Below, piece after piece: positions 1 to 64,000 of a stretch of DNA of 64,000 nt. The notes under the pieces were generated by a model. The model saw only the letters and a list, made by a program, of their open reading frames with translations, did not search any database and had not been told where the DNA came from. Every line of letters begins with the position of its first letter. The stretch's first letter is position 1. The stretch is from positions 11,904,001-11,968,000 of the forward strand of contig OX387198.1 in assembly GCA_947561715.1 (NCBI GenBank), given 5' to 3'. Position numbers and translations under genes: made by a program. Source of the stretch: Ascidia mentula. Its lineage: Eukaryota; Chordata; Ascidiacea; Phlebobranchia; Ascidiidae.

Positions 1-3000
1 ATTTAATTACCATCACTTCTTGTGAAAATATGACCTGGCAAAGAGAACCAAGATTGGAAAAACTTTTTGGTGATAAGTTTGTTCCTCGTGCCCACAGGTA
101 ATGCACGACCTGCATAGGCGCCTAGTTTTCATTTTTCCAGGGGGGGCGCCTATGTTATGACGTCATAATTTGTTACTATGATGTCATCAAGGATCGAAAA
201 ACTGTGTTTGAATTACAATGCATGAGGCGTATTAGCCAAAAGGGCGGCGTTAACAATAAACACACGAGATCGGTCTACGACACAACCAATAAGTACCAGG
301 TGGCATATCATACTGCGAGACTGACGTTGCAATAACCGATGTCAGTTACGCAAGCGAAACTAGGTCAACATATTTTGTGTGCGTCGCGTAAGAAACACAT
401 TGTTTTTAGGTGTTTTTTCTTCGAACGTTACAAATGCGACGAGTTACATGGTGCGGACAGACGCGCGTAATAGCCGCTCGCTTTTTTTTTTGGAAAAACC
501 TGGGGGGGCGCCGCCCCCCCTGCCCCCCCGGACTAGGCGCCTATGACGACCTGCATATATTACATTTTTATTTTATTTTGTCATGTTTTATTTAATATTT
601 TAGGTTTTACAACAAAAGGATTTACTTTGTAAGTAGTCGAGTACACCCTGGGGAAACCCCAGCAAGTTTTGTGTTTAATGGTTTTCTCAAGTTCATTCTT
701 CGTGAAAATGACCCTCGTGCCCAGGAACTGAGGAAAAGGTATATATTTGTATATATATTAAATGTGATCCTAGATCAGTGCTGTTCAACCTTTATGGTGC
801 CATGAGACTTTTTAAGTAGTTCAGCAAATATAATGCAGAACCCTTATTTTTAAAAAATTTGCAAAAACTTATCACACATAAAGAAAAACATAAATTTTTG
901 TTAGTGTAATGCAGCAGTATGTAATGTTGTTAATGTCATTATTTAATGACTTGACTGGAACCCTTAAAGTTCAAGGGATCTCTGCAAAAACATTTAAATA
1001 TAAATTTTCTGTTTTTAATGTAGATTTGTTTTCAAGTTGATTCCGATGTTAAACCCTGATGGAGTGTCACGTGGGCATTACCGAACTGATCAACGTGGTG
1101 TGAACCTAAATCGCGTCTACTTGAACCCCGACCCAGAATATCATTCTCCAGTATTTGCTGCACGTTCGCTTATTTTATTTTACCACCACTTCTATCAGCT
1201 ACCTGAAGAACTGGACACTACAAAAAGCATCGCTAATGGTAAATTGACCCAACAACGTAGAAACAACATGACCCCGGAAGAAAAAAGTGAGGCTGAAACA
1301 AAAAGTTCACCTGTAGATTGTGAAGGAGTCGTCGACCATCCGTCACATGATCTAAGGGTGATTATTTGTTTGTGATACTTTTGTGTTGGTTGTTTGGTTG
1401 TCAGTCGTTGCATGTATGGGTGTACGAGTGTAATGCAATCCCCTGTGACCTGTGCGGAAGTGTAAAGTTTCCCTTTCTAACCCAATTATAACAAATCAAT
1501 CAATAAGTGCTGCTTGTGAACAGATAAAGGATCATGCAAAAACATTCTCAAACTGAAACAATCCTAATATTATGTTTTGGTAAAAATATAGTTAGTTTTA
1601 TATTTATATTCAAACGAATACTTTTGTCATAATTTGTTAGTTTGAAATTATAGTGGCATATTGCTTTCTGTTGCAATTGTTTGCCTGTCAATGTGCTAAG
1701 TGTGGCAGTCCTACAACAGCGCGACATGCACTCTATATTCCATAATTTAGTCATTTAGAATTATTCAGATTTTCATGCATGTTGTATCTTGGTGTGCAAC
1801 AGGATGTGAACCAATGCTTCTCATTTAAGATTCACGGCATAGCAAAGGACTTGATTAAACCACCAGAGGCAGTGTATGATCTCCCATACAAACCCTTTAC
1901 TGGTGACTACCTGGACATCAAACCAAACAGAAGTGGGGTTGCCTACTATGTTGACCTGCATGGTCATGCATCAAAACGTGGTTGCTTTATTTACGGCAAT
2001 CATATTGAACTGGAAGAAGACCAGGTGCATTTAGTGCAATATTTAACGTTCACTATTTAAGAAACTGAAGTAGTCCTTGTCCATGGAATTGCCCTGATTT
2101 CATAAAGCCCTGTAATTATAAGAAAGAATTATACCAAATCTGCTGTGCTGTTCTTTCTTACATCTGCAACATTTAAAGTTTTAAGACTGACAGTGGATAC
2201 AGTTTTTGTGTGTTTGTGGGAAAATTTACCGATGACCGTAAACAAACAAAAAAATTGTTATTTGAAAAGGCAATTTCTACTATTGAATCAAACCGATCCA
2301 TAGCAAACCATAAGTTAGTTTCAAACAATACTAAAAAAAGCAGTAGCTTTTAAATAAGTTGCAGTGATCGCTAGGCCTGCATCTGCAGTTTTGGGCAGAT
2401 CCCAATATTTCAATTTTTGAAGTTAGTTTCAAACATTAATGTATCTGAAAAGCTGAATATCTTACTCTGATCATACTTTTGACCAAGTTTGTTGTCGTTA
2501 CCAGGTGAACAACCTCCTCTTTCCCAAACTCATTGCACTCAACACTGCACACTTTGACTTTAACGGTTGCAATTTCACCGAAAGAAACATGTATCTCAAA
2601 GACAAGAGGGATGGCATGTCCAAAGAGGGCAGCGGACGGGTTGCCATGTTCAAAGTGGGTGTAGTTTGTAATCTATTTTCTACAATCCGTATTAACAAGG
2701 CTAAGATAGATTTTTGGTTGTAAATATTTAAAAGTATAGATTGACAAGCTGCCCCCCTCTGCAGCTCACTATGTTATAGCCAGACAAAAGTATTGCTATA
2801 GTGCTAACTGTTGTCACCAGGCATTGTAAAATTCAACTGTCCTCCTGGCACAAAAGCTATGTAGATCTTATTGTAACCAACTTTTCTTTAACTTTTGTGC
2901 CAGAAGAACAGTTTAAGTATTGCAGGTTTGTGTTCAAGGTTCCAACTCAATTTTCATGCTGATGTCTTACTTTCTGTAGTTTCCAGCATGTGTCACATTT

Positions 3001-5944
3001 CTGGGAGTTTTGTAAAAAGAGAATTGATCACATGACATTTGCTCAGTTAGCCGATGCAAGACAGACGTTGATATTGGATTCCTATAAAAAGACTCTTTGT
3101 GTGCAGGTAGCTGGCTTGATACACAGCTATACCTTGGAGTGTAACTACAACACCGGTCGCACTGTGAACTGCATCCCACCTGCTGTGCACGACAACGGCA
3201 GAGCGACGCCTCCTCCACCAGCTGGTAATTATTCATTCATATGTTGTTGTTTTGTTGTGGCTGCCAGATACAATGTAGCAAGAAATTGCTTCTCATCTGA
3301 ACAACGTTTTTACGGGAATATTAACCTAACTGACATTTCGTCTGTGTTTCTGTTAAAAGGTATTATTTTCATCTACTTGCTCGAAATGGGCGATGATTTG
3401 GAGCTATTGTAAGCCTGGGGCCACAAATTAGTCAATCCATTCAAGCCCGCCCCCGCTTTCAATTTGGCCAATACGGTTTTTGGTCTACGCTACAGTTATG
3501 ACGTAACTACAACAACACAAACACTTTAGGGTTTCCCCCAAAGTACACACCCGAAATATTTGAGGAAGTTGGACGTGCCATGGCCATCGCCGCCCTCGAC
3601 ATGATCCAGGCCAACCCGTGGTCGAGAATACCACGATCAGAATTCGTCACTCATGAAAATTTGAGGAACTGGATGCTTAGGTATGTACACTGCATAATAT
3701 GTAATATAGTATCTATATCGGGGGTTCTCATACCTAACCTTTCTTGGCTTACGTCACCCCTGTGGAATTTATCAAGATTTTGCGCTAAACCGATGAGCAA
3801 CTGCCGCGAATATCACAATCGTCATTTCTGTCTATTCCAGATAGGGGGATTTATCATGTTAAAAATGTTTGCACTCGATGTAGCGTTGCAGTACCGGTAT
3901 ACCGCATGGTGAAGTGAATATAAAAGAAAGACTCGCAGCACCACTGAAAGTTACAAGAACGCCGTTTGGGAACCACTTCCAGACTATATAGTGAAGTAGG
4001 CTTCTAATCAGTCCCAGTTAGTTTTATTGGACAACGAATCGATTTTGTTGCACATTTCTTTTGTCAACATATTTTCATAAAATGTGTCCCCCAAATTGGT
4101 GTGAATATTTGTTTTAAGATATGTGAGAAGTTCTTGTGGTAACCCAATACTTCCCCGCAAGATGGCGCGCATAAGCACCCGCATGTCCAGCACCTCAATC
4201 TCCAATATGAACGCGAATGCAAACGGAAACTCGGTAAACCAGCAAAACGGCAACGGCAGTGGAAATGGCAACAGAAACTCAAGAAACAGGTACAATTCAG
4301 CAAGCGCTAGTTCTCGACAATCCTGGATCAGTCGTCTTTGTACCCTACTTTAATACCTTCTGGTTCGTTTTGATGTGTTACAGTCGCAGCAACGATGTGG
4401 CCAAACCCGCGCCCGTGAATTCGACGTCATCCAACAGGTTGGCCGCAGTCAGCGCTTCGAACCGCCTCGCGCCGGTTAAAACCGGTTCCGGCACAATTTC
4501 GAACGGCGGCCAGAGCGTCACAAACGGCCGGCCTGTAGCGCAAGTCGGTAAAGGTGCTGAGAACATAAAGCGACAACGCAACTTGATCCGAGCCGCTGTG
4601 AATGGAAACAACAAACCGATGAATGCCAATTTGCTGGGAAGCCACTTTGACGTAGGCGACGGTTCCGATATCAAGCATTTACCCATCGTGACGTCACATC
4701 CTGCACAGAACAGTCGGTCCATGACGCCACAGGGCACTGTGTCCAACTTATTTAGTCGGACGAGCAACTCAGACAGCGAATTGATGTCCAACAGTTCTCC
4801 TGCTGTGTTGCGTAGAGAAGGTGCGAAAAATTCTCGTTCGGCAGATGGCGCAACTGAGAATCGCTTTGGCATGGGCGAACGCATTGGCGATCAAAAGCTG
4901 CCTCCCGCGGGAAATCGACCGTCGCTTTCCCGCAACCAAACCTTCCCGCGTGCAGCCAACTCAAGCCGTTCCGTCACTTGGCAAGGAGGCGCGAGCAGAT
5001 CCGGGAACTCCAAGATCCCGGTTCGAACCCAACCAAAGGGATTCATTACACCACAAGTTAGTCGACCGCCAGCTTTGGCGTACAAAGGTCGAAGTCCGTC
5101 TGGGGCAAACGCACGATCAACGCCGCCCACAGGTTCTCTGCGGCCTTCTCCGATCGGTTTGGCGGCCAATTTAACGCAAGTGGTCGTTGGGCCTGGCGGG
5201 GTGGTAACTATTCCGTTAAAGCACACTTCCTCGCGCTTCTACAACGCAGCTCCACAGACCCCCAACAACGAGTCACTGCGAGCCCCCATTAGTGGCGGCA
5301 TGTACCTCGCCAACAGCACGGCTGCTTTAGCAATGCAACCTCTCACAGTATCACAGAAGCCTTTGTTGATTCCACAGCGCGAGGAAACAACACAAGAGTA
5401 TGCGCCCGAACGTTACACTCCCATGGTTTCACCCTTCCGTAGCCCACCGTCTGGAGACGACGCCGGCGTTGCAATAAAGCCATCTGCAAGATCTGGCAAA
5501 TCAGGTCGGCGTTCCAGCAAAGGAAAGGCGGGAAAACGGGGTCGCTCGAGCCGTCAAAATACAGCCGGCGGCGCGGGAAGCAAAACGCCGCAGAAGGGCT
5601 CCAGAGAGTCGGGAAGGCGCAAGATGAAAGCTACGGAAACGAAGTCGGAAAGAAGGAATTCGGATAGTGACGTGGATCTTGCGAAAGAAGCGATGAAGCT
5701 TTCCACGCGCCTCGCTAAATCTAACTTGTTGTACGCATCTGAAGCGGTAGAGTCTTCGGTGCCTCTTTTCTCTGAGAAGGTGTTGAGCGGTTTGACATCC
5801 TCACCGGGCACTGAAGGATCTGCGTCTGCTTCCCCAGGGCAGAACAATATAGCGGGGTTGCCTAATCACATTGATTTAGAATCTCAGTCGTTAGGTCGAG
5901 TTTCGCCGACGGTCAGGTCGTTTATAGATGTGAGTTTGGATTAA
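1..5944 (+). CDS. AGBL5: Cytosolic carboxypeptidase-like protein 5 (3' part)
   Basis: M14-family metallocarboxypeptidase of the CCP5/AGBL5 type, known to remove glutamate branch points from polyglutamylated tubulin in cytoplasm and cilia. Exons by my splice reading: 1-97 (5' cut by the window), 604-738, 1024-1357, 1803-2024, 2505-2654, 3107-3224, 3530-3680, 4119-4289, 4384-5944; phases join without a stop and give 978 codons plus TAA. Catalytic features are present: the HPGET zinc motif in exon 2, NPDGV and RGVNLNR in exon 3, the third zinc ligand in [10 protein letters not shown] (exon 4), and the catalytic Glu in YTLECNYN (exon 6). The last exon encodes an about 520-residue Ser/Pro/Gly/Arg-rich, low-complexity basic tail, as in vertebrate CCP5 but with little sequence identity. 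An AATAAA at 6736-6741 is a plausible poly(A) signal. The N-terminal part lies left of the window. Confidence 0.93.
113..545. mobile_element. hAT-like MITE in AGBL5 intron
   Basis: A 433-bp non-coding element with terminal inverted repeats of 14 bp: CATAGGCGCCTAGT at the left and its exact reverse complement at 532-545. It is flanked by a perfect 8-bp direct repeat ACGACCTG (105-112 and 546-553), the duplication size typical of hAT transposons. The subterminal parts are G/C runs. No transposase is present; the short frame at 410-595 lies inside it and is not a gene. Confidence 0.8.
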
Positions 5945-8213
5945 GCGTTGCCCAAGAAGTTTGTTGTTCAGCAAACTCATTAGCTCGTTGGGATTGTGTC
6001 GAGTTTTTAGCACAAGTTTTGCCTCGGTGCTAAAATGTGGCCGCGTAACCCAAAATAGTTTTCGAACGTACTAAAATGTTTTTACGTATATTTAGTGCCA
6101 ACTTTTTCGCAACATTTATTTTTTAACAACACACAAGTGAAACTGTAATTTTATGTTCTGCAAAACTCGCAACGCCATACACAGTGACGGTTTCGTCTTC
6201 GCAACTTCCTCATAATTTTACCAACTTTCTTCATTTGCATTTTGTTCCCGTTGTGATTTCACACGTCCTTTGTTTTTTTGCACAACTTTAAGTGCTAAAT
6301 ACTAACCCGTTCGTACCAAACCGTTCCGTGCCTCATTTTGTTCCACAAATCTCTGTGTTGATATTGCAGAAATGAATTTATTTGTCAAGATTTTGTGGTA
6401 ACATAAGTTTTAATTTGGTACATTTTGTGGTAACATAAGTTTTAATTTGGTACATTTTATGGTAACATAAGTTTTAAGTTGGTACATTTTGTGATAACAT
6501 AAGTTTTAAGTTGGTACATTTTGTGGTAACATAAGTTTTAATTTGGTACATTTTATGGCAACATAAGTTTTAAGTTGGTACATTTTGTGATAACATAAGT
6601 TTTAAGTTTGCAAAAGCCGCTAATATAACGTTCAACCACTGTGTAGAAAGAAAATATCTGTGGTAGTTTTTGCTTGCGCTGCTGTGCGGCTTGTTCAGTT
6701 CTTTTTTACTTCAACTTCGTAGTCTTACTTTTCTCAATAAAACATTCGCAAGTTCTTAACCGCAGATCTGAAATTGGAATCCACATTATGTCGAATACGC
6801 AATAGAAAGGCATCCAATGTTTTGTTGCAAAAAACTGCTAGAGATGCAGTTAAACATAAATTTGCATATTCAGCGTTACCAGACAAGCTGACGTCATCGT
6901 TGTTCATTACCGCTATCCGAGTAAAGCGCGCCATATCAAAACGCTGGTATAGCACTTGGTAAATATTACACGGTTTATTTCGCCACATTTATGATTTGTG
7001 GTATGCTGGATTGTGGCATTTGTTACTCACTTTGAAGGATTGGCAGTTGCATGTAGAGAAATGACCAACATTTATTTGAATGCCAGAAGGCATTTTATTA
7101 AAAAACAAGTAGCAGGTTAGACGAGTTTTGATTGCAGGGGTTTGTAATTGCCACTTGTACGTTTGGACAACAGCAGATCGTTTGCAAACGCCCTGCGGCC
7201 CAACTGGACGAAGTACACATTGTCTTACCGCTTGTGAACACCGTTGTTACCATTAACGTAAATTGGTTATTAACGTTGTAGCGAGTTGCCCAAATGAAAA
7301 TTTAAATTTTTTTCATAAAAAAACAGACTAAATAGCATATGTCTCCGCCTAATCATTGATCAAATTGGCATTCAAAGTGTCGTAAGCAACTTGCAAGGTA
7401 TTTTGTGAAGTGTGGCGTAGATGAATTTGAAGCTTTTTGAGAAAAAGAGAGATTCAGTTCCATGAAGAAGCCTGAAGTAGTTTGGTTGAGGATACTTGAG
7501 GGTTATTGTATAGCGCCCAAACGTTCGTGGTAACTTCTCAATATAGGCTGCGGTATGATCACACAAGTTTTTAAGGCAGGGCATACGTTTCATTGTGTAT
7601 AAAAAAAACTTAACCTCTGGCATAAAATGAAACACAGTTTTTGCATTTCCGTGTTTGACTCATTACCGTGTCATAACCTTGGTGTTGTCTCGTCGCTTCA
7701 CGGCAAAGTGCAATCTGGGTTGTTTTTAGTGCTAGAAGATCAGAACTGAAATTGCCAAAGAATTGTAACAGAATTGTTACAAGCGAAGAAATTCTGTGCA
7801 AATTAGAATATTTATTATATAGGCATGTTTTCTTGAGATAAAAAAGAAAAACGAGTGTTTATCTTGGAAGAGAAACCACGTTTATTGTAATTGTAAATTT
7901 TGATGTTGTAATTAAGTAGCCTACTCGTGGGCATATTGCGTGAAATCCGACAGATATCGATTAGCCTACGTATCTGTAACTGCTTAATTAGCCTACTTCG
8001 TGGTACAATAGGTTGTGACACGATACGAGATTTGACAAATTTACTGTCTGAGTTGTGCATTAACAAGTGCCAACTCCCCCCAAAAATTTGGTCTTTTAAT
8101 TTATCGCATATTCATAGATCGATGATAACCACCAAATCCGCAGAATTGAATGTCAAACAGTTTCAATGTTTTAGGTTAAAAGAAAAAAACGCCGAATTCA
8201 CTTTATAAACCAA
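5945..8213. other. AGBL5 3' UTR and intergenic region
   Basis: No gene seen. It holds the AGBL5 3' end (AATAAA 6736-6741), a 32-bp minisatellite (listed separately) and AT-rich sequence up to the SLC26 start. An acceptor-like stretch ending in TTTTAG at 8174, 39 bases before the SLC26 ATG, could be a cis or trans 3' splice site for the SLC26 mRNA. Confidence 0.6.
6391..6609. repeat. 32-bp minisatellite, about 7 copies
   Basis: About seven tandem copies of a 32-bp unit containing GGTAACATAAGTTTTAA and TTGGTACATTTT. Copies differ at a few positions (TGTGG/TGTGA/TATGG; AATTTGG/AAGTTGG). It lies in the AGBL5 3' UTR, just upstream of the likely poly(A) signal. Confidence 0.9.
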
Positions 8214-11200
8214 ATGGATTCTGCTTCGAACGAGGAAACTGAGATTCTGATTCAACGATCAAAGTACACGAAACAGCAGTTTCAACTGAAATATAACATA
8301 CCTTCTGAAGAAGAGAGAAACTTCAGCTTGGACACCGTGAAGACCCGGATAAAATCTTTTGTAGGAGATAAAAAGAGACAACCTTGTTTATCGGTCAAAT
8401 CTTTTCTCCTCGGATTATTTCCTATTTTCGATTGGTTGCCGAAGTACAGAGTCAAAGAATGGCTAGGGTCTGACGTCATAAGTGGTGTCACAATAGGAAT
8501 TATGCAGATTCCACAAGGTAAACCCATATATATGTTTATTTTTTTCGGCATTTAAAACCTTATATAACGAGACACATTGCAAATTTACTGTTTCTCCGTA
8601 TGAATGCACCTAGTTTGGTGCCCAACGGATGATCGTATAATTGTATAGTCACCACAAAGTGAAAATTTTTGCCTGGCCGTCTGGTCGGCAAGATTGTCCA
8701 CAAGAGTCACACCAAGCTGAAATGATGAGATCTAAAAGGCCGAGCTGTCTGCAGCCTACAAAAGTAAATTTAGCGTTTGTTGATTACAGGAATGTCTTAT
8801 TCACTTCTGGCTGGCCAGCATCCTATATACGGACTGTATAACGCGTTTTTTGCCGCCATTCTTTACTCCATATTGGGAACGTCAAGGCACGTGTCAATGG
8901 GTATGCAACATGTTTTAGCAGCTTTAGAAAACTTCTCTAAATAACTAACACCATTGCGACGTGAATTTCAAGGAACCTTCGCGATCACCAGTCTCATGCT
9001 TGGCACCGCCGTCTCATCCGCCGTACCCGAACCTATTCTGCAAAACGCCTCTGTTAGCGAAGAAATAAACATAATGGACATATTTTACCAAGAAAGGATA
9101 ATCCTTGGGGCAAGCACAACCTTCGTCATAGGCGTATTTCTGGTATATGCATCTAAAATGTTCGTTTCTCTAAAAATTTTAAAAACTCACTTCTATTATT
9201 GTTGATTGTGCAACACAGTTAGGCCTCAGCTTTGTTAACCTTGGGTCAGTGGTGATGTATTTGTCTGAGCCAATGATCAGCGGGTTTACCTGCGGTGCCG
9301 CCGTGCACGTGTTCGTCTCGCAACTCAAGGGGTTATTGGGGGTCAAAGTACGGAGTTACTCCGGGCCACTTAACGTCATTTGGGTAAGTTCGTCGTTTTG
9401 CGACTCCTAAATAAGAAAATTATTACAACACAAACTGCTGCTTATGTTAGGTTATACGTGACATCATCATCGCTCTGACGTCACTTGATTCTGAGGGTCG
9501 AACACGTACGGCAGCAACAGTCGTCATATCGTTGATTTGCATTGTGTTTCTGCTTATTGTGAAGGAGATTAACGAACGTTACAAAAAGAAACTTCCTCTT
9601 GGTATACCGATACCAGGAGAAATATTTGTGGTAAGTTCTGGAGAGCAGCGGTATTATAAAATTTGATATTTACATACGTTCGTTGATGTAGACAAAGATA
9701 TTAGACCCAATGGACAAGCATCACATGGCACATGTATTTTGCTAAACCAAATGAAAATTGGCGAATATCCGTTGTTAAAGTTTAATTTTATACATAAGGA
9801 AACATCGTATTTTCGTCATGCTGTTTATTTATGTCTCTTTCGTTGCAACCCGCAGGTTATCTTGGGCACAGGAATATCTTACGCTGTGGGACTTGAGGAA
9901 ATGTACAACGTCATCATTGTTGGCAACATCCCACGCGGGTAATGGTTTGTTTCACATTTCGCGACTTAACATGACTGAACAAAACGAATCACGCTTTAGA
10001 CTGCCCGTTCCTTCGACCACAGCAGTAGCCAAGATTCCTTCGGTGGTGGGCTACGCCATTCCAATCGGCGTGGTCGGCTATTCGGTTGCAGTTTCCATTG
10101 CCAAAATATTTGCCAACAATTTCGGCTACAAGATCAGACCAAATCAAGTACGTTATCCCAACTGTTCCCTACCTTTATTCAAAAAGCGACAGTAATTTAA
10201 AAAAAATCATATTCAAAAAATTCTCACGACCCGAGTACAAAGTCATCCAGTTAGTTTGATGTAACAAACAATATACAAAACTACAGTTATACAAGGATAC
10301 TTGTAACAAACAATATAAGAAACTACAGTACCTGGCAAAATTCAATTCGTAATTATATGCTTTAACACTTCGATTATTTGCTCGAACAGATTGGGAAACA
10401 ATGCGTTATAGCCCATGGGCGCACACAGACTACTACACCTATCAGTTCTTGTATTTGTTTATTATTCTTATTTCTTTGCAGGAATTGGTTGCTTACGGTT
10501 GTAGTAACCTCATAGTCTCTTTGTTCTACTGTATTCCAGCGTTTCCATCCATGTCGAGGAGCTGTGTTCAGGTGAGCAGATTGTGATGTGTTTATTTTGG
10601 AGGTGAAATGACGCCATATGACAGCAATTTTTTAGGTTGATAGTGGCGGCAAAACGCAGCTTGTTGGACTTATATCAGCCACCCTCATCTTGTTGGTGCT
10701 GCTTTGGATTGGACCTCTCTTTCGCACAATTCCAAGGGTGGGAAATTCTAAAACTAAAGTTTCACTGAAAATTGTCAAAATAAATTCAATGCTGTTTGAG
10801 TGGAATATTTAAGTAAACCGTTTAGTTTGGATTTGGCTTTAATTACGAATAAGAAGCCTTTATACAATCATAACTGGTCAATCCAATCAAAATAACAGTT
10901 TGCACAAATAAACAAGCACTATGCATTTCATGTCATCTGCAGCTTTTTGGCATATTGTATAGTTAAAGACTTTCATTCACATTTCATGCCTATACAAAGT
11001 ATCAATGTAGTGCTGGAAACGTTTTCGTAGCGTTGCATTCATATTTTGACCGTTTTGCCAACATGTTTTAGGCATGCTTGGCGGCCATTATCGCCGTGGC
11101 AATCAAAGGAATGTTACGAAAGGCTCGCGACTTCAAACCATACTGGAAAACAAGCAAGTTGGACGGTGCGGTATGGTTGGTATCTTGTCTGGGCACCATC

Positions 11201-13360
11201 TTCCTTGATGTCGTAAGTATAATTTTTTAATTACGAAGGTTATAGGCTAGTTTTGGGCAATGGCATCATGATACCATGGGAAAACAGTTTGCAGTGTTTT
11301 TGAAATGATTTATTCAGTTGGTTTCTGATTATTTACTTGGGCGACTCAGCTGACACAGTTATTTCGCAACTGCTTGTTTTGTTAAAGGTGTACGGCTTAG
11401 TGGCGGGTGTCTCCTTCTCAATGCTCTGTGTTGTCTTCCGAACTCAGTTTGTGCAGAAGCAAGTCCTGTCGCAAGTGGGCGCCACTGAGATTTATCACAG
11501 TTCAATGCAACCTGAGGTATATAAAGCCCATTACTTCACTACGTATTTGAACGTCTTTTTTATTAGTAACCATAATAAAGGCATCCAGGCTACCATCGAC
11601 TTGAAACCGAAAAGAAGGACGACCGAGAAGGCCTGAGTGCTTAACGTTGTTTAAGTCAAAGCACATTGAATAAAGGACATCTGTGACTACAATGCTTAAA
11701 ATACCTAAAAATAAGGACGCCCAAACCCTGTTTTCTAAGACGTCGACTTTCAAAATAGGGACAAATTTAAGAAATATGGGAACCCTGGGCAGGCCTATAT
11801 CGAACTATATAAATACCGTGAAGTCGAAATCATGAACTACTGTGACGCAAGAATTCAAGTCGAATATTTATTATTATGTTCAGGCAAACTCCAGTTGTGT
11901 GGTGGTAGCCTTCGGAGGTCCTTTACATTACGTGAACAAGGAGCAACTCGGAAAGTTTTTGGTGAAAGTTACAGGCGTTGATCCCTCGGTGGAAAAACAA
12001 AGACTCAAGAAGAACGATAAAGACAACATTAAGTTAGAGGTATGGGCAAAAAATATCCTAATGACGCAAACGGCAATTTAACATGTAGGCAACCGTTCCT
12101 GTATGTCGCTTATTGTGGTATGTGCTGTAATATAAATGTATCAGAGTTAAAATAAAGTTTGCATGCATATAGGTGAATGAAGTCAAAAGCAGCATCGACG
12201 AGGAAACCGTTGTTCACGCTTACGACAATTTCCAAACAGGTTCGTCTAAAAAATTTATTTTCATTCGCATTTTTCGCTACTTTGTGATCTATAACATCTT
12301 TGTTAAGACACTGTGTCAGAGCAAGAGTGTTCGCCACAACCACGTGATGTTGAAAAATGTCACAACGATTCACCCTTATCATCTAAATGCGTGGTACTAG
12401 ACTGCACTCAAATCAGCTTTATGGACGCGGTCGGAGTGAAGACACTCAATAAAGTGGTCGGCGAATTCGCAGATGCAGATGTGAAAATAGTTTTGGCAAA
12501 TGTTACAGGTAAGTTTATACACTGCCGTCAACGCCAATATACAACAAGTATTAATGACGACTACTGATTCCAATATGTCTTTGAAATCCAGCACAGTTCG
12601 AAATGCTCTATAAAATACTTACACTAATGAGATGTTGATTTTTCGAACATATTTTAGACCTAGGAAACATCACAGCAAATATTCCATAACATTATCAGAA
12701 ATACGCTATACGGAATAATGTTAAATTTCATTACCTTTCTAAATCTGAGGCACCAAACAGCTATACACGAGTAGCTTTCGCGTACAACTGGCTGCCAGAA
12801 CCACTGGTTTGACTTTTCATTCATTCAACTATATTTTGAATAAAGTGTTTAAACAAAATACTGTATATAATTGTCTAGATTTTATACCTGATACGGCCCG
12901 CAAACCTTTTAGTTTATCTTGGCCTCCAAAACAAAACAGAAAGTTGCCCAAGACTATACACTGCACTGATATACATTGATCTCGCATTTATTTTGTGTAC
13001 GTCACTATATTTTCGGCACGCTTATTGCCTTGTTTAGGAATTATTGTTTTTTTACTCTAAATTAGTAATTGTAATTCCTGTACAAGGAGAACATTTTTGA
13101 AAAACATGATCTTGTCTTGAATGGCCCAAATCGTCGCTGCCCACAGATATTTATGGTTCTCTGTGAAAAAGATTGGTGGCCCCTGACCTAAAACATTGCA
13201 TTTTATAGATTCAGTGCTTGGCATACTCTCACGGGGAGGATTTCTTGAGAAATTCGGTCATGACGTCATATTTCTGACTGTTCATGACGCAGTTACTTGG
13301 TGGCGTAAATTGCCCAAGCGCTTTACGATAGAAGAGGAACTGTCAAGTGTCAGACTGTAA
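8214..13360 (+). CDS. SLC26: SLC26-family anion transporter (SulP/STAS)
   Basis: Complete 15-exon gene, about 728 aa: 8214-8517, 8790-8900, 8973-9142, about 9218-9383, 9451-9630, 9856-9938, 10000-10147, 10482-10571, 10636-10737, 11072-11212, 11388-11516, 11884-12039, 12173-12239, 12320-12508, 13209-13360. SLC26 proteins are plasma-membrane anion exchangers or channels. The N-terminus carries the family segment before TM1 ([16 protein letters not shown]). Exon 2 has the SulP signature region ([10 protein letters not shown], then GTSRHVSMG). Exons 3-11 are rich in membrane segments. Exons 12-15 encode the cytosolic STAS domain (core [18 protein letters not shown]) with a charged variable loop. 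The last residues are Val-Arg-Leu, which fits a class II PDZ ligand. AATAAA at 13446-13451. I cannot assign a vertebrate paralogue from sequence alone; closest in feel to the A5/A6 group. Confidence 0.93.
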
Positions 13361-14128
13361 CATCAACTTTGTGTCTGCCAACGTTTTCGTGATAAACTAC
13401 GGAATCTATTTCACTAGCCAATGAGTTTTTGCATTAAAAAATGTCAATAAAAAAGCGTTGCAAGTTGTGCTTTGAAATTTGAATTGAGTCTGGTTTAACT
13501 TTCAAGAAAACATGGAGAAATTGGTTTGGCAAAGTATTCTATGGTTTAATTGCATGAAAAGATTATAGTGCTTTCACGGCCTTAATTGCCTGCATAAAGT
13601 TGGAATAAAAGAAGAACAGAAAATAAGTTCAATCTATTGTAGCGTCCCTTTTTGGTTTATTTAAAAACGCAATCAAACATAAATCATTTGCCCTTGTCTG
13701 TCTCTCCATTGAAATTATACATAAAAAAACAGAAAAAAATTGCGTCATTCCTGTCACGGTTCAATTGCCACACGGCGATTTGGTAGTTTTTCTTTTTCGG
13801 GGCACAACAACATTCTCCGGTATTATTTTCGTATACTGTGGCATGTGCTCATAAGCCTGTATGCTTTCATTGTGCATATTCTTCGCTTCTCTATATGGCT
13901 CATAATGTAGTAGCTTAAACATGTAAAAATGTAAATAACTGCGGTTATGTTAAAGGGAATCTTATACTAATTTTGGGTTTGTTAGCTTTGTTGTTCTAAT
14001 ATGAATATGATACACTATAGCATTACTTTTTCTGAAATGTATCAATACCATCCATGGCTTACAGGTTTGAAAATGGCTATAAGAAAAGCAGACTGAGCAA
14101 ATTGGAATTGCTGGAGCATTGGAGCAAT
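13361..14128. other. SLC26 3' UTR and TTC17 upstream region
   Basis: No gene seen. The left part is the SLC26 3' UTR with AATAAA at 13446-13451. At the right, an acceptor-like CTTACAG ends at 14064, 64 bases before the chosen TTC17 ATG; it could serve as a trans- or cis-splice acceptor. The upstream ATG at 14054 lies before this acceptor, so I did not use it. Confidence 0.55.
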
Positions 14129-17100
14129 ATGTTTTCTGTTCTACGGCTCCATTCAAAGAGATTGCTTTCGATTGTATGTGCTTTACTTCTTGCACTGCAG
14201 AGTCATGCAAGTACACATTGGGTAGTTACTGAAGATGGGCGAATACAACAACAAGTAAGGATGTGGTTGTAGTTTAACTTTTTAAGTGTGGTCCATGGTT
14301 TTTGCTACTATTGGCATTTTTTATACACATGAAATGAATGGGTTTTTGAACAGAGTTACAAACACCCTGGGTCAGTTATCATACATACTTCCCCCATGAC
14401 AGTTTCTCTAACCTAGGTGATAGCCTAACATGTTGTTTTTCTTAAGCTGGAGTCTCCATTTGCAATGAAGAAACCTGAAGACTTGGTCACTTTCATGAGG
14501 CAGGAGACAAAACATGATTATTTAAAGGTGAAGTGTTGCAGAATACAAAATTATGCACGTTCTGTTGACATATTTATCATTTTCAGTCATTCTGCTACCT
14601 CAACTTTTTTACCAACTTGACATTCTTTTACTAACTTCACAAAATAGTTTCTAGGGCTGTGTTTGAACAACGCAAAGTTTCAGTAAATGTATAGGCCTAT
14701 GTGCAATATGTCGTAAATAGTTCCACTTCATGTTTTTTCTGTGTGTTGAATTGATTTAAATCAGAAAGTGTTTATGTATCAGGGTAGAAACAAGCAATTA
14801 GAATAAGTGGTTTTAGATCTGCTGACTCCAAGCATATGATTTATCTTCCCTTCTGTATTTCCTGTTCATTTTGACATCTTATCACTTGCTTCTATTGTCT
14901 TCCATGCCTTTTGGTAACATTTTTCTTTTTTAAATAATATTCATAGTAAATATTATCAAAAAGTTTGCATGGGATGAAAAATTCTGAATATTATTTATTC
15001 GAAGAATTTATTCTTAGCAAGTAAAAGCAAAACTGTTGGAGGAACAAGAGCAAATTGACATAAATGAAGACAAAGATACTGACTTGGAAAGCCGTCATTA
15101 TCGAAGAGATTCTGATTGCAGGGCTGCTGGTAAGTGATTTTCTATATTGAACATAAAGCCATGCAATTTTTGCAATGTGCTGCTGGTGTGTGGCTGGCGA
15201 ATATGACACAACATGTTTTGGTGTCGATATGTGATTCACAAATATGCTAAGTTGCTGTTGTGTTGTTGCTGTGACACACCCACTGACACACTTATCAAAT
15301 GCCATGACACCACCACCTAAGACACATGTGCTACCAACACTTAAAAGCAACAATTTCCATGCCAAATGATTGAAGTTATGCTGTAGTTTAATTCAGACAA
15401 AATAAACAACTTGTCACAAGTTTTACATAGTCAACCAACCAATAATACTTGTTGCGATACATTTATACTATGATGCCAAATCTTACATATTTGAATAGAT
15501 TTTAATATGCAATTTTGCTACAAACTTTTCTGAGATCGACTGTAGCAAAAATATTAGATACAAGTAATGTCATGAATTTCTACCGGTATCACTGAAAACT
15601 CTATATATTAAACCACTTGTTTTCCAACCACAGGTAAAAGATTGCCAGACTTCGATATGTTCGTTACATCTGTTCTTCCATTGGATCACAAAAACGTAGA
15701 GGTATTTAGTGGATAGTTAAAATTGCCCTAAAAGTTTTTCTATTTGTATATATGTGTGTTCTTTGGTTGCAGATTTTTGACCATATCAAAAGGAGTGCAG
15801 AGGGCCCTTTCATTCAACCTAATTGTTCTTCACTGGTTGACCTGCCATTCAGTATCCATGCATATGACCATATGAAGGTAGGTGCATAAATTACTGTTTC
15901 GGTTTTATGTTAAATATGCTTCTGTATTGTTATACCGAGGGTCAAGCCTTTACAGAATTGTTACCGTAGGTGTGCATGTACACTGTTTGTTCATAAAAAT
16001 AGTATGTCCTGATTTTTGTAGTGAAAAGCATAGATTGCTTGTCTTGCAATTTTACAATCATGACCTGTACCCGGGGGTCACAGTCTAAAGTCTCCATTTT
16101 CAGTTTTTCAACATGTATTAAAAACAACATACTTTTATAAACCCAAACAACAAATTTGCAGGGTGTACAAGACCGCAAAAATCTGCCCAAGCAACCAATG
16201 ATGGGCCTCAAGGCGACCTTAAAGTTTCTCGAAGATGAGGAGAATGCGGCCACTGTTATACACGAGGCTCTACAGAAGGTGGGCAGAAATAAAACCTGTA
16301 CAGAAAAACATGTACCTCATCCGCAAAGTCAATATACCTCAAACTCCAGCTTTGTTTGCCTTCACAAAATTATATTGTATTGTTGCCGACTTGCTAGATT
16401 AATCTACCTACCTTTTATTTCTGTCCTTCAATAAAAAAAAATTGACAATTTGACCAAAAACTTTAAGAAAAGTTGTTTTAAAACAACATCTACCATTACC
16501 AATAAAAACTAATAATTGGAGTTTCACAAATTTAAAACCTTTATTTAACATGGTGAAATGCTATCAAAACATATTGCATTAGTCCATAGCAGCCTTGCAA
16601 GGATATATTAATTCTGGTTGTATCTGCTTGTAATTCATAAAAATGTTGGTGCATTTTTTTCCTCTAAAAAATATTCTTGCAAAGTAATCTTTCTTCAATT
16701 TAACACTTTTTACACGAAGTAGGCAAATTGGATTTCTTCTGAGATATTGCCTTGTTACAGAATAAAACCTCATGGGTTCTTTACAACTTGGCATCCTTCT
16801 ATTGGCGCATGAAAGGCAACATGAACGAGGCCATAGAGTGTATTAGACGGGCTCTGCATTACTCTCCCGAGGAAACGAAAGACGTGGCGCTTGTAAACCT
16901 TGCCAATATTCTCCACAGGTATATATGCAATGGATTGGAGATAAAACCTGTAACTTATTATTTACGGAAGGGCAGAAGAGCGCATTTGTTTTTGCACATT
17001 TTTGTTCTGTCTTAAATATCGGGAAAGGGAATATTTTGATGATTTTCAATTCGTTAATAGAATGTGGAATTACATTTTTCACAAGGAAGTGATCCCACCT

Positions 17101-20100
17101 GTATTAGGGGTTTTTATTTTCGTCACGTTGACGTTATCAATTCTCCATACAATTAACAACGCGTTTTGGTGTCGGTGTTTTATTTTTATATGCGTCGACG
17201 CGAAATTCTTGGTCGTTTCAGGGCGCATTACACTTTGAACGCAACAGCGGTGATGCATCATGTACTGGATATATCGGACTCTTACAACGTCAACTACTTT
17301 TCCCTCGCCAACATGTACGCGGTAAGCCAACGAATGAAACCGCTATGGTGGCTTTAAAGGCAGGACGAGTTATGTTTATGCTAAAGATTTTTCCTGAAAA
17401 ACGGTATTTCGTATTTTTAACTGATACGCCTTTGGTATATGAATCCCTTGCAGCTACTTTGAACAGGTAATTGCCCCTTAAGTTCGTGATGGAATTTTAT
17501 CATTTGGATGGTCATATTTTCTGTTAATCAGGTTCTCGGCGAATACAACCAGTCAATTTACTATTACGAGCAAACTCTGAAGGGACAATCTGATTTCCAA
17601 GCTGCAAAGTCCAGGCTCGCCGCAGTCAGATGTCAGTTCAAATTACAGGTACGGTAAAACCGATGTTCGGTTAAACCCTCGTCAGTATTGCTTGTGAGAA
17701 AGTTAATATACTTAAAAATTTAGATTTTTTGGTATCGTTTTGTTACAGGCACGTCAAAATGTTTATTATGAACGCCCTGTGTGAAAGTTTTTGCTTTATA
17801 CCCAGGGTTACTTTGCTTTTAAGGCCAAAAAATAAGCACTAGGCTTTGCAATGGCGCATGAACTATATTGCACCTATTAAGTTTCGAAGTATACCGATTA
17901 ACTCACATTGAAAAGTCTATTTCACAAGGCGACATGTGGTTGCTAAGACCTTATAGATCGACGCAGTGTGTACACCTGTGTGTAGCTCTCATTGATTTTA
18001 TGTCTCTTTTGCACATATAACACGTGCTTGATCTGAGAGTTTTTTATGAACGATTGTAAAGAAAAATAACATGGATCTAACAATGCGCTGAATTACAAGT
18101 TTGTTTTTGAAATGACAAGCAAAATAACACCCATGGACTGCTTGTATTCTCCTATTCGTATAGTGTTATTAGTATGTGGGCGGTTATCACTTCTATCACT
18201 GCTTTTCGATCAACTCATTCAAGTTACAGCGATGTGTCGTTAAACAATGTCCTTTCTGTCGCCCGATAACCGTGTTTCTAAACAGGAAAAGCTGGAAGCG
18301 CAGCACGAGAGCCTGCAGCGGACACTGCGTGAGTTGCAGGATTACAAAGTTAAGCACGAGGACTTCCTGGAAAGGCAAAACAAGTTCTATATGCAGCGGT
18401 TGTCGGCCAAGTCCCAAGTCGACCACCATATGTACTACGAACACCAGAGAATTAAGGAAGGCACCTTTAGTAAGTTATATTTATGCCATAAAAAAGGTGT
18501 GTAGGTTTTTTTAAGGGGAGGTCATAATATTTAGAGAAATTCCCAAATTTTTCGCTTTAAAATAAGTTCAATTGTGGCCGAAGTCCGAACCCCCCTGGAT
18601 ACGCCTATGATTTATGCGCTTGTTGTTGCAAAAAACAGCGGCTCTCTGTTGATTATATAGTAAGAATAGCAACTGTTGGCAAACCTATGTTCGAAGCATC
18701 TACCCTATAGAGACATGTAGGCTCTAACTTTCAAAAAACTAAACTTTCATGTTTTAGTTCAGCTCAAGCGAACTAACTTAACACAGAGAAGCCATTATTT
18801 CGTCATTATTAGTTTCTTATTTCAGACGTTTCACTTCCGTAACTTAAACCATCATTAGACATATCCTCAATTTCCACGGCACCGAATCGTCTGAAATATA
18901 CCTCTGTTGTTTCTGGTGGGAATACAAAACAAATCTTTGGACCAATTTTAGGCTTGTCTTTTGAAGAATGACACTCTATATAGAAAGAATCTTAAATCTA
19001 TACACCCTGAAGTCACGTCTCTTTTGCATTTTTCACATCCATTTGTTTTTTAGCATGCCGAGTGTAATAAGATAGTTGCAAAGTTGCTGTTTTTGCAAAC
19101 AGTGTTATGTTTATTTCTAGACCACAAATGTCAAGTTCGCGGCAACAAAAGTGGATCGGTGTTGGTGTGCAACCTCCCTACCGCCTCCAGTGGTTCGAAA
19201 TCCGCCCCGACAAAAGTCCCAGTTGATTACGTGGTGGATTCGGTCAAGCCCATTCCCGCCGTTGCAATACACAAAATTGAGGTAAAGAGAAAAAAAAAAC
19301 TATATAAAATTCTTAACCAAATTGATATTCTGTGTGTGTCTTGTTTTAAACAAAAAAATGTATAAAATTTGCCTTCTTTTGAAACAAAAGTAAAAACGAA
19401 CTTTCCACTCCCTAATTTTAACGTGTGCTTTGTGTTTTTGGATTGAAACATTTTGGTTATTCGAGTAAAAGCGTATAGGGTTAATAAAACTGTCCCTCAT
19501 TTGTTTCTCACCGCGGTTACTCGCCAAAATAACAACGGTCCCCACCGCATTCTTACCAACACCGCGACATGGCTTGCTGTAAATTCAATTTGACAGATAA
19601 GTTCCATGAAAATGTGGTCCCCGGAGAACTCGCCTTCCGATCATGACGTGACGAGTCAGAGGCCCGAGGAAGAGGTAAATACTGGAGGTATTTTGTATTA
19701 ATAAACCTTTACTCACTATCACTGCATTGTGCACCAGGCGATGAACAAGGGGGAAGCGAATGGAGAAGACCCGGCTACTTACCACCAAGCGCTATATGAT
19801 TGGAGGGTATAAATTGCGGTTGTATTTGTAGATATAACGTTGATGTTTGTGACCTCCACTTAATCCTTTTTGAAGGCCAAATGTTGAACAGCATAGTTGG
19901 TTTATAAGTTAACATTGGTTTCAACTGTACCGGCAATTTTTCATGGATTTTAAAAAGTTTTAAGTGTATTATAACGTTACTGATATTTACACATAAAACC
20001 GCAAAACAGTTCTGTCGGCTACTGAAGCTTTTAACAGCACATTGTGTTTGACCAATCAGGACCCGAGCTGGCCTCCGCAGGAGTCATGTGACAAGTACGT

Positions 20101-23100
20101 TGACCACTTTCCGGCCTGGGACGAATTCCCTTCGTCATATGTTGACCCCGAGACCCGCGGTTTTAAGTAAGTTCGTCGGCATATACTGTTTCATTCGCAA
20201 GCTAACTAACCAATTGCGGCGCTTCTGCAGGTCACGTGAGCTACTGACCGCGTACATAGGCGTGGAGGAGGGAGACATGCATCCCACCCCTTGGAATCTA
20301 CCAGACTGCGCCGAATTGGAGACAGTCGACAGCACTGCTTACGACAACATTCCTGGTATTGATATCAAAGATGTGACTGTCATGTTTAAGCAAGACACCT
20401 ATCTTAACAATGTGAGTAATATCTTTGGTCATTTCGTTTTTTACAAAACAGGAAAGTGCTGAAAAAAAAATGCCCCTCTTAAACCTCAACATTCATAGTT
20501 CACCAAATCTTATTGTCCCCAACCTCACTTTGAAATCATAGAAAGATGAATTCCAATATATCATACATGATCTATCATAATACCACGACGCTATCATGCT
20601 ATAATCTGCACCATAAATGTGTTTCACTGACGTCACATTCAAGAACTCGTGTATACGAACATGCTTCACTACTTAACCTATGTCCAAAAACCTTGTTTCC
20701 CTTCAGTTTCTCATAATGCACGTAAACGAAGGGAGAGTTTGGCCGGACGACTTGGGCCAGCGGGTACTGACGGCCATCCGCAAAGCACAAAAGTCTGAGG
20801 TAGGACGTGTGTCGTGATTTTTACCTGATGCAAATCCGCCTATTATCTTTCTGTATGACTCGGTCAGTCAAATACCTCACTGTTATATGTTTGCAATGTC
20901 CATTAATTTTTTTTGACCTACTAAATTGTTTTGTCGTGGTTGAGTGTGCGTCGCGATTGTATAGTCCTGGGACATTACATATACAGAGGTGTTTTTGCCA
21001 GTGCAAAAGCTTGCTTAACAATTGATTTTGGAACTGTATAAATGGTCAAAGGCATATTTTTTGTCAACTAGAATCAGACTACAAAGGAGGTTTGTGTGCT
21101 TTATAAAGTAATTATTTAAAGCAAAAGTTATACTTAATTAACGCCCAATTATAACTACTGGTCAGAGCCTTGTTAAAAATTTTGTTGCCAACTTTTTATG
21201 TGAAACACAAACTGGCTCTAATATTTGTTCGCAAAACTGTATCCACAAGTTAACGATTCTGTCCATGATTCACCACAATTAATAGTCGTTTAAGTAGATT
21301 TGTAGATTGCGGTGACCTAAGTAGCTCTGGGTCGCTGCGGTTTCCGTAATCTTCTAAAGGCTGCAGTGGTGCAAGACTGTGTCTTGTGTTATAACTATAT
21401 TATTAATTCCTCGGCTAATTTCGGTTTCGTTTGAAGTTCTTCTTGCCCTTATCGTCGTTTCAACACAATGAAAAATGTGTCGAAGACCGGTTTAGGATGA
21501 GCGGATGCGATCGAATTTACGTGCCACGCTTTCATCAAGCACCCGTTTGACTTCCTTACCGTTTAAACAACAGCCATGTGATTTTAACAATTTCACGCAC
21601 GAGAACTAGTATATTTTTTTACCGACTACCTTTCATACTGCTTCTTGCTTACACGTTTTTCAAATTCTGAAAGCATTTACAGGTCTAATCAGTGTGTACA
21701 TCCTGTCTGCAGCTCTCGGATTGATTGTTATATACTGTTGCTAACAAAGCCGATATAACAAATCACAGTAACTTAATCAATTCTGGGGATACCAGTGATA
21801 AAAAAACAAGCGAATTCTAAAAGCACTCTTTTGATGCGTTCGCCAGCATTACCGCATTGTTATGTAAATTATGAAAAAGGTTTCAACACTTGTTTTTTAT
21901 CACTGGTATCCCAAGAATTGATTAAGTTACTGTGATTTGTTATATCGGCTTTGTTAGCAACAGTATATAACAAAGTTCAATGTGAGAGCTGCAGACAGGG
22001 TGTACACACTGTTTCGACCTGAGGTCTCATCAGTGAATCTGTTGACTGTGGCACTGTGCTAACTTTCAAACTAGCAAAGTACAATTTATTAATTTAGCAA
22101 GCACAAAATTTTCAACGGCAACGTGGTCATTGCGACTGTTAAAGCCTTTGAATCAATTTCGCGATCCTGTTGTGTGTTAAAAAATCGTGTTTAAAATTTC
22201 GCTTCGTATATTCTCCAGAACACAACAAACCTGTGGGTTCTATACAACTTGGCCGGACTCTTCTGGCGTGTGAACGGTAACAACACGAAGGCGGTCGAAT
22301 GTTTGCGCCGTTGTTTGTTCCACATTCCCGAACAGCACGCCGATATTCCACTTATAAGCCTCTCCAACATTATGTAAGTTTTTAATTCTGGTTCTGAGAA
22401 TAGAAACCCATCGTTCAAGTCTATATGGTCTGTTCAGACGGTGGTTCCCAAACCGTTTTAAAGATATGTGGCCCGTTTGGGTAAGAGGGCCTGTGACCCA
22501 CCATTAATGTCAGTCTTATAAACAAAGCCTCGGTGATGACCTGTTTATGTTTCTTTGGCAAGCTGAAGGGCCCTTTCCAAGAACGGGCCCCAATTTTTGT
22601 AAAACCAAGAGAATAGTCAAATCACTTAAATCTGGCATGGACCTACTGAAGAAACTGTAAAAGAACCAAACAAATTTGGGGAAACAAAGAATTTATTTTT
22701 TATAAAATTATTCTATTTAAATTGCTCTGAAAATGTCTTTGTGGCCCACTACTTGAACATGACCCACAGTTCGTGAACCACTGGTTGAGTAAATTCAGTG
22801 CTACTGTTGAGTAGATATTAGCCTGATAGATATCTTCATATTTTGTAAATCACGATAAATTGTGTGTCATATTGAAAACGACTGTCTACTTTTGAAAACG
22901 ACCTATTTTAAGGCCACAAAAAGGTGACAACCCAGATGTAGTGTCCAAATCCATTTGTCTTTCGTTCCACGAAATCATTAGCAATTTCTTATTACATGAA
23001 ATTCGGATGTCATGAATTTATCGTAATAGCTCTTTCTTGCAGGTACAGAGTGGGGAAACTGAACGATGCAGTGAATCTACTGATCTATGCACTTCGCGCC

Positions 23101-26100
23101 AATAACTCCGAGGTAAGCGCGTGGTTTCGACACTGTTACGTTTATTATTGTTCGTGGGAGGCTAATAAATCTACTCTATTTAACGCTTTGGTTAAAATAG
23201 CTTTTAAATTTAATGCAGTACATCTGCATGTTCTGTACGTGCTACGCCACATAATATCAAATATATCATTTATACTGCTTGTCCACGCCATGAAAATCGA
23301 ACTTATATCTTCCCTCAGCCGGCAGCCTACCTCAGTATGGGCAACGCCCTGCAAGCGCAAGACAACATTACTGGCGCAGTGGAATTCTACAACTATGCAA
23401 TGGTTCTCCACCACCAATACAGGGAAGCCTTCCACGCACTACTGGTCGTAAAGTGCTCAAACCTGAAGAAACTTAAAGATCAACAGCAGGTCGAAGCCAT
23501 GATGCAAAGCTGGGTAAGAACTACTTTCAATTGTGTTTATCGTGTGCGAATATAACCACAAGTGTTAATGCAATATGTTTACATTCCAAATATCACATGC
23601 TTCCAACTGGGAGTATTCGTACAGCTGCGTGCGTTTGATATTTAGCAAAATCTTTTGGCGCTAAGATTAAATCCATTTGATCTTAAAAAAATCTTGCAGC
23701 AAGCAACATAATACATTTGGTCTATACGGCAGTCATATTTAGTACCGAGCACTCGACAGTGCTTTTGTTTAATAGAAATTCGGTTTTTGTGTTCTGAGAT
23801 CAAGTATTTAATTTCGTGATAATGACATGAAGCAACGTAATCCATTTACTCGGGGTATCGATATTTTAATCAGTATAATAAAATTTCGCCTATCAAGGGT
23901 GGTACAATGAATACAATTGAAATCAAATGGCATGAAGTTATTGTTTCGCATGCACAGAACGAAAATCGTGCCGCCAACGACCAGCCCTCCAGTGAGGATC
24001 CCGCCGTCTGCAGCGATGACAAAGTGCAATGTAATAAAGGGAAAAAACGTTCCAACGGCAACGAAAAGGTACCTGTGAAAACCTGATAATGTGCACATTA
24101 TACTTGAGCATAGAAAATATCACGGATTAAAGCAGCGTTTTTAAACATTTGCTGTTAAAGTTTGTACACAGAAATTTTTACAAATGGTATTGACTAATAC
24201 TTTCTTATTGGGTAATATTTGCAGTCCGTTTCCACATTTTTTTGCATGACACTGGAATAGCTGGGTACGCCAATAAGATAATGCGTACATTTTTTATATT
24301 TTCGTTTTCCTGTAGCAACACTCAGAAGAAGCTGCTAAAGAAGAAGATAGCAACCCTTCAGATGCAGACGATCCAAAGGGTAAGTTTGGAGCTCATGCTC
24401 TTCCAAGGGCGGGTCCAGGAGGGGGCTATGGGGCCCTCGTTAGGAATATGCTGTAACACTTGTGACAAAAAAGTGACAAAATGGTTGATTGATACTGATT
24501 TACGCTCATCACTACCGTGCTTTATCTGGGGCATGTATCTCCTCGCCAAAGCCCCAAAACCGCTATTATTGCGTGACAATGAGTTTTGGACGATAACGTC
24601 TCTCCGGAGTAACTTTGTGGTTCCCCCTGCACTCCTGTATTTATGTGTTATCGTTTTTCCAACAGAGGAAGTTGTTGACATTGCTGCTAAATTACGCGAA
24701 GGAAAAACCGACGCAAACGAGCTGCTGAAAGACACGGATGACGTCATTAATGACCTCATTAACTCCAGTGGTGGCGAGGTTCGTGTAAAATTTACCCTCA
24801 AAACAAGGACTTTGAACATTATTTGCGTTCACAACCTCCAATTGCCCACGCGTTTTGAATTTATGAGGTGGTTGATGACGTCATCTGTTACGTTCCAAAA
24901 ATTGTTGTCTAGCTTGACGAGAAGTTGCTATCGGCGAAGAAGCTGATGGAGAAGCTTGCCGAAATGCGAAACTCCCTGGGAAACTTGGTCCACGAAGCCG
25001 CCACGACGTTGGATATCATCGACGACGAGTTAGTGATAATTCTTGCAATATTACGTGGATCGCTGGGGCTGAATTTACGTTTAACGGTGCTTAATTTCCC
25101 TCGATTTTAGGCAGGAACTCGACTGTGACGAGATTATCTCTGGCGTCGATTTCACTTACCAGCCTAACTTTAACGACGAGTTCTGGTCTTTGAAGTGAGT
25201 ATTGCGGAAAATGGCGTGGTTATGTTGTTACTTTTTGCTGAAAAATAACATAAGATTTGTGATTTAATATGAGTGGTTTTGACAGAAGTGTTGATCCTAA
25301 TTTTTTTGTAATTAACTTTCTGGGAAAATGTCGTTTTGAAAATATTAAACTCGCCGTTTTGCGTTAAACGCTTCGGTAACTAAACACAGAAAATAGTTGG
25401 AAAAAGTTTTACTCGATTCGAAGCCTAAATTATATTATTCTACAACGTGTGCAGTTTCGACGATCTGCTTTCGGCCGAGAACGAGGAAGAAAGTTTTTTC
25501 GATCCCACTTGCGAACTGGAAACTCCCCCTCAGCTCTACGAGGTTTCAAGAATGACGAGTATTGTACACAGAGACCAATTCAACAACTACACGTCCGACC
25601 CAGCATTTATGCAGGTAAATACTTGTGTTTTCCACTCCGTGTCAGCTGTGACGTAATAATACAGACAAATCTATAGGTTTATATCAATAGTAAACACTCC
25701 ATGTGCATGCAACATGTTCGTGCAACAGTGTGTCATGGGCTTCAAAGTGGTTTTGCATCTGTGCCACATGCGCACATCGTGTTCAGTTACCGTTGGTGCA
25801 TAATGTGGGCTTCACTAATGCGTATACTTTCTCATTAGTAGGTACCGGTTCCTTCATTATTGTACATTGCTTTTAGGCGCTTCGGGAAGTTACGGGCGAT
25901 GCAAAGTCTGTCCACGAAGTGGCTTACGTTCTTGCCGTTGCCATGCACTCCAGTCCAACGTCCTGGCGCGTTTTCATGCTGGTGTCGTACTTCTGGAGGG
26001 CGCAAGGGGACGCTAAAGAGGTGTGCATTTAACCTGTTTTTAATACAATTTTGGGAAACATTCTAAAGACATGTTTTGATATATGCAAATTTATAGCTTT

Positions 26101-26975
26101 TATAGTAAGCTTAAAGATAAGAATTATTTTCTTTTTTTTTTAAAAACTACTTGCCCATTTTCCCTGTTATTGTTGGTTGTGTAATAGCATATTTTGTCAG
26201 GTACTGAACTGCCTCCTCCGCTCGCTTGCCTCGGCACCAAAATCGAAACACTACATTGTCCTTTTTTCATTGGCTGATTTTCTCGCCCGTTTGCCCAATT
26301 ATCATGACGCCCTGAGACTTGTGGAACAAGCATTGAAGGTTCACAATTCTTACCGTCTGCACTGGCTCGCGGCAAACATATACGCAGTCTCGGTTGGTCT
26401 TTTTTGTTTATTTTTGCATATGCGTCAAGGATTATATGTTAACGGTAACAATTGGTCTGTTGGGGTATTGCAAATACCAACATTTGGTGTTTATCGTTGA
26501 ACACCAATAATTGGTCTTTGATGGTTAATGTTAAAACCAACAATTGGCCTTTTTGTTTATTGCACCACCAACGGTTGGTGTTTTAGTGGTAATTTGAACA
26601 ACAATGATAGGTGTTTTGGGGGTTTATATTGACACCAACAACAACATTGGTCTTTTATGGATAATGCAAATACCAACGATTGGTACTTTAGTGGTAATGT
26701 GAACAACAATCATTGTTCTTTTTTGGCTGATTTTGACATCAACGTTTAGTCTTTCAAGGGTAACGTTGACATCAACGACTGAGAAAAATTCTTCTTCGTA
26801 TGACTCGTGTGTTCCATTCATGTACAGTGGTGCTTAAACCGCGTGATGTTTTCAGGGTGACTACAACAGCGCCAAGACCCACTACGAGGAGACCCTTAAT
26901 TTGCACAGCGCTTGTGAAGACTGCCAGCGCAAAATGTGGGCGGCGTCTTGCCTGGCGAAGAAGCTAATCCCATGA
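14129..26975 (+). CDS. TTC17: Tetratricopeptide repeat protein 17
   Basis: Complete 28-exon gene, about 1126 aa, close to the vertebrate length. Exons: 14129-14254, 14447-14527, 15018-15129, 15634-15701, 15773-15877, 16162-16278, 16761-16918, 17222-17321, 17532-17648, 18286-18469, 19121-19281, 19597-19674, 19738-19806, 20060-20166, 20231-20411, 20707-20799, 22219-22373, 23043-23112, 23319-23513, 23958-24068, 24316-24379, 24666-24778, 24913-25028, 25111-25194, 25455-25614, 25877-26020, 26201-26392, 26856-26975. The start gives a signal peptide (LLSIVCALLLALQS) followed by the family hallmark THWVVTEDGRIQQQ. TPR blocks lie in exons 7-9 and 17-19 and in the last three exons; exons 7 and 17 begin alike (WVLYNLA...FWR), suggesting an internal duplication. 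TTC17 is reported to act in actin organisation and ciliogenesis. The donor after exon 27 (GTTGGT) is weak. Confidence 0.93.
21690..22011. mobile_element. Fold-back element in TTC17 intron 16
   Basis: Two about 120-bp arms in inverted orientation (21690-21810 and 21889-22011) separated by an about 80-bp spacer. Both arms share CAGTGTGTACA...CTGTCTGCAGCTCTC, TGTTGCTAACAAAGCCGATA and TAACTTAATCAATTCT, with a small indel. No coding capacity. An imperfect 14-bp direct repeat (AGGTCTAATCAGTG / AGGTCTCATCAGTG) spans its outer edges. It looks like a fold-back transposon or MITE; a diverged single arm may exist near 17955. Confidence 0.75.
22435..22783. mobile_element. Possible hAT-type MITE in TTC17 intron
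   Basis: The edges resemble hAT ends: left CAGACGGTGGTTCCCAAAC and, read inward from the right edge, CAGTGGTTCACGAAC. The interior holds repeated GTGGCCC/GACCCAC-like subterminal motifs. No clear 8-bp target duplication is visible, so the boundaries are tentative. Confidence 0.4.
26440..26790. repeat. Degenerate about 33-bp tandem repeat in last TTC17 intron
   Basis: About ten diverged copies of a roughly 33-bp unit built on ACCAACAATTGGTCTTTTATGG followed by a TAATGTT-like spacer with an AC-rich restart. It lies in the intron between the last two TTC17 exons. It has no coding potential. Confidence 0.75.
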
Positions 26976-27518
26976 TTTGTCAACTGCCGCTCGTAATTCC
27001 TTATATGCAGTGTACTTTTTCGCTTTTACTTCCTTGGGGGGGACGCCGGTATTCCTGTTATGTTTTTATAACTTTTTGGGGCATGTTGCGAGAAGATGAT
27101 TTTTTTGCAGCATTTTGCGCATTTCCTTTCTGTAACCAGCAACAGCTTTTGGAACTGTCTTGAACTCGCAGTGTAGTTTCCCTAGCGTCATTGATCTTCG
27201 GAGCAAAATATGAAACTGTTTTTTAGTTTTTCTTTGCAATTCCCCACGCCCGTATTAATTGGTCAAAAAATTGAGTTTGTAGAATACTTGTTTGTAATTT
27301 CGCAAATCTGTTTCTGCAGCAAAATAGAAAGGACCACCCATTTGAACAGGCGTAGACACATGTCAAGTTTATTGATTTCAACGAAGATCGTTTTTATTAA
27401 AAAATACTCCAGAATTTCGCTAGCTGCATCACAGTGTTGAGTAGCATTTACTCTAAATAGCATCTTGAGTAATAAGAAAAAAGCTAGACAGAATGTCCAC
27501 AAAACATGTGTAACAGTG
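26976..27518. other. Convergent 3' ends of TTC17 and NTAN1
   Basis: No gene seen. The stretch separates the TTC17 stop from the NTAN1 stop, which face each other. Two minus-strand AATAAA motifs (complement of TTTATT at 27393-27398 and 27368-27373) suit NTAN1. No plus-strand AATAAA for TTC17 was found here. Confidence 0.6.
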
Positions 27519-29170
27519 CTAGGATTCCACTTTGTCCCATGTATTGTTGTTTAGTTTATATAAGATCGGTTTTCCATGTTTGAAAACCGATTCCATTGGA
27601 TCAGGGTTGTGCAACATAAAACTAATGGACTGACGAACATGGGCCACAAAGTTGTCTGGCTCCACTTCTGGGGATGTTGACATATACCTGTATAAGACAC
27701 AAACAGATGCTGCATACATATCTTGTTGCACAAATAAAACTGCCCTGTCTGCATTTTTGTTGCGATTAATTATTTTGAAACAGCAAAAAATATAAAGACG
27801 ATTAACTCAAAAACAAACGTTTTGGGAAACCACAAACCTTCTACTTTATTATAACTTACTCTTTGATTATTTCATCCGGCTGCACCAACCACTCAGCAGC
27901 ATTTCGAAAGGGTTTGTATGAAAAAGGTTCAATAACGATGCACTGATTATGCCATCTGTTAAAACAAATTCCAATAACGTTTCATGAAAAATAGTCTTTA
28001 ATTGGTAAACACAACAAGCTAATAATTACCCACCTGTACATGTTTACCATTTTTCCATGCCCAGAGAATGTTCTGACACCTCTCAAAATTCCTCCAGGAC
28101 CCCGACTATCTTCGCAAAACTCAAGAGGAAAGCAATTTCCATTTAAAATATCAACTCCCAAACCGAACACTATCGGACTGTCCACCAACAGATCAGACTC
28201 GCACTTGATGATTGTATTGAATAAAGTACAACAAAAAGTTTGCAAGTGAATTTCCAACTTGCCGGCAAAGCCTAAATTGAAGTCAAATGTTACCAGAGCA
28301 AACAATAGGTTTTTTGTTACCACAAAATACGGTTGTTATGTGTACTTATATGTAAACACAAAACATATAATGTGTTTAAACTGAAATGTTGCAAAGGTCT
28401 GGAACCAATTATATACTTGTCTGGACATTGTGAAATCCATTCAAAAGTGCAGTTGATAAGTCATGTGAAAGCTGCCTGTCATCATCAAACCCTCCAGCCA
28501 GATGCAATTGGAACTTCCGTTCTGTAATAAAAATACAAAAACAATTGCTGCCTAAATGAAACATCTGAATTTTTATTTTCCACCAGCTACAAATATTTAA
28601 TAGCATGTTATCATGTAAACACAAACCTCCGCAATTTACCAACTCCGGATTGGTTACCAGGGATATTTCATGAACGGCCACTGCCATCTCCATTATGCCA
28701 CTTTCTGTGCAAGAACCATCAAAGTGTGCCAGAGAGGTAGCTGATGAAATTGGACACCTTAGCACTGCAGCATGGCAAGTGGTCATCATATCAGTGCCTA
28801 ACATTTTAATCTGAATGTCATTAACATCATTAGCAACAATGGATAAAACACACAACTTGGAGTTACAAAACATAGTCATAGCAAATTATAACTACACAGG
28901 CCTACATTGTTATCAAATACTCCAGTGCTTCCAATTTCTCGCTGCCCAATGTAAAGGCACTTGTCATTCTTGTCCACTTTTCGAACCCCCAAGTTCTGCA
29001 GGCATTCACACTTCTCTTTGAACACATCACCATACTTCTGTAAGGGTGCATGTACATGCACTATTAATTATTTATTGTAGTGTAACAGTTACATCAATTA
29101 CCTTTATGAACAAGTTATAATCTGCAAGAACTGACACATCAACAGGTCTTTCCTGTATGTAGAGTGGCAT
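27519..29170 (-). CDS. NTAN1: Protein N-terminal asparagine amidohydrolase
   Basis: Complete 7-exon gene on the minus strand, about 330 aa (vertebrate NTAN1 is about 310). Exons 5' to 3': 29170-29102, 29037-28906, 28810-28627, 28521-28417, 28271-28034, 27955-27860, 27687-27519. Phases join cleanly and the frame ends in TAG. NTAN1 deamidates N-terminal Asn to Asp, feeding the Arg/N-degron pathway. Recognisable blocks: start MPLYIQ, CLYIGQREI, then LGTDMMTTCHAAVLR (Cys near residue 79, the position matching the proposed catalytic cysteine), SLAHFDG, LAGGFDDDRQLS, and the C-terminal HVRQSISFM...KPILYK. The gene converges with TTC17 and lies 260 bp downstream of another minus-strand gene. Confidence 0.93.
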
Positions 29171-29430
29171 TGCATATTAAACTAACCTTATCATGTGAAG
29201 CCTTAAATGTTTTGCAGAAAAGTGGTTTATAAGCAAGATATTTCAATTATAAAAATGTCACACAAAACGACACAAATTCCAGACATTAAACAAACACATA
29301 AAATAACACACACATCCCAAAACTATAATGCACTAACTCTCTCAAGGCAGTGGTATGTGTGTCATGGCAGTAAGTAAGTTGGTGATACCAGGTAAAACTG
29401 GTTGAGGTTATAAAGTTTAACTGAAAGTTG

Positions 29431-30333
29431 TTAGTATTCAAAGTCCATGTCGTGTTCTTTCAGGTTCCAGTACTGAAATGAATTAAAGTTTTCACTCAAA
29501 GGTGTTTTAAGAAGTTTTTCATCATTATCTTGCGAAGCTTCATCAAATGACAATGTCTCAGATTTCCAAAAATGGCTTTCATTGAATTCTCTTGAGCTTT
29601 TTGGCTAGAAACAAAAGAATATATTATTTTTTACACTTTGTTTACCACTGTTAAGAGTTTTATCACTCTCTACCCCACGCAAATCTTGTATTCCGCTATG
29701 ATAACAATACAATGTGCTTCCTGTACCTGTACTGAGTATAGCCAACTACAATGGGTTTAAATCATTTGCAGCACCCATTATATAGTTGTACTTAGGCTAT
29801 GTCTTAGATACTTAAGACATGGCAAATTTGTGCTTCTCTAGTCATACTATATTATTTGATTGGTTTGGGCGAATCAACAGTCTGGTCTACTGGTAACACC
29901 CAGGCATTGCACATTTAACAATGGACAAATAAATGCATCACAGGTTATATTAGGATGAACTAGTCGCCACTTTATAAAATTTGGCAATCACTGCAATAAG
30001 CAAAATAATAACATACATACATGGTGTATATACCTGTAAATTTTCTGCTTGCATATCCACGGTTTTACATTTTTGCTTTTGTATTTTTGGATACAATGAA
30101 AAATATTTCAAATAATTTTTGCAAAAGTCCTGTTCCAGGTATTCGGTGACTTCAAATATTCCCAAAACCTTTTTCAGTTTGCATTTTGGTTCAATATCAT
30201 CATATTTTTCGGACTTTTCGTTTGGTTCGCCAAACTTTCGTTTGTAGATTGGCTTCGTGAAGTCGGTTTTCCTTCTCTTTGGAGCTAGTGGAATATCTTG
30301 CGTGGCTCTTCGTTTTCCCAGTAAATAGTGCAT
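29431..30333 (-). CDS. Small two-exon nuclear-type protein, family uncertain
   Basis: Two exons, 30333-30034 and 29604-29431, joined in phase 0; 157 aa ending in TAA. The donor is CAG|GTATAT and the acceptor TTTCTAG. The N-terminus is short and basic (GKRRATQ, then PKRRKTDF, a plausible nuclear signal). The middle is Lys-rich, and the C-terminus is acidic and aromatic (NSFQYWNLKEHDMDFEY). The basic N-terminal motif together with an FQYW motif near the end recalls the poorly known C9orf40 family, but that is only a weak guess. An acceptor-like TTGTAACAG (complement of 30351-30353 and beyond) lies 18 bases before the ATG and could receive a spliced leader. NTAN1 follows 260 bp downstream on the same strand. 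Confidence 0.65.
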
Positions 30334-30993
30334 TTACACAAACAAAATCGCTGTTACAAGGAGCGCACAACCTGACAAAAACAAAACAGCATCACAACCA
30401 AAAACAACAAAATGCTGAGCTTGACTTGTAAAAGAAAAAAAAACTCCTGTGGATGAGGGCAAGGCAAAAGCGATGGATTTTGACAGTACATAGAAAACAG
30501 ACTTATTACTAAAACCTTAGTAAACTCAAAGAACCATAGCAGGTCTATGACTGGAACCAGATAATTGTTTTTGACCTTTTAGATGATCTAATTTTAACGA
30601 TTTTTTTTATCGCCGGCGACTTCCCCTGCCTCTTTTCTAAACCATCTTTAATTAAGAAAAGTACATGGCGAAGATTTTGCAATCGACAAGTTCATAAAAG
30701 CTGGGAAAGACTTATATTGCAAAACAATACTAAACGAAGTACGCAGGAGGCGGTTTAGAAAGAGTTAAATCAAGCAAGTTGCGGTTACAACGTAAAACAT
30801 TGCTCAAAATAAATAGTCCTCCACGTCTTGGCAGTTACGCTGGGTCACATTTAGATTCGTCTTACGGGACACCAATTTCGAAGTAAAGTGCCGTATGATC
30901 GATACACAATAGTACCGAGATTGGCACCCCAGGCACGCGTGTCCAATTCCTTCCGTCACAATTAATTCCGTATGAAGACCGTGTAGTCAGCAG
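30334..30993. other. Upstream region of the small minus-strand gene
   Basis: No gene seen. AT-rich, unique-looking sequence between the start of the small two-exon gene and the LTR of the gypsy remnant. Confidence 0.5.
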
Positions 30994-31159
30994 TGTAACC
31001 TACGAGTAAAATGGAAGGAAGAGTTTCATTTTTATTGCTCACACTGAAGCGAGTTGCTCTTTATTGTACGAGCGTATCTTGAAAACTAAACGCAAACCAG
31101 GAACATTTAACACAAAGAGAGAGAACGTAGAAAGAAGGCAGCATATCCGCTACGTTACA
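30994..31159 (-). repeat. Short 3' LTR of Ty3/gypsy remnant
   Basis: 166-bp LTR bounded by TGTAAC...GTTACA on either strand. Read on the minus strand it starts TGTAACGTAGCGG right after a purine-rich tract ending GTGGTGGAG (polypurine tract) and contains AATAAA motifs. Position and orientation match the integrase remnant next to it. Confidence 0.7.
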
Positions 31160-31386
31160 CTCCACCACACAAGCCCGCTCCAGAACATGTAATACGGTTC
31201 GGTAAGGCAAACGTACAGAGTGGCAAACAAAACGACCAAAACGAGATCACTTAAATATTTGTGTATTAATACACAATCGGGAAAATGCGTTCAAGTAGCA
31301 CAAGGCGAGGATTGATGGTCTGGCGTTTCGCGCAAGTCATTCTGTAGCAAGCTGGTACGCTTGCGAGGTCTGTCCCGTTTGGGAGG

Positions 31387-32085
31387 TTGTGTCACTGCGA
31401 CCGGCTTGGTGAGGTCATCGTGAGCCGGTTTGATTCTGTCCGCGGAAACTTTATGGCGACCAGGCAAATCCAGAGATAAGTTTTACTGTCGCGTTCAACA
31501 ACGCGAAGAGGTTCGTACTGCTTCCTGCAAGTTAGGCAACGGTTATTGAGGTGCGGGAGACACAAGATGCCCACTAACGAAATCACCAGGGACAAAAAAG
31601 TGAAGCCGTAGACCAGTTGGGCGGAGGATGCTTGCAGGTGCTCTTTGGAAGCAGTCCTGATACCAAGCAAAATGCAGGGTGAGCCAAGCCACGAGACCAC
31701 TTTTCATGTGGATGAAAGCGCTCGATTAATCCATTGGATTGCGCATGGAAGGAAGTAGTGCGGCGAAGCTGAGTTCCCAAAAAAGACGTAAAGTTGGTCC
31801 ACAGCTTGGACGTGAACTGTGAACCGCGGTCGTAGGAAATGTTAAAGGGTAATGCCAAAGCGAGCGACCCAATTAAAAATGTAAGCTTTTGCGTACGTGA
31901 CTGTGGTAGCATTGGTACAACTACAGGCCATCGCGTGAAACGATCGACAATCGTGAGCAAGTACCCTTGCGAAGGTAGAAATGGCCCTACGTTGTCTAGA
32001 TTGAGGTGGGAAAAACGCGTATGTCAAGGTGGATTATCCACTAGACGGGCAGGCATATGCCGGTGACATTTAGGACCCATCTTCT
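31387..32085 (-). pseudogene. Ty3/gypsy integrase remnant
   Basis: Minus-strand fragments of a gypsy-type integrase. The core includes TIVDRFTRWP, SYDRGSQFTSKLW (second catalytic Asp) and AQSNGLIERFH (catalytic Glu); upstream pieces resemble RFSHLNLDNVGPF (first Asp). A frame change near 31700 leads to LLGIRTASKEHL and SSAQLVYG, then a C-terminal VVERDSKTY stretch. There is also an in-frame stop before the RFSHLN region. No reverse transcriptase is left: the element is cut off near 32085, so this is a dead 3' half ending in the LTR at 30994-31159. Confidence 0.85.
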
Positions 32086-32129
32086 AATGCCTTGGCTGCG
32101 AAGCTTGTGAACCTTATGATCAGAATATT

Positions 32130-32395
32130 AGAGCTGTGATCGCCAAAAATAAAGGGCCTGCGCAGTGGGGCGATCCTGCCTTGCTATGCGAAAGCATGGT
32201 ATCACTTCTGCGTTGTCTGATTACGGTGGTGGAGATCCTCTACGCATGTGAAGGTCGCCTGACAAGCGCACCAGTGTACCTTGGGCACATTATACCCCGT
32301 GAACCCGCTGAGCTGCTGTAGCTCAGTTGGTAGAGCGTTAGCCCTGGTTAGCCCAGGGGCTTGAGTTCAAACCTCACCGGGAGCTTGATTTTTCA
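32130..32395 (+). mobile_element. tRNA-like SINE, copy 1
   Basis: Starts with a hairpin (GATCGCC 32138-32144 pairing with GGCGATC 32169-32175) and ends with a tRNA-like part at 32312-32384. That part has a D-arm region TAGCTCAGTTGGTAGAG (A box), a central hairpin CCCTG-GTTAGCC-CAGGG, a T-arm GAGTTCAAACCTC (B box) and near-pairing acceptor strands GCTGCTG/CGGGAGC. It shares hairpin, middle and tRNA-like part with 63040-63290. The arm spacing is wrong for a working tRNA. Confidence 0.65.
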
Positions 32396-32823
32396 CACAA
32401 CACAACGACCTATTTGGCTTCAGTGACATAACAATATGACGTTTATGTATTAATCAGTTTGGTTAATTATGAATTCGTTGCAAGACTGCATGTTGCTGTC
32501 TTTCTTTAATGTTAATTGACAAAACAGTATGAGAAACACCTTTGTAGTTTATAACAGGGCAGTTTTTTTTTGTTTATTTGTGTTGAAAGGCACACAAACG
32601 ACGATTGCGTAAAAGCAAAACCAGTTCACTAATTTATTGCAGACCCACCCAGTCTGTCACCAATATTTTAATGGAACTTTAAATTAATCTCAACTACTGG
32701 ATTTTTATAATTTAAAGCACGCAAAGAGTCCAAAACGCCCGTGACACAATAGCGTCCGGACTTCTTGCTTGTATTACGCGATCAACCCATATACGATCGA
32801 GGACAACGGATGGTTTAAAGAAT
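32396..32823. other. Upstream region of the large membrane-protein gene
   Basis: AT-rich, no coding sequence seen. It should contain the promoter or outron of the gene starting at 32824, but I see no specific motif that I would defend. Confidence 0.45.
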
Positions 32824-35800
32824 ATGAATAAGCCAAAGGAGGAACTATTTGTTGAAATGACAACGACATCCTTTAACCAAGGTAATCAGTTGAATAAAAG
32901 TGATGTGATCACAATTCTTAGTAAAGCGATGTAGTTACAGGTTGGTTTTAAAATGAAACTCTTCCTTTTATTTTACTCCTAGGTTACACTGCTGGCTCGT
33001 CACTTATTGAAAAATCAAAGCAAGACAACCGCAGTGAAACAATTGATCTACAGAAACTTGAAAACATGGAAAATATGTTGAAAAAGACAGTAAAGATTGC
33101 CGGCGTTTCTATTTTGTTTTTCGGTCTCTTCATGCTGATTGGATTTGGTGCAACATGTGTTTGGGTAAACATAAATAACTATAAATCTATATAGAGGCAC
33201 TGTTTCTGCTGTGTTTGACAAATTTAAGTGTTAAATCTTTGCTAAAATAAAAAAAACATGTTCATATTCGCCCTAGATCGTACCATAATTTATACCATAT
33301 TTGTGTAGATCAATGCTAAGTTCAGTGGCTTTCAAGCAGGTATGTGATAATTTCGAAAATGTAGCTTTTTATGTTGCCTAAGACGTACATTTCACATAGG
33401 TCTCAAGGTCGCCCCTAGTCAACAGGAAGGTCGATCAGATTTAATTTTGACCGATAGTCTAAAGAAACAAAACGGTTTGATATGCTATAGATCAAATAAA
33501 ACTTGGAGTGAAATTATCAATATTTACCCCATATTTGTTTTAGACTTTTGGGAAGCGAAACTGGCCATCATTACCGACAAATTTAGGCTTCTTAAAGGTA
33601 TATTTCGTGCTACAAGCATGGGGCAATGTGTTTCCATATTGATGACGAAACACTTACTTAAACTCTTCCAGACTCCGTTTCGTCTTACCATAAAGACCTA
33701 AACCAGGAAATGGTTCAAATGCGTTTCGACAGAAAGAACTTTACTCTGACTAATGAAGCTCATCTTTCTGCTATTAGAAGTTTAAATGATGACAACCAGC
33801 AAAACATTGTTCAAATAAACTTCATCGTTAATCAAATGAGAGGTGACTTTTAGATTCTAGCTGACATATACCAATTATCAAAATAGCACATATGATGCAT
33901 TCTTTGTTGATTGAAGTAATTTCGAATGGAAATTAACTAAACCAACCAAACTAAGTATAATAAATTGTTGAAAGTTCATGTCCTTGCATGAAACATTACT
34001 GCGTAAACTGTAAAAAGATAGTATAAAAACAGGAGTTTAAAAAAAATGTTCAAATACTAGCCTACTTCTAAACAAACCAGGATGCAATTATGTCAAATGC
34101 CAGTCTCAAAGATTGAGTACGACACCAAATAAATGTTAAAATACCTGCTCTTCAGGCCAGCTTGATATATTGCAAAATACAACACATCGTGACATTGAAG
34201 CTTTACGACAGCACGTGGCCACAACTTCACAAATTCAAACAATTCAGAGCTTTCTTCATGGTAAGAATTTTCAACAGTATTAATCAGGTCATTTATTCAA
34301 CTGCAAATGTTGGATTTGACAAAAAATATACTGCAATTGCAAACAAAAGCATTCAAACTTGTAAATATTTATAAACTTTCATGTTGTTTATAGCCCAATT
34401 GGAAATTCATAATAATAATTCGCTACAATCGCCACAAAAGTGTAGCGTTTCTTAAGAAAATCGTCAAAGTTTTGGTTTAACTCTGAACCCGATGTAATAA
34501 ATTCGCACAATTGTCACAACTTCATGACTTTGTTCATTCCCACGTGACTTACAATCGCACGCAAACGAATTTAATAAGGAAGTCTTTGAAACGCGCAATG
34601 CCCACAATCCATTCATAGATTTAATGGTGCTTCCTTGAGGCCCATAGTAAGTAATTAATAACAATACAATGGGGGTCAAGCCAAGCGTTAATTAATTAAT
34701 ATGTGATATGGATTTGTTTCAGAGGGTTTGTGTTTGACCAATTAGAGCTTTCCATTTAAAATTTGCTTCCGAATGGAATAATGATCGAAAACTGATTCGA
34801 AAATGTTCCAATACTAGCCTATATGTAAACTTACTAGGGTGTAAACATGTCACATGCCACTCTCAAAGATTGAATATGATACCAAATAAATTTTAAAATA
34901 CCTGCTCTTCAGGCCAGCTTGATATATTGAAAAATACAACACATCGTGACATTGAAGCTTTACGACAGCAAATGGCAACAACCTCACAAATTCAAGCATT
35001 TCAGAGCTTTCTCCATGGTAAGAATTTTCAACTGTATTAATCAGGTCATTTATTCAACTGCAAATATTGGATTTGACAAAAAATATACTGCAATTGCAAA
35101 CAAAAGCATTCAAACTTGTAAAAATTTATAAACTTTCATGTTGTTTTTAGCCCAATTGGAAATTTATCGAAATGAAACTACTCAACAGATGCAAGCATAC
35201 AACAATGTTTTTCAGGGTAACTACAGCTTCTATTGTTGGTTGTCAGTTGACGCATAGTTTAGTCTGTCGATTTAAGATAAACAAAACACTGGTACTTGGC
35301 ATTCGAAAACGAAATATTACATATTATCTTATTCATAACGGGTAAAAATGAAAACATAATGGTGTTTTCGGAATTTGCGCTGCAGCGCTTCCAAAAATAT
35401 TGGCAATTTAGTAAGTGACATTTAAGAGCATTATCAACCTAACACAAAGGACATGCAGGTTTCTACATTAATAAATGCCTATGCATAAGAATGCCAATGG
35501 ACTACACGTGTTCCCGAAAATTGGTTATTATACTAAATTCTGAATATATATCATTGCACATCATTGTCCTAATTCCAATCTTCACCGAAATTAATGTTAC
35601 ATATTTGTACTTCACGACGTTACGTTTGAACAGAAATACATAGAAACTAACTGAAAAATTAAATACATTTTGGCACAAAAAAGTGGCGTATTTCAAAAAA
35701 ACTATCATAGTTTTGGTTTTACTCTGTACCCGATATGATGAATTCACAAAATTGGCACAATTTCATACCTTTGTTTATTCCCACGTGACTTACAATCGCA

Positions 35801-38800
35801 CGCAAACGAATTCAATAAGTAAGTCTTTGAAACGCGCAATGCCCACAATCCATTCATGGATCTAATGGTGCTTCCTTGAGACCCATGGAAAGTAATTGAT
35901 AAAAATACAACGGGGGTTCAAGCCAGGTGTTAAGCGATTAATGTGATATGGATTGGTTTCAGAGGGTTTGTATTTGACTAATTAGAGCTTTCACTTTAAA
36001 ATTTGCTTCCGAATGGAATTATGATCGAAAACTGATTCGAAAATGTTCCAATACTAGCCTACTTGCAAACTTACCAGTTTGTAAACATGTCACACGTCGC
36101 TTTCAAAGATTGAGTATGATACCAAATAAATTTTAAAATACCTGCTCTTCAGGCCAGCTTGATATATTGCAAAATACAACACATCGTGACATTGAAGCTT
36201 TACGACAGCAAATGGCAACAACCTCACAAATTCAAGCATTTCAGAGCTTTCTCCATGGTAAGAATTTTCAACTCTATTAATCCGGTCATTTATTGAACTG
36301 CAAATATTGGATTTGACAAAAAATATACTGCAATTGCAATCAAAAGCATTCAAACTTGTGAATATTTATCAACTTTCATGTTGTTTATAGCCCAATTGGA
36401 AATTTATCGAAATGAAACTACTCAACAGATGCAAGCATACAACAATGTTTTTCAAGGTAAATACCGCTCCTATTATTGGTTGTCAGTTGACGCATAGTTT
36501 AGCCCTCCTGTTAAAGAGCCACAAAATACTGGTACTTGGCATTCGAAAACGATATATTACATATTATCTTATTCATAACGGGTAAAAATGAAAACATAAT
36601 GCTGTTTTCGGAATTTGCGCCGTACAGCTTCCAAAAATATTGGCAATTTAGTAATAGACATTTAAGGGCATTATCAACGTAACACAAACGACATGCAGTT
36701 TTCTACATTAAATAAATGCCTATGCATAAGAATGCCAATGGACTACACGTGTTCTCGATAATTGGTTGTTATTCTAAATCCAGGATATAAGTCATTGCTC
36801 AGCATTGTCGTTAGATAAAAACCAACAGAAAAATGAAAAATATTTCGCCACAAAAAAGTGGCATATTTTTAAAAATTGTCATAGTTTTGGTTTAACTCTG
36901 TACCCGATATGATGAATTCACACAATTGGCACCAATTCATGACTTTGTTGATTCCCACGTGACCTACAATCGCACGCAAACGAATTCAATAAGGAAGTCT
37001 TTGAAACGCGCAAAGCCCACAATCCATTCATGGATCTAATGGTGCTTCATTTAGGCCCATGACATGTAATTAATAACACTACAACGGGGGTCAAGCCAGG
37101 CGTCAATCAATTAATATGTGATATGGATTTGTTTCAGAGGGTTTGTATTTGACCAATTAGAGCTTTCATTTTAAAATTTGCTTCCGAATGAAGATTTGAT
37201 CAAATATTGTTTTGAAAATGTTCAAAGCCTATATTTAAACTTGCCAGGATGTAAATATGTCACAAGCCAATATCAAAGATTGAGTACGATACCAAATGAA
37301 TTTTAAAATACCTGCTCTCCAGGCCAGCTTGGTATATTGCAAAATACAACACATCGTGACCTTGAAGCTTTACGACAGAAAATGGTCACAACTTCACAAA
37401 TTCAAGCATTTCAGATCTTTCTTCATGGTAAGAATTTTCAGGTGTTTAGTCCGTCGATTAAAAGATAAACAAAATTGGTTCTTGGCATTTGGTAATGTTA
37501 TGTTATATATTATCTTAATCAAAACAAGTAAAAATGATAACATAATAGTGTTTTCGGAATTTTTGCTGTAACGCTTCCAAAAATTTGGGCAATTGAATAA
37601 TATACATTTGAGAGCATTATCAACCTAACACAAACGACTTGCAGTTTTCTACATTAATAAATGCCTATGAATAAGAATGCCAATGGACTACACGTGTTCC
37701 TGAAAATTGGTTATTACACTAAATTGAGCATATAAGTCATTGCACATCATTGTCCTAATTCCAGTCTTCGTTTGAACAGAAATACCTAGCGTTTGAACAG
37801 AAATACCTAGAAAGTAACTACGAAATAAAAAATATTTCGCCCCTCAAAATTGGCGTATCTTCAAAAAAAACTTGACCCGATATGATGAAGTTAAACCAGT
37901 GGCACAAATTGATGACATTGTTCAATCCCACGTGACTTACAATCGCACGCAAACGAATTCAATAAGGAAGTCTTTAAAACGCGCAATGCCCGAAAACCCT
38001 TCACGGATCCAATGGTGCTTCCTTGAGACCCATAGTAAGTAATTGATAACAATACAACGGGGGTCAAGCCAGGCGTTAATCAATTAATATGTGATATGGT
38101 TTATTTAGAGGGTTTGTATTTGACTAATTAGCGCTTTCACTTTTGAATTTGCTTCCGAATGTAATTTTGATCGAAAACTGTTTTAAAAATGTTCAGATAC
38201 TATCCTACTTCTAAACAAATCAGGATGCAATTATGTCAAATGCCAGTCTCAAAGATTGAGTATGAAACCAAATGTTTGTTAAAATACCTGCTCTTCAGGT
38301 CAGCTTGATATATTGCAAAATACAACACATCGTGACCTTGAAGCTTTACGACAGCAAATGCCCACAACCTCACAAATTCAAGTATTTCAGAGCTTTCTCC
38401 ATGGTAAGAATTTTCAACTCTATTAATCCGGTCATTTATTGAACTGCAAATATTGGATTTGACAAAAAATATACTGCAATTGCAATCAAAAGCATTCAAA
38501 CTTGTGAATATTTATCAACTTTCATGTTGTTTATAGCCCAATTGGAAATTTATCGAAATGAAACTACTCAACAGATGCAAGCATACAACAATGTTTTTCA
38601 AGGTAAATACCGCTCCTATTATTGGTTGTCAGTTGACGCATAGTTTAGCCCTCCTGTTAAAGAGCCACAAAATACTGGTACTTGGCATTCGAAAACGATA
38701 TATTACATATTATCTTATTCATAACGGGTAAAAATGAAAACATAATGCTGTTTTCGGAATTTGCGCCGTACAGCTTCCAAAAATATTGGCAATTTAGTAA

Positions 38801-41800
38801 TAGACATTTAAGGGCATTATCAACGTAACACAAACGACATGCAGTTTTCTACATTAAATAAATGCCTATGCATAAGAATGCCAATGGACTACACGTGTTC
38901 TCGATAATTGGTTGTTATTCTAAATCCAGGATATAAGTCATTGCTCAGCATTGTCGTTAGATAAAAACCAACAGAAAAATGAAAAATATTTCGCCACAAA
39001 AAAGTGGCATATTTTTAAAAATTGTCATAGTTTTGGTTTAACTCTGTACCCGATATGATGAATTCACACAATTGGCACCAATTCATGACTTTGTTGATTC
39101 CCACGTGACCTACAATCGCACGCAAACGAATTCAATAAGGAAGTCTTTGAAACGCGCAAAGCCCACAATCCATTCATGGATCTAATGGTGCTTCATTTAG
39201 GCCCATGACATGTAATTAATAACACTACAACGGGGGTCAAGCCAGGCGTCAATCAATTAATATGTGATATGGATTTGTTTCAGAGGGTTTGTATTTGACC
39301 AATTAGAGCTTTCATTTTAAAATTTGCTTCCGAATGAAGATTTGATCAAATATTGTTTTGAAAATGTTCAAAGCCTATATTTAAACTTGCCAGGATGTAA
39401 ATATGTCACAAGCCAATATCAAAGATTGAGTACGATACCAAATGAATTTTAAAATACCTGCTCTCCAGGCCAGCTTGGTATATTGCAAAATACAACACAT
39501 CGTGACCTTGAAGCTTTACGACAGAAAATGGTCACAACTTCACAAATTCAAGCATTTCAGATCTTTCTTCATGGTAAGAATTTTCAGGTGTTTAGTCCGT
39601 CGATTAAAAGATAAACAAAATTGGTTCTTGGCATTTGGTAATGTTATGTTATATATTATCTTAATCAAAACAAGTAAAAATGATAACATAATAGTGTTTT
39701 CGGAATTTTTGCTGTAACGCTTTCAAAAATTTGGGCAATTGAATAATATACATTTGAGAGCATTATCAACCTAACACAAACGACTTGCAGTTTTCTACAT
39801 TAATAAATGCCTATGAATAAGAATGCCAATGGACTACACGTGTTCCTGAAAATTGGTTATTACACTAAATTGAGCATATAAGTCATTGCACATCATTGTC
39901 CTAATTCCAGTCTTCGTTTGAACAGAAATACCTAGCGTTTGAACAGAAATACCTAGAAAGTAACTACGAAATAAAAAATATTTCGCCCCTCAAAATTGGC
40001 GTATCTTCAAAAAAAACTGTCATAGTTTTGGTTTAACTCTGTACCCGATATGATGAAGTTAAACCAGTGGCACAAATTGATGACATTGTTCAATCCCACG
40101 TGACTTACAATCGCACGCAAACGAATTCAATAAGGAAGTCTTTAAAACGCGCAATGCCCGAAAACCCTTCACGGATCCAATGGTGCTTCCTTGAGACCCA
40201 TAGTAAGTAATTGATAACAATACAACGGGGGTCAAGCCAGGCGTTAATCAATTAATATGTGATATGGTTTATTTAGAGGGTTTGTATTTGACTAATTAGC
40301 GCTTTCACTTTTGAATTTGCTTCCGAATGTAATTTTGATCGAAAACTGTTTTAAAAATGTTCAGATACTATCCTACTTCTAAACAAATCAGGATGCAATT
40401 ATGTCAAATGCCAGTCTCAAAGATTGAGTATGAAACCAAATGTTTGTTAAAATACCTGCTCTTCAGGTCAGCTTGATATATTGCAAAATACAACACATCG
40501 TGACCTTGAAGCTTTACGACAGCAAATGCCCACAACCTCACAAATTCAAGTATTTCAGAGCTTTCTTCATGGTAAAAATTTTCATCTGTATTTATCAGAT
40601 CATTTATTGAACTGCAAATATTGGATTTGACAAAAAATATACTACAATTGCAAACAAAAGCATTCAAACTTGTAAAAATTTATAAACTTTTATGTTGTTT
40701 TTAGCCCAATTGGAAATTTATCGAAATGAAACTACTCAACATATGCAAGCATACAACAATATTGTTCAAGGTAAATACCGCTTCTATTATTGGTTGTCAG
40801 TGGACACATAGTTCAGTCTGCCGATTTAAAGAGCCACAAAATACTGGTACTTGGCATTCGGTAACGATATATTACATATTATCTTATTCAAAATAGGTAA
40901 AAATGAAAACATAATAGTGTTTTTTGGAATTTTGCGGTCTAACGCTTACAAAATATTGGCAATTTAGTAATAGACATTTAAGAGCATTATCAACCTAACA
41001 CAAAGGACATGCAGTTTTCTACATTAATAAATGCCTGCGCATAAGAATGCCAATGGACTACACGTGTTCTTGAAAATTATTTATTATACTAAATTCTGAA
41101 TATAGATGATTGCAAACCCTTTATCTTTATTACAGTTTTCAACAAAATTAATCTCGAATATTTGTACTTCACGACGTTACGTTTGACAGAGTGACATAGA
41201 AAGTAACAAAAAAATTAAAAATATTCAAAAAATTTTCATAGTTTTGTTTTAACTCTGTACCCGATATGATGAAGTCAAACAATTGTCACAATTTCATGAC
41301 TTTGTTCATTCCCACGTGACCTACAATCGCACGCAAACCTATTCAATAAGGAAGTCTTTGAAACGCGCAATGCCCGAAAACCCTTCATGGATCTAATGGT
41401 GCTTCCTTGAGACCAATGGGAAGTAATTAATAACAATTCAATGGGGTTCAATCCAGGCGTTAATCAATTTGTATGTGATATGGTTTATTTAGAGGGTTTG
41501 TGTTTGACTAATTAGAGCTTTCACTTTAAAATTTGCTTCCGAATGGAATTTTGATCGAAAACTGATTTGAAAATGTTCCAATACTAGCCTACTTGCAAAC
41601 TTACCAGTATGTAAACATGTCACACGCCACTTTCAAAGATTGAGTATGATACCAAATGAATTTTAATATACCTGCTCTTCAGGCCAGCTTGATATATTGC
41701 AAAATACAACACATCGTGACATTGAAGCTTTACGACAGCAAATGGCAACAACCTCACAAATTCAAGCATTTCAGAGCTTTCTTCATGGTAAGAATTTTCA

Positions 41801-44800
41801 ACTGTATCAATCAGGTCATTTATTGAACTGCAAATATTGGATTTGACAAAAAATATACTGAAATTGCAAACAAAAGCATTCAAACTTGTAAATATTTATA
41901 AACTTTCATGTTGTTTTTAGCCCAATTGAAAATTCATAGAAATGAAACTACTCAACATATGCAAGCATACAACAATGTTTTTCAAGGTAAATACCGTTTC
42001 TATTATTGGTTGTCAGTTGACGCATAGTTTAGCCCTCCTGTTAAAGATAAACAAAATACTGGTACTTGGCATTCGAAAACGGAATATTACATATTATCTT
42101 ATTCATAACGGGTAAAAATGAAAACATAATGGTGTTTTCGGAATTTGCGCCGTACAGCTTCCAAAAATATTGGCAATTTAGTAATAGACATTTAAGGGCA
42201 TTATCAACGTAACACAAACGACATGCAGTTTTCTACATTAAATAAATGCCTATGCATAAGAATGCCAATGGACTACACGTGTTCTCGATAATTGGTTGTT
42301 ATACTAAATCCAGGAAATAAGTCATTGCTCAGCATTGTCGTTAGATAAAAACCAACAGAAAAATGAAAAATATTTCGCCACAAAAAAGTGGCATATTTTT
42401 TAAAAATTGTCATAGTTTTGGTTTTACTCTGTACCCGGTTATGATGAGTTCACACAATTGGCACCAATTCATGACTTTGTTGATTCCCACGTGACCTACA
42501 ATCGCACGCAAACGAATTCAATAAGGAAGTCTTTGAAACGAGCAATGCCCACAATCCATTCATGGATCTAATGGTGCTTCATTTAGGCCCATGACATGTA
42601 ATTAATAACACTACAACGGGGGTCAAGCCAGGCGTCAATCAATTAATATGTGATATGGATTTGTTTCCGAGGGTTTGTATTTGACCAATTAGAGCTTTCA
42701 TTTTAAAATTTGCTTCCGAATGAAGATTTGATCAAATATGGTTTTGAAAATGTTCAAAGCCTATATTTAAACTTGCCAGGATGTAAATATGTCACAAGCC
42801 AATATCAAAGATTGAGTATGATACCAAATGAATTTTAAAATACCTGCTCTCCAGGCCAGCTTGGTATATTGCAAAATACAACACATCGTGACCTTGAAGC
42901 TTTACGACAGAAAATGGTCACAACTTCACAAATTCAAGCATTTCAGATCGTTCTTCATGGTAAGAATTTTCAGGTGTTTAGTCCGTCGATTTAAAGATAA
43001 ACAAAACTGGTTCTTGGCATTTGGTAATGTTATGTTATATATTATCTTAATCAAAACGAGTAAAAATGATAACATAATAGTGTTTTCGGAGTTTTTGCTG
43101 TAACGCTTCCAAAAATTTGGGCAATTAAATAATATACATTTGAGAGCATTATCAACCTAACACAAACGACTTGCAGTTTTCTACATTAATAAATGCCTAT
43201 GAATAAGAATGCCAATGGACTACACGTGTTCCTGAAAATTGGTTATTACACTAAATTGAGCATATAAGTCATTGCACATCATTGTCCTAATTCCAATCTT
43301 CACTAAAATTAATATTAAATATTTGCACTTCACGACGTTACGTTTGAACAGAAATACATAGAAACTAACTAAAAAATTAAAAATATTTCGCCACAAAATT
43401 TGGCGTATCTTTAAAAAAATCGTGAAAGTTTTGGTTTAACTCTGTACCCGATATGATGAATTCACACAATTGGCACAATTTCATGACTTTGTTCATTCCC
43501 ACGTTACTTACAATCGCACGCAAACGTGTTAAATAAGAAAGTCTCAGGAACTCGCAATGCCCACAATCCATTAATGGATCTAATGGTGCTTCCTTGAGGC
43601 ACATGAGAAGTAATTAATAACAACACAACGGGGATCAAGCCAGGCGTTAATCAATTAATATGTGATATGGATTTGTTTCACAGGGTTTGTATTTGACTAA
43701 TTGGAGCTTTCACTTGACAATTTGCTTCCGGATGTAATTTTGATCAAAAACTGTTTTGAAAATGTTCAAATACTAGCCTACTTCTAAACAAACCAGGATG
43801 CAATTATGTCAAATGCCAGTCTCAAAGATTGAGTACGACACCAAATAAATGTTAAAATACCTGCTCTTCAGGCCAGCTTGATATATTGCAAAATACAACA
43901 CATCGTGACCTTGAAACTTTACGACAGCAAATGCCCACAACTTCACAAGTTCAAGTATTTCAGAGCTTTCTTCATGGTAAGAATTTCCATCTGTATTTAT
44001 TAGGTAATTTATTCAACTTGCAAATAAAAGTATTCAAACTGGTAAATATTTATAAACTTTCATGTTGTTTATAGACCAATTGGAAATTTATCGAAATGAA
44101 ACTACTCAACAGATGCAAGCATGCAACAATGTTTTTCAAGGTAAATACCGTTTCTATTATTGGTTGTCAATTGACGCATAGTTTTGTCTGCCGATTTAAG
44201 ATTAACTAAATACTGGTATTTGCCATTCGAAAACGAAATATTACATATTATCTCATTCATAACGGGTAAAAATGAAAACATAATGGTGTTTTCGAAATTT
44301 TGCGGTCTAACGCTGTCAAAAATATTGGCAATTTAGTAATAGACATTTAAGAGCATTATCAACCTAACACAAAGGACATGCAGTTTTCTACATTAATAAA
44401 TGCCTATGAAAAAGAATGCCAATGGACTACAAGTGTTCCCGAAAATTGGTTATTATACTAAATCGAGGATATGGATCATTGCAAACCCTTTGTCCTAATT
44501 ACAGTTTTCACGAAAATTAATGTTAAATATTTGTACTTCACGACGTTGCGTTTGAACAGAAATACCTAGAAAGTAACTACGAAATAAAAAATATTTCGCC
44601 CCCAAAATTGGCGTATCTTCAAAAAAAACTGTCATAGTTTTGGTTTAACTCTGTACCCGATATGATGAAGTTAAACCATTGGCACAAATTCATGACATTG
44701 TTCATTCCCACGTGACTTACAATCGCACGCAAACGTATTCAATAAGGAAGTTATTAAAACGCGCAATGCCCGAAAACCCTTCACGGATCCAATGGTGCTT

Positions 44801-47800
44801 CCTTGAGACCCATTGTAACGTGCTTTTTCTGCGGATCGGCGGCGCTACACGCTACACAGCAGTTTTTTGGCCTTTAGCCGAAACGCGTCCCATCCAATCT
44901 TCTAGGTAGCCGAGCCCGCGAAACACAACAGACACTTGTATTCGATACAGGAACGACCAGCACAACAACGCGCCAGAATGGAACGGTTTCTAGTTAAAGA
45001 AACACAATTGTACATTCAATATTTACACAAATTCACACTATGGCAAATTCAATCGCACTTACCGAACTGTTTTGCGACCGATCTTATTCCGTAAATTATC
45101 AGTAGTGACAACACATCTTTCAGTTGCAATTAGTTATCCAGTAAACTTTTCAATTGTTGCAAAACAGTCAACAAACTATTTCGCATTTTGCAACTAAAAC
45201 CTTATTCAAATAGAATCAGTATTATTATATGTACCACAATAACTGGCAACACAACTAGCAATGAAAAACATAACCATGCGGTCTGCACGCGCACGTCTAC
45301 TGCGCAGCCTTTGTCACATAATAACGAGAGTTGTGCCAAACAAAGAAAACATAACGAAAACAGTAACAAAAGGAAAGAAATTTTGGTTTGGGAATTTACA
45401 TCCTCCCCCCAAATTGGGAAACCAATTTTTACAGCGAACAAAGATTCACAACTCAGTCTCATTCTCCTGCGGGATCACCACGCAGAGTTTAGTGATGGGT
45501 CTCCTGAGTAAACCTCCGGCCGTCTTCACTGCAACGCTCCTCACCACCTGGTGTTTATCATGGAATAGTTCGGTGACTTTTCCAAGAGGCCATCGACATC
45601 GTGGAGCAGAATCATTGACGAGTAGCACAACATCACCTTTGGAAAAATTACTTCTCCTGGTGTGCCATTTTTGTCTGGAGATGATTGTCCGGGGGTACTC
45701 CCTCAGCCATCGTTGCCAAAACTCATCGGCAACATGCTGAACCAGGCGGTATCGGCGTCTGGCGTAGCAATCGCTCGGGTAGGTCATCGTCGGCGGCAAT
45801 CCCACCGATGGGTTAATTCTTAATAGGTGGTTTGGCGTCAAGGGCATGTCTTTACCAACTTCCAGGGAAACTTCAGTTAGAGGTCGTGAATTTATGATGT
45901 TCTCCACCTCCAACAGCAACGTGTGTAGGGCGTCATCGTCTAGTTTTCCCTCAGGATAAATCGCCATCATAATTCTTCGGACGGTTCTGATCATCCGTTC
46001 CCACACTCCACCCATGTGGCTTGCTCCTGGTGGGTTGAACGACCACTTCACCTTCCGCTGGCGCAAGTAGTCACAGATCTGATTTTGGTTCCATTTTTCC
46101 ACGTCTTCCTTCATAACGCGGTTAGCACCGACGAAATTGGTTCCGTTATCCGAGTAAATGTGTGATATTGGACCACGTCGTGCAAGAAATCGCCTCAAGA
46201 CATTCAAAAAGGCGCCTGTAGTTAGGTCGGCAGCAACTTCTAAATGAACAGCACGTGTCGTCATACACGTAAACAGACATCCGTACCTTTTTATTTCGCA
46301 TCTGCGTTGTCTGATCAGCAAAGGTCCGAAATAGTCCACACCGACGTGTGAGAATGGTGGTTCGTCAACCTGCAATCTGGACGGAGGCAGGTCAGCCATC
46401 AGCTGCTGTCCTGGCTTGGCATTTCTTCGTCGGCAAAACAAGCAATGGCGTATAACCCGACGAACAGTCGCTCGGGCGTTCACTATCCAGTAGCGCTGGC
46501 ACAACAAACTCAATGTGTAGTTGATACCAGCATGTCCCGCACCTTGGGCGTGCACTTCTTGGGCAATTAATTCCGTTAGGCGACAATCATTTGGAAGAAT
46601 CGCCGGATGCCTTGTTTCGTAGCTCAACGTCGTGTCTGCCGCCAACACGAAGTATGTCGTCCTTCAATATAGGGTCGAGCCTATAGAGCGCAGATTTTGG
46701 CAGCAGTTTACCCGTGGGTAGCGATGCAAGCCAATCAGCAAAGTGCTGACGCTGCACAAACTTGACGAGTTCTGACTCAGCAATTTTTAATTCGTCAACG
46801 GATATAGGCGAGTGTGACACGGTCACCTCTTTCTTTTTAGCTTTACAGTACAAGTAGCGTTTAAACCTGAGCAACCATGCAGTTGCCAACTTCAAACGAT
46901 GTAGTGATGAAAAATAGCCAATCAAACGATCAGTACCTTTTTCTTCGAGCGTTGTGAGGAAAACATCCGCCTTGATTCTTTCCAAGTCAAAGCTTTTGTA
47001 GACCTCAGCAGTAGTTGGTTTCTTAGTAAATCGATTTGGCCACTGGTCGGGTGTCTTTCGCAGGAACTCAGGTCCGGTTAATCACATTCCGCTGCACAGT
47101 GCATTGGCAGTAACACCGCGAGACGCTGCATCAGCCGGGTTCTCGTCGGTTGGTACGTGTATCCAATCATGGACACACGAGTGATTCAAAATCTGTGTAA
47201 TTCGATTTCGCGAAAATATATGAAAGTTCTTGCTGTCGGCGTGCAAACTCTGCAGCACGATGGATGAGTCAGTCCAAAACAGACAAGGACAGTCTTCTAA
47301 ATCAAGTTCCTCCTTCACTGTTCGTGACATTTTTACTGCATCCAAAGCAGCCTCCAGTTCCAGTCGTGGTATGGTCTGCCTTCCTGAACCGGAAAGCAGT
47401 GATTTGCCCATCACCAGAGAGCACGTAACGTTCGAGCGGTCATCTACTGACCTCAGGTAACAAGCACAACCTCGTGCTTCTGACGAAGCGTCAGCAAAAA
47501 CATGTAACTGTACTTTGGACGCATTGGTGGTCATTCGATAAAAACGAGGTATTCTTACCTCACAAAGGTCACAGAGGCTTTCTCGCCATTTTCGCCACCT
47601 GGCTTGATCCGTGGTCGGCACGACATCGTCCCATCCAATCTTCTGTTGACACACGTCCCTGTAGATCAATCTGGCTTGTAGGACCACGGGTGCAACGAGT
47701 CCAAGGGGGTCAAACAGGGAGTTTGTCACAGAGAGCATTCCACGTCGCGTAATCGGTTTGTCCGGCAGGACGACATTAAATCCAAACTCGTCCTTCGGAA

Positions 47801-50800
47801 GACGCCAGCTGATTCCCAGAACACGTTCCTGTACCTCTCCGCCAAGCGGAATGTTCTGGATTGATTTGGACCTTTCTCCGCTGGGGTCAGAGGTCATCAC
47901 AGCATCACTCGATGACAACCATTTTGTCAGCCTGAAACCTCCCATGGACAGTAGACTTCTCAAATTTTCCACCATTTTAATTCCCATTGTTTCTGTGGGG
48001 ATTGATAATAAACAATCGTCCACATAAAAGTTTTTTCTCACAACCTCGGCAACACGAGGATCAAAAAACTTCCCAAATTCACGTGCGGTTTCACGTAGGC
48101 AGAATGTGGCGCAGCTTGGGGACGACTTCGCGCCAAATAAATGAACAGTCATTCGGTGAGGCGCAGGATCCTTCAGTGTGTCGCCTCCTGGCCACCACAA
48201 GAATCTGAAGGCGTCACGATCCTGCTGCGTGACGCGTACTTGATGGAACATGGCTTCTATGTCCGCAACCAATTCCACGGCTTCTTTGCGGAATCTCAGA
48301 AGCACTCCAACTAACGAGTTCATTAAGTCTGGTCCTTTCATCAAGTGATCGTTGATAGAGTTACCGTCGCACTTTGCGGCACAGTCAAAAACGATTCGAA
48401 GCTTATCCGGCTTCTTTGGGTTTACCACGGGGTGGTGAGGAAGGTACCACTTCCGACCATCAGCACTAATTTCTTCTTCTGGTACCCGTTCGGCATAACC
48501 CTTTTCCAAAAGAATTTGCATCTGCTGAACATACTTTTGACTCAAACTTGCATCACGTGACAAACGCTTCCTAAGACCAGACAGTCGTTTCTGTGCCAAT
48601 TTCAAAGTGTTGGGAAGGACATCTGCCAAATTTCGCCACAACAGTGGTAATTGGTAATGTCCATCTATGTGTTCCACTTGCTTGGCCATGATGTCATATG
48701 CAATGACGTCTTCTGCAGAAAACCTCAATCCAAACTCCATTGCTTCCCTGTTGCTCCGGAGCCACTGGAGGAAGGATTCGGCATCCCCCAAACCACCACT
48801 TTGCATGGGGTAAGTTTCACCATCATCGGTCACGATGACGTCATCGATGTTATTAAAGGAATTGAAACGTTCAATTCCTTGCAACAGAAAACTACAGCCC
48901 CTGGAGGTTTTCTGTGGAGCATAACCTCTTAGCAACCAACCTAGAGGCGTTTTTACAGCGTCCGGGTACTCCGGATCAGGGGAGAACCGACTCTCCAAAC
49001 ACCGATGAACTAAGTAGTTGTCTGTACCAATAAGTAATGTGACAGACCCATCTTTGATTTGCGGTAAATGTATACTCCCTTCAGATGCTTGGGACGAACA
49101 GGTGTTCCAAACTTTGGGACATGCTCAGGCGGGACAGGGATTTCGTCAAGTAACGTCACTTCCGGTAAATTGAATTCCTCTCCTCCCCTCAAGGGCAGTA
49201 CTGACATGGAGATTTTCACGGTGTTCAGCTCCTTTGCACCATTGATCGAACCGAGCTGCATACGAACGGGTTCGCCTTCTACCTCAACACCCAACATGTT
49301 GATCAGCCGTTTCTCACAGAAGGTTTTGTCCGAACCAGTGTCCAGCAGAGCATATGTTTCAATTTCCTTGTCCCCGACGCGGACTCGAACAGGAACAATG
49401 TCTAACCAAGCGGACAATGAGTTGCTACCATGACAGCCCACGGTATTCAAGCAACTACCCTGCGTCAAAGACGCCGAGTCATTTCCATTTTTGTCCTCCG
49501 AAGATGCGTCCGTCGGTCGAGGTCTCGCCGGATTGTGCAGTAGCACATGATGGTATGCACTTCCACAACCTTCCTCATCGCAAACCGTCCTACTGCTACA
49601 ATCGACAACCATGTGTCCCACTTCAAGACACCGGAAACACAAACCTTTCGCTCGCACAAATTGTCGTCGCTCACGATGCGATTTTCGTTTAAACGCATAG
49701 CAGACGTTGAGGTCATGCGGCTTTGCACAACAAGGACACGGTCTCTTTCGTTGTGTTGACTGTTGTTCGTTCTGCACCGATTTCTGTGCACTAGTAGTAG
49801 CAATGGCGTTGTATGACGTCGCCTTTTGTCGTTTGATACCTTGATTCTTTTCAGGGCCTGAAGGAAAGAGACCTTTCCCATATATCGAGTTGGCTTCCTC
49901 ACTCTGCTTTACAACGAAATTTGCAAAATCCACGAAACGCGCGACTCTACCCGTTTCCCTTTGCAATGCAACAGATACAGATACCCACTTACATTGCATC
50001 TCCACAGGTAGCTTGCTAGCAATAGCAACAATAAAACCGACGGAATCTACGGTAGACATACCAGTAATTTCCTCCAATGATACGCAGCATCTCTTAAGGA
50101 GGACGGCCAACTTTTCCAAACCGTCGGGGTCGTTTCGTCCAATCTTCGGACTTTCTTGCAACTTCCTTTCGCAGCAACGAGCGATGATATGTGGTTGCCC
50201 ATAACGTTCGTACAATTCTTTCCAAGCAAGTTCGTAGCTGACTGCAGGGTTTGAGGATGACGTATGGTGCCTCAGCTTTTCATTGACACTCGGCGTGCAA
50301 TGTTGCAGCAAGTATGTAAGTCTTAAATAATCACAGTCTAATCTGCTAGCAATATGAATTTTGTACCGATTTGCAAATGACCAATAGTCCATAGGGTCGC
50401 CATCAAACTTTGTTATTTGTGGTTTTGGAAGAAAACGTTCACCAACCTCCGTATAATGAGGTCTAAACTGTGTCGTAGAGGTATGTCCATTATGTGGCGA
50501 GTAAATATTATCACGTGGTACCTTTTGGCGACTAGGACGTTCGAATTCCTTGAACTTTATTTCATTTGGTTTAGGATCTTCGATCACTAATTCTTCAGGA
50601 TTCTTGGGACACACTGTGTCTTTTCGGGGTTCGTATTTTAACGAACAAACACTCCCAACTTCTTCCCATGCGTCCAGTTCGGCTTCTGCTAATTCTAACT
50701 TCCGTTGAGATTCACGATCAGCGATTTCAGCTTCCAATTTTCTTTTATCTAGTTCTCGTTGAAGAGTGAACTCGGCTTGTTTTAATTCCTCTTCTTTTCG

Positions 50801-53800
50801 TTCTTCATCTTGCTTGCGTGCTAATCGAGCAAGATTTAGCTTCACACGACTTTCCTTTAACTTAATACTGTATGTCGAGCTCCTAGAAGATCTTACGCTC
50901 CCAGTGTGAATAGTGGATTCACATCGTTTCGACGTTCTACTTGCGGGCGGTGAACGGCTACCAGCTTCAGAGACAGGCACCGGTGTTGAAATGTCTCGCA
51001 GCCACTGCCTGACACGTGTGTCAAATTCGTTCTTGCCTCGAACACAATCCCTTTTTCGAGACACACTTCCCGGCATCGTGGTCTCATCGGACATATCTTC
51101 ACACAGGTTCATAACCTCGGTGTAGCTTGCTTCTACGGCAAGCAACGCTTCTTGCAATTTTTCCTTTTCGCGGTTGAGCATCACCCTCTTAGCATCGAGG
51201 TAATCATCTTGTAACTGTTTTAATGCACAGCCAAGCCGTTTTCTCTTCTTCTTTGTCAGGACAGGCATGTTGTGACGTCACAAACGGTTGTAATAATGAC
51301 AGTTCGAAATTTGTATGTAACGTGCTTTTTCTGCGGATGGGCGGCGCTACACGCTACACAGCAGTTTTTTGGCCTTTAGCCGAAACGCGTCCCATCCAAT
51401 CTTCTAGGTAGCCGAGCCCGCGAAACACAACAGACACTTGTATTCGATACAGGAACGACCAGCACAACAACGCGCCAGAATGAAACGGTTTCTAGTTAAA
51501 GAAACACAATTGTACATTCAATATTTAAACAAATTCACACTATGGCAAATTCAATCGCACTTACCGAACTGTTTTGCGACCGATCTTATTCCGTAAATTA
51601 TCAGTAGTGACAACACATCTTTCAGTTGCAATTAGTTATCCAGTAAACTTTTCAATTGTTGCAAAACAGTCAACAAACTATTTCGCATTTTGCAACTAAA
51701 ACCTTATTCAAATAGAATCAGTATTATTATATGTACCACAATAACTGGCAACACAACTAGCAATGAAAAACATAACCAAGCGGTCTGCACGCGCACGTCT
51801 ACTGCGCAGCCTTTGTCACATAATAACGAGAGTTGTGCCAAACATAGAAAACATAACGAAAACAGTAACAAAAGGAAAGAAATTTTGGTTTGGGAATCTA
51901 CACCCATAGTAAGTAATTGATAACAATACAACTGGGGTCAAGCCAGGCGTTAATCAATTAATATGTGATATGTTTTATTTAGAGGGTTTGTATTTGACTA
52001 ATTAGCGCTTTCACTTTTAAATTTGCTTCCGAATGGAATTTTGATCAAAAACTGTTTTAAAAATGTTCAGATACTATCCTACTTCTAAACAAATCAGGAT
52101 GCAATTATGTCAAATGCCAGTCTCAAAGATTGAGTATGATACCAAATGTATGTTAAAATACCTGCTCTTCAGGTCAGCTTGATATATTGCAAAATACAAC
52201 ACATCGTGACCTTGAAACTTTACGACAGCAAATGCCCACAACTTCACAAGTTCAAGTATTTCAGAGCTTTCTTCATGGTAAGAATTTTCATCTGTATTTA
52301 TTAGGTAATTTATTCAACTTGCAAATAAAAGTATTGAAAATGGTAAATATATATAAACTTTCATGTTGTTTTTAGCCCAATTGAAAATGCATCGAAATGA
52401 AACAACTCAACAGATGCAAGCATACAACAATATTGTTCAAGGTAAATACCGCTCCTATTATTGGTTGTCAATTGACGCATAGTTTTGTCTGCCGATTTAA
52501 GATTAACTAAATACTGGTACTTGGCATTCGAAAACGCAATATTACATATTATCTCATTCATAACGGGTAAAAATGAAAACATAATGGTGTTTTCGAAATT
52601 TTGCGGTCTAACGCTCTAAAAAATATTGGCAATTTAGTAATAGACATTTAAGAGCATTATCAACCTAACACAAAGGACATGCAGTTTTCTACATTAATAA
52701 ATGCCTATGAAAAAGAATGCCAATGGACTACAAGTGTTCCCGAAAATTGGTTATTATACTAAATCCAGGATATGGATCATTGCAAACCCTTTGTCCTAAT
52801 TACAGTTTTCACCAAAATTAATGTTAAATATTTGTACTTCACGACGTTGCGTTTGAACAGAAATACCTAGAAAGTAACTACGAAATAAAAAATATTTCGC
52901 CCCCAAAATTGGCGTATCTTCAAAAAAAACTGTCATAGTTTTGGTTTAACTCTGTACCCGATATGATGAAGTTAAACCATTGGCACAAATTCATGACATT
53001 GTTCATTCCCACGTGACTTACAATCGCACGCAAACGTATTCAATAAGGAAGTCTTTAAAACGCGCAATGCCCGAAAACCCTTCACGGATCCAATGGTGCT
53101 TCCTTGAGACCAATTGTAACGTGCTTTTTCTGCGGATCGGCGGCGCTACACGCTACACAGCAGTTTTTTGGCCTTTAGCCGAAACGCGTCCCATCCAATC
53201 TTCTAGGTAGCCGAGCCCGCGAAACACAACAGACACTTGTATTCGATACAGGAACGACCAGCACAACAACGCGCCAGAATGGAACGGTTTCTAGTTAAAG
53301 AAACACAATTGTACATTCAATATTTACACAAATTCACACTATGGCAAATTCAATCGCACTTACCGAACTGTTTTGCGACCGATCTTATTCCGTAAATTAT
53401 CAGTAGTGACAACACATCTTTCAGTTGCAATTAGTTATCCAGTAAACTTTTCAATTGTTGCAAAACAGTCAACAAACTATTTCGCATTTTGCAACTAAAA
53501 CCTTATTCAAATAGAATCAGTATTATTATATGTACCACAATAACTGGCAACACAACTAGCAATGAAAAACATAACCATGCGGTCTGCACGCGCACGTCTA
53601 CTGCGCAGCCTTTGTCACATAATAACGAGAGTTGTGCCAAACAAAGAAAACATAACGAAAACAGTAACAAAAGGAAAGAAATTTTGGTTTGGGAATTTAC
53701 ATCCTCCCCCCAAATTGGGAAACCAATTTTTACAGCGAACAAAGATTCACAACTCAGTCTCATTCTCCTGCGGGATCACCACGCAGAGTTTAGTGATGGG

Positions 53801-56800
53801 TCTCCTGAGTAAACCTCCGGCCGTCTTCACTGCAACGCTCCTCACCACCTGGTGTTTATCATGGAATAGTTCGGTGACTTTTCCAAGAGGCCATCGACAT
53901 CGTGGAGCAGAATCATTGACGAGTAGCACAACATCACCTTTGGAAAAATTACTTCTCCTGGTGTGCCATTTTTGTCTGGAGATGATTGTCCGGGGGTACT
54001 CCCTCAGCCATCGTTGCCAAAACTCATCGGCAACATGCTGAACCAGGCGGTATCGGCGTCTGGCGTAGCAATCGCTCGGGTAGGTCATCGTCGGCGGCAA
54101 TCCCACCGATGGGTTAATTCTTAATAGGTGGTTTGGCGTCAAGGGCATGTCTTTACCAACTTCCAGGGAAACTTCAGTTAGAGGTCGTGAATTTATGATG
54201 TTCTCCACCTCCAACAGCAACGTGTGTAGGGCGTCATCGTCTAGTTTTCCCTCAGGATAAATCGCCATCATAATTCTTCGGACGGTTCTGATCATCCGTT
54301 CCCACACTCCACCCATGTGGCTTGCTCCTGGTGGGTTGAACGACCACTTCACCTTCCGCTGGCGCAAGTAGTCACAGATCTGATTTTGGTTCCATTTTTC
54401 CACGTCTTCCTTCATAACGCGGTTAGCACCGACGAAATTGGTTCCGTTATCCGAGTAAATGTGTGATATTGGACCACGTCGTGCAAGAAATCGCCTCAAG
54501 ACATTCAAAAAGGCGCCTGTAGTTAGGTCGGCAGCAACTTCTAAATGAACAGCACGTGTCGTCATACACGTAAACAGACATCCGTACCTTTTTATTTCGC
54601 ATCTGCGTTGTCTGATCAGCAAAGGTCCGAAATAGTCCACACCGACGTGTGAGAATGGTGGTTCGTCAACCTGCAATCTGGACGGAGGCAGGTCAGCCAT
54701 CAGCTGCTGTCCTGGCTTGGCATTTCTTCGTCGGCAAAACAAGCAATGGCGTATAACCCGACGAACAGTCGCTCGGGCGTTCACTATCCAGTAGCGCTGG
54801 CACAACAAACTCAATGTGTAGTTGATACCAGCATGTCCCGCACCTTGGGCGTGCACTTCTTGGGCAATTAATTCCGTTAGGCGACAATCATTTGGAAGAA
54901 TCGCCGGATGCCTTGTTTCGTAGCTCAACGTCGTGTCTGCCGCCAACACGAAGTATGTCGTCCTTCAATATAGGGTCGAGCCTATAGAGCGCAGATTTTG
55001 GCAGCAGTTTACCCGTGGGTAGCGATGCAAGCCAATCAGCAAAGTGCTGACGCTGCACAAACTTGACGAGTTCTGACTCAGCAATTTTTAATTCGTCAAC
55101 GGATATAGGCGAGTGTGACACGGTCACCTCTTTCTTTTTAGCTTTACAGTACAAGTAGCGTTTAAACCTGAGCAACCATGCAGTTGCCAACTTCAAACGA
55201 TGTAGTGATGAAAAATAGCCAATCAAACGATCAGTACCTTTTTCTTCGAGCGTTGTGAGGAAAACATCCGCCTTGATTCTTTCCAAGTCAAAGCTTTTGT
55301 AGACCTCAGCAGTAGTTGGTTTCTTAGTAAATCGATTTGGCCACTGGTCGGGTGTCTTTCGCAGGAACTCAGGTCCGGTTAATCACATTCCGCTGCACAG
55401 TGCATTGGCAGTAACACCGCGAGACGCTGCATCAGCCGGGTTCTCGTCGGTTGGTACGTGTATCCAATCATGGACACACGAGTGATTCAAAATCTGTGTA
55501 ATTCGATTTCGCGAAAATATATGAAAGTTCTTGCTGTCGGCGTGCAAACTCTGCAGCACGATGGATGAGTCAGTCCAAAACAGACAAGGACAGTCTTCTA
55601 AATCAAGTTCCTCCTTCACTGTTCGTGACATTTTTACTGCATCCAAAGCAGCCTCCAGTTCCAGTCGTGGTATGGTCTGCCTTCCTGAACCGGAAAGCAG
55701 TGATTTGCCCATCACCAGAGAGCACGTAACGTTCGAGCGGTCATCTACTGACCTCAGGTAACAAGCACAACCTCGTGCTTCTGACGAAGCGTCAGCAAAA
55801 ACATGTAACTGTACTTTGGACGCATTGGTGGTCATTCGATAAAAACGAGGTATTCTTACCTCACAAAGGTCACAGAGGCTTTCTCGCCATTTTCGCCACC
55901 TGGCTTGATCCGTGGTCGGCACGACATCGTCCCATCCAATCTTCTGTTGACACACGTCCCTGTAGATCAATCTGGCTTGTAGGACCACGGGTGCAACGAG
56001 TCCAAGGGGGTCAAACAGGGAGTTTGTCACAGAGAGCATTCCACGTCGCGTAATCGGTTTGTCCGGCAGGACGACATTAAATCCAAACTCGTCCTTCGGA
56101 AGACGCCAGCTGATTCCCAGAACACGTTCCTGTACCTCTCCGCCAAGCGGAATGTTCTGGATTGATTTGGACCTTTCTCCGCTGGGGTCAGAGGTCATCA
56201 CAGCATCACTCGATGACAACCATTTTGTCAGCCTGAAACCTCCCATGGACAGTAGACTTCTCAAATTTTCCACCATTTTAATTCCCATTGTTTCTGTGGG
56301 GATTGATAATAAACAATCGTCCACATAAAAGTTTTTTCTCACAACCTCGGCAACACGAGGATCAAAAAACTTCCCAAATTCACGTGCGGTTTCACGTAGG
56401 CAGAATGTGGCGCAGCTTGGGGACGACTTCGCGCCAAATAAATGAACAGTCATTCGGTGAGGCGCAGGATCCTTCAGTGTGTCGCCTCCTGGCCACCACA
56501 AGAATCTGAAGGCGTCACGATCCTGCTGCGTGACGCGTACTTGATGGAACATGGCTTCTATGTCCGCAACCAATTCCACGGCTTCTTTGCGGAATCTCAG
56601 AAGCACTCCAACTAACGAGTTCATTAAGTCTGGTCCTTTCATCAAGTGATCGTTGATAGAGTTACCGTCGCACTTTGCGGCACAGTCAAAAACGATTCGA
56701 AGCTTATCCGGCTTCTTTGGGTTTACCACGGGGTGGTGAGGAAGGTACCACTTCCGACCATCAGCACTAATTTCTTCTTCTGGTACCCGTTCGGCATAAC

Positions 56801-59800
56801 CCTTTTCCAAAAGAATTTGCATCTGCTGAACATACTTTTGACTCAAACTTGCATCACGTGACAAACGCTTCCTAAGACCAGACAGTCGTTTCTGTGCCAA
56901 TTTCAAAGTGTTGGGAAGGACATCTGCCAAATTTCGCCACAACAGTGGTAATTGGTAATGTCCATCTATGTGTTCCACTTGCTTGGCCATGATGTCATAT
57001 GCAATGACGTCTTCTGCAGAAAACCTCAATCCAAACTCCATTGCTTCCCTGTTGCTCCGGAGCCACTGGAGGAAGGATTCGGCATCCCCCAAACCACCAC
57101 TTTGCATGGGGTAAGTTTCACCATCATCGGTCACGATGACGTCATCGATGTTATTAAAGGAATTGAAACGTTCAATTCCTTGCAACAGAAAACTACAGCC
57201 CCTGGAGGTTTTCTGTGGAGCATAACCTCTTAGCAATCAACCTAGAGGCGTTTTTACAGCGTCCGGGTACTCCGGATCAGGGGAGAACCGACTCTCCAAA
57301 CACCGATGAACTAAGTAGTTGTCTGTACCAATAAGTAATGTGACAGACCCATCTTTGATTTGCGGTAAATGTACTCCCTTCAGATGCTTGGGACGAACAG
57401 GTGTTCCAAACTTTGGGACATGCTCAGGCGGGACAGGGATTTCGTCAAGTAACGTCACTTCCGGTAAATTGAACTCCTCTCCTCCCCTCAAGGGCAGTAC
57501 TGACATGGAGATTTTCACGGTGTTCAGCTCCTTTGCACCATTGATCGAACCGAGCTGCATACGAACGGGTTCGCCTTCTACCTCAACACCCAACATGTTG
57601 ATCAGCCGTTTCTCACAGAAGGTTTTGTCCGAACCAGTGTCCAGCAGAGCATATGTTTCAATTTCCTTGTCCCCGACGCGGACTCGAACAGGAACAATGT
57701 CTAACCAAGCGGACAATGAGTTGCTACCATGACAGCCCACGGTATTCAAGCAACTACCCTGCGTCAAAGACGCCGAGTCATTTCCATTTTTGTCCTCCGA
57801 AGATGCGTCCGTCGGTCGAGGTCTCGCCGGATTGTGCAGTAGCACATGATGGTATGCACTTCCACAACCTTCCTCATCGCAAACCGTCCTACTGCTACAA
57901 TCGACAACCATGTGTCCCACTTCAAGACACCGGAAACACAAACCTTTCGCTCGCACAAATTGTCGTCGCTCACGATGCGATTTTCGTTTAAACGCATAGC
58001 AGACGTTGAGGTCATGCGGCTTTGCACAACAAGGACACGGTCTCTTTCGTTGTGTTGACTGTTGTTCGTTCTGCACCGATTTCTGTGCACTAGTAGTAGC
58101 AATGGCGTTGTATGACGTCGCCTTTTGTCGTTTGATACCTTGATTCTTTTCAGGGCCTGAAGGAAAGAGACCTTTCCCATATATCGAGTTGGCTTCCTCA
58201 CTCTGCTTTACAACGAAATTTGCAAAATCCACGAAACGCGCGACTCTACCCGTTTCCCTTTGCAATGCAACAGATACAGATACCCACTTACATTGCATCT
58301 CCACAGGTAGCTTGCTAGCAATAGCAACAATAAAACCGACGGAATCTACGGTAGACATACCAGTAATTTCCTCCAATGATACGCAGCATCTCTTAAGGAG
58401 GACGGCCAACTTTTCCAAACCGTCGGGGTCGTTTCGTCCAATCTTCGGACTTTCTTGCAACTTCCTTTCGCAGCAACGAGCGATGATATGTGGTTGCCCA
58501 TAGCGTTCGTACAATTCTTTCCAAGCAAGTTCGTAGCTGACTGCAGGGTTTGAGGATGACGTATGGTGCCTCAGCTTTTCATTGACACTCGGCGTGCAAT
58601 GTTGCAGCAAGTATGTAAGTCTTAAATAATCACAGTCTAATCTGCTAGCAATATGAATTTTGTACCGATTTGCAAATGACCAATAGTCCATAGGGTCGCC
58701 ATCAAACTTTGTTATTTGTGGTTTTGGAAGAAAACGTTCACCAACCTCCGTATAATGAGGTCTAAACTGTGTCGTAGAGGTATGTCCATTATGTGGCGAG
58801 TAAATATTATCACGTGGTACCTTTTGGCGACTAGGACGTTCGAATTCCTTGAACTTTATTTCATTTGGTTTAGGATCTTCGATCACTAATTCTTCAGGAT
58901 TCTTGGGACACACTGTGTCTTTTCGGGGTTCGTATTTTAACGAACAAACACTCCCAACTTCTTCCCATGCGTCCAGTTCGGCTTCTGCTAATTCTAACTT
59001 CCGTTGAGATTCACGATCAGCGATTTCAGCTTCCAATTTTCTTTTATCTAGTTCTCGTTGAAGAGTGAACTCGGCTTGTTTTAATTCCTCTTCTTTTCGT
59101 TCTTCATCTTGCTTGCGTGCTAATCGAGCAAGATTTAGCTTCACACGACTTTCCTTTAACTTAATACTGTATGTCGAGCTCCTAGAAGATCTTACGCTCC
59201 CAGTGTGAATAGTGGATTCACATCGTTTCGACGTTCTACTTGCGGGCGGTGAACGGCTACCAGCTTCAGAGACAGGCACCGGTGTTGAAATGTCTCGCAG
59301 CCACTGCCTGACACGTGTGTCAAATTCGTTCTTGCCTCGAACACAATCCCTTTTTCGAGACACACTTTCCGGCATCGTGGCCTCATCGGACATATCTTCA
59401 CACAGGTTCATAACCTCGGTGTAGCTTGCTTCTACGGCAAGCAACGCTTCTTGCAATTTTTCCTTTTCGCGGTTGAGCATCACCCTCTCAGCATCGAGGT
59501 AATCATCTTGTAACTGTTTTAATGCACAGCCAAGCCGTTTTCTCTTCTTCTTTGTCAGGACAGGCATGTTGTGACGTCACAAACGGTTGTAACAATGACA
59601 GTTCGAAATTTGTATGTAACGTGCTTTTTCTGCGGATCGGCGGCGCTACACGCTACACAGCAGTTTTTTGGCCTTTAGCCGAAACGCGTCCCATCCAATC
59701 TTCTAGGTAGCCGAGCCCGCGAAACACAACAGACACTTGTATTCGATACAGGAACGACCAGCACAACAACGCGCCAGAATGGAACGGTTTCTAGTTAAAG

Positions 59801-62800
59801 AAACACAATTGTACATTTAATATTTACACAAATTCACACTATGGCAAATTCAATCGCACTTACCGAACTGTTTTGCGACCGATCTTATTCCGTAAATTAT
59901 CAGTAGTGACAACACATCTTTCAGTTGCAATTAGTTATCCAGTAACCTTTTCAATTGTTGCAAAACAGTCAACAAACTATTTCGCATTTTGCAACTAAAA
60001 CCTTATTCAAATAGAATCAGTATTATTATATGTACCACAATAGCTGGCAACACAACTAGCAATGAAAAACATAACCATGCGGTCTGCACGCGCACGTCTA
60101 CTGCGCAGCCTTTGTCACATAATAACGAGAGTTGTGCCAAACATAGAAAACATAACGAAAACAGTAACAAAAGGAAAGAAATTTTGGTTTGGGAATCTAC
60201 ACCCATAGTAAGTAATTGATAACAATACAACGGGGGTCAAGCCAGGCGTTAATCAATTAATATGTGATATGTTTTATTTAGAGGGTTTGTATTTGACTAA
60301 TTAGCGCTTTCACTTTTAAATTTGCTTCCGAATGGAATTTTGATCGAAAACTGTTTTAAAAATGTTCAGATACTATCCTACTTCTAAACAAATCAGGATG
60401 CAATTATGTCAAATGCCAGTCTCAAAGATTGAGTATGATACCAAATGTATGTTAAAATACCTGCTCTTCAGGCCAGCTTGATATATTGCAAAATACAACA
60501 CATCGTGACCTTGAAGCTTTACGACAGCAAATGCCCACAACTTCACAAATTCAAGTATTTCAGAGCTTTCTTCATGGTAAGAATTTTCATCTGTATTTAT
60601 CAGGTAATTTGTTCAACTTGCAAATAAAAGTATTCAAACTGGTAAATATATATAAACTTTCATGTTGTTTTTAGCCCAATTGGAAATTTATCGAAATGAA
60701 ACTACTCAACAGATGCAAGCATACAACAATATTGTTCAAGGTAAATACCGCTCCTATTATTGGTTGTCAATTGACGCATAGTTTTGTCCGCCGATTTAAA
60801 GAGCAACTAAATACTGGTATTTGCCATTCGAAAACGAAGATTACATATTATCTTATTCAAAACAGGTAAAAAAGAAAACATAATGGTGTTTTCGTAATTT
60901 TGCGTTCTAACGCTTTAAAAAATATTGGCAATTAAGCAATATACATTTAAGAGCATTATCAACCTAACACAAAGGACATGCAGTTTTCTACTTGTAAACT
61001 AATCCTTTTGTTATTTTTTTGCCTACCGCAGGCGACATAATATTGGGATAAAACTGCTTTAAGTCAATTGATTAAGCTGATTATACTAAATTCAAACTGA
61101 TTATACCGAAAAAACTACCCATGTTGTTAGGTCAGCTTGACGGTAAACTAAATATCACATATCTTCATATTCACGTCAATAGATACATCCGCAACTTTTC
61201 ATGTATTGCAGGGTTTTCTTGAAGTTTTTGTAAGAACTGCATCTAAAATCAATTACATTGCAAACGTTGCTGCATATGTTCTAAAAAATGAAAAATAAAT
61301 ATGTTTTTTTTTTCGCGATTGGGTTGAGTTTTCAGTGGCATTATTTAAAAAGCTTGCAAATTGGTATAATTGCATTGTGTGTAGGTCAAGTGGAAGTTCT
61401 TCAAAATGAAACTGCTGAACAGATGCAAGGAATTCATAAAAGTGTGACGTCAATACAGAGTAATAACTGATGAACTAATGGAACAATTTGGAACGATTTT
61501 CAGTAACAAATAAAGACCAATGACATAACAACATTATATATACATTAGAAAAAATATTCCAACGATGCAAAACCCTGCAGTTTCGTTAGAAAAATAGAAA
61601 ATGTTTGTATTTGCAGCATCGATAAACATTGCACCTTTGAACTATTTGTAATCAAATTACATTTGCTCTTCAGGCCAATTGGACACATTCCAAAGTACCA
61701 CATATCGTAATATTCAGGATTTACGACGACATATGGGCGCAACTTCAGAAATTCAAGCATTGCAGAGTTTTGTCAGTGGTAAATTTTACACAAACATAAA
61801 ATTGTCAAGCATTCGGGGAACAATATCACGTTGCGCTATTATTCAAAAACATGTCATGTAATATTAGATCAAATGCAATCACATCGAAATGAATTTGTTC
61901 AGAACATGGGACGAATTCAGCGAAGTGTGACGACGATACAAAGTGAGAATGCCGAATCACTCTCAACGGCAATTTATTGTGTTACAAAAAAACCTTGCTT
62001 TTGGCACATCCAATTAACACACAAACACTGCAGATTTAAAATAACTAACCATAATTTTCTTTTACACCGTCATGCACAAATTGTTTTTATTCATTCATGC
62101 GCACAGAAATTATAGTAAAGCCAATGAAATGTTTTGTATAAAAAAAAGTTAGTAGCAATGATGACGATCGATATTTGTAGCGTTTTTATCACTTCGGGGG
62201 TAGCTTAAATTTTTGCAAAACTTAAAATAATTGAAAAACCTTTTGGTCAAATAAATTCGGCAAATTTTAATTTTCGTTGTAGTACCAAAAATCTTGACGA
62301 TTGAGTAACATACATTTAAGAACATTGTGAACAAAAGACTTACAGATTTCTACATTAATAAATGCCTGTTTACCACAAAATGCCTGTGGACTAAACGTGT
62401 TCCCGAAACTTGGCTAATATGCTAAAATCAGGATAACGAAAGGCCGTCAACATTATTAACACTACCATCGTCGTTTAGATCATCTGGTAAGATACGACAA
62501 TCGCATCACTACCAGAATGACGTCGGTAGAAGGAAAAATCGTGCACAAAATAGCAACTAATTGGGTGTCAATAAACGTTATGTTCTTTAGGTGCGGTTGC
62601 GAGGTCCAGAAACGACACAACTCAGGGTTTCGAAATGTTACAGATTCAAATGGAAACGTCATTTCAAATTTTCAGTGAGGGTATTTTGCAAGGTAGGCGC
62701 AAAAAGATTGTGAGTCGTCAATAAAACGTAAACTAACCAGTTAGTCTTTGTGCGACTTTTGTTTTCCGAATATGAATTTATTTTTCTAACAAACTCTTGT

Positions 62801-64000
62801 ATATTTTTCTGTAAGGTGATTTTGAACTGGCCAGATTCACGAGAGCATTGAGAAAGGCAGCAACCCAATCCTTTCCAAATACAATTCCAAATTTTTATCG
62901 GTATAAGTACGACGGTAGCGACCATCAAAGCATAAGCGACGGCGGTCATGACATGTTTGACAGCGGCAATAAGGTAAATACAAAGTCTGAGAATGAGATC
63001 TGAAAAATCATGGTACCGGTGAGGTCAGAACTCACGATCCTGTGCAACTGCATGACCGGCAGGATCGCCCCAGACAGGTGCGCAAACGCAGTGGGGCGAT
63101 CTCTCTTGTTGCATGAAACGCTTGTGCGTTGCCTGATCATATGTAGAGTTACCCTGCATTATGTGAAGTGTAACTTACCAAAATATACCCTGTTTAAACG
63201 CTTTGCTCCTGTATCTCAGTCAGTGCGGGGTTGGGTCTGGTTAGCCCAGGGTCGTGAGTTCAAACCCCACCGAGAGTATGAGTTTTCCGATGTCGCTCCG
63301 CAAAAGTGACTGAACCTGCTTGACTGAAAGGCCAGTAATTGTACAATACAATTGTTTTTGTTGAATTTGCTGCTTCGATTTACAAATCGTAACTGATTTG
63401 GTTTCTTTTCCAGTTAACAGTTTGGAAAGACAGCTATGACCCAATACCAATAACATACAACAAAATGTTGAGGTGGGTCAGGAAGTGTCTTGAAGCGTTT
63501 TTATTCAAATTCTAAAACTGCATTGTATTTATCTAGGGCTGAAGATAATTCGTTCACGGTTACTTCGGTTACCGATCATCCATTTATATTGGCGATGTTA
63601 ATCAGAAACAAAGACCAGCAAAGTGAACACAGTTTCTACATCAAGGTGCTAATCACCTTGACTTTTCAAAACTTCGTGAAAGTCATTTGTTGAAAAAATG
63701 CTTAACAATGGACATAAAATTAATTTTCTTTCGCCTATAAACCATACCAGAAGAATCACCAGGTGGACGCGTCAACGTTTTTGACCACCACCATACGACA
63801 GCACATTTTATGATTGACAGCATTTTATTTCTTATTTTATATTTCAGGAATCGGGAAACCTAGGAGCTGATGGAAATGGAAATTACTCCAGGTTTCACGG
63901 TTCGTCTAGACAGGGTTCAATCTCCTCGGCATACCAGATATATCAAGTGTATGGAACACCTGATCCATCCATAATACAGATATTCCTCTCTTTTTCCAGT
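32824..64000 (+). CDS. Large single-pass membrane protein with tandem stalk exons (3' end cut)
   Basis: N-terminal exons: 32824-32881, 32983-33164, 33309-33339, 33400-33474, 33544-33597, 33672-33842. Residues 1-57 are charged and end in Lys-rich LKKTVK; residues 58-80 form one membrane segment (SILFFGLFMLIGFG), so a type II topology is likely. Then come A exons (105 nt) and B exons (66-75 nt), listed under the array, all phase 1-1. After these: 61385-61459, 61674-61778, 61868-61942, 62591-62692, then a C-terminal domain in 62816-62973, 63414-63472, 63537-63645 and 63848 to the window end. About 1065 codons are visible. The stalk is Gln/Asn-rich with heptad-like hydrophobic spacing and NxT sequons, so probably an extended glycosylated extracellular stalk. 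The C-terminal domain (YKYDGSDHQSISDGGHDMFD, then SGNK) is not one I can name. No function is assigned. Confidence 0.75.
36355..40650 (+). repeat. Near-identical 2.15-kb higher-order repeat, two copies
   Basis: The segment from about 36355 to 38500 is repeated at 38501-40650 with only scattered differences and a 22-bp deletion in the first copy (near 37868, where CTGTCATAGTTTTGGTTTAACT is missing in part). Each copy spans a B exon, an A exon lacking its B partner, and the next A exon. A third, less complete relative lies at about 41990-43260. Confidence 0.85.
44814..45400 (-). repeat. 3' LTR of retroelement copy 1
   Basis: 587 bp, TG...CA ends. Contains the spliced-leader match at 45201-45216 (minus strand) and a GTAAGT donor/CTTTAACTAG acceptor pair about 73 nt apart. 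It appears identical to the left LTR of copy 2. Confidence 0.92.
45201..45216 (-). promoter_or_regulatory. Spliced-leader sequence in LTR
   Basis: Minus strand reads ATTCTATTTGAATAAG followed by GT, matching the 16-nt Ciona leader as I remember it. Confidence 0.75.
45446..46648 (-). CDS. Retroelement integrase region, copy 1
   Basis: 400-codon open frame forming the C-terminal part of the element's pol. It has a CLFC zinc-binding pair downstream of the His-containing AGHAGINY stretch, then the integrase core with VDYFGPL (first Asp), YSDNGTNFVGA (second Asp) and HMGGVWERMIRTVRR (Glu), followed by a C-terminal domain typical of BEL/Pao integrases (KGDVVLLVND). It is one frame off from the preceding pol segment, so it can only be made through a frame change that I take to be damage, as copy 2 has the same break. 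Confidence 0.88.
   Translation of the reverse strand: MLAADTTLSYETRHPAILPNDCRLTELIAQEVHAQGAGHAGINYTLSLLCQRYWIVNARATVRRVIRHCLFCRRRNAKPGQQLMADLPPSRLQVDEPPFSHVGVDYFGPLLIRQRRCEIKRYGCLFTCMTTRAVHLEVAADLTTGAFLNVLRRFLARRGPISHIYSDNGTNFVGANRVMKEDVEKWNQNQICDYLRQRKVKWSFNPPGASHMGGVWERMIRTVRRIMMAIYPEGKLDDDALHTLLLEVENIINSRPLTEVSLEVGKDMPLTPNHLLRINPSVGLPPTMTYPSDCYARRRYRLVQHVADEFWQRWLREYPRTIISRQKWHTRRSNFSKGDVVLLVNDSAPRCRWPLGKVTELFHDKHQVVRSVAVKTAGGLLRRPITKLCVVIPQENETEL
46587..46985 (-). pseudogene. Pol linker between RNase H and integrase, copy 1
   Basis: 132-codon piece in the same frame as the RT segment, separated from it by an in-frame TGA at 47082-47084 and about 95 further bases without a Met. It has the RNase H to integrase linker ending in DILRVGGR, after which the frame is lost relative to the integrase frame. 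It is part of one damaged pol, not a separate gene. Confidence 0.75.
47082..48998 (-). CDS. Reverse transcriptase/RNase H segment, copy 1
   Basis: 638-codon open frame. RT lies at about residues 180-345: PVVNPKKPDKLRIVFDC, VADIEAMFHQVRV (first catalytic Asp) and FYVDDCLLS (YVDD at 325-328). The RNase H-like part has HVFADASSEARG and the LELEAALDAV and FWTDSSIVLQSL stretches. The frame is cut from gag-protease upstream by a 2-bp insertion near 49071 and ends at TGA 47082-47084, where the pol frame itself continues without other stops. Confidence 0.9.
   Translation of the reverse strand: MESRFSPDPEYPDAVKTPLGWLLRGYAPQKTSRGCSFLLQGIERFNSFNNIDDVIVTDDGETYPMQSGGLGDAESFLQWLRSNREAMEFGLRFSAEDVIAYDIMAKQVEHIDGHYQLPLLWRNLADVLPNTLKLAQKRLSGLRKRLSRDASLSQKYVQQMQILLEKGYAERVPEEEISADGRKWYLPHHPVVNPKKPDKLRIVFDCAAKCDGNSINDHLMKGPDLMNSLVGVLLRFRKEAVELVADIEAMFHQVRVTQQDRDAFRFLWWPGGDTLKDPAPHRMTVHLFGAKSSPSCATFCLRETAREFGKFFDPRVAEVVRKNFYVDDCLLSIPTETMGIKMVENLRSLLSMGGFRLTKWLSSSDAVMTSDPSGERSKSIQNIPLGGEVQERVLGISWRLPKDEFGFNVVLPDKPITRRGMLSVTNSLFDPLGLVAPVVLQARLIYRDVCQQKIGWDDVVPTTDQARWRKWRESLCDLCEVRIPRFYRMTTNASKVQLHVFADASSEARGCACYLRSVDDRSNVTCSLVMGKSLLSGSGRQTIPRLELEAALDAVKMSRTVKEELDLEDCPCLFWTDSSIVLQSLHADSKNFHIFSRNRITQILNHSCVHDWIHVPTDENPADAASRGVTANALCSGM
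49010..51268 (-). CDS. Gag-protease segment, copy 1
   Basis: 752-codon open frame starting at the first ATG after the 5' LTR. The N-terminal third is a charged coiled coil (EEERKEEELKQAE type). It is followed by a BEL/Pao gag region (KFDGDPMDYWSFANRYK), two zinc knuckles (CPCCAKPHDLNVC and CFRCLEVGHMVVDC, the latter CX2CX4HX4C) and a retropepsin active site (YALLDTGSDKTFC). The last about 25 residues are out of frame because of a 2-bp insertion near 49071 that copy 2 does not have. Confidence 0.9.
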   Translation of the reverse strand: MPVLTKKKRKRLGCALKQLQDDYLDAKRVMLNREKEKLQEALLAVEASYTEVMNLCEDMSDETTMPGSVSRKRDCVRGKNEFDTRVRQWLRDISTPVPVSEAGSRSPPASRTSKRCESTIHTGSVRSSRSSTYSIKLKESRVKLNLARLARKQDEERKEEELKQAEFTLQRELDKRKLEAEIADRESQRKLELAEAELDAWEEVGSVCSLKYEPRKDTVCPKNPEELVIEDPKPNEIKFKEFERPSRQKVPRDNIYSPHNGHTSTTQFRPHYTEVGERFLPKPQITKFDGDPMDYWSFANRYKIHIASRLDCDYLRLTYLLQHCTPSVNEKLRHHTSSSNPAVSYELAWKELYERYGQPHIIARCCERKLQESPKIGRNDPDGLEKLAVLLKRCCVSLEEITGMSTVDSVGFIVAIASKLPVEMQCKWVSVSVALQRETGRVARFVDFANFVVKQSEEANSIYGKGLFPSGPEKNQGIKRQKATSYNAIATTSAQKSVQNEQQSTQRKRPCPCCAKPHDLNVCYAFKRKSHRERRQFVRAKGLCFRCLEVGHMVVDCSSRTVCDEEGCGSAYHHVLLHNPARPRPTDASSEDKNGNDSASLTQGSCLNTVGCHGSNSLSAWLDIVPVRVRVGDKEIETYALLDTGSDKTFCEKRLINMLGVEVEGEPVRMQLGSINGAKELNTVKISMSVLPLRGGEEFNLPEVTLLDEIPVPPEHVPKFGTPVRPKHLKGVYIYRKSKMGLSHYLLVQTTT
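51316..51902 (-). repeat. 5' LTR of retroelement copy 1
   Basis: 587 bp. In element orientation the leader sequence begins 185 nt from the LTR start, about where a U3/R border would be expected. A perfect 9-bp inverted repeat (GTTGCAAAA/TTTTGCAAC; 51658-51666 and 51688-51696) begins 6 nt after the leader's end. A strong donor GTAAGT (intron start 51564) and an acceptor TTCTTTAACTAG (intron end 51492) follow. Confidence 0.92.
51703..51718 (-). promoter_or_regulatory. Spliced-leader sequence in 5' LTR
   Basis: ATTCTATTTGAATAAG on the minus strand followed directly by GT at 51702-51701. It sits 435-450 nt upstream of the gag ATG, in sense orientation. Probably a transcribed 5' exon with its own donor. 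Confidence 0.75.
53115..53701 (-). repeat. 3' LTR of retroelement copy 2
   Basis: 587 bp, apparently identical to 44814-45400. Contains the leader match at 53502-53517. Confidence 0.92.
53502..53517 (-). promoter_or_regulatory. Spliced-leader sequence in LTR
   Basis: Same 16-nt sequence plus GT, unchanged. Confidence 0.75.
53747..54949 (-). CDS. Retroelement integrase region, copy 2
   Basis: 400-codon frame identical in translation to that of copy 1, with the zinc-binding part, the D,D,E core and the C-terminal domain. The frame change against the upstream pol part is the same as in copy 1. Confidence 0.88.
   Translation of the reverse strand: MLAADTTLSYETRHPAILPNDCRLTELIAQEVHAQGAGHAGINYTLSLLCQRYWIVNARATVRRVIRHCLFCRRRNAKPGQQLMADLPPSRLQVDEPPFSHVGVDYFGPLLIRQRRCEIKRYGCLFTCMTTRAVHLEVAADLTTGAFLNVLRRFLARRGPISHIYSDNGTNFVGANRVMKEDVEKWNQNQICDYLRQRKVKWSFNPPGASHMGGVWERMIRTVRRIMMAIYPEGKLDDDALHTLLLEVENIINSRPLTEVSLEVGKDMPLTPNHLLRINPSVGLPPTMTYPSDCYARRRYRLVQHVADEFWQRWLREYPRTIISRQKWHTRRSNFSKGDVVLLVNDSAPRCRWPLGKVTELFHDKHQVVRSVAVKTAGGLLRRPITKLCVVIPQENETEL
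54888..55286 (-). pseudogene. Pol linker between RNase H and integrase, copy 2
   Basis: 132-codon counterpart of 46587-46985, same translation, lying between the shared TGA (55383-55385) and the shared frame change. Confidence 0.75.
55383..59567 (-). pseudogene. Gag-protease-RT-RNase H, copy 2, one internal stop
   Basis: A single frame runs from the gag ATG (59567) through gag, the zinc knuckles, the retropepsin (DTGSD), RT (YVDD) and RNase H to the TGA at 55383-55385, broken only by a TGA at 57237-57239. The two open parts are 776 and 617 codons. This shows that gag and pol are fused in one frame in this family, as is usual for BEL/Pao. Confidence 0.88.
59615..60201 (-). repeat. 5' LTR of retroelement copy 2
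   Basis: 587 bp. About five differences from the left LTR of the same copy. Two of them (ATAG for AAAG near 60145; AATCTACA for AATTTACA at the end) are shared with the right LTR of copy 1. Confidence 0.92.
60002..60017 (-). promoter_or_regulatory. Spliced-leader sequence in 5' LTR
   Basis: ATTCTATTTGAATAAG plus GT, unchanged, in sense orientation for the element. Confidence 0.75.
63040..63290 (+). mobile_element. tRNA-like SINE, copy 2
   Basis: In an intron of the stalk gene. Hairpin GATCGCCCC (63063-63071) pairs perfectly with GGGGCGATC (63093-63101). The tRNA-like part is 63205-63277 with CTGGTTAGCCCAGGG and the B-box-like GAGTTCAAACCCC in common with copy 1. Middle parts share CGCAGTGGGGCGATC and GCGTTG-CTGAT. 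Confidence 0.65.

Follow-up and report, generated by a model that had tools for sequence, protein, structure and literature searches.

A complete host spliced leader inside the LTRs and at the 5' ends of retroelements in the genome of the ascidian Ascidia mentula

The window analyzed here, a stretch of 64,000 nucleotides from the genome of Ascidia mentula (assembly GCA_947561715.1, contig OX387198.1, positions 11,904,001 to 11,968,000), contains two elements on the minus strand that are BEL/Pao LTR retrotransposons, judging by their Pao-type peptidase, integrase, paired LTRs and target-site duplication (Table 1). The integrase domains Integrase_H2C2 (46.8 bits) and DUF5641 (97.4 bits) both exceed their Pfam cut-offs, and the match to the reverse transcriptase domain RVT_1, at 26.2 bits, lies under its cut-off of 29.6. 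Inspection by eye of the 60 nt located 3' of the 5' LTR revealed no recognizable TGG-type primer-binding match. The target-site flanks of the second element read ATGGG and ATTGG, the latter at 53110-53114. The LTRs, each defined as a 590-nt extended repeat less three flanking bases, measure 587 nt, have TG...CA ends and carry, on the sense strand of the elements, an exact copy of the 16-mer ATTCTATTTGAATAAG that is directly followed on its 3' side by GTTTTAGTTGC. With up to two mismatches allowed, 0.14 matches are expected per shuffled window, and none of 100 shuffles contained four. A preliminary description of this DNA had reported the four 16-mers, each followed by GT and lying at nucleotide 185 of the LTR, and both the matches and their position are confirmed. 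Both elements are embedded in an 8.3-kb segmental duplication whose copies are 98.9–99.2% identical, so that the four LTRs represent one family case and not four independent ones. From 34042 to 62435 a diverged repeat is arranged in tandem; the two elements occupy equivalent places in this array, and they probably multiplied together with it through the 8.3-kb duplication. The long open frames at 47082-51277 and 55383-59576 have unlike boundaries in the two element copies.

Table 1. Parts of the two BEL/Pao elements, in window coordinates
Feature	Position	Strand	Basis
Leader 16-mer, 5' LTR of element 1, then GT	51703..51718	-	exact match and context
Leader 16-mer, 3' LTR of element 1, then GT	45201..45216	-	exact match
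Leader 16-mer, 5' LTR of element 2, then GT	60002..60017	-	exact match
Leader 16-mer, 3' LTR of element 2, then GT	53502..53517	-	exact match
5' LTR of element 1 (587 nt, TG...CA; leader at LTR nt 185)	51316..51902	-	repeat and ends
3' LTR of element 1; purine-rich tract before LTR on sense strand	44814..45400	-	repeat and ends
5' LTR of element 2	59615..60201	-	repeat and ends
3' LTR of element 2	53115..53701	-	repeat and ends
Target-site duplication ATGGG, element 1, 5' side	51903..51907	-	flank letters, same five on other side
Target-site duplication ATGGG, element 1, 3' side	44809..44813	-	flank letters
Pao peptidase domain (Peptidase_A17), element 1	47265..47750	-	Pfam, E 9.7e-43; Pao-peptidase search hits the same place
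Integrase part of element 1 (Integrase_H2C2, DUF5641)	45446..46663	-	Pfam

The same 16-mer is printed in PMC7986045 as the spliced leader of Ciona, where it is known from mRNA 5' ends. The earlier proposal that it is also the leader of this host is borne out by the assembly from which the window was taken (195.8 Mb in 79 contigs): contig C1 contains tandem arrays of SL RNA genes with units of 720 and 719 bp (sizes taken from the spacing of matches, the letters having been examined in two stretches), in which the exact 16-mer precedes GTAAGCATCACGCCC and a T-rich stretch, the units reading leader plus GTAAGCATCACGCCCTGCTTGGGCTACTTTTTTGAC. At the sequence level, the 16-mer of the LTRs is the leader exon of the predicted SL RNA genes of the same genome. 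In two array loci (L009 and L010, C1:15.239-15.298 Mb) each fully examined 720-bp unit has a second SL-like gene, with the leader ATTCTGTTTGAATAAG and an altered T-rich stretch. This variant was considered as a second source of leaders for the elements and rejected: it is followed by GTB (B, any base except A) only six times, with four of these copies clustering around 16.01-16.04 Mb of C1 and another belonging to the element family designated F1, so that the variant appears almost absent from elements and there is no sign that it feeds them. Repeats derived from SL genes, with the leader followed by GCAAGCATACG and then by unrelated sequence, occur at three further loci (L093, L094, L104) on C1 and C71.

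The assembly contains 2157 exact copies of the leader and no copy of the reversed control. The next bases are not GTAA, the context found in the arrays, in 485 copies (GTB 146, not G 241, GV 86, GTAB 12), the remaining 1672 being counted as GTAA by subtraction; some SL-gene-like satellite copies (L064, L093, L094, L104) are among the 485. Flanks were clustered for 111 loci, which were sampled by next base and not at random, with L001-L015 and L108 excluded; next-base shares in this sample are not frequencies. Similarity on both sides of the leader was shared by 13 loci in family F1, 12 in F2, 9 in F5, 8 in F8/F9, 6 in F3 and 5 each in F4 and F7, the last of these falling partly outside the unselected sample. 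Three LINE copies entered the same class merely through lying in a satellite, and of two further pairs one (L071, L074) forms an inverted repeat and the other (L093, L094) consists of SL-gene satellites. By protein domains F1, F2, F3 and F5 are BEL/Pao, as is F10, whose leader pair at C71:12968133 and 12974684 encloses a Pao peptidase, and the domain order of F4 (rve before RVT_2) is that of Copia. Among the copies examined, the leader is thus located, on sequence criteria, in the LTRs of several BEL/Pao families and of one Copia family; its presence in several families and orders goes beyond what the first reading of the window had seen. When the 150-nt flanks of one representative per family were compared, only F1 and F6, F1 and F8, and F8 and F9 were related, and the ten representatives therefore reduce to seven contexts, between which no similarity was detected beyond the leader itself. 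Not every BEL/Pao copy carries it. A Pao-peptidase search gave 150 scored matches among 363 candidates, 79 of them on the four contigs (C1, C2, C52, C67) with complete leader lists outside the GTAA class; an exact leader on the same strand lay within LTR range of 22 of the 79 and on the opposite strand of 4, so that most BEL/Pao copies on these contigs are without an exact leader.

LINE insertions and an unclassified short repeat, as judged from the flanks of their copies, also have the leader at their 5' end: in both, the downstream sequence is common and the upstream sequence unique, the leader being the first base of the insertion. The LINE class matches Baculo_FP_2nd above the cut-off and Exo_endo_phos at 24.1 bits, slightly under the cut-off of 24.5. 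For the LINE subfamily designated GTATTAG, a query lacking the leader found six matches, five of which reach the first nucleotide of the query, and all five carry the leader at their 5' end, four exactly and one (L108) at 14 of 16 positions. Relatives of these LINEs entered a satellite of ~138 bp at differing points, each starting at the leader; L078, L079 and L083 are such copies, and in L079 the satellite sequence contains another exact leader, 10 nt upstream of the first. In two LINE-like insertions (L109, L110) the perfect leader is followed by the relics TCTTGAATAAG and AATTTGAATAAG or AATTTGCATAAG, a succession that looks like several rounds of leader addition. The short dispersed repeats (L048, L071, L074 and relatives) begin with the leader, have no GT after it and contain CTGATGATGCC...GGCGAAATAT, which is reminiscent of a hammerhead ribozyme; some lie head to head, leader and body then forming long inverted repeats. 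The hammerhead assignment was not borne out: in nine sources nothing reached the gathering score of an Rfam model, and none of the seven Rfam matches obtained at E up to 5, in eight of the nine, is a hammerhead. In target-primed reverse transcription the 5' end of an insertion normally mirrors the 5' end of its RNA. Since the LINE insertions begin at the leader, and since copies of LTR families differ at the edges of the leader, we infer that the leader of the LTRs marks the start of R, which agrees with the position near the U3/R border that had been assumed at the outset.

Some of the perfect leaders are accompanied by decayed ones. Leader-like stretches with a local score of at least 9 and within 60 nt of a perfect leader were found downstream at 24 of 92 loci and upstream at 2 (background, 73 of 4000 random 60-mers); at a score of at least 10 the counts are 14 and 1 (background, 31 of 4000). 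Loci belonging to the same family do not count independently here. These relics belong mainly to F4, F5, F6, F8 and the LINEs; the matches in L040 and L075 may be due to chance, and L119 is a counter-example with its relic upstream of the perfect leader. Several families also contain tandem leaders. F8 exists as a leader, a G and a decayed leader, as a single leader (L092) and as three exact leaders separated by G (L099), with one G likewise separating the tandem leaders of L090, and L106, with the same one-G spacing, has three tandem leaders plus part of a fourth. Within families, the junction downstream of the leader can be displaced with U3 remaining the same. In F5 the form leader, GTTGAATAAG, TTGC (L028) stands against the leader directly joined to TTGC (L060 and L127, the partner of the latter, 6.7 kb off at C52:11912922, likewise having T after the leader), and in F4 leader, GTTATATTTGAATAAG, ACAT (L026) stands against leader and ACAT (L068); in both families the shift is to AATAAG. 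The shifts in F4 and F5 fit the use of an AG acceptor, and a deletion between tandem repeats gives the same result; the junction of leader and CAAAAC in L014 and L126 does not fit an AG acceptor. The downstream forms of F1 are GTTTTAG, GATGTTAG (in pairs spaced 6.3-6.5 kb) and CAAAAC (in both LTRs of L014). In F2 the variation is on the U3 side, of which there are at least four forms, the 3' junction being constant.

These observations are best accommodated, with a probability that we put at roughly 55%, by a model in which the host leader was trans-spliced to element RNA and then, through reverse transcription, became part of the LTR at the point where R starts. Element RNA would acquire the leader at an AG, either one close to the start of R or the one with which an older leader ends; minus-strand strong-stop DNA would then terminate in the complement of the leader and jump to the 3' LTR, whereby the leader would become fixed between U3 and R and end up as the first bases of R. 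Once both LTRs contain the leader, trans-spliced RNA would keep 16 nt of homology for the jump, and the leader would be renewed or kept. Repeated rounds would generate decaying relics, tandem copies and junction shifts to the next AATAAG. Such a model would account for the place of the leader, the relics, the junction shifts with constant U3 and the spread over several orders, and the excess of relics on the 3' side of the perfect leader is what it would leave behind. More tentatively, elements may retain the leader at the very beginning of R, with the host trans-splicing machinery rebuilding the 16-nt repeat in each round, an arrangement on which several orders would have converged. Trans-splicing would otherwise remove R and block strand transfer, and host RNA processing would have become both end repair for the element and a disguise of its 5' end. 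Several observations count against write-back by trans-splicing: no good acceptor (pyrimidine tract) precedes the embedded leader, L119 has an upstream relic and L079 an upstream second exact leader, the L014/L126 junction does not conform, only 22 of 79 Pao matches are near a leader, and within F1 and F2 the conservation of the leader does not measurably exceed that of its downstream neighbours. F1 has 5 changes in 656 leader positions as compared to 19 in 369 for the upstream 9 nt and 6 in 410 for the downstream 10 nt (downstream p 0.35), and F2 has 5 in 512, two of the five common to two copies, as compared to 10 in 320 upstream and 1 in 288 downstream (downstream p 0.43). The junction shifts, moreover, could have arisen from tandem leader repeats by deletion or mispairing.

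The most serious competitor, which we regard as possible and clearly less probable, is that the LTR itself encodes the leader as part of its promoter and R, transcription starting at the first A so that the RNA imitates a trans-spliced mRNA, and that the GT may persist because it acts as a weak splice donor or binds U1. This would also account for the place of the leader in the LTR, and it would suit an excess of GT that write-back does not predict: GT follows the leader in 158 of the 485 non-GTAA copies, more commonly than a random dinucleotide would, and in all sampled loci of F2 (12), F3 (6) and F7 (5). In searches that allowed mismatches GT was kept in 41 of 41 F1 and 32 of 32 F2 copies, with a search pattern that favours GT. 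In one copy of F9, as well as in F4 and F5, the GT coincides with the start of a relic, hinting at repeated gain of GT, and a search with F1 U3 found the exact leader next to 38 of 40 scored matches (96 candidates), these 40 being young copies that are 96–100% identical. An encoded leader alone, however, leaves unexplained the nested decaying relics, the leaders at LINE 5' ends and several kinds of GT-less copies with paired LTRs, and unrelated families that gained the exact 16-mer independently would still need a source. The next bases are GA in 5 and CA in 3 of 13 F1-type loci, TT in 2 of 9 F5 loci and AC in 1 of 5 F4 loci; because the GA and CA copies of F1 and the T copy of F5 are paired at LTR spacing, GT is dispensable for transposition.

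The preliminary description had taken the GT as a mark of descent from an SL RNA gene, a fragment of which, donor included, would have been inserted into the LTR as DNA. SL RNA genes and many LTRs do have the 16-mer and GT in common, but related copies with GA, CA or TT exist and nothing matches past the GT. In the ten representative families the SL RNA gene is matched at 3-7 of the 20 positions after the leader and at 2-6 of the 20 before it, and the intron part and Sm site expected of an SL RNA gene after the leader are not recognizable there. Separate events at the expected RNA start would, in addition, be required in several orders, and we consider capture of DNA improbable. Slightly more improbable still is a single old gain in BEL/Pao followed by divergence of the flanks, the occurrences in other orders being coincidences or template switches. 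The common upstream sequence of F1, F6, F8 and F9 implies that part of the spread among BEL/Pao is indeed due to descent; nevertheless, the Copia and LINE families require separate gains, and most BEL/Pao protease matches have no exact leader nearby. Chance or base composition, for which the AT-richness of the 16-mer might speak, is refuted by the absence of the reversed control and by the shuffled windows, and we give it practically no weight.

If element RNA is indeed trans-spliced and written back, LTR elements can survive the loss of R to leader splicing, the embedded leaders preserve a dated history of trans-splicing in this species' DNA, and leader-tagged reads as well as gene counts based on the leader include retroelements. 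New 5' exons could originate from LTRs in which the leader is followed by GT. The old question of how an RNA benefits from its spliced leader becomes testable, within one genome, on families with and without the leader.

We found no report in the open-licence literature of leaders inside tunicate LTRs, nor of a complete leader that occupies one place in both LTRs in several families and is accompanied by relics and variable junctions; the excerpts of PMC6836712, PMC8008620, PMC5240408 and PMC3795323 contain nothing on leaders in elements. The return of trans-spliced RNA to DNA does have precedents, in flatworms and dinoflagellates. The relevant passages of PMC12582326 describe 597 flatworm loci with partial leaders at mobile elements, chiefly LTR and LINE, and suggest trans-spliced retrotransposon RNA as the source. 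The association with LTR and LINE elements is the same here, whereas the flatworm leaders are partial and treated as an aside; the leader found here is complete and of the chordate type, and it occupies a fixed place in both LTRs, while members of a family differ in their junctions and contain nested relics. In Echinococcus, according to the pertinent part of PMC4558846, solo-LTR transcripts are spliced to a trans-splicing acceptor, so that LTR and spliced leader are in competition for one acceptor, as would be the case here; that LTR is not reported there to contain the leader, and a GT present by chance may serve as its donor. A parallel in form is offered by the relict leaders of dinoflagellates (mRNA recycling, Slamovits and Keeling), described in sections of PMC3229502 and PMC6050394, where a perfect leader is likewise followed downstream by decaying relics of the same polarity; these are ascribed to successive rounds of trans-splicing, which used the AG of an older leader, and of reverse transcription. 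The dinoflagellate cases described there are host genes, whereas in the LTR elements of Ascidia the leader must pass through strand transfer and ends inside the LTR.
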